Shown piece after piece: positions 1 through 40,035 of a DNA stretch of 40,035 bases. This stretch comes from Cyanobacteria bacterium QS_4_48_99 (lineage in GTDB: Bacteria; Cyanobacteriota; Cyanobacteriia; Cyanobacteriales; Rubidibacteraceae): contig PXPT01000181.1 in the NCBI GenBank assembly GCA_003021505.1, positions 5,112-45,146 of the forward strand. The letters are read 5' to 3'. A program made the translations under genes and the position numbers. Numbering within the stretch: the first letter of the stretch is position 1; each line of letters opens with the position of its first letter. The notes under the pieces were generated by a model, which was given only the letters and a program-made list of their open reading frames with translations, searched no databases and was not told the origin of the DNA.

Positions 1-1
1 C

Positions 2-105
2 GGAGATTTGACCTCTACTCTGGTAGGTGAAAGCCTGTCAGAGCAACTTGAGTCGTAGAACTAAGAATCCCACGCGCTTTAAGCCGTGGGAGTGTCAAAC
101 CAGAC
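2..105 (+). mobile_element. 3' end of an IS200/IS605-type element: tnpB tail plus right-end hairpin
   Basis: An open frame runs from the window edge at 2 to a TAG at 56-58 and ends with the residues LVGESLSEQLES, the kind of short polar tail seen at the end of TnpB proteins. Eleven bases later an imperfect hairpin (stem CCCACG at 69-74, CGTGGG at 85-90, loop containing GCTTTAAGC) is followed by GAGTGTCAA. A hairpin of this form just downstream of tnpB is the usual right end of IS200/IS605 elements and would overlap the 3' part of the guide (omega) RNA. Only the tail is in the window, so the transposase and RNA cannot be judged. The element ends about 20 bases from the recJ stop codon, in convergent orientation. 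Confidence 0.55.
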
Positions 106-121
106 AATGAGGATAAAGTGA

Positions 122-2680
122 TTAATCGAGAGCTGTTTGAGAAATCCTTCCCTGTAGAGTGGAAAGAGGGACTTGGTAGAAATATTGGCAGCGGAACTGT
201 TCTTCTGCGACAGCGGCTAAGAACGAGGTGATGGTGTCTTCAACTTGGGAAGATGTATTCCCATGCCAGCGAACCTGTAAAGTATGATCACTCGGTTGGA
301 CAGCAAAACCCAGCTCTGAGAGAGCTTCTAGTCCCAGAGAGAGAGAGCGATCGCCCAATCCCAACTTTTCTCTCAGTTGTGCCCTAGTCGTCCCAACGCC
401 AGTACGATTGAGATATTTGGCAACTCCCACAAGCTGCTGCCAAATTTGCTCGGGAGAAAGGGAGCTGGGGGGCGAATAAGCTAGGGCAAGTTGTCGTTGC
501 TGGGCAACTGCCTCTCGAAACTGCACTTGCACCTCATCCCAACTCAAAGGACACTCACGCATCTGGATCGGAGTTTCAGTGGAAAGTGAGGAGTGAGGAG
601 TGAGGAGTGAGGAGGTGTTCTGTGCAGAGGTGCCCAGGTGCGGAGGTGCCCAGGTGCGGAGGAGATGGGTGTGGTGGTTTGCTCCTCTGCTCCTTGTGTC
701 CCCGCATTCCCGCGTCCCCGCTTCCTCTGCCCCCCGCCAATCCAGCAGCCAATCCTTGCGCTCTAAGCTGCTACTGAAATGGGTAGCTTCAGCACTGGGT
801 TTGACTGCAATTAAGCGCACCTCGTAGTGCCCCTGGTTACGAGAATTAAAATCCAGCTCAACAATCGCATCGCAGGGTTGATCTTGTGGCAGTTCTTCCT
901 TGTAGTGTCCCCACCACATTCCAGGAAATCCCTCGTTGCTGGAATCATCCCAGATTTGAAACGTCGTTTTGATGTATTGAACTTTTCGTCCTTTCCAGTC
1001 TTTAGTATTTTTGTGCCAAACTTCCCGAAACCAACAGTTTTGAATCAGTAGTTTTGGGACAGGATTTCCCATACCACAGGGTTCTAGCAGCTTCAGTTCC
1101 CGAAAAAGTTCTTGTCCCAGTTCGGCGACAGTAACTATTAAGTCGGCTTCAATTGTGGGCTTGCCAAACTCACCTCCGTACTGTCGAAGCTGCTGATTCA
1201 TTGCCTCTGCAAACAAGGGAATGTTCTCAACAGGGAGACTCAAACCAGCGGCAAAGGGATGCCCCCCAAAGCGATGCAGGAGGTGCGCTTGAGACTGGAC
1301 GAGTTGATAAAGATCAATCCCTTGCACAGAGCGAGCCGAACCTCTGGCGAAATGGAGGGAGGGTGAGTGAGGAGTGAAGCGTGAGGAATGAAGGTTGCAG
1401 GTTGCAGGTTGCAGGTTAAAGGTTTCTTCCCCTGCCTCCCCTGCCTCGCCTGCTTTCCCTGCTTCCCCTACTCCCCCGTTCTCCCCTTCACTGTCTGCCG
1501 TCAACAAAATCGTGGGAAGCCCGTATTCTTCAGCAATTTGACCCGCCACTAATCCTAAGACACCACTTTGCCATTGGGGGTCTTCTAAAATAATCGCCCA
1601 GGTAGTGGATAAATCGATTTGTGCCAGCTTCTTTTTTACTGAGGAGACAACATCCTTTTGCAATGACTTACGCCTGGTGTTAGCTAAGTCTGCATCGGAG
1701 GCTAACTGCTTGCAGCGTTGGGAATCGCGGCTGGTGAGTAATTCCACACAGAAGCTCGCATCGCCGTGAATGCGGCTGACAGCGTTAATTCTTGGTCCTA
1801 GTCCAAAGGAGATATCTGTGGGGCGATCGCCTTGACGTTGACAAAACGACAACAAATATGCCACACCTGGACGAGTTTGTTTTTGCAGTTGTTGAATTCC
1901 CCGCTGCGCCAAATAGCGGCAATCGCCACTTAACTCGACTAAATCAGCAATCAGCCCCATTGCCACTAAATCCAATAAGCTTTCCACAGGTTGCTGGGGA
2001 ACCTCTGGCAAAGCTTGATAGAGTGCTTCTGTCAGCTTATAAGCCACTGCCACTCCCGAAAGATGAAATAGGGGATGATGCCTTCCTAAGTAGCGAGGAT
2101 TGATAATGGCGACAACTGAAGGGCGCTCCGGTAGTAAGGTATGGTGGTCAGTAACAATGACATCCATTCCCAACTGCTGGGCATACGCAATCTCACTCTG
2201 ATTTGTGCTGCCCGTATCGCAAGTGACAATCAGTTGGGTTCCCCATAAGCGCAGTTTCTCAATTCCTGCTTGATTGATACCATGAGATTCACTAAAGCGG
2301 TTAGGAATGTAATAAGTGAGTTGCTGGTGCTGCTCAAAAAACTCTCCTAATCCCTCCCAGAGGACGCTGGTGGCAGTGATGCCGTCCGCATCGAAGTCGC
2401 CCCAAATTGCCACTTTTTCTCCAGCTTCACGGGATTTCTGTAGCCGCTGCACAGCCCAATGCATTTCCTCACCAAACTCAGAGGAACCTGCGGGTTGATA
2501 ATCATCTGGGTTAAGAAAGGCACTGAGTTGCTCGCTGTTTTGTATTCCCCGCTGCCACAACAGTTGAGCCGCGTAACCTCGGTCTGAACCCGAAGGGAGG
2601 TGGCGTTGAAGCGCTTCCCTAAACCACTGCGGCACTTCGGGAGTAGGTAAAACTTGCCATTGAGGTTGCGGCTGGGGCAT
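122..2680 (-). CDS. recJ: Single-stranded-DNA-specific exonuclease RecJ, with two in-frame repeat insertions
   Basis: RecJ degrades single-stranded DNA 5' to 3' in recombination and mismatch or base-excision repair. The N-terminal DHH phosphoesterase domain is clear: GDFDADG at about residues 94-100 and VTDHH at about 176-180 supply the metal ligands. The DHHA1 part includes GSARSVQGIDLY and the glycine-rich GGHPFAAG. I chose the ATG at 2680 (MPQPQPQWQVLPTPEVPQWF) because the protein from there matches the usual cyanobacterial start; the frame stays open to 2758. The product is about 852 residues, long for the family. The excess is explained by two low-complexity stretches, about residues 396-443 (just before the GSARS segment) and about 645-701, which are translated intergenic-type repeats. 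Catalytic motifs are intact, so it may still work. The frame is open throughout. Confidence 0.93.
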   Translation of the reverse strand: MPQPQPQWQVLPTPEVPQWFREALQRHLPSGSDRGYAAQLLWQRGIQNSEQLSAFLNPDDYQPAGSSEFGEEMHWAVQRLQKSREAGEKVAIWGDFDADGITATSVLWEGLGEFFEQHQQLTYYIPNRFSESHGINQAGIEKLRLWGTQLIVTCDTGSTNQSEIAYAQQLGMDVIVTDHHTLLPERPSVVAIINPRYLGRHHPLFHLSGVAVAYKLTEALYQALPEVPQQPVESLLDLVAMGLIADLVELSGDCRYLAQRGIQQLQKQTRPGVAYLLSFCQRQGDRPTDISFGLGPRINAVSRIHGDASFCVELLTSRDSQRCKQLASDADLANTRRKSLQKDVVSSVKKKLAQIDLSTTWAIILEDPQWQSGVLGLVAGQIAEEYGLPTILLTADSEGENGGVGEAGKAGEAGEAGEETFNLQPATCNLHSSRFTPHSPSLHFARGSARSVQGIDLYQLVQSQAHLLHRFGGHPFAAGLSLPVENIPLFAEAMNQQLRQYGGEFGKPTIEADLIVTVAELGQELFRELKLLEPCGMGNPVPKLLIQNCWFREVWHKNTKDWKGRKVQYIKTTFQIWDDSSNEGFPGMWWGHYKEELPQDQPCDAIVELDFNSRNQGHYEVRLIAVKPSAEATHFSSSLERKDWLLDWRGAEEAGTRECGDTRSRGANHHTHLLRTWAPPHLGTSAQNTSSLLTPHSSLSTETPIQMRECPLSWDEVQVQFREAVAQQRQLALAYSPPSSLSPEQIWQQLVGVAKYLNRTGVGTTRAQLREKLGLGDRSLSLGLEALSELGFAVQPSDHTLQVRWHGNTSSQVEDTITSFLAAVAEEQFRCQYFYQVPLSTLQGRISQTALD
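585..745. repeat. Composite repeat A inside recJ
   Basis: The stretch starts with tandem GTGAGGA units, then two copies of a GTGCCCAGGTGCGGAG unit, the 16-mer GCGGAGGAGATGGGTG at 656-671, pyrimidine-rich CTCCTCTGCTCC and a GTCCCCGC-type end. The same modules in the same order recur at 15036-15215 inside an unrelated gene. It is read through in frame by recJ (minus strand) without a stop codon. Confidence 0.8.
1370..1500. repeat. Composite repeat B inside recJ
   Basis: GTGAGGAATGAAGG leads into three or more tandem GGTTGCA units, then AAAGGTTTCTTCCCCTGC and repeated CCCCTGCCT units. The reverse complement of the same module series lies between genes at about 23200-23282. In recJ it encodes a Gly/Glu/Ala-rich run followed by the NLQPATCNLHSS segment, the translation of the GGTTGCA array. 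Confidence 0.8.
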
Positions 2681-3068
2681 AGTTCGCTTTACGAGAATGT
2701 TGCCGTTAAGTTCAGCGTAACTAATTGCCGACTGGCTGCGAGAGATACAGCACCTCATCTATCAGTGGGCGGAAGCGAGCAAGATCCCGTTTATGTTAAG
2801 CTACTCGCTTAGGAGCCTGAAGCTAGATTCGGTTCCCAAGTAAGTTCAAAGACAAGGTAAAAGCAGCGCTTTTAAGAATAGGCGCAAGTAAGCGCGCGAA
2901 GTTTGAGCAAAGGGGATTATCACCTTACCTTGGAAAAATTGGTGCTTGGTGAAAAGAACACCTCTGGCAGAGGCAGGTAACTGGTTTTGTGAAGTAAAAA
3001 GTTGGCACCAAGACTTTCATCTTTTTGAATCAATCGGAAAGGCTCAAATAAGCATTCGTGCAACCATA
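2681..3068. other. Divergent intergenic region recJ / FKBP isomerase
   Basis: About 390 bases separate two divergently transcribed genes, so promoters for both should lie here. I see no convincing reading frame, tRNA or strong hairpin. The only clear signal is the Shine-Dalgarno AAGGAG at 3069-3074, just outside this stretch, in front of the isomerase ATG. Confidence 0.5.
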
Positions 3069-3079
3069 AAGGAGAAAAA

Positions 3080-3511
3080 ATGGAACAGGCAAAACAAGGC
3101 AGTAATGTCAAAGTACACTACACTGGGAAATTAGAAGACAATACTGTCTTCGATTCCTCGGAGAATCGCGAACCAATTGAATTTAAAGTTGGGGAAGGAA
3201 AAATTATTCCCGGCTTTGAGGGGGCAGTTGAAGGTATGAGTCCCGGCGAATCAAAAACGGAAAAAATTCCTTCTGACCAAGCTTATGGTCCTTATCGCGA
3301 AGAAATGGTCATGCAAGTAGACCGTCAACAGATTCCCTCAGATATTGACTTGCAAGTGGGTCAGCAATTACAAATTCGCCAAGAAGGTAAAGACCCCATG
3401 CCAGTAATTGTCACTGATGTTGCTGATCAAACTGTGACTCTAGATGCCAATCATCCCTTAGCAGGTCAAGACCTCTTTTTCGACATTCAATTGCTAGAAG
3501 TGACGGAATAG
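3080..3511 (+). CDS. FKBP-type peptidyl-prolyl cis-trans isomerase, SlyD-like
   Basis: This 143-residue protein should catalyse cis-trans isomerisation of peptidyl-proline bonds and act as a folding helper in the cytoplasm; no signal peptide is seen. The FKBP half is split as in SlyD: VKVHYTGKLEDNTVFDSS near the N-terminus and GEGKIIPGFEGAVEGM at about residues 47-62, then an inserted flap of about 60 residues (AYGPYREEMV onward) and the closing FFDIQLLEV strand. The histidine-rich metal-binding tail of E. coli SlyD is absent, as is common in cyanobacterial members. The ATG has an AAGGAG Shine-Dalgarno five to six bases upstream. A terminator follows directly, so it is probably monocistronic. 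Confidence 0.92.
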   Translation: MEQAKQGSNVKVHYTGKLEDNTVFDSSENREPIEFKVGEGKIIPGFEGAVEGMSPGESKTEKIPSDQAYGPYREEMVMQVDRQQIPSDIDLQVGQQLQIRQEGKDPMPVIVTDVADQTVTLDANHPLAGQDLFFDIQLLEVTE

Positions 3512-3521
3512 CTATAGCTTT

Positions 3522-3567
3522 GCGCTTGCACAGTTCCCATAATTGGTGTAAGCGCATTTATTTTTTT
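3522..3567 (+). terminator. Rho-independent terminator after the FKBP gene
   Basis: GCGCTTGCAC at 3522-3531 pairs with GTGTAAGCGC at 3546-3555 (ten pairs including one G-U), with a 14-base loop. It is followed by ATTTATTTTTTTA. The T-run lies only on the plus-strand exit side, so it serves the FKBP gene rather than the converging GST gene. Confidence 0.8.
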
Positions 3568-3595
3568 ATGAGTAGTCCCCGCTGTGGCGCTGCTA

Positions 3596-4591
3596 CTAGA
3601 AAATTGTCGTCACACGCGATTCTTCTCCCACTAACTGACCTCGATGATGGGGTGCCTCAAAGTCAATCACGGGTCCTTTGGGAACAATGCCGCTGGGATT
3701 GATATGAGGGTGGCTTCGATAATAGTGTTGCTTGATGTGGTCTAGGTTGCAGGTTTCCTTCACACCGGGCTGCTGGTAAAGGTCTTTGAGGTAATTCCAC
3801 AGATGGGGATAATCCATAATGTGGCGCAGATTGCATTTGAAATGGACGTAGTAAACCACATCGAAGCGCAACAGTGTAGTGAACATACACCAGTCTGCCT
3901 CAGTAATGCGATTCCCACATAGATACCGCTGCGTTCCTAGCACCCCTTCCCAATAATCTAAGGCGTTGAATAATTCTGTCGCTGCCTCTTCGTATGCCTG
4001 CTGAGACTGGGCAAATCCGGTGCGATAAACGCCATTGTTAATCGGCTGGTAAATGGCATCAATGGTTTTTTCGACTTCGTTGCGTAAATCCTCTGGACAG
4101 AAGTTGACCCGATTGTTCGCCAAGGCATCGAACTCCCAATTGAACATACGGAGAAGTTCGCGGGATTCATTATTAACAATTGTGCCTGTCTGTTTATCCC
4201 ACAGAACTGGTACAGTCACTCGCCCAGTGTAGTTGGGATCAGCTTTAGTATAAACTTCTCGCAGGTAGCGGGCATGGTTAACTGTATCTGGAATGCAGCC
4301 AGGGACATCTGAAAATTGCCAACCCTCTTCTCCCATGTAAGGATCAACAACGGAAAGGCTAATTGCCTCCTCTAGTCCCTTGAGTTTACGCATAATTAGG
4401 GTACGGTGTGCCCAAGGGCAGGCAAGGGAAACATAGAGATGATAGCGCCCTGACTCTGCCGGAAAGCCGCTGGAACCATCCGCCCTTACCCAGCTCCGAA
4501 ATGTGGTGGGATTGCGAACGAACCTACCTTGGGTATCCTTTTCGTATCCTTCCTTGCGCCATTGCCCATTGATTAGCATTCCGGTTGCCAT
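3596..4591 (-). CDS. Omega-class glutathione transferase, glutathionyl-hydroquinone reductase type (YqjG/ECM4 family)
   Basis: The 331-residue protein has the length and layout of the Xi-class enzymes that remove glutathione from glutathionyl-hydroquinones. The catalytic cysteine motif SLACPWAHR places the cysteine at about residue 58. Other family landmarks are the N-terminal GRFVRNPTTFRSWV, VPVLWDKQTGTIVNNES at about 126-142, and the all-alpha C-terminal domain with RYLCGNRITEADWCMFTTLLRFD. It is soluble, with no signal peptide. It converges on the FKBP gene with an 84-base gap; gatC lies 72 bases away (beyond its start, same strand), and the order suggests separate transcription or weak coupling. 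Substrate cannot be read from sequence; a quinone-detoxifying role is an inference from the family. Confidence 0.9.
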   Translation of the reverse strand: MATGMLINGQWRKEGYEKDTQGRFVRNPTTFRSWVRADGSSGFPAESGRYHLYVSLACPWAHRTLIMRKLKGLEEAISLSVVDPYMGEEGWQFSDVPGCIPDTVNHARYLREVYTKADPNYTGRVTVPVLWDKQTGTIVNNESRELLRMFNWEFDALANNRVNFCPEDLRNEVEKTIDAIYQPINNGVYRTGFAQSQQAYEEAATELFNALDYWEGVLGTQRYLCGNRITEADWCMFTTLLRFDVVYYVHFKCNLRHIMDYPHLWNYLKDLYQQPGVKETCNLDHIKQHYYRSHPHINPSGIVPKGPVIDFEAPHHRGQLVGEESRVTTIF

Positions 4592-4663
4592 GCTTTCCTC
4601 CTAACCTCTGCCCTCTCTATCCTCACCCTCATGCGGTTTAAATGTCATTTATCGCAAGGGAGA

Positions 4664-4960
4664 TTATTCCTCCTCCGAACTAAGGATTTGTGGCACGCGG
4701 AAATAGTCATCTTCCTGTTCGGGTGCTTGTTCGAGCATGGCATCCCGTTCTGGAAAAGGTTGCAACTCATCGGGGCGAGTTACATTGCTAACGTCAATCG
4801 CTCGAAATGTTGGGGGCACATCCGTGGTATCTAGCTCACTAAGTTGCTCGAAATATTCCAGAATACTACTGAGCTGAGTGGTGAGTTGCTCCTCCTCTTC
4901 AGAGTTCAACTCTAGGCGAGCCAAATAGGCAACTTTACGTACTTGTTCGCGGTCAATCAT
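4664..4960 (-). CDS. gatC: Asp-tRNA(Asn)/Glu-tRNA(Gln) amidotransferase subunit C
   Basis: GatC is the small subunit of the GatCAB complex that turns Glu-tRNA(Gln) into Gln-tRNA(Gln), which is essential in cyanobacteria because they lack a glutaminyl-tRNA synthetase. The 98-residue length is typical. The N-terminal MIDREQVRKVAYLARLELN and the following acidic EEEEQLTTQLSSILEYFEQL helix are family hallmarks, as is the later VPPTFRAIDVSNVTRPDE segment that clasps GatA. gatA and gatB are not in the window, which is normal for cyanobacteria where the three genes are dispersed. A repeat array lies just upstream. Confidence 0.95.
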   Translation of the reverse strand: MIDREQVRKVAYLARLELNSEEEEQLTTQLSSILEYFEQLSELDTTDVPPTFRAIDVSNVTRPDELQPFPERDAMLEQAPEQEDDYFRVPQILSSEEE

Positions 4961-4965
4961 GTTGA

Positions 4966-5100
4966 GTTACAGGTTACAAGTTACAGATTGCAGGTTGAAG
5001 GGTTGCAGGTTACGGGTTGCAGGTTACGGGTTGCAGGTTACGGGTTGCAGGTTGAAGGTTATGACTAACTTGCAACATTCAAGTTTCAACTTGTAACCCA
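4966..5100. repeat. Tandem GGTTGCA/GGTTACG array between gatC and ycf3
   Basis: The spacer is built of seven-base units, mainly GGTTGCA alternating with GGTTACG, giving a 14-base higher-order repeat near 5007-5055. The end of the array carries the complementary sense (CTTGCAACATTC, CAACTTGTAACCC), so it could fold back on itself. The same unit is found in the repeat inside recJ and at 23200-23282. Confidence 0.85.
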
Positions 5101-5118
5101 TACATACCTTCAACTCGC

Positions 5119-5640
5119 TTAGAAAAACACATCTATTTCAGAGCGCCCGGTGGTTTTAAGCCAATTTTGCGCTTCAATGTAGTTGTTGGGAGCTATGCGA
5201 ATTGCCTCTTTCCAGTATTCAGCCGCTTTATCGTGCAGGGATTCTCCTTCTTGGGAGTTACCTGCTGCCTTCTCTTTTTCTCCTTGTTGGTGGAAAATCA
5301 CGGCAACATTGTTCAAGGCTTGTGGCATACGGGGATTAATGTCAATCGCTTGGTGATAGTAGTCTAAGGCTTTCTCATATTCACCATTACTGGTGTGAAT
5401 TAATCCTACATTGTAAAGAATATAGCTGCGATCATTAGGGTCTTCTTCTAGTTCCAGGGCTGCGTAGTAATTATCCAAAGCCTCGGCGTATTCCCCATCT
5501 GCCTGTGCCGACATTCCATCCCGGTAGTAAGTAAATGCTTCTTTTGCTTTCTGGTTTGTCGGGAGAACCTTCAGAAGGATGTCCGCCATTACTGTGAAGG
5601 ATTTGTCGATAAAGTTATCGTTGCGTTGCGTGCGTGGCAT
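5119..5640 (-). CDS. ycf3: Photosystem I assembly protein Ycf3
   Basis: Ycf3 is a peripheral thylakoid TPR protein needed to assemble the PsaA/PsaB core of photosystem I. The length of 173 residues is the standard one. Three TPR units are visible: [20 protein letters not shown] near residue 35, then [20 protein letters not shown] near 72, and [20 protein letters not shown] near 108 with a following helix [20 protein letters not shown]. The C-terminus GRSEIDVFF matches plastid and cyanobacterial homologues. The start [20 protein letters not shown] is the conserved one. The gene stands alone, with the repeat array downstream and a spacer of about 430 bases upstream that should hold its promoter. 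Confidence 0.97.
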
Positions 5641-6067
5641 AGTAGCGCTTTAATTTAGCTGGATTTAACTATTTAATGATCGTAGCTTGTCTTTAAAGCG
5701 GAGCGGCGATCGCGTTTGTTATCTTCTTTACCAAATTCCTAACCCACAGAGATAAGCTGAAATATATAGCAAGAGGTGTAGCGCCACTACCTAAAGGGGA
5801 GCACATGTTAAAGGAAATCTCTCTTTACCCCTGAGCGCAACACTGTACTTCCTAGAGATGCTTGCTCGCTGTAAGTAAAGCTAGTTGCTGTCAGTGGGGT
5901 GACTTCAAGCACCTCTATTAATGCTGCTAAAAGCGCGGGAGTGAATGATTTTCTATCGAAGCCTTTTACACCAAAGGAATTGGTGCAAGCTTTATAGCGA
6001 GTTCTCTCTTCTTAAGAGTTTAATAGCGATCGCTCTCATTCTCCAGAAAACTTACAGGCTAAAAACT
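5641..6067. other. Intergenic region upstream of ycf3
   Basis: About 430 bases without a supported gene. It must contain the ycf3 promoter on the minus strand. I see two HIP1-like sites (near 5706 and 6026) and the palindromic-looking GGGGAGC/ACCCCT parts near 5797-5832, but nothing that I can name. Confidence 0.4.
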
Positions 6068-6702
6068 ATGGTTAAAACGCTCACTTTACCGGAGCAGCGA
6101 GTGTTATTGCACAACATAAGCTGCAACTCCTAGAAAGCCTATTGGTGGAACTGGGAGAAGCTCGTTCTACTCGCATTGCTTATCATCAGGGAAAAATAGA
6201 ATTCATGACACCACTTTGGGAACATGAGAATCGTAACTGGCAAATTGGTCGGTTAATTATTTTGCTAATTGAAGAGTTGAACCTGGAGTATGAGTTAGGA
6301 GGTTCAGTGACGCTCAAGCGTCCGGAAAGAGCTGCTGGTAAGGAACTGGACTTGTGCTACTACATTCAAAATGCTGCCTTAGTCAGAGGCAACACAGAAT
6401 TAGACTTAACTAGCCTTCCCCCTCCTGACTTAGCAGTAGAAGTTGATATTACTAACAGCCCTTTGAATCAACTAGACCTCTATGCCGATATCGGTGTTCC
6501 CGAAGTCTGGAGATAGGATGGACAACAGTTGCAAATTTATCAACTCCAAAACACTGCTTACTTGCCATGCAGCAATAGCCCTACCTTTCCCTTTCTTAGC
6601 ACCTCCCAAGTAGAAGAATTCCTCCCAGATTGTAAAACCCTAGGGGTGGCAACCTCAGTGCGTCGCTGGCAGGAATGGGTAACAAACCAGAATGACCAAT
6701 AA
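6068..6702 (+). pseudogene. Broken Uma2-family (DUF820) endonuclease-fold gene
   Basis: Uma2 proteins have a restriction-endonuclease-like fold and are massively multiplied in cyanobacteria. Here the N-terminus MVKTLTLPEQRVLLHNIS begins at the ATG at 6068, then runs off frame at about 6122. Restoring one G (AGC TG[G] CAA CTC) gives HNISWQLLESLLVELGEARS and joins the main frame. The body has RIAYHQGKIEFMTPLWEHEN, GGSVTLKRPERAAGKELDLCYY and the LPPPDLAVEVDITNS core with the acidic catalytic positions. At 6514-6516 a TAG interrupts EVWR-stop-DGQQLQIYQL where the family normally has EVWRY. The frame continues to the TAA at 6700-6702. One frameshift and one nonsense codon make this a likely pseudogene. 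Confidence 0.85.
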
Positions 6703-6726
6703 AATTAAGCTAGGCACTGTTAGTGC

Positions 6727-6920
6727 TTAACTCCCATTTTTCATTTAGTTGAGAATCATCCTTTGATAGATGGGAATAAACGCGCTGCTTTCGCCATCGA
6801 TCACCTTGGTTAACTGGAACGGTGATCGCTTGAAACCCTCTCAAAAGGGCGAGTTGTAGTAATGAATATTACCAAGCAGAATTTTCCGCATTTCTACAAC
6901 AACATCTACAGCAAGTATAG
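6727..6920 (+). pseudogene. Remnant of a Doc/Fic-family toxin gene
   Basis: In one frame at 6727-6813 the sequence reads LTPIFHLVENHPLIDGNKRAAFAIDHLG before a stop. The motif NHPLIDGNKRAAFA (6754-6795) is the Fic/Doc active-site motif HPFxDGNKR of death-on-curing toxins, which modify EF-Tu or other targets. A TAG six bases before 6727 shows the N-terminal part is gone or out of frame. At 6864-6920 another frame gives EYYQAEFSAFLQQHLQQV, which fits the short C-terminal helix of Doc-like proteins. No intact antitoxin is visible; the broken Uma2 gene is directly upstream. I read this as a dead toxin fragment. Confidence 0.7.
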
Positions 6921-6966
6921 CCGCTGAAACATCGATACAATTAAGCCTGTTCTATTGTGCAAAGCT

Positions 6967-9384
6967 ATGTCTGCTATTTCCACTGCTCCCTTCTCCATAG
7001 AAGCAATTGCCGCTGAAGGAATCAAACCCCAAGAATACGAAGAGATTGTCAAACGCTTAGAACGCCATCCCAATCAAGCCGAGTTGGGGATGTTTGGGGT
7101 GATGTGGTCAGAACACTGTTGCTATAAAAACTCCCGTCCCCTCCTGAAGCAATTTCCCACCACAGGTGATCGCGTCCTTGTTGGTCCCGGAGAAAATGCC
7201 GGCGTGGTAAACTTAAGCGAAGGAGTGCGAGTAGCCTTTAAAATCGAATCCCACAACCATCCCTCCGCCGTGGAACCCTATCAAGGCGCTGCCACCGGAG
7301 TAGGCGGCATCCTGCGAGACATTTTTACTATGGGGGCACGTCCCATTGCCCTCCTCAACTCCCTGCGCTTTGGTTCTTTAGATGAGGTTCGCACGCGCAG
7401 GCGCTTTAGTGGCGTAATCGAAGGCATTGCTGGTTACGGCAACTCCGTGGGCGTTCCCACCGTGGGTGGCGAAGTCTATTTTAACCCCGCCTACCAGGGC
7501 AATCCCCTTGTCAATGTCATGGCACTGGGGAAAATGGAAACTGAAGAAATTGTCAAGTCTGGAGCATCAGGCACTGGCAACCCCGTGCTATACGTTGGTT
7601 CTACTACAGGTAGAGACGGCATGGGAGGGGCAAGTTTCGCCAGTGCCGAACTCAGCGAGGAATCCGCCGATGACCGTCCGGCAGTACAAGTAGGAGACCC
7701 CTTTCAGGAAAAATCTCTGATTGAAGCTTGCCTAGAGGCATTCCAAACGGGGGCAGTCGTCGCTGCCCAAGACATGGGGGCGGCTGGGCTTACCTGTTCT
7801 ACTTCCGAAATGGCAGCAAAGGGAGGTGTGGGGATTGAACTCGACTTAGACAACATTCCTGTGCGCGAAACGGGCATGACTCCCTATGAATACCTGCTCT
7901 CGGAATCCCAAGAGCGGATGCTATTGGTTGTCCAAAAAGGTCGGGAACGGGAACTGATGGAGATTTTTAAGCGTTGGGAACTCCACGCTGTTGTTGCAGG
8001 AGTGGTGATTTCCGAGCCGACAGTGCGGATTCGCGCTCAAGGAGAGCTAGCCGCAGAAATTCCGGCTGCGGCTTTGTCAGAGAATGCGCCCATCTATCAC
8101 CGAGAACTGCCAGCAGAACCGCCAGCGTATGCCCAAAAAGCATGGGAGTGGCAGGCAGATTCCCTTCCTCAGTGTACGGCATCAGGTATAGAAATTTCAG
8201 GAGAATTCAAAAGCTGGAATGAAATTCTCTTGCAACTCCTCGACACCCCAACGATTGCATCGAAGCGCTGGATTTATCGCCAGTATGACCATCAGGTGCA
8301 AAATAATACGGTGATCCTACCAGGGGGAGCAGACGCGGCAGTGGTGAGGCTCCGTCCGATAGATACTAAGGGGGAGTTACAACGGGGAGTAGCAGCAACC
8401 ACAGATTGTAATGCCCGCTACGTCTACCTCGACCCCTACGAGGGGGCGAAAGCCGCTGTAGCAGAAGCGTCACGCAACCTGAGTTGTGTTGGTGCCCAGC
8501 CACTAGCCATCACGGATAACCTGAATTTTGGTAGCCCGGAAACAACAGTGGGCTACTGGCAGTTAGCATCTGCTTGTCATGGCATTGCTGAAGCCTGCGA
8601 GGAAATGAGAACCCCTGTAACCGGGGGCAATGTCTCCCTTTATAACGAAACACTCGATGCCCAGGGCAAGCCACAACCGACTTATCCCACCCCTGTAATG
8701 GGCATGGTAGGAGAAATTCCTGACGTGAGACAGATTTGCCCTCAAGGTTGGCAAGCAGAGGGGGATTTGATTTATTTGCTGGGATTGACTGGGCAAGGCA
8801 GAGGGGAAAGAGGACAAGGGGACGAAGGGACAATTCAGAATTCAGAATTCACAGTTCAGAATTCGGAATCACTCCTCACTTCACTGGGAGGCTCACAGTA
8901 CCTAGCAACCATTCACAACCTTGTGGCAGGAAAACCACCCAGGGTAGATTTTGAGCTAGAGCGTCGCGTCCAGGCAGCTTGCCGCGAGGGAATTCGTCAA
9001 GGTTGGGTTAACTCGGCTCATGATTGTGCTGAGGGAGGCTTGGCAGTTGCTCTGGCTGAAGCATGTATTAGTGGTGAATTGGGGGCAGAAATTCGCTTAG
9101 AGATGCTCAACAGCCAAGCATCCATGCGGTGGGATGAGATTCTTTTTGGTGAAGCGGCCAGTCGCATCCTGGTTTCAGTGAAGCCTCAGCAGCAGGAAAG
9201 CTGGGAATCCCATCTAAGCGAGCAATTGGGGAGTAATTGGCTCAAAATGGGCTTGGTGAGGAATCAGGATGGGAAGTTACGGATGATGGCAGCAGACGGT
9301 GTTTCCCTGATTGAAGTTAAGATCAAAGAGGCAGGCGATCGCTCGCATCAGGCAATCGAAAAACGTCTAACCGTTCAGTTTTAG
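6967..9384 (+). CDS. purL: Phosphoribosylformylglycinamidine synthase subunit PurL, with one repeat insertion
   Basis: PurL performs the fourth step of purine synthesis, ATP-dependent amidation of FGAR to FGAM, in complex with PurQ and PurS. It is the small, bacterial/archaeal form: [20 protein letters not shown] near residues 41-60, [21 protein letters not shown] near 94-114, and the second half [23 protein letters not shown] and [18 protein letters not shown] chose the ATG at 6967 ([18 protein letters not shown]); four codons upstream a TTG is also in frame. The product is about 805 residues, about 30 longer than usual, because residues about 609-638 are a Gly/Arg-rich and QNSEF-repeat insert encoded by a dispersed repeat. 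It is followed by purF on the same strand after 154 bases. Confidence 0.96.
8797..8890. repeat. Repeat insertion inside purL
   Basis: Purine-rich GAGGGGAAAGAGGACAAGGGG is followed by tandem CAGAATT units (CAGAATTCAGAATTCACAG, then CAGAATTCGGAATC) and a CACTCCTCACTTCAC end. These are the same classes of units as in the intergenic repeats. The insertion lies between GLTGQG and LGGSQYL and keeps the frame. Confidence 0.75.
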
Positions 9385-9538
9385 AGCGAATGTCACCAAA
9401 TAAGAATCTGGCAATTGACGGGATTACTGCTATTGTAGTTACTGTTAAGAGGTTGTTAACTCCAAGTTAATCCATCGTGTCTCCATGCTCGGAGAGCGAT
9501 CTCGCTAAGATATTGCTGCCAAGGAGGATAGCTGTAGC

Positions 9539-11029
9539 ATGATATCCTACCCCTCTCGAGTCACCGAGGAGCAGCCTACTGAGGAAGACGATTGCTCCAT
9601 TCAGAAACCGGACAAGCCAGAGGAGGAATGTGGCGTCTTTGGCATTTATGCGCCTGCTGAAGATGTAGCGACGCTGACCTACTTTAATCTTTATGCTCTC
9701 CAGCACCGAGGGCAAGAATCGGCTGGAATTGCCAGCTTTGATCACGAAAAGGTGCATCTTCACAAAGACATGGGGCTAGTTTCTCGGGTCTTTGACGAAA
9801 CGACATTGAGTCGGCTCCCTGGTAGTCTTGCCGTTGGTCACACTCGTTACTCCACAACGGGGTCTAGCCACGTCGCCAATGCTCAACCAGCAGTTGTGGA
9901 AACCCGTTTGGGGGCACTAGCTCTAGCGCACAACGGCAATCTTGTGAATCTGAGTGAGTTACGAGCGACACTACAGGATAGTAACTACCAGTTTGCCACA
10001 ACTACCGATTCAGAAATGATTGCTGTAGCGATCGCGCATGCGGTTGACCACGGCAAAGATTGGCTCGATGCAGCAATTAGTGCCTTTGGTCAGTGTCAAG
10101 GCGCTTACAGTCTAACCATTGGGACTCCGGCTGGCGTAATGGGGGCGCGTGACCCTCATGGCATCCGCCCTCTGGTAATTGGCACTCTGGGCAGCAATCC
10201 TCGACGTTATGTCCTGGCATCAGAAACTTGTGGCTTAGATATCATCGGTGCGGAATATCTCCGCGATGTGGAACCAGGAGAATTAGTCTGGATTACCGAA
10301 GAGGGCATGGCATCCTTCCACTGGGCGCAGGAACCTCAGCGGAAGCTTTGCATCTTCGAGAAGATTTACTTTGCTCGCCCCGATAGCATCATGAACGATG
10401 AAACGCTCTACAGCTACCGACTGCGGCTGGGGCATCAATTGGCTCAGGAGTCCTATAAGGATGCCGATATTGTTATTCCGGTTCCAGATTCGGGCGTCCC
10501 AGCAGCAATTGGGTTTTCCCAAGAATCGGGGCTTACCTACGCCGAAGGACTGATTAAGAACCGCTACGTAGGTCGCACCTTCATTCAACCCACCCAAAGC
10601 ATGCGAGAAACGGGCATCCGCATGAAGCTCAATCCCCTGAAGGACGTGCTGGCTGGGAAGCGAGTTATTATGGTAGACGATTCCATTGTTCGGGGCACAA
10701 CGAGCGGCAAAATTGTCCAAGCGCTACGAGATGCGGGAGCGAAGGAGATTCACATGCTTATTTCTTCTCCTCCAGTGACTCATCCTTGCTTCTACGGCAT
10801 TGACACGGATAGCCAGGACCATCTGATTGCAGCAACCAAGTCAGTCGATGAGATTGCCACTCAACTGGGCGTTGACTCGCTGGAGTATCTCAGCTTAGAG
10901 GGAATGCTAGAAGCAACAGGCGAAGACCCGGATAGCTTCTGTACTGCCTGTTTTACTGGGGATTATCCGGTTCCCATTCCTGAGGAAGTCAAGCGCTCGA
11001 AGCTGATGCTCGAACAGACCAAGGTTTGA
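9539..11029 (+). CDS. purF: Amidophosphoribosyltransferase PurF
   Basis: PurF makes phosphoribosylamine from PRPP and glutamine, the committed step of purine synthesis. An N-terminal propeptide of about 30 residues precedes the nucleophile Cys31 in EEECGVFGIYAP, typical of the B. subtilis-type enzyme that is processed. The glutaminase domain has LQHRGQESAGI and HTRYSTTGSS. The PRPP loop is VIMVDDSIVRGTTSG. Iron-sulfur ligands are visible in HPCFYGID and the C-terminal FCTACFTGDYP, so an oxygen-sensitive 4Fe-4S cluster is likely. The ATG has an AAGGAGG Shine-Dalgarno at 9521-9527. It follows purL on the same strand, as in most cyanobacteria. Confidence 0.97.
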   Translation: MISYPSRVTEEQPTEEDDCSIQKPDKPEEECGVFGIYAPAEDVATLTYFNLYALQHRGQESAGIASFDHEKVHLHKDMGLVSRVFDETTLSRLPGSLAVGHTRYSTTGSSHVANAQPAVVETRLGALALAHNGNLVNLSELRATLQDSNYQFATTTDSEMIAVAIAHAVDHGKDWLDAAISAFGQCQGAYSLTIGTPAGVMGARDPHGIRPLVIGTLGSNPRRYVLASETCGLDIIGAEYLRDVEPGELVWITEEGMASFHWAQEPQRKLCIFEKIYFARPDSIMNDETLYSYRLRLGHQLAQESYKDADIVIPVPDSGVPAAIGFSQESGLTYAEGLIKNRYVGRTFIQPTQSMRETGIRMKLNPLKDVLAGKRVIMVDDSIVRGTTSGKIVQALRDAGAKEIHMLISSPPVTHPCFYGIDTDSQDHLIAATKSVDEIATQLGVDSLEYLSLEGMLEATGEDPDSFCTACFTGDYPVPIPEEVKRSKLMLEQTKV

Positions 11030-11308
11030 GGATTAAAGGTTTATTAAAGTAAAGTAACCCAGCCGGAGAATAATTGCAGGCGTTTGCAGATAAGACTGTA
11101 TCTGCTGCAATCGGTCTTGATGGCTTTGCTGTGCTCAAACTCCACTCCTTAACTCTGCCTCAACCCTATTCTTGCCAAGGGAAGGGACACAAGGCTACCT
11201 TGCAAAAATCGACTTCAACAAGGCAATATATACAACTCCCACTAAAATTAGCACTGTAGCTATTGCGCTTTGCCTCCAGCGCTAACAAACTGCTGGGTGA
11301 GGTATTGC

Positions 11309-11905
11309 TTAACCTTCCCGAAGCCGTTTGTTGTTTTCGGAGTGGGGGTCACTGGTGTAGTGAAGCTTCAAAAAGCTGTCGAAGGCGTACCAACCTAGGA
11401 CGTACCACGGAATGAATTCCAGTTGCAGCCCTTTGGTGAGCAACTGCCGCACGGCAAGCACACTAAAACCCAGAGGAATCAAAAACCGCAAATCGACCAG
11501 ACTGTTTGTCGCTCGTATTACCCGCCGATTCCAGTCCGTAACCGCACTCGTTACTGCCGTTGCTGTCGATGATTTGCCGTTAGTAGTAACAGACTGTCCT
11601 TCTGTAATCGCAGCGAAAGTTACATTTAAATCCTGCAAGATTACATAGATATCGTCATGACCGCTGTGTTCCTGAGCGTAGTGAACCGTCATGCTGCCAC
11701 TTTCGACATTAGTCCGTACCCGAGAAATTTCGAGGCGTCTTCTCAGCGCACTGGCAATTTGCTCTAACTTCTCAGGTTGACGGTGCGGACGGGCGAAGCG
11801 AAACCGAAGCCGCCCTGGAGTCTGACTCACAACTTGGGCATGGATAGGTAAAGATTCTGTTTCTGCTGCTTGTGGCATAACTCGTGACATGTGGGCGTTT
11901 TCCAT
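11309..11905 (-). CDS. HMA2-like domain protein with C-terminal membrane segment
   Basis: The 198-residue product begins with a domain of about 75 residues, QVVSQTPGRLRFRFARPH to MTVHYAQEHSGHDDIYVIL, with the beta-alpha-beta pattern of heavy-metal-associated (HMA) domains. The metal-binding CxxC is missing and is replaced by TPGRLRFRF. After a linker, residues about 140-190 hold hydrophobic stretches (FLIPLGFSVLAVRQLL, EFIPWYVLGWYAF) that probably anchor it in a membrane. It is the last gene of a minus-strand cluster with the DUF5132 gene, the P-type ATPase and the double-HMA gene. A role as partner or regulatory domain of that ATPase is an inference from the shared HMA-like module. The second in-frame ATG (residue 6) is an alternative start. 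Confidence 0.75.
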   Translation of the reverse strand: MENAHMSRVMPQAAETESLPIHAQVVSQTPGRLRFRFARPHRQPEKLEQIASALRRRLEISRVRTNVESGSMTVHYAQEHSGHDDIYVILQDLNVTFAAITEGQSVTTNGKSSTATAVTSAVTDWNRRVIRATNSLVDLRFLIPLGFSVLAVRQLLTKGLQLEFIPWYVLGWYAFDSFLKLHYTSDPHSENNKRLREG

Positions 11906-12048
11906 AATCTAGCGAGCTGCGTAAAAAGGGACGGGAAATATACCCATCCCTGACTGGCTGAGTTGGGATGGCAGGGGAGGCACCAAACAGAGCTAGCACT
12001 GTTCGGTTCCCTCTCTATCTGCCTTCTGCCTGGAAGCTGCAACCTCAA

Positions 12049-12330
12049 CTAGTCAGCTTTAGTATCGCTCTCACCTGAGCTAATTGCTTGGGAATTTTCT
12101 TCGGCTAGTTCGGCTTTCGCCTCTGCCTTCATATCTTCAAAGCTTTCTTCCGCTTCTGCGAAGAAACCTCTGCTTCTTTCGTAGGCTACGAGTCCACCTT
12201 TAATTGCTCCTTTGGCAAGAGGTTTGCCAACCTTCGTTGCGAGGAAAGGTGCAAACACAGCGGTGCCCACTCCTGCGACAACACCAACCGGTCCCAGGTC
12301 TTCAAAGAAATCTCCTATTTTTAGTGCCAT
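12049..12330 (-). CDS. DUF5132 small membrane protein, probable P-ATPase partner
   Basis: The 93-residue protein has an N-terminal hydrophobic helix rich in glycine and alanine (GPVGVVAGVGTAVFAPFLA), the basic segment KVGKPLAKGAIKGGLVAYER, then a charged amphipathic helix (EAEESFEDMKAEAKAELAEE) and an acidic tail ending ESDTKAD. This fits DUF5132. The plan, a short Gly/Ala membrane helix, KGAIKGG..YE and an EA/KAE helix, resembles mycobacterial PacL (DUF1490) proteins, which stabilise and assemble metal P-ATPases; the resemblance is by eye and is not proof of homology. An AAGGAGG Shine-Dalgarno lies at 12339-12345. It sits 65 bases downstream of the P-ATPase stop. Cysteine and histidine are absent. 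Confidence 0.8.
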   Translation of the reverse strand: MALKIGDFFEDLGPVGVVAGVGTAVFAPFLATKVGKPLAKGAIKGGLVAYERSRGFFAEAEESFEDMKAEAKAELAEENSQAISSGESDTKAD

Positions 12331-12395
12331 AACACACCTCCTTGAATTATACTTTAACCATAGCTTAACTAGACGAAAATCGTAGCTTGCAACCC

Positions 12396-14786
12396 TTAAA
12401 CTGCTGCTTGACCGTTAAGGACAGGGCGCAAACCGTTTGCACCAGCAATCACGCTGCAACCGTTGTTAATTAGGGTTGCCAGCATCGGGTTCAAACCGAA
12501 GGTTGCAGCTAACACTAAGCCAGACAAGTTGGGAATAGCGACAATGCCTGTATTCTGATGGATGATTTGCTTGGCATTGCTGGCGATCGCTACCGCCTCG
12601 ACCAGACTACGCAGGTCATTGTTCATCAGCACAATCCCGGCTGTTTCGCGGGCAATATCGGAGCCATCCCGGAAGGAAACCGAGACATCCGCATAAGCGA
12701 GGGCAGCAGAGTCGTTGAGACCATCCCCAACAAAGGCAACTGTCTTCCCTTCCTGGTGCAGTCGCTGGACAACTTCTGCCTTATGCTCGGGAAAAGCATC
12801 TGCGTGAGTATAGCTGCTGGGGATACCCAGCTCAGTGGCGATCGCTTGTGCCTGCTGCTGCCTGTCACCAGTGAGCAGGTGAATCTCAGTGCCGATCTGG
12901 GTTCGCAGTGCTGCGATCGCTTCCTGGCTTTCTGAGCGCAGGGGATCTTTGTACTGAAGTCCGCCAAGCACTTTCCCCTCGCAGGCAACATAGATGAGGG
13001 AATACTCCTCACTCTGCAGCTCTGGGTATCGCTCATCAAGTGGCTCCAGGCTAATCCCTTCTTGCTGTAGGCAGCGCTTGCTACCCACCAACACTGTTTG
13101 CCCATCAATCTCAGCCCAAACGCCGAGACCGACTTGATACTCCCACTTCTGACGCGGCGCGATCTTTGCACCTTGTTCTTGCGCGTAGCGCACAATTGCC
13201 TCAGCAACTGGGTGAGTAATTCGCTGTTCCGCAGCAGCAGCAATTTCTAGGACGCGCGAGGGGGAAATGGAAGCATCGGCAGTTTTAATGCCCGCGATCG
13301 CAATTTCTCCCTGAGTGAGCGTGCCCGTTTTGTCAAAGACAATTGCATCAGCTTGGGCAAGCTGCTCTAATGCTCGCCCGCTGCGGATGAGAATGCCACG
13401 CCTTGCCGCCTGAGTTAAAGCTGCCAGCGCTGTTGTCGGCACCGAAACTCGAATCCCGGTGGCAAAGTCCAGGGTTAGCACCGAGGCGACGCGAGTAGCA
13501 CTGCGCGTCACAGCAAAGACAGCGCCTCCCAGAAACAGGGTAGGCAAAACAGCTCTATCGGCAATCTTCGCCGCGTAGTTTTCCATGCGGGTATCATGAA
13601 CCGGGGCATTTTGCACTAACTGAATCGTCTGCCCAGCGCGGGTGTCAGCGCCTACCCGTTCAGTTTGGATGTAAAGCTGCCCTTCCTGCACCAAGGTGGA
13701 AGCATAGACTGCCTTCCCCTGGGTTCGCACCACTGGCATGGACTCACCCGTCAGTTTTTGCTCGTTAATCAGCGCTTGACCACGTAGGACACTTCCATCG
13801 ACTGGAATCTGGTCCCCTGGATAAACAACGACCGTATCGCCTGGTTGCACCTCTTCTAGGGAAACTTGTTGCTTTTCGCCGTTGCGCTCCACCCAGACAA
13901 AGCAGGCTAAGGAACCGAGCAAATCCAAACTCTTTTGCTGAGAAGAACGGGCGGTATGGTCTCGAATTGCCTCTCCCAGTTCGATTAGCGCCAGCATGCT
14001 AGAGGAAGTCAGAAAGTGCCCCTGAGCAGTGGAGATCGCCAGAGTGCTCAGATCCAAAAAATCAACGTTCACTCGGCGCTGCCGAAAGAGGCTTTCCCAG
14101 GTTCTTTTTACCACCGGCAAGGCAGCAAGGGCGATCGTTCCCCGAATTATGAGTGAGGGAATGGATAACCCTACAGGACCCCCCAACAGAGATACAAAGG
14201 CAGCAAAGGCTGGGAGTTTTAGCCTTGACCAAGAACTCCCTTCCTCGGAGGTCTGCTTTTGGGTTGAGGTTGCCGTGGCTGGGAGTGACCCCGCACTCTG
14301 ACTCGCTATTAAAATCAGCGTTGCCATCACAGAGCGAATCTCGCTCTCTTTCGCGCTAGCAACATAGCAAATGACGATGCAACCCGCAGCGTAGTTAACT
14401 CGGACACTCGCAATCTTGGTATCCAACTCAACTAACCCCTGCAGTCGCTGGGCATATTCGTGATCGCGAACCATCCGAGGCACGCGAAAGCGCATCCGTC
14501 CCGGAATTGCGTGAACGACGCTATAGGGAATCTTCGGAAAATATAGCGCTTGGTTCCCGATTACTCTGTCCTCTGGGTTTGCGCTGATTAGATTCCGAGG
14601 TTGCCTTGGAACTAAGCCCTCATCGTACCATGACGAAGAAGGACACGGGGTTCGCTTATTCCTCGAACCTGCAAAATGTCCGTCCTGCTGCGTGTGTTGC
14701 TCAGTTTTGGCAACTGGCGCTGAATTCCCATTCCAGTCCCCTTTACTTTTGGAGACCTCGCTGGAGTGGTGAACCAGTTTTGCCAT
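12396..14786 (-). CDS. P1B-like P-type ATPase with HMA2-type N-terminus and no CPC motif
   Basis: This 796-residue protein should use ATP to move a metal ion across a membrane. Visible P-ATPase parts are the actuator loop TGES near residue 345, the phosphorylation site DKTGTLTQGE at about 483, HPVAEAIVRYA, and the hinge GDGLNDSAALAYADV near 686. The N-terminus carries an HMA-like domain (about 82-150) with AIPGRMRFRVPR instead of CxxC. The segment just before phosphorylation, where copper and zinc pumps have CPC, SPC or similar, reads DFATGIRVSVPTTAL near 437-450, so the metal cannot be guessed by motif. A very strong AAGGAGGTGA Shine-Dalgarno lies at 14788-14797, one base before the ATG. It is the second gene of the cluster. 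Metal specificity and direction are unknown. Confidence 0.92.
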   Translation of the reverse strand: MAKLVHHSSEVSKSKGDWNGNSAPVAKTEQHTQQDGHFAGSRNKRTPCPSSSWYDEGLVPRQPRNLISANPEDRVIGNQALYFPKIPYSVVHAIPGRMRFRVPRMVRDHEYAQRLQGLVELDTKIASVRVNYAAGCIVICYVASAKESEIRSVMATLILIASQSAGSLPATATSTQKQTSEEGSSWSRLKLPAFAAFVSLLGGPVGLSIPSLIIRGTIALAALPVVKRTWESLFRQRRVNVDFLDLSTLAISTAQGHFLTSSSMLALIELGEAIRDHTARSSQQKSLDLLGSLACFVWVERNGEKQQVSLEEVQPGDTVVVYPGDQIPVDGSVLRGQALINEQKLTGESMPVVRTQGKAVYASTLVQEGQLYIQTERVGADTRAGQTIQLVQNAPVHDTRMENYAAKIADRAVLPTLFLGGAVFAVTRSATRVASVLTLDFATGIRVSVPTTALAALTQAARRGILIRSGRALEQLAQADAIVFDKTGTLTQGEIAIAGIKTADASISPSRVLEIAAAAEQRITHPVAEAIVRYAQEQGAKIAPRQKWEYQVGLGVWAEIDGQTVLVGSKRCLQQEGISLEPLDERYPELQSEEYSLIYVACEGKVLGGLQYKDPLRSESQEAIAALRTQIGTEIHLLTGDRQQQAQAIATELGIPSSYTHADAFPEHKAEVVQRLHQEGKTVAFVGDGLNDSAALAYADVSVSFRDGSDIARETAGIVLMNNDLRSLVEAVAIASNAKQIIHQNTGIVAIPNLSGLVLAATFGLNPMLATLINNGCSVIAGANGLRPVLNGQAAV

Positions 14787-14787
14787 T

Positions 14788-14797
14788 TCACCTCCTT
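14788..14797 (-). promoter_or_regulatory. Full-length Shine-Dalgarno of the P-type ATPase gene
   Basis: Read on the minus strand the sequence is AAGGAGGTGA, a perfect ten-base match to the 16S rRNA 3' end, one base before the ATG. Most other genes in this window have weak or no such signal, so high translation of the ATPase is likely, and the start is fixed by it. Confidence 0.75.
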
Positions 14798-14827
14798 TGT
14801 TTCCTGTGAAACAGAGTTCTATAATGC

Positions 14828-15967
14828 TTAGGCTTTTTGGGGCGTCGAGTTAGCCATCCAGTTCAGCATCCCCAAAAGTGTGGAAGCCTGAAAGTCCGAC
14901 CAGGATATAAACTGATTAGAGTTCGTAGACTCCCCCGCTTCTCCGCTTTCCTCTGAAGCGGGCTGCTGAGTTAATTCCCCCTGGGATGCCTCAGCCTCAT
15001 TTGTTTCCTCTGGGGCAGGTGGTGAAGGCTCTTCCGTTGGCAGTGAGGAGTGAGGAGGTTCCTGTGCCCAGGGGTGGAGGGGCGGAGGAGATGGGTGGGG
15101 TTGTTTGCTTCCCTCTGCTCCCCTGCTCCTCTGCTTTTTCTTGCCCCTCTGCTCCCTGCTTTTGGAGGTCCTCTGCTTTTTGTGTCCCCGCGTCCCCGCC
15201 TCTTCTTGTCTCCCCTCCTCAGGAATACCAGCCACCTCAATTAATTCACCCAGATGCGATCGCATCTCGGCATCAGAAAACCTTTGAGATTCATAGGTTA
15301 TGACCACCGAGCCAATCGCGCGATTGAGGCGAACGCTGGTAATCCGCTCATCTGCTTTGGCTAACCTCTGAACTCGCTTGGCATAGTCTGCATCCTCGGC
15401 AACTTCCCGAATGTGAAAGCGCATCCGCCCAGGAGTCGCACTAATAACGCTATAGGCTGGTGCTTGGTTCTCAGTTGAGGTATCTTGGGGAGTTTCGCCA
15501 GTCGGTACGCCTGGAAGTCCCAAATCGAACTTCTCCATTACCTGGCGAGTTGTACCTGCGGTAATCATGAAGGCAGGAATTGATGACCAGCCTTGGATTC
15601 CTAGCGATCGCGTCACTGCAATTCCCACAAAGGAGGGGATGAGTGACTGGATTTGGGTGTAGGCTTGCGACCAGAGATCTGAGCGCTCTTCTTGTGCCTC
15701 CTCTTGTCCTTGGGAAACGCCACACTGCTGGAGGACTTCCCATAGTTGCGACCACTTGGTAGTGCTGGGTTCGAAAATGATTAGCACACTGCCGGTTTGC
15801 TCATTCGTGCGAACTTCATGCACGCCCTCTTGCTCACGCAGTCTGGGCGCTACAGCCTCTAAGGCATCGCTACCACGCTGGTCTGTGGCGCGGAGCCGTA
15901 CCCGACCAGCAATAGCAGAGACAATTTCCACACCGCTGGGAAAGCGGGGCAATCCCTCGTTAGCCAT
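14828..15967 (-). CDS. Protein with two cysteine-free HMA-like domains and a repeat-derived low-complexity tail
   Basis: The 379-residue product has a first HMA-like module (about 9-80, SAIAGRVRLRATDQRGSD to GSVLIIFEPS), a hydrophobic middle (SLIPSFVGIAVTRSLG, SSIPAFMITAG; about 107-140) and a second module (about 171-245, SATPGRMRFHIREVAED to GSVVITYESQ). Neither has a CxxC. Residues about 251-311 are a basic then proline-rich stretch that is a translated copy of composite repeat A. The tail ends NQFISWSDFQASTLLGMLNWM. It is the first gene of the cluster, 41 bases before the P-ATPase. The two-domain layout repeats the HMA module of the ATPase and of the last gene, so all three may interact. 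No enzymatic function is evident. Confidence 0.78.
   Translation of the reverse strand: MANEGLPRFPSGVEIVSAIAGRVRLRATDQRGSDALEAVAPRLREQEGVHEVRTNEQTGSVLIIFEPSTTKWSQLWEVLQQCGVSQGQEEAQEERSDLWSQAYTQIQSLIPSFVGIAVTRSLGIQGWSSIPAFMITAGTTRQVMEKFDLGLPGVPTGETPQDTSTENQAPAYSVISATPGRMRFHIREVAEDADYAKRVQRLAKADERITSVRLNRAIGSVVITYESQRFSDAEMRSHLGELIEVAGIPEEGRQEEAGTRGHKKQRTSKSREQRGKKKQRSRGAEGSKQPHPSPPPLHPWAQEPPHSSLPTEEPSPPAPEETNEAEASQGELTQQPASEESGEAGESTNSNQFISWSDFQASTLLGMLNWMANSTPQKA
15036..15215. repeat. Composite repeat A inside the double-HMA gene
   Basis: The order is GTGAGGAGTGAGGAGG, CCTGTGCCCAGGGG, the 16-mer GCGGAGGAGATGGGTG at 15082-15097, several CCTCTGCT pyrimidine units, then GTGTCCCCGCGTCCCCGC. The same order and the identical 16-mer are found in recJ at 585-745, in the same orientation. 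It is translated in frame, and a second minus-strand frame is also open across it (about 14971-15240). Confidence 0.82.
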
Positions 15968-15995
15968 TACCTTGACTCCATACCTGTTCGTTTCA

Positions 15996-16014
15996 GGTTA
16001 AGTTGTAGTTAACC
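15996..16014. promoter_or_regulatory. Inverted repeat GGTTAA-N7-TTAACC before the metal-ATPase cluster
   Basis: GGTTAA at 15996-16001 and TTAACC at 16009-16014 form a perfect six-base inverted repeat with a seven-base spacer, 29 bases before the ATG of the first cluster gene. A third half site (CTTAACC) lies near 16031. A GGTTAAAG half site is also found upstream of the DUF5132 gene near 12351-12358. This is a candidate operator for a metal-responsive or other regulator; binding is inferred only from position and symmetry. Confidence 0.35.
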
Positions 16015-16304
16015 CTGGTAAAATCTAGCTTAACCAAACTCCCAATCGGTTTCAAGTTGTTGTAATAGCAATTTTCTAAATCACTGATAGATATAAAGCC
16101 TGGAGAAGGCTATCCCATCCAGTTAGAGAGCAGACAACATCTTTTCCCAAAGACTTAAGAATTTAGGCTTTTCCACATCCCCTGTCATATGGGGTTTTAA
16201 AAAAGTCAGAACGTTAAACTCTTACCGCACGGATTAGTAAGTTTTATTGTAAAAAGCTTTTCAGATATTCTACAATTCTCCGCGTCTATCTTAACTATGG
16301 GGAT
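16015..16304. other. Promoter-containing spacer of the metal-ATPase cluster
   Basis: With the inverted repeat next to it, about 337 bases separate the cluster from the methyltransferase stop. It is AT-rich, holds no plausible reading frame, and should contain the cluster promoter and the 3' end of the methyltransferase transcript. I do not see a clear terminator. Confidence 0.4.
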
Positions 16305-17054
16305 TTAACCGGACTTCATATCAACCCATCCCCCAAACACAGCCAAACCGTAATATTTCCAGGGGACTGCCACCGACTCAAATCCAGCCGTTTTCAACAT
16401 TTGCAGATGAGCATCGAGGGTTGCTAATTGATCATGATGGGAATAACCATGCGTTTCACTTCTGCCCATTTTGGAACGAACGTCTTCCAGGGTTGTTCCG
16501 TGGCTATTGCACCACTCCTCTCTTGCCTTTTGATAAAACTCCGATAACTGAGGAGATTCCGGCAATACGGGATCAGCATTCCAAAATATGCCACCAGGAT
16601 TAAGCGTCTGGCGAATCTGCCCGAAAAGCTTCAGCTTCATCTCATCCGATAGATGGTGAATTGCCAGGGAAGACACCACAGCATCAAAGCCTGTCCCCGC
16701 TTCTGAACCTTGGTTATTTGCCCATTCGCCAAAATCCATTTCCACCCCACGCCAGCGGTGAGCATATCCCGCAGATTCAATCTTGCTGCGGACAAACGTG
16801 ATCATTCGCGGCGAGTAATCGATGCCGACAAGCTGTGCTGAAGGGCAGCACTCCATCACCTTCAGACTCAGTTCGCCTGTGCCACAGCCTAATTCGAGAA
16901 TGCGGCTTGCATCTGTCGGCAAACAACGAGCGATCGCGCCTAACATTTCATCATAGTAGGGCAATAACTGGCGGATGCTGCTGTCAAATTCGGTAACGTC
17001 GGCAAAAACTTCTCCGGGAAAAATTTCAATCGTTTCTTCTGGCATGGACTGCAT
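16305..17054 (-). CDS. Class I SAM-dependent methyltransferase
   Basis: The 249-residue protein has the Rossmann-type SAM-binding site: motif I ILELGCGTGELSLKVME at about residues 51-67 and the acidic end of strand two in LVGIDYSPRMITF near 75-87. Then come AVVSSLAIHHLSDEMKLKLF and LNPGGIFWNADPVLPESP, which match the FkbM-unrelated UbiE/Trm9-like small-molecule methyltransferases. The substrate cannot be told. An in-frame ATG at residue 4 is an alternative start; an AAGGAGAT Shine-Dalgarno lies a few bases before. It follows the ABC transporter gene by only 15 bases on the same strand, so the two are probably co-transcribed. Confidence 0.88.
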   Translation of the reverse strand: MQSMPEETIEIFPGEVFADVTEFDSSIRQLLPYYDEMLGAIARCLPTDASRILELGCGTGELSLKVMECCPSAQLVGIDYSPRMITFVRSKIESAGYAHRWRGVEMDFGEWANNQGSEAGTGFDAVVSSLAIHHLSDEMKLKLFGQIRQTLNPGGIFWNADPVLPESPQLSEFYQKAREEWCNSHGTTLEDVRSKMGRSETHGYSHHDQLATLDAHLQMLKTAGFESVAVPWKYYGLAVFGGWVDMKSG

Positions 17055-17069
17055 TAATCTCCTTCAGTT

Positions 17070-18773
17070 CTAAACAGGAATGCTTTCGGATTGCTTAAGT
17101 TCCCACTGTTCATTTTCAGATAGTTCGAGAACAAGCTGGTGATAATTTCTCAGGGTAGGGCGATGCCCCACGCTAACAAAAGTTGTCTCAGTTGCTTGTA
17201 GGTGCTGATAGAGATATTCCTCGTTTTGCACATCCAAGGCGCTAGTAGCTTCGTCTAAGATAGTGTAGCGAGGTTGGTTGACAAGGATGCGAGCAAAAGC
17301 AACCCGCTGTTGTTCTCCTAGAGAAAGGACCTCAGCCCAGCTTTCCTCCGCATCTAATCCGCCGAATCGTTCCACCAGATTAGGGAGATTTACCTCTTGC
17401 AGAATTTGCTTGAGTTGCTCGTCTTCCACCTCGGCATCGCTGCTAGGATAAATTAGCTGATCGCGCAGCGTTCCCAGAATCATATAAGGACGCTGGGGCA
17501 AAAACAGCATCTCCTCAAGCGGCGGGCGCACAATCTTGCCACTGCCCGATTTCCACAAACCTGCGATCGCTCGTAGCAGAGAACTCTTCCCACAGCCACT
17601 TGTTCCCACTATCAGCAACCCTTCTCCCGCTGGCACTTCTACCGCGAGGTTCTCAACTAAGGTTCTCTGATAATTGGGAGTCTGCAAGGTAAGGTTTTCT
17701 AGCGCCAAACGAGAATCTTCCCCAAACTCGATAGTGGGAGATTCATCTTGCTTTTCTTCTGCTGCAGTTGGGGATTCCAGGTACTCAGAAAAAGTCGCCA
17801 AACGATCCACGCCTGCCCCAAATTCGGTTAACTGATCGAAGCGGTCAATAATAACATTTAACGAGAAAAAGATTCTAAAAAATGCCCCTTGCGCTTCGGT
17901 CACTTTTCCCACTTCCAGCTCTCCTGAAAACACGCTGGGCGCGATTACTACGGCTGGAACTAGAAATGTAATAAACTCAAAACTATTCGTGAAAAAATTG
18001 AGCCCTAGCTCCCAAAAAATTAGTCGCTTGAAGTTTTTATACGCCTCTAAAAAACGGTTTTTTACCTGATTCGATTCCTGCGGTTCGCCGCGATAAAAGG
18101 CTATCGATTCGGCATTTTCACGAACGCGCACTAAACCAAAGCGGAAGCTAGCTTCCTTTTTTAGTTGCTCGAAATTTAGTCTAACTAAGGCTCTCCCGAA
18201 TATTCCAGTAGTTAAAAGCGTCCCCGCAAACGCATAGATGATTAGAAAAATAACTAACCACCTAGAAATTCCCCAAAGATCAACACTGAAAGCAACCACC
18301 TGAAGCAGCGACCCAATAAAAATCAGCAAAAACCGGAGAGAATCTTTAGTAAATGATTTAATATCTTCAGCAATACGTTGATCGGGATTATCAATTTCTG
18401 AGTTAGCGGTAATTTGATAAAACGCTCGATCACTAAAATACTTATCTAAAAAACTATTCGTAAGCCACCGTCGCCAATAGAGACCAAGTTTATCTCGCCA
18501 GTAATTGTAACCAGCAAAAAGCGGTGCGTAGATGAGAATCACACCCACAAGAAGAAGAACTGTTCGCCAAAATCGCTCCTCCTGTTGATTAGAGAGGGAA
18601 GAAATTAACACTCCTCGCTGGATGTTCAGGACAACACTTAGCCCCGTATAACCTAGCAAAAGCACCGCAATGAGCAGTAGGAGAGCTCTTGCTCCCCATT
18701 TTTCCTCACTAAACCAGTAAGGCTTTGCGATCGCCCAAAACTGTTTAAATAACTTGAGGTTAAATCGTTTCAC
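17070..18773 (-). CDS. ABC transporter, fused permease/ATPase of the SbmA/BacA-YddA (ABCD-like) family
   Basis: The 567-residue half-transporter has an N-terminal membrane domain (about 1-330) with helices such as ALLLLIAVLLLGYTGLSVVL and TVLLLVGVILIYAPLFAGYN, and the family segment NPDQRIAEDIKSFTKDSLRF. The ATPase domain has Walker A GTSGCGKSSLLRAIAGLW near residue 390, signature LSLGEQQRVAFARILVNQP, and Walker B YTILDEATSALD. The short linker and NPDQR box are typical of COG4178 proteins related to peroxisomal ABCD transporters. The start is a GTG whose GTGA overlaps the stop of the upstream glycosylase gene, showing translational coupling. Substrate is unknown; relatives carry fatty acyl compounds, vitamins or peptides. 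Confidence 0.9.
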   Translation of the reverse strand: MKRFNLKLFKQFWAIAKPYWFSEEKWGARALLLLIAVLLLGYTGLSVVLNIQRGVLISSLSNQQEERFWRTVLLLVGVILIYAPLFAGYNYWRDKLGLYWRRWLTNSFLDKYFSDRAFYQITANSEIDNPDQRIAEDIKSFTKDSLRFLLIFIGSLLQVVAFSVDLWGISRWLVIFLIIYAFAGTLLTTGIFGRALVRLNFEQLKKEASFRFGLVRVRENAESIAFYRGEPQESNQVKNRFLEAYKNFKRLIFWELGLNFFTNSFEFITFLVPAVVIAPSVFSGELEVGKVTEAQGAFFRIFFSLNVIIDRFDQLTEFGAGVDRLATFSEYLESPTAAEEKQDESPTIEFGEDSRLALENLTLQTPNYQRTLVENLAVEVPAGEGLLIVGTSGCGKSSLLRAIAGLWKSGSGKIVRPPLEEMLFLPQRPYMILGTLRDQLIYPSSDAEVEDEQLKQILQEVNLPNLVERFGGLDAEESWAEVLSLGEQQRVAFARILVNQPRYTILDEATSALDVQNEEYLYQHLQATETTFVSVGHRPTLRNYHQLVLELSENEQWELKQSESIPV

Positions 18774-19471
18774 GCTCGCTCGCTTCTGATTTCATCCAAC
18801 TTATTCCGTACTTTTTGGATATCTTGCCACATGAGCCATTTCGGACTGCCCTTTTCCCGCGAAGGATTGCGTAGCAAATAGGCAGGATGAAGAATTGCCA
18901 TAGACAGCCGCCCCTGCCACTCGATCCATTCCCCCCGAACTTTAGTAATCCCACGTTTCTCGCCAGTTACACCTTGAAAAGCGGTTCCTCCTGTAAACAG
19001 AATAATTTGGGGATTGACTAAGCGAATTTGTTCTAAAAGGTAGGGTTTGCAAGCCTCGATTTCTTTCGTTGTCGGTTTACGATTACCAGGTGGACGGCAC
19101 TTGGTAATGTTACAGATATAAATATCCTGTTCTACATCCAGTTGAACCGAAGCTAAGATTTTATCGAGCAGTTGCCCCGCTTTTCCCACAAAAGGCAAAC
19201 CTGTCTCATCTTCATTTTGTCCCGGCGCTTCCCCAATAATCATGATATCGGCTTCAAGATTGCCTCGTCCAACAACGGCTTGCGTGCGGCTGTTGCTCAG
19301 TTCGCAGCGCTGACACTGGTTGCAGTGCTGTGCTAGGGGTTCCATGCCCGAATAAGTACCTCTAGGAATGGGAACCTGGGCGTCTGTGGGGATTAAATCA
19401 GGCTGAAAGTCCGTAGGTGTGGGTTGGGAATGGGAATCGTCAAAAAGACTAAATTGTTCTCCGTGGCTCAT
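18770..19471 (-). CDS. Family 4 uracil-DNA glycosylase, Fe-S type
   Basis: The enzyme excises uracil from DNA at the start of base-excision repair. It is the type 4 form: motif A GEAPGQNEDETGLPFVGKAG at about residues 78-97, NITKCRPPGNRKP near 116-128 and motif B LHPAYLLRNPSR near 195-206. Four cysteines for a 4Fe-4S cluster are in place (C53 and C56 in QCQRCEL, then TKCRPP and EIEACKPY). The 233-residue length includes an N-terminal extension of about 40 residues that is Pro/Asp-rich. Its stop codon overlaps the GTG of the ABC transporter gene by four bases. This coupling of a repair enzyme to a transporter and methyltransferase is unexplained. Confidence 0.93.
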   Translation of the reverse strand: MSHGEQFSLFDDSHSQPTPTDFQPDLIPTDAQVPIPRGTYSGMEPLAQHCNQCQRCELSNSRTQAVVGRGNLEADIMIIGEAPGQNEDETGLPFVGKAGQLLDKILASVQLDVEQDIYICNITKCRPPGNRKPTTKEIEACKPYLLEQIRLVNPQIILFTGGTAFQGVTGEKRGITKVRGEWIEWQGRLSMAILHPAYLLRNPSREKGSPKWLMWQDIQKVRNKLDEIRSERA

Positions 19472-19585
19472 AATACTAGGATAGCTTCGGATAACCAGTG
19501 TAAAGCGAATTGGCGATCGCGTAGCGACGACTAACTGTTACAGTTACCTGAAGTTATTGCTATTGCCGAGTGTCGGAAAAGCTCT

Positions 19586-20953
19586 ATGCCTTGTCAACTG
19601 TGTTTGGCTCGCTTAATTGAAATTGTTGGTGCCACGCCGATTAACTTCTCGCAGCACGCCCTAGCAACGAGGGCAACTGGCATCACGACTGATACTCGTG
19701 CGCTCCAACCAGGGGAAGCGTTTGTGGCACTGCAAGGAGAAAACTTCGATGGGCACAAATTCTTAACAGCGGCAGTGGAACAAGGAGCAGTTGCCCTAAT
19801 TGTCAGTAAATCTTGCGAGCAAAACTTACCAGAAAACATCCCGCAGTTGCGTGTAGAGGATACGCTTTGTGCCTACCAAAAAATCGCTCGTTGGTGGCGA
19901 GAGCAATTCCAGATTCCTGTCATTGGCATTACCGGTTCAGTTGGCAAAACCACCACGAAAGAATTGCTGGCGGCAGTCTTATCCACGCAAGGGAAGGTTC
20001 TCAAAACCGAGGCGAACAATAACAACGAAATTGGCGTTCCCAAAACGTTACTGGAACTTGCCCCCGAACATGACTACGCTGTAGTTGAAATGGCAATGCG
20101 TGCGTCGGGGGAAATTGCTGAACTTACGCAGATTGCTTGCCCAACAGTGGGCTTAATTATCAATGTGGGCACGGCTCACATTGGGCGGCTGGGATCGGAA
20201 GAGGCGATCGCGCAGGCGAAGTGTGAGTTATTGGCACAAATGCCCGCAACCAGCGTGGCAGTTTTGAATCATGACAATTCGCGCTTGCTGGAGACGGCGG
20301 CGACGGTTTGGGATGGGCAAACGTGGACTTACGGCTTGGAGGGGGGAGATCTACAAGGAGAGTTGATCGACACTCATACGCTTGGCGTGGAACAGATACA
20401 ATTCCCGCTGCCTTTACCAGGACGGCATATCGCCCAAAATTACCTAGCAGCCTTAGCCGTGGCTAGAGTGTTGGGGCTAGAGTGGACACCACTGAAGGCT
20501 GGGATATCCCTCGATTTACCAGGGGAGCGATCGCGGCGCTATTCCCTGCCCCAAGATATCATCATTCTCGATGAAACCTACAATGCTGGCGTTGAGTCGA
20601 TGGTGGCAGCACTGCACCTGCTCAAAGAAACTCCAGGAGAACGCCATATCGCCGTCCTCGGAACAATGAAAGAATTAGGTTCCCACTCTCGGCAACTGCA
20701 TAGAAAAGTGGGAGAAGCTGTACAGCAACTGCATCTGGATGCATTACTGGTTTTGGTTGACGATCCAGAAGCAGAAGCGATCGCGACAGGTGCAAACGGC
20801 ATCCCTACCGAGTGCTTAACCACCCACCAAGACTTGCTCAAGCAATTGAAAGCATTAGCGCAACCAGGCGATCGCTTGCTATTCAAAGCCTCTCATTCAG
20901 TCGGACTAAATCAAGTTGTCCAGGAATTTCGTTCTGCGATCGCTTTTACTTGA
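19586..20953 (+). CDS. murF: UDP-N-acetylmuramoyl-tripeptide--D-alanyl-D-alanine ligase MurF
   Basis: MurF adds D-Ala-D-Ala to UDP-MurNAc-tripeptide, the last cytoplasmic step of the peptidoglycan precursor. The 455-residue length is normal. The N-terminal substrate-binding domain has GITTDTRALQPGEAFVAL. The ATP loop is GITGSVGKTTTKELLAAVL at about 112-130, followed by ANNNNEIGVPKTLL and YAVVEMAMRASGEI. The C-terminal domain has LDETYNAGVESMVAAL and AVLGTMKELGSHSRQLH, then LFKASHSVGLNQVV. It starts with ATG at 19586, 115 bases from the divergent glycosylase gene. It converges on the Ser-rich repeat protein gene with a 19-base gap. Confidence 0.96.
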   Translation: MPCQLCLARLIEIVGATPINFSQHALATRATGITTDTRALQPGEAFVALQGENFDGHKFLTAAVEQGAVALIVSKSCEQNLPENIPQLRVEDTLCAYQKIARWWREQFQIPVIGITGSVGKTTTKELLAAVLSTQGKVLKTEANNNNEIGVPKTLLELAPEHDYAVVEMAMRASGEIAELTQIACPTVGLIINVGTAHIGRLGSEEAIAQAKCELLAQMPATSVAVLNHDNSRLLETAATVWDGQTWTYGLEGGDLQGELIDTHTLGVEQIQFPLPLPGRHIAQNYLAALAVARVLGLEWTPLKAGISLDLPGERSRRYSLPQDIIILDETYNAGVESMVAALHLLKETPGERHIAVLGTMKELGSHSRQLHRKVGEAVQQLHLDALLVLVDDPEAEAIATGANGIPTECLTTHQDLLKQLKALAQPGDRLLFKASHSVGLNQVVQEFRSAIAFT

Positions 20954-20972
20954 AAAAGGAGCTGGTAGTGGC

Positions 20973-21884
20973 TTATCTGTCTGATTGACTTGATTGTGGA
21001 GAGCTAACAGAGCTGCTAAGGCTCTCTGATTGACCTGATAACTGAGAGCTGCCAAAGCCATCCGATTGAGTTGACTGTGGGGAGCTACCGGAGCTGCCAA
21101 AGCCATCCGATTGAGTTGACTGTGGGGAGCTACCGAAGTTGCTAAAGTTCCCGAAATTATTCGATTGACCTGATTGTTGGGAACTACCAGAACTGTCAAA
21201 GCTGCTAGAGTTACCGAAGTTGTCTGATTGACTCGACTGCGGGGAGCTACCGAAACTACTAGAGTTCCCGAAGCTGTCGGATTGACCCGATGGTTGAGAA
21301 CCATCCGAACTACCCAAGCTGCTAGAGTTCCCCAAGCTATCTGAGCTATCAAAGCCGCTAGAGTTTCCCAAGCCATCCAAGCTGCCGAAGCTATCCGATT
21401 GACTCGACTGCTGGGAGCTACCAGAGCTGCCAAAGTTGTCAGAAGTGCTACCAGAGTCACCCAAGCCGCCGAAGTTGTCCGATTGACTTGATTGCTGGGA
21501 GCTACCGGAGCTGCCCAATTCGCCGGAGCTATTTAAGCCACTATAGCTACTCCAACCATCCGATTGACCCGATGGTTGAGAACTATCAGAGTTGCCTGAG
21601 TCGCTGAAGCTATCGAATTTTTGACCAAATTTGCCCAAGCCCCCCGATTGCTGGGAGCTACCAGAACTGTTATAGTTACCTGAGTTGCCAGAACTACCCA
21701 AGCCGCCCCATTGACTCCACTGCTGGGAGCTACTAGCGCTGCCGGACTCGCTTGATTGACTAGTGCTACCGCCTGGCTGTTCCGATTGATCAAATAACTG
21801 GCGACCACCTAGCACAGCTCCCATACCTAGCACTAGCACTGTTGGTATAATAACGGAGAGTCTTTTCTGTTTAATTAAATCCAT
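20973..21884 (-). CDS. Membrane-anchored Ser/Gln/Gly-rich repeat protein
   Basis: The 303-residue protein has a lysine-containing start MDLIKQKRLSVIIPTVLVLG, one hydrophobic segment (about 9-27) that is a signal or membrane anchor, then about 270 residues made almost only of Ser, Gly, Gln, Asp, Asn and Phe. Imperfect units of about 11-20 residues recur, such as SGSSQQSSQSDNFG and SSPQSTQSDGFGSSGSS; single-base shifts have not broken the pattern. There are no cysteines after the anchor and no known catalytic motif. The composition is like that of prion-like or surface adhesive proteins, but this is only a composition argument. An AGGAGA Shine-Dalgarno lies before the ATG. Six-frame shadows of the repeat also stay open, so codon bias should be checked. 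Confidence 0.75.
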   Translation of the reverse strand: MDLIKQKRLSVIIPTVLVLGMGAVLGGRQLFDQSEQPGGSTSQSSESGSASSSQQWSQWGGLGSSGNSGNYNSSGSSQQSGGLGKFGQKFDSFSDSGNSDSSQPSGQSDGWSSYSGLNSSGELGSSGSSQQSSQSDNFGGLGDSGSTSDNFGSSGSSQQSSQSDSFGSLDGLGNSSGFDSSDSLGNSSSLGSSDGSQPSGQSDSFGNSSSFGSSPQSSQSDNFGNSSSFDSSGSSQQSGQSNNFGNFSNFGSSPQSTQSDGFGSSGSSPQSTQSDGFGSSQLSGQSESLSSSVSSPQSSQSDR

Positions 21885-22021
21885 GACAAAAGTTTCTCCT
21901 GGGGATTTTCTTTAAAATCTTAACCCTCACAACTTGATTTGAAATGAGGAGGAGAAACCCTCACCTCCGGCTGGGGAGTGAGGCGATCGCCAGTTTTGCT
22001 GAATCTAACTAGGGACTAACC

Positions 22022-22193
22022 TTACTCGTAATATATTTCTGGCTCAACAGATTGTTAAGTTCACCGCCTTCAGTAACTGTATAGCCCTCAGTAGTATCCA
22101 CTGTTGTGCCTCGATTAGTTCTGCACTCTCTTCGGGGTCAGTGACAGTGGGAATGGTTTCGTCGGGGGGATTGACCTCTGTTGTCTGTGCCAT
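22022..22193 (-). pseudogene. Frameshifted small protein with GGELNN...VEPEIYYE motif
   Basis: From the ATG at 22193 the frame reads MAQTTEVNPPDETIPTVTDP and would stop at 22044 after 49 residues. Its C-terminal part makes sense only in other frames: a second frame gives TTVDTTEGYTVTEGGELNN, and a third gives VEPEIYYE before a TAA at 22022-22024. Two single-base changes would join them to a protein of about 57 residues. The GELNN-x-x-VEP-x-x-Y pattern resembles the N-terminal segment found in front of Hli/Scp and Ssl1498-like light-harvesting-related proteins in cyanobacteria; the membrane helix of those is absent. Either the gene is decayed or the assembly has two errors. It follows the 30-residue gene with a two-base gap. 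Confidence 0.5.
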
Positions 22194-22195
22194 CT

Positions 22196-22288
22196 CTACC
22201 CCACATGCTCGTCTCCTGGAGCACCTTGTCCTGGTTCAACTTCCACTTGTTCGGGATGTTCTTCAGGCTTACGTGGTTCGTTACTCAT
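22196..22288 (-). CDS. Thirty-residue acidic, proline-rich peptide
   Basis: The frame from the ATG at 22288 encodes MSNEPRKPEEHPEQVEVEPG followed by QGAPGDEHVG. A GGGAG Shine-Dalgarno-like sequence lies 9-13 bases upstream. The peptide is soluble and rich in Glu and Pro, and I do not recognise a family. It is immediately upstream of the frameshifted small gene, which suggests a two-gene transcript. It is below the length at which a frame alone is convincing, so support is the start signal, the biased composition and the position. Confidence 0.4.
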   Translation of the reverse strand: MSNEPRKPEEHPEQVEVEPGQGAPGDEHVG

Positions 22289-22502
22289 AAACTTTTACTC
22301 CCGTTTGTACTTCCGTAGAACCGCTGGGTACTTCCGTTGCTCAAAAGCAGCTTTGAGAACTGATTAGCGATTCCACAACTAGTAAACTAACCCCCTTGGA
22401 ATCGGAAGCAAATCGTTCAGGAGAATTAGATCGGCAGTGATCAAATTCTGCATATCTGCATATTGGGAGGATATTAACAGAGACTAACTCTAGCAAGTCT
22501 GA

Positions 22503-22796
22503 TTAGCGTTGTAGAGATTGAGCGATCGCATCTTCAAGTTTTTTTCGATTCAAGTCGGTAACAATAAATACTTCTTGAACCGTTTTTCCCTGCCGCGCTA
22601 TAACTTTAAACCCCCCACAAATGGGCACAGAAACTTTCAACTGCAACTTCGGGCGATGCCCTTTTGCGCGGCTAATCACCCCAGGCGTTACTGTTTGAAC
22701 ACCAGTGTGACTAATCAGTCGCTCTAAAACTGGAATCAAACCGGAGATATGGGTAGAGTGATTCCAAACTAATCTACCGCTAGAGTCATGGCTCAT
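22503..22796 (-). CDS. DUF2103 predicted metal-binding protein
   Basis: The 97-residue protein matches the cyanobacterial DUF2103 family: MSHDSSGRLVWNHSTHISGL with conserved His residues near the start, the GVQTVTPGVISRAKGHRPKL centre, and the C-terminal GGFKVIARQGKTVQEVFIVT. It is soluble. Its ATG lies four bases after the clpS stop on the same strand, an arrangement that suggests co-transcription and a link with the Clp system. The function is not known; the metal-binding label comes from the family name. Confidence 0.85.
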   Translation of the reverse strand: MSHDSSGRLVWNHSTHISGLIPVLERLISHTGVQTVTPGVISRAKGHRPKLQLKVSVPICGGFKVIARQGKTVQEVFIVTDLNRKKLEDAIAQSLQR

Positions 22797-22800
22797 TAGT

Positions 22801-23124
22801 TTACGCTGCCTCCAGAGGAGCCATGGTCAAACCAGCACGCCTCAACTGCTGATGGTAGAGTTCTGCTGCTTCTTGGGGACCCACCCACACAATTGCCTGC
22901 CCTTCAAAGTGAACTTCCTCGGTTAGACTCCAAGCGCGATCGTCAGTCATGCCGGGGATGTACTTCATCAGACACTCGGCAACGTGCTGGAAGGTGTTGA
23001 AGTCATCATTCAGGACAATCACCTTGTAATCGGGATAGTGCGTGGGGCTAACTTCACTCTTACGTTCAGGAGCCTGCACTGGTGAGGTAGTTGCCTGAGA
23101 ACTTGCTGAAATCAGCATCGTCAT
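22801..23124 (-). CDS. clpS: ATP-dependent Clp protease adaptor ClpS
   Basis: ClpS delivers N-degron substrates to ClpCP. The core runs from YPDYKVIVLNDDFNTFQHVA (the NDD/F-x-T segment that binds the N-terminal residue) through CLMKYIPGMTDDRAWSLTEEV to EAAELYHQQLRRAGLTMAPL. This is the cyanobacterial ClpS1 form. I chose the ATG at 23124 because the longer frame to 23151 begins at a GTG with no clear Shine-Dalgarno; an ATG six bases further in is also possible. The N-terminal tail is variable in the family. DUF2103 follows directly. Confidence 0.92.
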   Translation of the reverse strand: MTMLISASSQATTSPVQAPERKSEVSPTHYPDYKVIVLNDDFNTFQHVAECLMKYIPGMTDDRAWSLTEEVHFEGQAIVWVGPQEAAELYHQQLRRAGLTMAPLEAA

Positions 23125-23199
23125 ACGAAATTTTTGCCAATCAATATACACTACTTATGAATAAGGTATTTTATTATTGTTAAATTTTCCAGCCTAAGC

Positions 23200-23282
23200 A
23201 ATGAGAGCAGGGGAAGCAGGGGAAGAAATCTTTAACCTGCAACCTGCAACCTTTATTCCTCACTCCTCACTTCCCCATTCCC
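23200..23282. repeat. Composite repeat B between clpS and the FAD oxidoreductase
   Basis: GAGCAGGGGAAGCAGGGGAAG leads to AAATCTTTAACCTGCAACCTGC, CTTTATTCCTCACTCCTCAC and TTCCCC. Its reverse complement repeats the order seen in recJ at 1370-1500 (GAGGAAT, AAGGTTGCAGGTT, AAAGxTTTCTTCCCCTGC). It ends at the stop codon of the FAD oxidoreductase. Confidence 0.8.
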
Positions 23283-25322
23283 TCACCTCCACTCCTCCCA
23301 GGAGTAATTAAAAATCGAAGTTTTGGGAAAAGCAGTGGGATTGCCTTGTTCTTTTAATCGCTGTCGCAGTAGTTGTAATTGCGGCTCCTCCCTGGGCAAT
23401 TCATCGACTAACTGATACGGTAGTATTCCCTTTTCTAAGGCAAAATCAGCGGTAGTTCCTGCCGCTGCACCAGATGACCACTCAAACGAATGTACCCGAT
23501 AGGCGGCAGCAGCAATGTGACTGGTGGCAATACTCTTTCCCGCAACCAGCAAATTGTCGATCTCTTGGGGAATCATTGCTCGCAAGGGAATCTGGAAGGG
23601 ATAGGTTTGAGCTGCTCCCTGGCGTTCCCCTTTCTTTTCAACATTCCCTGGCAGCTCCGGGGGGCTAGACTTCATGCAAGGATGGAAGTCGATGGGATAG
23701 TGACCAATTCCGAGTGAATCTGGATAAATCCTGGAGCGAGTACGTCGCTTTACCTGTTGGGGCGATGTCTCTCCTTGAATCACAGAAATTGCCTGGCGTC
23801 CTGCTAAGGCTGTCCATAAGTTGCCATAGGTTTTTTCTGACAGGGTTTGGAGATAGTAGTCACTGCGGTATTCCTGGCGAGAAATATCAATTTCGGAGAT
23901 GGTAAAACCTTCGGGATAACCGTAGGAGGGGCGCCCAATAATCCGCCTTCCTTCTCGGATGTAGGGATATTTAGATAAGCCATGTATTGTTCCCATCGGG
24001 GAATCTAAGCCAGAAAGAAAGCGATGATTGGGATGTGGTTTTTTTGCCTCATCCCCTAGTTGGGAGTCTGTGGTTCCCTCTACCAGCCAATAAAAGAATC
24101 CCTGGGCTTGTTGTTCCCCTTTGCGTAGCGTTTCTGGGCGCAATCCCCCTAACCAACCACCAGGGGCAAGTTGTCCTGTGGCTTGGAGTTGTTCGCGAGT
24201 GAGAACCAAGTTATTGCGAAAGCTTCCGGGACGATAATCATTCCCCCAAGTCCAGTTTTGCATGGAGATATCGCCTGGGATAGGTTCAGTAAAGCTAATG
24301 CCGCGAAATTTTTCCGTTTCACTTTCTTTCGGACTCCAGATGCGACGATACGTGAATACGAGGTCAAAATCTGCCAAGCGCTCTAATTCGTAGCTGTAGT
24401 AAGGTTCATACTGAGGATAGAACGTTGGCATAATGTGGGTTTTGGGATCTTCGGTTCCCTCCATTGCAAAGGTGTAGGTAAAGCCTTGGGTGCAATAAGG
24501 ATCACCTTTAGTGCTGGAGGAAGAAGGGTTCAGGTAGGAACGGGGATCAATACCTAAGCGGTAGGGAACATCTGTGATCGCAATCACTTCTCCGGTTTCA
24601 GTAGCATCAATTACATACCAGTCGGCGGGTTGCTGTTTCTCAGTTGAGGAAGGAACGAAACGAATAATTGTTTTCTCGAAGCGGGGGGAATCTTCGTAGC
24701 GATACCAATCTTTAATGTGGTAAGAGAGGGGATTGGTATGGAGGGGAGGCGCACTAGCTTGGTGTCGAATTGCGGTTACACGCTCGATGATGCGCTCAGA
24801 TTCTTCTGCTTTCGGCTCCTCCGGTTGGGAAGGGGAAGTGGTTTCCACTTCCTTAACCACTGTGGAAGGAAACCATCTCAGTGTGCCGTTACCCCGCTTG
24901 GCAGCATTCTGCAACATATTCAAGAGGATTTGGTGTCCATCGCGGGGCAGAAAACAGGATTCGCTTACCCAGCAATCACCGGGGTTGAGTTCACCATACT
25001 CTTCTTTAATGCGATCGCGCAGTTCCAAATAGCCGCGAGGATAGTAGCGACGCGATCGCTGAGTAGGACGTTCGTCAAAGGCAGAGGTTCCTTGTGCCGA
25101 AATCTGTCCCCCAATCCAATCGGTAATCTCGGTTAGGCAAACAGTTCGCCCTGCAAGTAAGCCTTCGTAGGCAGTCGCAGCACCCGCGAGTCCACCGCCG
25201 GCAACTAAGACTTCGCACTCTACGGTTTTGTCTGGGGTGCGAGGTGATGCAGCAAAAACCGAAGGGGGATTGAGTCCTAGTAAGGTAATAAGAAGGGAGA
25301 GAGGGGCAAGCGATCGCTTCAT
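23283..25322 (-). CDS. Secreted FAD-dependent oxidoreductase
   Basis: The 679-residue protein starts with a signal peptide (MKRSLAPLSLLITLLGLNPP, cut after SVFA-AS) and so should act outside the cytoplasm, probably in the periplasm. The dinucleotide-binding fold follows at once: CEVLVAGGGLAGAATAYEGLL then TEITDWIGGQISAQGTSAFD. Later it has DATETGEVIAITDVPYRLG and the C-terminal NLLVAGKSIATSHIAAAAYR plus EWSSGAAAGTTADFAL, as in FAD-dependent proteins of the PF12831 type. The ATG at 25322 is used here because the next residues fit a signal peptide; another ATG lies two codons earlier. The substrate is not known. An exported small protein gene lies 83 bases upstream on the same strand. Confidence 0.85.
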   Translation of the reverse strand: MKRSLAPLSLLITLLGLNPPSVFAASPRTPDKTVECEVLVAGGGLAGAATAYEGLLAGRTVCLTEITDWIGGQISAQGTSAFDERPTQRSRRYYPRGYLELRDRIKEEYGELNPGDCWVSESCFLPRDGHQILLNMLQNAAKRGNGTLRWFPSTVVKEVETTSPSQPEEPKAEESERIIERVTAIRHQASAPPLHTNPLSYHIKDWYRYEDSPRFEKTIIRFVPSSTEKQQPADWYVIDATETGEVIAITDVPYRLGIDPRSYLNPSSSSTKGDPYCTQGFTYTFAMEGTEDPKTHIMPTFYPQYEPYYSYELERLADFDLVFTYRRIWSPKESETEKFRGISFTEPIPGDISMQNWTWGNDYRPGSFRNNLVLTREQLQATGQLAPGGWLGGLRPETLRKGEQQAQGFFYWLVEGTTDSQLGDEAKKPHPNHRFLSGLDSPMGTIHGLSKYPYIREGRRIIGRPSYGYPEGFTISEIDISRQEYRSDYYLQTLSEKTYGNLWTALAGRQAISVIQGETSPQQVKRRTRSRIYPDSLGIGHYPIDFHPCMKSSPPELPGNVEKKGERQGAAQTYPFQIPLRAMIPQEIDNLLVAGKSIATSHIAAAAYRVHSFEWSSGAAAGTTADFALEKGILPYQLVDELPREEPQLQLLRQRLKEQGNPTAFPKTSIFNYSWEEWR

Positions 25323-25405
25323 CAACATAAGCTCGATTACTTTAAAGTATCATTCATTACACCGAGCTAGATTTTAACCTCTGCGATCGCCTAACTTGAT
25401 TAAAA

Positions 25406-25912
25406 TTAATAGATGTAAATTGCTCCGCTTTGATTAATGTTGAGTGCGTTATCTCCAGCGGCTTCTTCAGGAACTTGCCGGATTTCTACTGTCACAACAT
25501 TATCTTCAGCAACGGCAACGTCATACTTTAAGTTTCCTGATGAATGGGTAGTATTGATTAAAACGTTAGCCGGAAGGGGAAATTGGCTTAAGGTAGCACT
25601 CCCATTAGGCAACAACTGGCGCGGCGGTGCTTGATTGGTTGTCAGAGCATATTCTAGAGTTAATCCAGTCTGGTTAATAAATTCAATTTGTACGGGACGA
25701 GTGGCATTAGCTCGCACTTCAGGTTGCCAAAATCCAGGCTGATAAGTGTTTGCAGACGAGGTTTCCTCACAAGGCGAGAGGCACGACTCCGAAGGCTTCC
25801 CCGAAGTGTCCGAGTTGCTGCCTTGAAGGGATGGAAGTTGTGCTTTGACAGGAAGCAGGGAGGTGAGGGTAGCAGTGAGGAGTGCAGCCATTGTCAGAGT
25901 AGTAAATTTCAT
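25406..25912 (-). CDS. Secreted small protein of unknown function
   Basis: From the ATG at 25912 the product has about 168 residues: signal peptide MKFTTLTMAALLTATLTSLL ending VKA-Q, then a Ser-rich segment with CLSPCEE, and a beta-rich domain with the sequences ARPVQIEFINQTGLTLEYAL and NVLINTTHSSGNLKYDVAVA. The upstream ATG at 25954 would give MRLLTRTDTSERRQ in front and spoil the signal peptide, so I prefer the later start. I do not recognise a family. Its position just before the exported FAD oxidoreductase on the same strand suggests a shared operon and compartment. Confidence 0.75.
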   Translation of the reverse strand: MKFTTLTMAALLTATLTSLLPVKAQLPSLQGSNSDTSGKPSESCLSPCEETSSANTYQPGFWQPEVRANATRPVQIEFINQTGLTLEYALTTNQAPPRQLLPNGSATLSQFPLPANVLINTTHSSGNLKYDVAVAEDNVVTVEIRQVPEEAAGDNALNINQSGAIYIY

Positions 25913-26084
25913 CTGTCTTCGCTCCGAGGTATCAGTACGAGTCAGTAGACGCATATTGCTACTGAAATGTTCGTTACCGATATTACTGATAACAGAGCAT
26001 TAATACAGTATCGCCCCTGTTATGCTCTAACGATGGCGTTTCCCACACAGACAGAGCTAGGAAGCTCCAGAGAACTTCCTCACC

Positions 26085-26231
26085 ATGGTGGAGTTACTTT
26101 CGCATGTAGTTCTCTTGACAGCAGAGTTGATAGCTCTGGTCTATTATCAAGCGTTGGGGAAGGCTACGCGATCACCCACCAAACAGCAACTTTGCCAGCA
26201 GATCCTTACTCGTGCACCAACTCTTTTTTAA
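26085..26231 (+). CDS. Possible 48-residue membrane peptide
   Basis: The ATG at 26085 opens a frame reading MVELLSHVVLLTAELIALVY and YQALGKATRSPTKQQLCQQI before TAA at 26229-26231. It has one hydrophobic segment and a basic tail. No Shine-Dalgarno is visible and I do not recognise a family. The stretch from 25913 to 26470 holds no other candidate gene. Confidence 0.2.
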   Translation: MVELLSHVVLLTAELIALVYYQALGKATRSPTKQQLCQQILTRAPTLF

Positions 26232-26470
26232 GGCTATTCTCGTTGCTGCTTGGTTTAACCACGCTCAGGCTTTTCGTGTAGGGGGCTATACTTTTCGGCA
26301 GTGTTGCCTAGAGTGCGATTGCCAACTGCAACAAGCGATTCAAATGCTTTTGCTGAGTCGTTAGTCCTAATTTTTTTACAGCATTTTCGACTCCATGAGG
26401 TGTACCTCAGTAAAAATCAGGAATTCACGTATTCAAACTCCCTCACGCTCTCACACCTCACTTTTTCTTA

Positions 26471-26543
26471 TGGAGCTAAGCGGACTCGAACCGCTGACTT
26501 CCTCAATGCCATTGAGGTGCTCTACCAGCTGAGCTATAGCCCC
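26471..26543 (-). tRNA. tRNA-Ala (GGC)
   Basis: The minus strand folds as a 73-base tRNA: acceptor GGGGCTA pairs with TAGCTCC, discriminator A; D arm GCTCAGCTGGTAGAGC; anticodon stem CCTCA/TGAGG with loop ATGGCAT, giving anticodon GGC; T arm with TTCGAGT between AGCGG and CCGCT. The CCA end is not encoded. A second short tRNA lies at 29200. Confidence 0.95.
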
Positions 26544-26589
26544 TTATATCCATATTCCATCATGGCTCAATTTGTTGCCGCTCGTCAAG

Positions 26590-26793
26590 TTACTGGGGAA
26601 TTAAGGCGATGTGAGTTAAGTAATTAATGCAGTTGCCCATGAGGAAATAGACTACCAACATTGCTGCTGCCGATAGGGCAACCAAAGTCCCAGCAAGCAT
26701 TAAGGAAAATTCTTGATTCTCGAAAGCTTCTTGCATCAAATGCAGCGACCAGGCGACTAATACGATATCAAAGATTAGAATAGCCACCAACAT
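26590..26793 (-). CDS. Small two-helix membrane protein
   Basis: The 67-residue protein has two hydrophobic segments, MLVAILIFDIVLVAWSLHLM and FSLMLAGTLVALSAAAMLVV, joined by a polar loop with QEAFENQEF. It ends with a polar tail. This looks like a conserved cyanobacterial small membrane protein, but I do not recognise a named family. The ATG at 26793 has only a weak upstream signal. It lies between the tRNA-Ala gene and hisF, all on the minus strand. Confidence 0.65.
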   Translation of the reverse strand: MLVAILIFDIVLVAWSLHLMQEAFENQEFSLMLAGTLVALSAAAMLVVYFLMGNCINYLTHIALIPQ

Positions 26794-26931
26794 AGTTTAC
26801 GGAATGTAACATTTGTTTCATTCTAATACATAGATTTACTAAATGTCAGGGAATTGTTATACTTGCTTGCTTTCGTTCGTTAAGAGGCTTGTTTTAACCG
26901 CAGCGGTTAAACTTTCTGCCCTCTAAAAGAT

Positions 26932-27702
26932 TCAGGCAACTCGCACTGACACTTGATGCTCTGCGAGATAGGTCTTGATCTGCGGGATGGTTAACTGTCT
27001 GTAATGCAGCAGAGAAGCCAAAAGTGCTGCTTCTACTCCTCCTGTAGCAAAAGCTTCGTAGATGTGGTGAGTATTGCCAGCTCCGCCAGAGGCAATCACA
27101 GGAATTTCCACCTGTTCGCTGATCATGCGGGTTAGCTCCAAATCGTACCCTGCCTGAGTTCCATCTGCATCCATACTAGTAATGAGCAATTCGCCCGCGC
27201 CACGTTGCTCGACTTCTTTTGCCCAAGTGATCGCATCAAGCCCTGTATTTTTTCGTCCCCCGCGCACGTAAACATCCCAGCCAGGATTACTGGGATCTTC
27301 TCGCCTTCGGGCATCAATGGCTACAACAATACACTGTTTTCCAAAGCGATCACTTGCCTGATTCACCAACTCTGGCTGACGCACTGCTGCCGAATTGAGA
27401 CTAACTTTATCTGCCCCAGCTCTTAACAATTTTTTAATTTGTTCTAAGCTTCCAATTCCTCCACCTACAGTCAAAGGAATAAACACCTGCTCGGCAGTAC
27501 GATATACCACATCCAGAATAATATCGCGTTCCTGGTGGGTGGCGGTGATATCGAGAAATACCAGCTCGTCGGCACCGGCGCGATCATACACCTTTGCCAA
27601 CTCGACTGGATCTCCTGCATCCCGAAGACCCACAAAATTAACCCCTTTGACTACTCTCCCAGCGTTAACATCCAGGCACGGTAAAATACGTTTAGCTAGC
27701 AT
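26932..27702 (-). CDS. hisF: Imidazole glycerol phosphate synthase cyclase subunit HisF
   Basis: HisF forms imidazole glycerol phosphate and AICAR from PRFAR and ammonia made by HisH, step six of histidine synthesis. It is a TIM barrel of 256 residues. The catalytic aspartates are in place: Asp11 in [16 protein letters not shown] and Asp130 in [10 protein letters not shown]. Phosphate loops VGGGIGSL and the C-terminal [15 protein letters not shown] are conserved. hisH is not in the window. It is divergently transcribed from ruvB, with 75 bases between the starts. Confidence 0.97.
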
Positions 27703-27777
27703 GGCACAACCTGCAACCCGTCAATATCATATCGAAAAAGCTCGTAGCTGAGTGCCCATCGCCCCCTATCTATTCTC

Positions 27778-28869
27778 ATGGCAATCAAGCGAACGTCCCA
27801 ACAATCGGGTTCGCAACCCCAAAAACCAGCATCCCAGCGCCAAGCAAAGGGGCGCAAGTCTCAGGAAACGCCCGCAGAAGACGAGCATGTATTGCAGGCA
27901 ACTGCTGCCAGCGAGGAGGCAGCCAGTAGCGAAGACAAAATTCGACCTCAGCGACTCGCCGATTATATCGGACAAAAGGATTTAAAGGAGGTTTTAGAGA
28001 TTGCTCTCCAAGCTGCCAAAGCGAGAGGAGAGGCAATGGATCACCTGCTACTGTATGGTCCCCCCGGGTTAGGTAAAACCACCATATCGCTGATTTTGGC
28101 ATCGGAGATGGAGGTTAACTGCAAAATTACTGCTGCGCCTGCTTTGGAGCGTCCGCGCGATATTACAGGAATCTTGGTGAATCTCAATCCGGGAGACATC
28201 TTGTTTATTGATGAAATCCATCGCCTCAACCGGATGACGGAGGAATTGCTTTATCCGGCTATGGAAGATGCTAGGCTTGATATCACCATTGGCAAAGGTC
28301 AAAATGCTCGCACTCGCAGTCTTTCTCTGCCACCGTTTACCTTGGTAGGCGCAACCACGCGGGTAGGAGCGCTGACTTCGCCACTACGCGATCGCTTTGG
28401 TTTGATTGAGCGACTACGCTTTTACGAGGCAGAGGAACTGAGCGAGATTGTCCTACGCACTGCTGAAATTCTCCCAAGTTCTGTCACTGAGGAAGGAGCC
28501 ACCGAAATTGCCTGTCGCGCGCGCGGGACGCCTCGCATTGCTAATCGGCTGCTGAGGCGAGTGAGGGACTACGCTCAGGTGAAGGGATTAGACTCGATTA
28601 CTCAAGCAGTGGCAGCAGAGGCACTGGAATTATTTAATGTCGATCCCGTGGGTTTAGATTGGACAGACCGTTTGGTTTTGAGTGTCATGATTGAGCAGTT
28701 CGGTGGGGGACCTGTAGGTTTAGAAGCGGTGGCTGCGGCGACAGGAGAAGACGCAAAAACGATTGAGGAAGTCTACGAGCCGTATCTGCTGCAAATTGGC
28801 TATCTCAACCGCACCTCTCGGGGTCGCATAGCGACGGAAGCTGCTTCTAAGCATTTGGGATATGGGTAG
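27778..28869 (+). CDS. ruvB: Holliday junction branch migration helicase RuvB
   Basis: RuvB is the AAA+ motor that drives branch migration with RuvA. Walker A is [12 protein letters not shown] near residues 93-104, Walker [12 protein letters not shown] near 142-152, and the sensor [20 protein letters not shown] near 189-208. The C-terminal winged helix has [20 protein letters not shown] and [14 protein letters not shown]. The 363-residue length includes a basic, Gln/Ser-rich N-terminal extension of about 50 residues common in cyanobacteria. The ATG at 27778 is the first in frame. Confidence 0.97.
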
Positions 28870-29199
28870 CTGCGATTATTAGTCATCGCTCATCAGTGAC
28901 CCAAAAATCATGGGTCTCAAGCCCCTTCCTTTAGGAAGCCCTGTGATCTAATTAGTTCTAAGTAGGGATGGGCTATCCCCAAAAAAGCTCGCTGAGCGGT
29001 TTTGAGATCGGGGAAAGTATCTGGATTTAGTTCCGTGCTTTCTAGACTAGGGGGCGAAATGAGGGGTCGTGGTGTGAACAACTTTGGCACCCTGAGGATT
29101 CCCCCTGGGAACCCGTTTCCTCCTTAATTATTTGGCGATCACCCCTAGCACCCTAATCTAGTTGGGATACTGGTTTTTGGATTATCAACAACTAGGCAA
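28870..29199. other. Structured spacer between ruvB and tRNA-Met
   Basis: The 330 bases hold no supported gene. Short inverted repeats are frequent: GACCCA/TGGGTC at 28898-28916, CTTCC/GGAAG near 28924-28937, GGGAT/ATCCC near 28966-28980, and GCTC/GAGC just after it. None is followed by a clear T-run, so I do not call a terminator. The region may hold a structured RNA or an old insertion-element end; I recognise neither. Confidence 0.3.
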
Positions 29200-29272
29200 T
29201 GGCTCAGGCTGGATTTGAACCAGCGACACGAGGCTTATGAGTCCTCTGCTCTAACCGCTGAGCTACTGAGCC
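29200..29272 (-). tRNA. tRNA-Met (CAT), elongator type
   Basis: The minus strand folds as a 73-base tRNA: acceptor GGCTCAG pairs with CTGAGCC, discriminator A; D arm GCTCAGCGGTTAGAGC; anticodon loop CTCATAA giving CAT; T arm GCTGG-TTCAAAT-CCAGC. One mismatch (A-G) closes the anticodon stem. The first pair G-C and the absence of initiator features argue for elongator Met; a lysidine-modified isoleucine tRNA is the less likely reading. Confidence 0.9.
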
Positions 29273-29364
29273 AAGCACGCTTAAAGTGCTTACCACGCTA
29301 TATTGTAGCATGACTAGAGGAACTACCAAGCTCCCTTAAACATTCCAGTTACGGCTACGAGCGA

Positions 29365-30756
29365 TTAGTTTTGCGCGTATGGGATTTGGGGCTGACTACC
29401 GGGCAAATAAGCCACAGGGTTGACTGCACCTTTTCCCTTCTTATGGATTTCAAAGTGTAGATGAGACCCGGTACTATGTCCTGTGCTGCCCATTTTGGCA
29501 ATTTGTTCGCCTTGATCCACCTTTTCACCCCGGCGAACCATAACTTTTTGGTTGTGGGCATATATGGTGAGATCCCCATTAGAATGCTTAATTTTTACCC
29601 AATTACCGTAGCCACCAGAGTTCCAACCAGCCTTAACCACCTTACCCGATGCTGCCGCCACAATGGGCGTGTTAATCGGAGCAGCGATGTCAATCCCCTC
29701 ATGCATCCGACCCCAGCGCCTTCCGTAGCCTGATGTAATCTTCCCCTTAGTAGGCCAAATATAGCCCTGGGATTGGGGCGCACTCTCAGGTAGAGGGTCA
29801 CTTGCATCTGGCAGTGGGGGAAGCGGAGGCACGACTTTTTGCCCCGCTGATCTTTCGAGGGTTTGGTTAGCTACTTCTACCTCCATCGGCGTGGCTACCA
29901 CTCGTTCTTGCTGAGGTTGCCGCTGCTGAGGTAAGTGGTTTTGTGAATTAGCGTTGGGCGGATTAAGGGTGGGAGTTTTCTGAGGCAGTTGCGAGGTGGG
30001 TTGGTCAATACCATTCGAGGAAAAGGAAGACGAGGATTGTGCCGCCAAAGCCTGGTTGGGAGTCTCGAGCGGGTTGGGAAAATCAAGTGGAGTTTTCCAA
30101 CGACTGTTGCGCTTGCCTGCTGCGACTGCTCCACCTATGGCTTCTCGTGCTGACGGCAGTGCAGCGTCGAACGGCTGCGATGGTACAGCTTCCTCACCAA
30201 CAAGCACCGGCTGAGTTTCAACACTTCCGTTTTCTCTCAGGCGTTGCACTCTCTTGCGAGCAAAAGGAATGGTCAGGATTTGCCCAACTGAGAGCAGAGA
30301 ACTAATTTTGTTCGGAGGGGTAGCAGCAATTGCTTCTGGCTTGCGATGGTAGCGCGGCGGGAGTTCCGAAGCTGCGTTCCCTTGCTGATGTTTCACCCAG
30401 GGTGGGGCAGGTGTTACCTCTGACGCTAGTTGTCTTGCTGCTAGCAGCATGGACTTCGGTGCTGATGCTTTTGTTGGTGGTAGAGAACTTTCAGAAGCGA
30501 TGGTAGAGCTAGGAAATTCCGGGGCATCTGCTGCCATCGCTTTCTCTGCGGATAGCAAAATTCCTGCCGCGCCCATTGAGAGCGCCATTCCCATTAGAGC
30601 AGCAGAATGGCTCCTGCAAGAGCGTTTTTCCCTTGACCAATGGTCACAGCAGGCTCCACCGCAAAGCAACGAAGTAATTTCTGACTCTAACACGCAACAG
30701 GCATCTTCTGCCCGATAGGAAGGAGAGGAGTTTACCTTCATGGATGCGCGTTCCAA
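29365..30756 (-). CDS. M23 family metallopeptidase, cell-wall hydrolase type
   Basis: The C-terminal lysostaphin/LytM domain is clear: MHEGIDIAAPINTPIVAAAS near residue 350 and GSHLHFEIHKKG near 430-440 supply the zinc ligands (H, D and HxH). Such enzymes cut peptide cross-links of peptidoglycan or act as divisome activators. Before it lies a long Pro/Ser/Gln-rich linker. The short ISSLLSVGQILTIPFARKR stretch resembles the end of a LysM repeat. Near the N-terminus GMALSMGAAGILLSAEKAMA is a hydrophobic signal or anchor. An AGGAGG at 30763-30768 fits the TTG at 30756 (six-base gap); the ATG at 30741 lies too far from it but is the conventional alternative. The N-terminus before the hydrophobic segment is unusually Cys-rich. 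Confidence 0.88.
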   Translation of the reverse strand: MERASMKVNSSPSYRAEDACCVLESEITSLLCGGACCDHWSREKRSCRSHSAALMGMALSMGAAGILLSAEKAMAADAPEFPSSTIASESSLPPTKASAPKSMLLAARQLASEVTPAPPWVKHQQGNAASELPPRYHRKPEAIAATPPNKISSLLSVGQILTIPFARKRVQRLRENGSVETQPVLVGEEAVPSQPFDAALPSAREAIGGAVAAGKRNSRWKTPLDFPNPLETPNQALAAQSSSSFSSNGIDQPTSQLPQKTPTLNPPNANSQNHLPQQRQPQQERVVATPMEVEVANQTLERSAGQKVVPPLPPLPDASDPLPESAPQSQGYIWPTKGKITSGYGRRWGRMHEGIDIAAPINTPIVAAASGKVVKAGWNSGGYGNWVKIKHSNGDLTIYAHNQKVMVRRGEKVDQGEQIAKMGSTGHSTGSHLHFEIHKKGKGAVNPVAYLPGSQPQIPYAQN

Positions 30757-31030
30757 TAACAACCTCCTAGTAGTTTACGAGGGCTTGATTGTGGAGTGAA
30801 TAATTAATCAATGGATCAAATCACTGCCATCCCAACTGTATATTTACTCAATTAGGGAACCCTGAAAAGAGTATCTTGAAAGGGTACCTTGGTTGTTTAA
30901 TTTAAACAAGTCTTTAGATGTGGGAAGTAGTTTAGTGTAGGGTCAGATTTTCTTAGCTAGCCTATTTCTTTTTATAAGAATTGCTTATCTAAACTTCTCT
31001 AAAGCGTAGGAGGTCGGTTTTCGGTAGACT

Positions 31031-31492
31031 TTAATCCAGCTCGCCAAGCTGACGCCTCGCTTCAAAAAGCCCCACGGCGACGCTCACGGAAAGATTTAAG
31101 CTGCGAACCTGGGGCTGACTCATGGGGAGATAAAGCTTAGCGTCGCAGACTTCCAGCACTACCGGAGGTAAACCCGCGCTTTCCTTGCCAAAGAGTAGCC
31201 AGTCATCTGCTCGGAACTGGCATTGTGCGTAGTTATAGTCGCCAGCAACGGTGAATCCAAGCAATCGACCCCCTTTTTGTTGGTGGATGGCTTGAAATGC
31301 TTCCCAACTACTGTGATAGTGCCAGTTAACATAGGGCCAGTAATCTAAACCTGCTCGTTTCAGGTGGCGATCGCTAATTTCAAAACCCAGGGAACCCACC
31401 AGGTGCAGCTCGGTTTTCGTTGCGGCACAAGTGCGAGCAACGGCACCAGTATTTGGCGGAATTTGCGGTTCCACTAAGACCACCCTAGGCAT
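31031..31492 (-). CDS. trmL: tRNA (cytidine/uridine-34-2'-O)-methyltransferase TrmL
   Basis: TrmL methylates the wobble-base ribose of leucine tRNAs. The 153-residue protein is a SPOUT (trefoil-knot) enzyme: MPRVVLVEPQIPPNTGAVAR with the NTG motif, LVGSLGFEISDRHLKRAGLD, the SAM-binding LLFGKESAGLPP near 101-112, and the knot end LPMSQPQVRSLNLSVSVAVG. It is soluble. It is divergent from the glutathione transferase gene downstream in the window, with a repeat in the spacer. Confidence 0.93.
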   Translation of the reverse strand: MPRVVLVEPQIPPNTGAVARTCAATKTELHLVGSLGFEISDRHLKRAGLDYWPYVNWHYHSSWEAFQAIHQQKGGRLLGFTVAGDYNYAQCQFRADDWLLFGKESAGLPPVVLEVCDAKLYLPMSQPQVRSLNLSVSVAVGLFEARRQLGELD

Positions 31493-31526
31493 AATACTAA
31501 GTCTGTTTAAATCCTCATGAATAGGT

Positions 31527-31563
31527 AGACACGGGGAAGCGGCGACGCGGGGACATGGGGAAG
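31527..31563. repeat. Short GACGCGGGGACA-type repeat
   Basis: The sequence GACACGGGGAAGCGGCGACG and the following CGGGGACATGGGGAAG are the complementary kind of unit to the GTCCCCGC end of composite repeat A and to the array at 38866-38925. It lies in the spacer between trmL and the glutathione transferase gene. Confidence 0.6.
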
Positions 31564-31741
31564 TTTTTGCTATAGTTAATCACTCGATTTGACTCTGAAA
31601 AACCAGAATTGATTTTTCTAATAAAATAATAGTCTCCTGGTGCAACGCGAAGTGATACAGGGAAAACTAGGCAAGCGCTCCAGCGTGTCTGTTCCTCTAG
31701 GCATTAAAAATGACACAACAGCAATAGATAGCAACCCCATC

Positions 31742-32347
31742 ATGATTGACCTTTACACCTTTACTACCCCCAATGGGCGCAAAGTTTCCATCATCTTAGA
31801 AGAACTTAGCTTGCCCTACCAAGTCCATACGATTGACATTACCAAGGGCGAGCAATTCGCGCCGGAATTCGTAGAGATTAATCCCAATAGTAAAATTCCT
31901 GCCATTATCGACCGGGAGACGGATATCACCCTATTTGAATCCGGTGCGATCTTAATTTATCTAGCTGAGCAAACTGGCAAATTCTTACCCCGTAAACCCC
32001 AAAACCGCTTCCAAGTGCTCGAATGGCTGATGTTCCAGATGGCAGGTGTAGGACCGATGGCTGGTCAGCACACCCACTTTAATCGCTTTGCGTCCGAAAA
32101 TATTCCCTATGCGATTGAACGCTACAAAAAGGAGACTTTGCGTTTATATAGTGTCTTGGATGGGCAACTAGCAAACCAAGAATTTATCTGCGGTGATTAT
32201 TCCATCGCTGATATTGCCACCTTTCCCTGGGTGGCAAGCTACGAGTTTCAGGGGCTAACCCTAGATGGTTATCCCCATCTCCAAAGTTGGGTGGAAAGAG
32301 TGCAGCAACGTCCTGCAGTCCAGCGGGGAATGGCAGTCCCTAGTTAG
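31742..32347 (+). CDS. Glutathione S-transferase family protein, Nu class (YfcG/Ure2p-like)
   Basis: The 201-residue protein has the thioredoxin-fold domain MIDLYTFTTPNGRKVSIILE with the TPN motif typical of Nu-class enzymes, which use Thr/Asn rather than Tyr or Cys. It has NPNSKIPAIIDRETDITLFESGAILIYLAE, the glutathione gamma-glutamyl site (ESG). The helical domain includes FICGDYSIADIATFPWVASYE. Relatives reduce disulfide bonds and peroxides using glutathione. A longer in-frame start (GTG at 31640) exists, but the conserved domain begins at the ATG at 31742. A stem-loop follows the stop. Confidence 0.92.
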   Translation: MIDLYTFTTPNGRKVSIILEELSLPYQVHTIDITKGEQFAPEFVEINPNSKIPAIIDRETDITLFESGAILIYLAEQTGKFLPRKPQNRFQVLEWLMFQMAGVGPMAGQHTHFNRFASENIPYAIERYKKETLRLYSVLDGQLANQEFICGDYSIADIATFPWVASYEFQGLTLDGYPHLQSWVERVQQRPAVQRGMAVPS

Positions 32348-32379
32348 TAGGGGATTTTGCTAAGGGTAAAAATGAAGCT

Positions 32380-32408
32380 CCCGCAGACTTCCCAGCCTGC
32401 GGGATTTT
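32380..32408 (+). terminator. Stem-loop terminator candidate after the GST gene
   Basis: CCCGCAG at 32380-32386 pairs perfectly with CTGCGGG at 32397-32403 over a ten-base loop. The exit side is ATTTTC, a weak T-run. The position, 33 bases after the stop, suits a terminator. Confidence 0.6.
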
Positions 32409-32469
32409 CAAGTAAGGGCGATCACTTCGCGCTCCACAATTAAAATAGCCCTATACCGAGTTAATTGTT

Positions 32470-32891
32470 ATGGAAGGATTATTTGCCCTCAAAGACGTGC
32501 TGCTCAAAGGTGACATACCAGCGGCATTAGTTATTGTTGACGAACTTGAAGAAATGAGTCGTGACGACAAAATTAGTAATATTGGCAGCTATGCGGTAAT
32601 CCTGCTAATCAAACAGCAACTAGAAAATTGCACGACCCGCTATTGGGACTTATCAATTCGCAATTCCGCTTGGGAAATTCAGAAGAAGAATAAGCGGCCA
32701 AAAGCGGGTGGGTATTACTTAACCCCAGAAGAGTTAAAAGTTGCTCTAGAGGAAGCTTACCAAGGGCAGTTGATCGAGCTGCCTTAGAGGTGGAATCCGG
32801 TCGTTACGAAGCATCGGAATTGGAAATGCTTGTCAACCGGAAAAAAATTCTCAATCAGGCAATGGCATTGATTTCGCCGACAATTTCATAA
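32470..32891 (+). pseudogene. Frameshifted DUF29-family gene
   Basis: The ATG at 32470 opens a 105-residue frame with the DUF29 pattern GDIPAALVIVDELEEMSRDD, SYAVILLIKQQLENCTTRYW and KRPKAGGYYLTPEELKVALE, ending at 32787 with GQLIELP. The normal end of the family is in the next frame: from about 32764 the sequence reads AVDRAALEVESGRYEASELE and MLVNRKKILNQAMALISPT up to a TAA at 32889-32891. Adding one G in the GGG at about 32763 joins the two. DUF29 proteins have no known function. Loss of one base in a G-run may be a real mutation or a base-calling error. Confidence 0.75.
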
Positions 32892-32954
32892 CAGGTGAAG
32901 GGGCGATCGCGCCAAAGACAAATAATTTTGCGAGCGTGATCGGTGAGAATGCGT

Positions 32955-34409
32955 TTATCCTGCCTCCTGCTGTTGGAGTTGGGCATCCGCATCTTCGTAC
33001 TCTGCGTTTGCACCCTTCCGCCGCTGCTGAAGCTGGGTGACAGTATCTTGATGCACTTGTTGGTTAAGGGGATAGAAGTAAGTCAGCACTAAGCTAGCTA
33101 AAAGCGGCAATATGGGTAAAACGAGCATTGCTATGCGAACAGCAAACAAAGCCGAATCCGGTTGTAAGGTGACTAGATCATCTCCGGGCACAGTTTCTCG
33201 GAAGCCGGACCAGGATAAAAATTGCCCGAGTAGAAACAGCCCAAGCGCGAGACCCATCTTTTGCCCGAACAGCATCAGGCTGTAGAAAAGTCCCTCGCGT
33301 CTTTTACCCGTTTGAAGTTCATCCCAATCAGCTACTTCTGGCAGCATGGATGTTGGTACTAAGTAAGCAGTTGCCATTCCTAGCCCCGCTATCGTTGCCA
33401 AGCCGTACATGAAGCTAAGGTCTCCTGCGTGCAGGCGGAAGAGTCCCACTTCAGCTAAAATCCACACGAGAGTCCCCACTCCAAAAACCGTCTTTTTCCC
33501 GACTTGCTGGGTTAGGGGGTTCCATAAAAACATGCCCATCATGGCAGATGCCTGTAGGATCAGAACCATCAGCGCGACGGCTGAGAAGTCCAAATCCATC
33601 GTATTGACCACAAAGTAAGGCAGTATCCCAGGAAGGAGTTCCACTGCTGTCCAGGACAAACCATAAATCCCGATTAGGAAAAGCAAGGGTCGGTTACTGA
33701 GCAGGGGCTTCATTTCGCGCCAGAAATCTCGGAATGCGTTCGAGCTTTCTTTGTCTGCCGAGGAATTTTCTGAGGAAGTGGAGGGTTCATAAGTGACCAA
33801 ACAACACCATACAATCGAAATAACGATGCTGAGAGCGCAAACTAGCCCTAGGTCTAAAAACTGCTGTTGGGCGCTACCCACCCAATCAGCAATGAACCGG
33901 GCGAGCAGGAGAATGCCAGCGCCCCCGCCTAATGCACCAATGAAACGATAACTGGTTAAGCGGGTACGTTCGTGGTAGTCCTCACTCAAGTCTGTCAACA
34001 GCGCTCCATAGGGGACAAGGTAGCCTGTAGAGGCAGCTTGGAACAGGAGTGCCACTATTAAATAATAGACGAAATTCACTCCATCATCGGAAGTGGGCAC
34101 CCACCAATGGAGACAACAGGCGATCGCAAATATGGGGGTAGTGCCCAACATCCAGACTCGCCGTCGTCCCCAACGGGTCTGGGTACGATCGCTCAAAAAG
34201 CCCACAACTAGAGTGCTGACTGCACAGCACAAGTTGCTTAGCATTAAGATCACTCCTGCCTGGTCGGGCGGCAAACCAGCGACATTGGTCAGAAAAAAGA
34301 AACAAAATACTAGTAAGAAATTGCCAGCCATCGCAGGACCTAAGTCCCCAACGCCATAGGCTACTCGTGTAGTCGTGCGAAGTTGATTCTGATCGGAGTG
34401 ATCGTTCAT
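32955..34409 (-). CDS. MFS transporter, glycoside-pentoside-hexuronide (MelB-like) symporter type
   Basis: The 484-residue protein has twelve hydrophobic segments. Family marks are the N-terminal RVAYGVGDLGPAMAGNFLLV, the loop-2-3 signature GFLSDRTQTRWGRRRVWML, TGYLVPYGALLTDLSEDYHERT in helix 4 and after it, and the second-half MLPEVADWDELQTGKRREGL. These proteins co-transport sugars or other small molecules with cations. An acidic/Gln-rich C-terminal tail (about 40 residues) is likely cytoplasmic. The substrate cannot be read. It is divergent from the PaaK-like gene, with 419 bases between. Confidence 0.9.
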   Translation of the reverse strand: MNDHSDQNQLRTTTRVAYGVGDLGPAMAGNFLLVFCFFFLTNVAGLPPDQAGVILMLSNLCCAVSTLVVGFLSDRTQTRWGRRRVWMLGTTPIFAIACCLHWWVPTSDDGVNFVYYLIVALLFQAASTGYLVPYGALLTDLSEDYHERTRLTSYRFIGALGGGAGILLLARFIADWVGSAQQQFLDLGLVCALSIVISIVWCCLVTYEPSTSSENSSADKESSNAFRDFWREMKPLLSNRPLLFLIGIYGLSWTAVELLPGILPYFVVNTMDLDFSAVALMVLILQASAMMGMFLWNPLTQQVGKKTVFGVGTLVWILAEVGLFRLHAGDLSFMYGLATIAGLGMATAYLVPTSMLPEVADWDELQTGKRREGLFYSLMLFGQKMGLALGLFLLGQFLSWSGFRETVPGDDLVTLQPDSALFAVRIAMLVLPILPLLASLVLTYFYPLNQQVHQDTVTQLQQRRKGANAEYEDADAQLQQQEAG

Positions 34410-34828
34410 ACTTTTTCCATTCAGTTCCAGAGTTTTGCTAGTGATTTCTGTTTTAGATTAACAAAACTTAATAGTGATGGGAACCAGTCATCGGCAATTT
34501 AGTCAGTAATTCTCAAATAAAAATTATTTGGAAAATTCGGAATTACTCTAAGCGTTTCTTATTATGGCGATATGACTGATTTCGCGATCGCGCGGATGCC
34601 TTTTTGGGTTAGACCGATCCCTGCCAAATGGCATCACACTCTACAATAGTGAATAAGTTGGGGAGATGACATCTATCTAGAGGAGGGTAGACAAAATAGC
34701 AGTTGCGTGCAGGCACGAAACCTGCAAATCCGTAAGTAGAAGTGGAGCAGTAAGAGAAGACTTTTTCTAATCCTTCATGTAAGGCTGGCAAGTAAAAATC
34801 AAAGAGGATGTAACACTGGATACTAACT
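34410..34828. other. Intergenic region MFS / PaaK-like gene
   Basis: The 419 bases must hold promoters for two divergent genes. A minus-strand frame at 34609-34791 encodes 60 residues (MPALHEGLEKVFSYCSTSTY onward) with no recognised motif and no Shine-Dalgarno; I do not call it as a gene. Otherwise AT-rich with nothing that I can name. Confidence 0.4.
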
Positions 34829-36337
34829 ATGCAAAAAACACAACAGCAACGCGCGATTACTTCCTTACAAACCTTCCTTAATACTTCCCTCGATACCCAA
34901 CTCCAACAATCTACACAAGGAGATCCCCGAGCAGAAGTGTTGGAATTATTTCACTCAGTCGCCGCCACTGTGCCAGCTTACCAGGCATTTCTGAAGCAAC
35001 AGGGAATTGACCCTGCCTCCATCCAAACCTTTGCCGACTTCCAAGCCCTACCTTTCACCACCAAAGCAAACTATCTGCAACCTCACTACTCCCTAGCAGA
35101 TTTGTGTCGCCACGGGCAATTAGAGTGCTGTGACATGATTGCTGTTTCCTCTGGTTCCGGTGGAGAACCCACATTTTGGCCCCGCTTTATTAGTGATGAG
35201 TTTCAGATTGCCACGCGGTTTGAGCAAATCTTTCGAGATAGCTTCCAGGCAGATAAGCACACCACCCTGGCAGTCGTTTGCTTTCCCTTGGGAACCTGGG
35301 TGGGAGGTATGTTCACCGCTAGTTGCTGTCGTCACCTCGCTGCCAAAGGCTATCCCATCACTGTCATTACGCCAGGGAATAACAAAACTGAAATTCTGCG
35401 AGTTGTACAGAAACTCGCCCCCGAGTTTGAGCAAGTCGCGTTGTTAGGCTATCCTCCTTTCCTTAAAGATGTGATTGATAGCGGTATGGCACAGGGCGTT
35501 CCATGGCAGCGCTACGCTATCAAGCTAGTGATGGCAGGGGAAGTGTTTAGCGAAGAGTGGCGCACTTTAGTGGGAGAACGGGTAGGTTCTGCTCATCCCT
35601 ACCATGACTCTGCTTCTCTATATGGCACGGCAGATGCCGGGGTGCTAGGGAATGAAACACCGTTAAGTATTTGTATCCGCCGCTTTTTAGCTGATAATCC
35701 CGAGGCGGCACGTACCCTGTTTGGGGAGTCGCGTTTGCCTACTCTGGTACAGTATGACCCTTTGAGTCGCTTTTTTGAAACGCAAGACGGGACGTTGCTG
35801 TTTTCTGGTGACAACGGAGTTCCGTTAGTGCGCTATCACATCTCTGATACGGGAGGGATTATTTCTTATGATGCCATGCTTCAGTTTTTGAAAGATTGGG
35901 GTTTTGATCCCTTGGCAGAGTTGCAGTCTCACCCAACCACAGGGACATATGCTCTCCCCTTTGTCTACATTTTTAGTCGCTCTAACTTTATTGTTTCCTT
36001 CTTCGGCGCAAATATTTACCCGGAAAACGTGACAGTGGGATTAGAGAAACCGGAAATTCGAGACTGGGTGACAGGCAAGTTCGTCATGGAAGTGAAAGAG
36101 AATGCCGAGCGCGATCGCTTCCTTTCCATTGTGGTAGAATTAAGTCCAGGCATAGAGGCTAGTGAGGAAAAGCAGGAGGCGATCGCTGCTTCCATTCTTC
36201 AGGAGTTACTACGCCTCAACAGCGAGTTTGCCAACTATGTACCCGCTGAATATCAGCAACCGCAAGTTGCCCTCGCTGCTACTGGAGACCCAGAGTATTT
36301 CCCCCTCGGTGTCAAGCACCGTTATACCCGTGGTTAG
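34829..36337 (+). CDS. Phenylacetate-CoA ligase-like adenylate-forming enzyme
   Basis: The 502-residue protein is a member of the PaaK branch of the ANL superfamily that activates an acid with ATP, usually for CoA transfer. The N-terminal TVPAYQAFLKQQGIDPASIQ and FQALPFTTKANYL fit PaaK. The phosphate loop is MIAVSSGSGGEPTFWPRF at about 103-120. Then come MAGEVFSEEWRTLVGERVG near 234-252, SASLYGTADAGVLGNETP and the adenosine-binding region VPLVRYHISDTGGIISYD. The C-terminal domain ends HRYTRG. Substrate cannot be told; a cyanobacterial secondary-metabolism or fatty-acid role is open. No partner genes are evident nearby. Confidence 0.85.
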   Translation: MQKTQQQRAITSLQTFLNTSLDTQLQQSTQGDPRAEVLELFHSVAATVPAYQAFLKQQGIDPASIQTFADFQALPFTTKANYLQPHYSLADLCRHGQLECCDMIAVSSGSGGEPTFWPRFISDEFQIATRFEQIFRDSFQADKHTTLAVVCFPLGTWVGGMFTASCCRHLAAKGYPITVITPGNNKTEILRVVQKLAPEFEQVALLGYPPFLKDVIDSGMAQGVPWQRYAIKLVMAGEVFSEEWRTLVGERVGSAHPYHDSASLYGTADAGVLGNETPLSICIRRFLADNPEAARTLFGESRLPTLVQYDPLSRFFETQDGTLLFSGDNGVPLVRYHISDTGGIISYDAMLQFLKDWGFDPLAELQSHPTTGTYALPFVYIFSRSNFIVSFFGANIYPENVTVGLEKPEIRDWVTGKFVMEVKENAERDRFLSIVVELSPGIEASEEKQEAIAASILQELLRLNSEFANYVPAEYQQPQVALAATGDPEYFPLGVKHRYTRG

Positions 36338-36358
36338 GAAAATAAGCAGCAGGGTGGT

Positions 36359-37074
36359 TTAGCGGGAGTCTGGCTCTTCTCCTAACTCCCTCAACCGCGC
36401 AGCTAGACGTTCTGCACGTTGGCGTTCTGCTTTTGGTTGTTGCAGTTCCACCTCTGCTTGTTCCCGTTCCGCCTCTTCGGGTAAAGGAACAAGGTTCCCC
36501 TCCTGGTCATAAAACCGCAACCACGTTGCTGTCTCTCTATCAATCATTCCTTCCCAAGTTACCCACCAAAACCCTAACGTCTCGCACCACAACTACCCTT
36601 GCTCGTTTGGCTCCAATGGTTGATATCCCAGGGAAAGATCCAAATGCCATCCTTGCAAGGAATTGGGATCAAATGGGTCGTAGACAAAATAATCTGGGGT
36701 GCGAAAAGTGCGCTCGTACAGATCTTTTTTCGTGGTAGTGTCTATCGTTGCGGTACTCTCAGACATTAACTCGACAATGACATCAGGGTAACGCCCTGCT
36801 TCATCCCAAACCACCCAACCTTGCCGGGGATAGCTGCCGTCTATCTCTAAAACAGTAAAGAAATCGGGTCCACGAAATCCCTGTTTTTCGCCTGTTCGCG
36901 GCTGTAGTAAATAAACATATTGCCGCCAGCAAAAAAATCATTTCGCTCGGCAAACGCTTGATTGACTGAGCGAATTAAGGCATTCATGGCAATCCGGTGG
37001 CGATTACTTTCCAAGGGTTCTCCGTCATCGAAAATTAAGTCTGTCGGCGGCATGGTAGGTTCCCAGTCCGCCAC
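36359..37074 (-). pseudogene. Second broken Uma2-family endonuclease-fold gene
   Basis: Three consecutive minus-strand pieces join as one Uma2 gene. The N-terminal piece ends at 36847 with IYYSREQAKNRDFVDPISLL; adding one A to an A-run near 36892 gives AKKQGFRGPDFFTVLEIDGS, which is the family continuation. The next piece holds GRYPDVIVELMSESTATIDT and LYERTFRTPDYFVYDP, then a TAG at 36593-36595. The following frame continues with WCETLGFWWVTWEG and a C-terminal coiled-coil (EEAEREQAEVELQQPKAERQ), which is normal for the family. One frameshift and one nonsense codon suggest a pseudogene. The start is uncertain (GTG at 37074 is the best candidate). Confidence 0.85.
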
Positions 37075-37339
37075 CGCTTGGGTTTGGGAGGTCGTTTCTT
37101 GGACTTCCTCTGTTGAATCGCGTGACTCCCCTAGTTAGTGATTATTTTATTGCTCTTAGATAGCCTAGCCCAGATTCAGTCGGTTTTTGTGACAGTGTGT
37201 TTACTAGTTTACTGAGAAGTTGACGTTGCTAGAAATTATTGCGATCAAATTTATTAATTTTTTCAAAGATTCATAGCCTTGCCCCGCGATTGAAGCTCAA
37301 TAGTGGGAAACCTGCAGTCAGTTATTAAGAAAAAAACAC

Positions 37340-37729
37340 ATGGTGAAATATTTATTGCTTGCTGCCTTAGCAAATTTAGCTGTAGCTAGTGAAATTCAGG
37401 CTAGTCCCAATCAAATTCAATTTCCCAATCAATGGGAGTGTAGGCAAAAAGGAATGGAAACTTACGCATGGGGAGAAACTGACACCTATCGCGCCGTTAT
37501 CTGTGGTAACTACTCTCAACCACTGGTTTACCAGGGTAGTATGATGAATCCAGCGAGCTCTATCACATTACCTGTAAAACAAGTTCATCCCTGTGCCTTT
37601 GTAGGTAAGAACGGAAACTATGAATATTTCCTTACTTTAATGGAATCAGAGTCGTCAATTTCGGTCTGGAAAAACGGTGAAAGAATTAATGTGGAAGGAA
37701 TAAACCAGTCTTCTGCGTGTCATTATTGA
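37340..37729 (+). CDS. Secreted small protein of unknown function
   Basis: The 129-residue product begins with a signal peptide (MVKYLLLAALANLAVASEIQ, probable cut at QA-SP) and continues with a soluble domain containing three or four cysteines (WECRQKGMETYAWG, AVICGNYSQPL, HPCAFVGKNGN and SACHY at the end), which could form disulfides. It is soluble after processing. I recognise no family. It lies upstream of the HicB-like gene on the same strand, 29 bases away, but the contrast of an exported and a cytoplasmic product argues against a functional pair. Confidence 0.7.
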   Translation: MVKYLLLAALANLAVASEIQASPNQIQFPNQWECRQKGMETYAWGETDTYRAVICGNYSQPLVYQGSMMNPASSITLPVKQVHPCAFVGKNGNYEYFLTLMESESSISVWKNGERINVEGINQSSACHY

Positions 37730-37758
37730 ATAAATCGGCATAGATAAAATCTAGAAAA

Positions 37759-37977
37759 GTGGATCAGCTTAAGTACAAAATGATTATTCAGTGGTCGCAA
37801 GAGGATAACTGTTTTCTGGTGGCACTACCCGATTTTCCAGGGCAACAATGGAGAACTCATGGCGATACTTATGAAGAGACTGTAGCTAATGGAAAAGAGG
37901 CTCTTGAATCTCTAATTGTTTCCTATGAAGCAGATGGTGAACCACTGCCAGAGCCAACAGTTTGTGAAGCAGTTTGA
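37759..37977 (+). CDS. HicB-like antitoxin-type protein without a HicA partner
   Basis: The 72-residue protein matches the HicB partial RNase H fold: YKMIIQWSQEDNCFLVALPD, FPGQQWRTHGDTYEETVANG and KEALESLIVSYEADGEPLPE. It lacks the C-terminal DNA-binding domain of long HicB antitoxins. I used the GTG at 37759 because KYKMIIQW is the normal start of the family; an ATG lies at 37780. No HicA toxin (a short dsRBD-like protein) is visible on either side. Stand-alone HicB-like proteins are common in cyanobacteria, and a role as antitoxin is not shown. Confidence 0.75.
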   Translation: MDQLKYKMIIQWSQEDNCFLVALPDFPGQQWRTHGDTYEETVANGKEALESLIVSYEADGEPLPEPTVCEAV

Positions 37978-38081
37978 ATGGGCGGTTGCCCATCTCTCCG
38001 AAATTGGTTGCATAGAAACAGTTGATTTCCAATGCTTCCCAGACCTCTTAAAATGAAAAAAAGTTAACCATAACCTTGGGC

Positions 38082-38861
38082 ATGGACTGGCAAGAGATTT
38101 CTGGAAGCTGGGTTTTAATTCCCCGACACCCTATCGCAATAGTGCATTTTCTCGGAGGGGCGTTTGTGGCAACTGCACCACAGTTCACTTATCGCTGGCT
38201 TTTAGAACAGCTCGGACAAGAAGGTTATGTCGTGATTGCCACGCCCTTTACTAATGGTTTGGATCATAAAGCGATCGCCCGGAATGTCCTCAACCGCTTC
38301 GAGAGCGTTTTCCAGCGCTTGCATACAACTAGAGCAATTAGCGATCGCTCTCTTCCCATCTACGGCATTGGACACAGCATGGGCTGCAAACTCCATCTGC
38401 TCATTGGCAGCCTCTACTCCGTCGAACGGGCGGGGAATATCCTCATTTCCTATAACAATTATCCGGCGCGTCAAGCAATTCCTTTCATCGAACAATTTAA
38501 CCTTGCCCCTGCCTTTGATGTCGAATTTACCCCTTCGCCAGAGCAAACCAACGAGCTAGTAGCACAGGATTACGAAGTACGCCGCAATCTCTTGATTAAA
38601 TTTAGCAAAGACGACATTGACCAAACCCTCAACCTCACCCCAGTGTTGCAAGGACGCTTCCCCAACCTGGTTGCAATGCAGAAACTCCCCGGCAACCACC
38701 TCACCCCCCTTTCCCAACAAATTGATTGGCAAGCGGGAGAGAAATTTACACCGCTAGATGCTTTTGCTCAGTGGGTGAAGCAAGAATTCTCTCAGGACAT
38801 GATGAGGCTGAAACAGGAAATATTACTTTGGCTAAATCCTGTTTTACCCACTCAGGGGTGA
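38082..38861 (+). CDS. DUF1350 family alpha/beta-hydrolase-like protein
   Basis: The 259-residue protein belongs to the cyanobacterial and plastid DUF1350 family. It has PIAIVHFLGGAFVATAPQFT near residue 20, the turn IYGIGHSMGCKLHLLIGSLY around the candidate nucleophile in GHSMG, and the conserved NILISYNNYPARQAIPFIEQ. The C-terminal LPGNHLTPLSQQIDW has the histidine of the hydrolase triad. The fold suggests a hydrolase, but no activity is known to me. The ATG at 38082 is preferred over the TTG two codons earlier. Confidence 0.9.
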   Translation: MDWQEISGSWVLIPRHPIAIVHFLGGAFVATAPQFTYRWLLEQLGQEGYVVIATPFTNGLDHKAIARNVLNRFESVFQRLHTTRAISDRSLPIYGIGHSMGCKLHLLIGSLYSVERAGNILISYNNYPARQAIPFIEQFNLAPAFDVEFTPSPEQTNELVAQDYEVRRNLLIKFSKDDIDQTLNLTPVLQGRFPNLVAMQKLPGNHLTPLSQQIDWQAGEKFTPLDAFAQWVKQEFSQDMMRLKQEILLWLNPVLPTQG

Positions 38862-38865
38862 TAAA

Positions 38866-39060
38866 GCAAGGGAGCAGGGGAGGAAGAAGACGCGGGGACA
38901 CGGGGACGCTCGGACGCGGGGAGCTGCGGGAAAGAAGTGAGAGCGTGAAAGCGTGAGTGCGTGAGAGTGTTGGAAATAGAAATAAATTTTTCTATCAAAC
39001 CAGCCCATCTACCTCCTCACTCTTTCACTCCTCACCCCTCACTTTCCGCTCTCGGCTAGG
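38866..39060. repeat. Composite repeat array between DUF1350 and the HTH-GrpE gene
   Basis: Successive arrays of AGCAAGGGAGCAGGGGAGGA, GACGCGGGGACACGGGGACG and GTGAGAGCGTGAAAGCGTGA units are followed by the complementary CCTCACTCTTTCACTCCTC type. They belong to the same unit classes as composite repeats A and B. The GTGAGAG units and the CTCAC units face each other and could pair into a long stem between the two converging genes. Confidence 0.75.
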
Positions 39061-39102
39061 CGTGCGTCACTCCCGAAGGGACTCTCCGCACCTCCGCAAC
39101 AT

Positions 39103-39744
39103 TCAGCCTGCCACCGGACTCACCTTGGCGCGGTAGAGCAGTTTATTTCCTTGGCGATAGCCCACATAGCGGACTTTAACGCTCTCTCCTGGCTCGGCAG
39201 TTCCTTCCATAAGTTGATGCCACTGGGGATGGTAGGGAACTTCTTCGCCAACAGAGGCGATCACTTCTACCCCCCACTTTTCTAACAACTGCTCCACAGG
39301 CTTCACCAATGGTAATAATCTCTGCGCTGGCAACTGGGGATTGTTTTGAGCTGCTGCTGCTGCGGTGGGCCATTGCAGTAACCAGGATTCTAGCACTTGC
39401 AGACTGGAAAGCTGAAACTCCTGCTCTAGTTTCTCTCGCTGCTTTTCTAGCTGCTGCTGCAAACGCTGGTACTCTTGCCTCAACGCTGCCAACTCCTCAT
39501 CATGAGAAGTAATCTCCCCTACCGAGAATGTAGTCAGCAACTGGCTTACTGGCACTTGCAGCGCCTCCGAAAGTTTTTGTAGTTCCCCCACGCGCATTTG
39601 CAATACCAGCCCTTGCCGCAAGCGCTTCAACTGCCGCTCGGAAATGCCAGAAATGCGACTGAGCTGCCGAAAACTAGAAACACCCACCCCTTGCATGAAC
39701 TGCCGCAACAGGTGGGTGTAATCAGGATAGGAAGACTGATTCAT
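39103..39744 (-). CDS. HTH-coiled coil-GrpE-like fusion protein
   Basis: The 213-residue protein has an N-terminal helix-turn-helix of XRE type (about 13-70: FRQLSRISGISERQLKRLRQ and LQKLSEALQVPVSQLL), a charged coiled coil (about 82-115, LRQEYQRLQQQLEKQREKLE), and a C-terminal region (about 145-211) that resembles the GrpE beta domain: PVEQLLEKWGVEVIASVGEE, PYHPQWHQLMEGTAEPGESV and VRYVGYRQGNKLLYRAKV, like the G-x-F-DP-x-x-HEA and V-x-x-GY-x-x-x-x-x-LRPA patterns. GrpE is the nucleotide exchange factor of DnaK. The DNA-binding part may let it regulate genes in response to chaperone load; this is inference. No canonical grpE is in the window. Confidence 0.8.
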   Translation of the reverse strand: MNQSSYPDYTHLLRQFMQGVGVSSFRQLSRISGISERQLKRLRQGLVLQMRVGELQKLSEALQVPVSQLLTTFSVGEITSHDEELAALRQEYQRLQQQLEKQREKLEQEFQLSSLQVLESWLLQWPTAAAAAQNNPQLPAQRLLPLVKPVEQLLEKWGVEVIASVGEEVPYHPQWHQLMEGTAEPGESVKVRYVGYRQGNKLLYRAKVSPVAG

Positions 39745-39793
39745 AGAGATTAAGGTAAAGTCACCTTAATGCTGAGCCAGAGTGCCCCAAAAC

Positions 39794-40035
39794 TTACTGA
39801 ACGGTACTCCGTAGCATCCAAGCGGTCTTCTCGTGCGTCCGCATCCGTTTCATCAAAAGATCCGTTGTGGACTCGTCGTTGGCACGCTCAGCCGCTGACA
39901 AAACCTCTCGTGCAGTGCGTACCACAGTTTCATTGCCTTCTACAAGTAGGCGAACCATTTCTTGTGCTTCGGGAGCGCCGCGAGTTTCTTGAACTGAGGC
40001 TAATTCTCCAAATTCGCTGTAGCTGCCAGGGGCTT
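39794..40035 (-). CDS. Dps/ferritin-like DNA protection protein, C-terminal part
   Basis: The minus-strand frame runs off the right edge of the window and ends with a TAA at 39794-39796. The visible 79 residues include APGSYSEFGELASVQETRGA, PEAQEMVRLLVEGNETVVRT and NDESTTDLLMKRMRTHEKTA before WMLRSTVQ. These match the last two helices of the four-helix bundle of Dps, a dodecameric iron-storing and DNA-protecting ferritin; the HEKTAWMLRS end is characteristic. The N-terminal ferroxidase residues are outside the window. It lies upstream of the HTH-GrpE gene on the same strand, with 49 bases between. Confidence 0.9.
   Translation of the reverse strand, partial: APGSYSEFGELASVQETRGAPEAQEMVRLLVEGNETVVRTAREVLSAAERANDESTTDLLMKRMRTHEKTAWMLRSTVQ

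Follow-up and report, generated by a model that had tools for sequence, protein, structure and literature searches.

A conserved four-gene cluster around a CPx-less P-type ATPase in a cyanobacterium: a candidate multi-component transporter for a hard divalent cation

Gene organization of the cluster

The window, by which we mean the whole stretch of 40,035 nucleotides analysed here, carries four neighbouring minus-strand genes that encode a protein with two HMA_2 domains (HMA2x), a P-type ATPase, a DUF5132 protein and an HMA_2 protein with a membrane hairpin (HMA_TM), as listed in Table 1. These genes are separated by gaps of only 41, 65 and 143 bases, confirming both the ORFs and the close packing described in an earlier note on this DNA. 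A genome-wide profile search of the same organism revealed no DUF5132 or HMA_2 matches outside these cluster genes. Scanning of the window for Fur boxes gave two matches at three mismatches against 1.3 expected, and the promoter and terminator scans of the window yielded nothing above shuffled sequence.

Table 1. Genes of the cluster, with window positions and Pfam matches
Gene product	Length (aa)	Position	Strand	Pfam match
HMA2x	379	14828..15967	-	HMA_2, 66.2 bits, two stretches
P-type ATPase	796	12396..14786	-	HMA_2, 33.8 bits; E1-E2_ATPase and Hydrolase
DUF5132 protein	93	12049..12330	-	PF17195, 49.6 bits
HMA_TM	198	11309..11905	-	HMA_2, 46.3 bits

Three of the cluster proteins passed the gathering cut-off of HMA_2 (PF19991; 30 bits) with scores from 33.8 to 66.2 bits, and the loop motifs of their domains read TPGRLRF, IPGRMRF, TPGRMRF and AGRVRL. 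The HMA-like module with a common motif that had been noted in three of the proteins is thus present, but the domains are to be assigned to HMA_2 and nearly always lack a CxxC site, which was found in only 4 of 211 accessory HMA_2 proteins and 2 of 97 ATPases; the usual loop across the family is PGR[ILV]R. HMA2x is composed of an HMA_2 domain, a hydrophobic stretch, a second HMA_2 domain and a low-complexity tail. HMA_TM combines a Cys-less HMA_2 domain with a C-terminal two-helix membrane hairpin bearing the conserved DLRFLxPLG...IPWYxxxWYxFDSF, and its AF2 model displays, in addition to the hairpin, a ferredoxin-like domain with pLDDT values above 90 at residues 21-80. This model matched ATP7B, CopZ and the N-terminal extension of CzcP with Z scores of 7.5-8.6; as unrelated RNA-polymerase subunits scored as high as these HMA-type proteins, the structural matches speak for the fold only. 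Taken at the level of sequence, the two HMA_2 partner proteins are predicted to adopt the HMA fold without its cysteine site.

The low-complexity tail of HMA2x (window positions 15035-15214) coincides with a dispersed repeat, which recurs as related copies at 581-724 and in pieces around 23205-23298 and 31524-31561; the linker may therefore stem from an in-frame repeat insertion. Similarly, a Gly/Glu-rich segment within the PurL ORF (6955-9384), at 8736-8830, has the appearance of an in-frame insertion of repetitive DNA, and an imperfect repeat array with units of roughly 40-120 bases (families D1-D3) occupies positions 20989-21755.

Conservation of the gene set among cyanobacteria

DUF5132 was detected in 45 and HMA_2 in 48 of 291 genomes of the phylum, with 43 genomes common to both, 2 and 5 holding a single family and 241 holding neither (Fisher, 3e-43, closely related genomes being counted as independent). 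For a closer inspection of gene order, about 9 kb on each side of the survey DUF5132 genes were combined with 78 named loci, and 134 loci were inspected; all locus counts given here are loci and not species, some genomes having been fetched twice, once in the survey and once by name. The order HMA2x, ATPase, DUF5132, HMA_TM occurred in 27 of the 134 loci, and another 23 showed it with two HMA genes in place of one. In further loci these components are arranged differently, and DUF5132 genes there often stand in tandem.

Three of the four window proteins share 46-60% identity with the other copies, and HMA2x is 32-35% identical to its relatives in loci L097 and L077. Copies in Nostocaceae have flanking genes in common, for a peptide deformylase (assigned by sequence), a DegP-like protease and DnaA, and among the ORFs flanking the window cluster only a methyltransferase-like and an ABC-transporter ORF belong to groups seen elsewhere. 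As the flanks are almost all different and gene order and identity are kept, the set persists as a unit in different genomic settings. Conservation and co-occurrence across cyanobacterial genomes, which the earlier note had put forward as a test of its four-gene 'platform', were thus found in 43 of the 291 genomes and, as gene order, in at least 50 of the 134 loci, and the idea is strengthened accordingly. We regard the architecture of the set and its linkage as well supported by these sequence comparisons.

Within 6 kb of DUF5132, however, 42 of the 134 loci (∼30%) lacked such an ATPase, although some of them end at contig ends, and DUF5132 is therefore not strictly a pump subunit. Several of these ATPase-less clusters (L138, L150, L174, L175, L176, L086 and L195, some at contig ends) adjoin PstB, MgtE-family, phosphoesterase or polyphosphate kinase genes. 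The existence of ATPase-less clusters of the D-T, H-D-T and D-H-D-T types, and of orphan DUF5132 genes, would fit an explanation in which DUF5132 and the HMA_2 proteins act as membrane adaptors of a general kind and accompany the pump without touching it directly. We consider this unlikely, since three genomes with ATPase-less clusters (G022, G030 and G068) still encode an HMA_2 ATPase of P2A length elsewhere, and since a fusion of DUF5132 with the HMA_TM hairpin adjoins P2A pumps. Such a fusion was seen in five loci, directly before a P2A ATPase with a PEGLP motif and an N-terminal HMA_2 domain, with metK adjoining.

The pump and its relatives

The window pump scored 502.9 bits with TIGR01525 (cut-off 346), has an HMA_2 domain at its N-terminus and retains intact TGES, DKTGT, HP and GDGLND motifs. 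By sequence it is thus a P-type ATPase with a full catalytic set and kinship to the P1B pumps. In helix 4, however, the sequence aligned to the CPC region of CPC pumps is DFATGI, and of 86 P1-like relatives from cyanobacteria nearly all have D-[FL]-x-T-G-[IV] where CPx would stand. Helix 6 divides the family into an HN and an NN class, and the window pump, in which the His of the HN pair is replaced by Asn (NNG), belongs to the latter. With the CPx motif missing, the description of this protein as a metal P-ATPase in the usual sense of a heavy-metal pump, as first proposed, becomes doubtful.

In a maximum-likelihood tree, the window pump grouped with the cyanobacterial DxxTG pumps (support 100/99), to which a Deinococcus plasmid pump was joined next (100/99), followed by plasmid pumps of Azospirillum, Cereibacter and Vibrio (99/97); the five other P1B pumps of its own genome and the DUF1490-linked pumps were placed apart. 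That the protein is a canonical efflux pump of the Zn/Cd/Co/Cu type with incidental neighbours is consistent with its TIGR01525 ('heavy metal translocating') score above cut-off, but is very unlikely given the absence of CPx and of CxxC in the HMA domains, the tree position away from the other P1B pumps of the genome, and neighbours that are conserved far above chance.

The Azospirillum and Cereibacter plasmid operons encode HMA_2 proteins, Gly-rich small proteins and, directly before the pump, a small helical (YtxH-like) protein; they adjoin an iron ABC transporter, or feoA and siderophore receptors. The small proteins encoded at the Vibrio pump locus are of the same kinds, and the Azospirillum operon consists of six genes. 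The fez operon of Rhodopseudomonas palustris (RPA2333-2338) likewise has six genes (PMC12016538), which have been termed metal-transport genes and are downregulated together with iron genes (PMC6879726). The six-gene make-up fits, and by their resemblance the plasmid operons may represent fez operons; their pumps, which stand for the fez side in our tree, are called fez-like on the grounds of that resemblance. NCBIfam returned no FezB or DUF6110 name for these operons. By pump phylogeny the nearest described systems would therefore be fez- or ferrosome-like and not mycobacterial, so that the comparison with mycobacterial metal P-ATPases drawn in the earlier note is too narrow.

The cluster resembles these fez-like systems in the clade of its pump, in its HMA_2 partners and in the small helical membrane protein beside the pump. 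It differs from them in having four genes instead of six, in the lack of the Gly- and Pro-rich small proteins, and in the pump motifs, which are DYSCAL or DYACPV in helix 4 and HN in helix 6 of the fez-like pumps. An HN motif in helix 6 is a feature of the P1B-6 ATPases, the class of FezB (PMC9374683), and is not present in the window pump; HNG occurs in the sister class that is linked to Feo. Among the HN pumps, 15 of 19 had feoA or feoB within 7 kb, as opposed to 3 of 61 NN pumps (Fisher, 4e-10, loci treated as independent), and the three Feo-linked NN loci also hold a second pump of the DFVTGI type. FeoB, present in 103 of the 291 genomes, was not found in that of the window organism, and direct coupling to Feo in this organism is thus ruled out. 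The CPx-less HN pumps adjacent to Feo genes lie in loci L066, L068, L069, L082, L083, L092, L094, L095, L098, L099, L160 and L164, where FeoB is often split and its GTPase half begins with a Cys-rich segment of the MxCHQC type.

It is conceivable on these grounds that the operon serves to form or fill an iron store enclosed by a membrane, a cyanobacterial ferrosome in which the pump, as the counterpart of FezB, would move Fe2+ into vesicles. The HMA_2/YtxH-like/Gly-rich operons of the closest non-cyanobacterial pumps, of which two adjoin genes for iron transport and one comprises six genes, the behaviour of the R. palustris fez operon and the Feo linkage of the sister HN pumps all point in this direction. 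We put the ferrosome forward only tentatively, since the NN class is rarely linked to Feo, the genome lacks FeoB, no Fur-box-like site above chance occurs in the window, the Gly- and Pro-rich small proteins are absent, and equivalence to fez is judged from the likeness of the operons.

The DUF5132 protein and a candidate membrane assembly

Alignment of DUF5132 members revealed a hydrophobic stretch that contains Gly, a conserved turn of Lys and Gly, and an extended Ala/Glu helix bearing D-[ILV]-x-AEA. The window protein accordingly has a Gly/Ala hydrophobic helix, the conserved K-x-x-x-K-x-G, a long Ala/Glu helix and an acidic tail, and its AF2 model, of low confidence (pLDDT 63), places helices at residues 14-30 and 35-85. 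The Pfam DUF1490 profile matched 2 of 32 DUF5132 proteins (best E value, 6e-5) and did not match the window protein. A DUF1490 profile made from actinobacterial plasmid-record sequences, for which a PacL-like sequence served as bait only, ranked DUF5132 proteins top among all ORFs of the loci, and 17 of 158 outscored the best of 9480 shuffles. The profile-profile match between the two families is weak (34% probability, E value 4e-4), and it has to be borne in mind that Ala/Glu-rich helices can mimic homology. The pump-adjacent small proteins of Azospirillum and Deinococcus exceeded 3000 shuffles on the DUF5132 profile, that of Vibrio did not, and neither the DUF5132 protein nor HMA_TM of the window found a match among the plasmids searched. 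Thus, DUF5132 appears to be a remote relative of PacL (DUF1490) and of YtxH-like proteins, not a member of DUF1490.

In the PacL1-CtpC, PacL2 and PacL3 effluxosome of Mycobacterium tuberculosis (PMC9374683; PMC13043812), the pump is likewise accompanied by a small protein with a Gly-bearing membrane helix and an Ala/Glu cytosolic helix, to which DUF5132 shows remote profile similarity. PacL, in contrast, ends in a His/Asp metal motif that is missing from the window protein (tail, ISSGESDTKAD), and only 4 of 158 DUF5132 proteins have at least two His in their last 20 residues. Furthermore, the DUF1490-linked pumps retrieved carry CPC or SPC, which the window pump lacks, and the window adds two HMA_2 proteins. 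DUF1490 has been reported only in Actinobacteria (PMC9374683; PMC13043812). A PacL-like protein devoid of the metal-binding motif, DUF6110, is encoded with P1B6 ATPases of the HN type (PMC9374683) and is in this respect like the window DUF5132, although the two, compared here by description, belong to different Pfam families. The likeness to PacL that had been proposed therefore stands as a remote sequence relation and fails with regard to a DUF1490 match of the window protein and to the metal tail; by analogy, DUF5132 may work like PacL. No paper in the literature searched names DUF5132.

P-type ATPases are as a rule regarded as pumps that act alone, and multi-component examples are few. One of them is KdpFABC, in which a P-type ATPase acts with other subunits; the window cluster contains no Kdp channel or KdpC-like subunit, and its accessory proteins are unrelated. 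We infer with good reason that the four products form an assembly. In the reading that we prefer and hold to be probable, the four genes encode a single transport assembly of the FezB/PacL kind in the inner or thylakoid membrane, with Cys-less HMA partners and a hard divalent cation as its substrate. DUF5132 would lie in the membrane beside the pump, where its Gly/Ala helix may stabilise or cluster the latter and its long Ala/Glu helix may contact the soluble domains, as judged by analogy with PacL1 and CtpC. The HMA_2 domains of the pump and of its partner proteins, which bear Arg (PGRxR), would dock together rather than chelate soft metals, and could gate or recruit the pump. The site, lined by oxygen and amide groups, would carry the cation, most likely Fe2+ or Mn2+ and possibly Mg2+ or Ca2+, out of the cytosol to the periplasm or lumen, or into a storage compartment.

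As to the cation, the kinship of the window pump speaks for iron, and the chemistry of the site predicted for its NN class for a harder ion. All ligands of the predicted site are O or N (D and T of helix 4, N and N of helix 6), pumps with PEGLP (P2A, Ca/Mn-type) are accompanied by DUF5132/HMA_2 parts, and DUF5132 adjoins MgtE and phosphate/polyphosphate genes. A manganese (or magnesium or calcium) exporter or storage loader, to which the NN class would have moved from iron by loss of Cys and His, is thus a serious if minor possibility; site composition, however, does not fix the metal, and the MgtE/PstB neighbourhoods belong for the most part to clusters from other families that have no ATPase. 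The D-x-x-T-G motif and the division into HN and NN sites give testable predictions of metal choice. If iron or manganese is handled, the assembly would bear on the storage or expulsion of photosystem metals in oxygenic phototrophs. The four-gene set connects the mycobacterial PacL effluxosomes with ferrosomes, which were not found joined in the literature searched.

ATPases of the P2A type with PEGLP were observed in loci L100, L101, L102, L109, L137, L085, L170, L197 and L198, several with an N-terminal HMA_2 domain, with DUF5132 or its hairpin fusion as partner and an S-adenosylmethionine synthetase gene adjoining; L197 and L198 are from two proteobacterial MAGs. Catalytically dead P1-like paralogues adjoin the module in Gloeothece and two f25 genomes. 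A wider proposal, which we regard as doubtful, is that of an as yet undescribed cyanobacterial metal-compartment pump. In it, a single adaptor module of DUF5132 and Cys-less HMA_2 proteins would serve both CPx-less P1B-like and P2A pumps, two widely divergent classes, in some cases with dead paralogues in a structural role, and would fill a thylakoid- or vesicle-bound store with iron or another hard cation.

The apparent pseudo-ATPases (L210:9891-11459, L108:14155-16245 and L113:14146-16242) lie beside a live pump and DUF5132, and have kept an HMA_2-like domain and the membrane scaffold but lost TGES, DKTGT and an intact GDGxND. The pump ORF of Calothrix CSU_2_0 (L166:7472-9741) is in two pieces, owing to a frameshift or an assembly error. 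Downstream of the Gloeothece plasmid cluster, L210:12376-12978 encodes a 200-aa Gly-zipper protein with a run of eight His.
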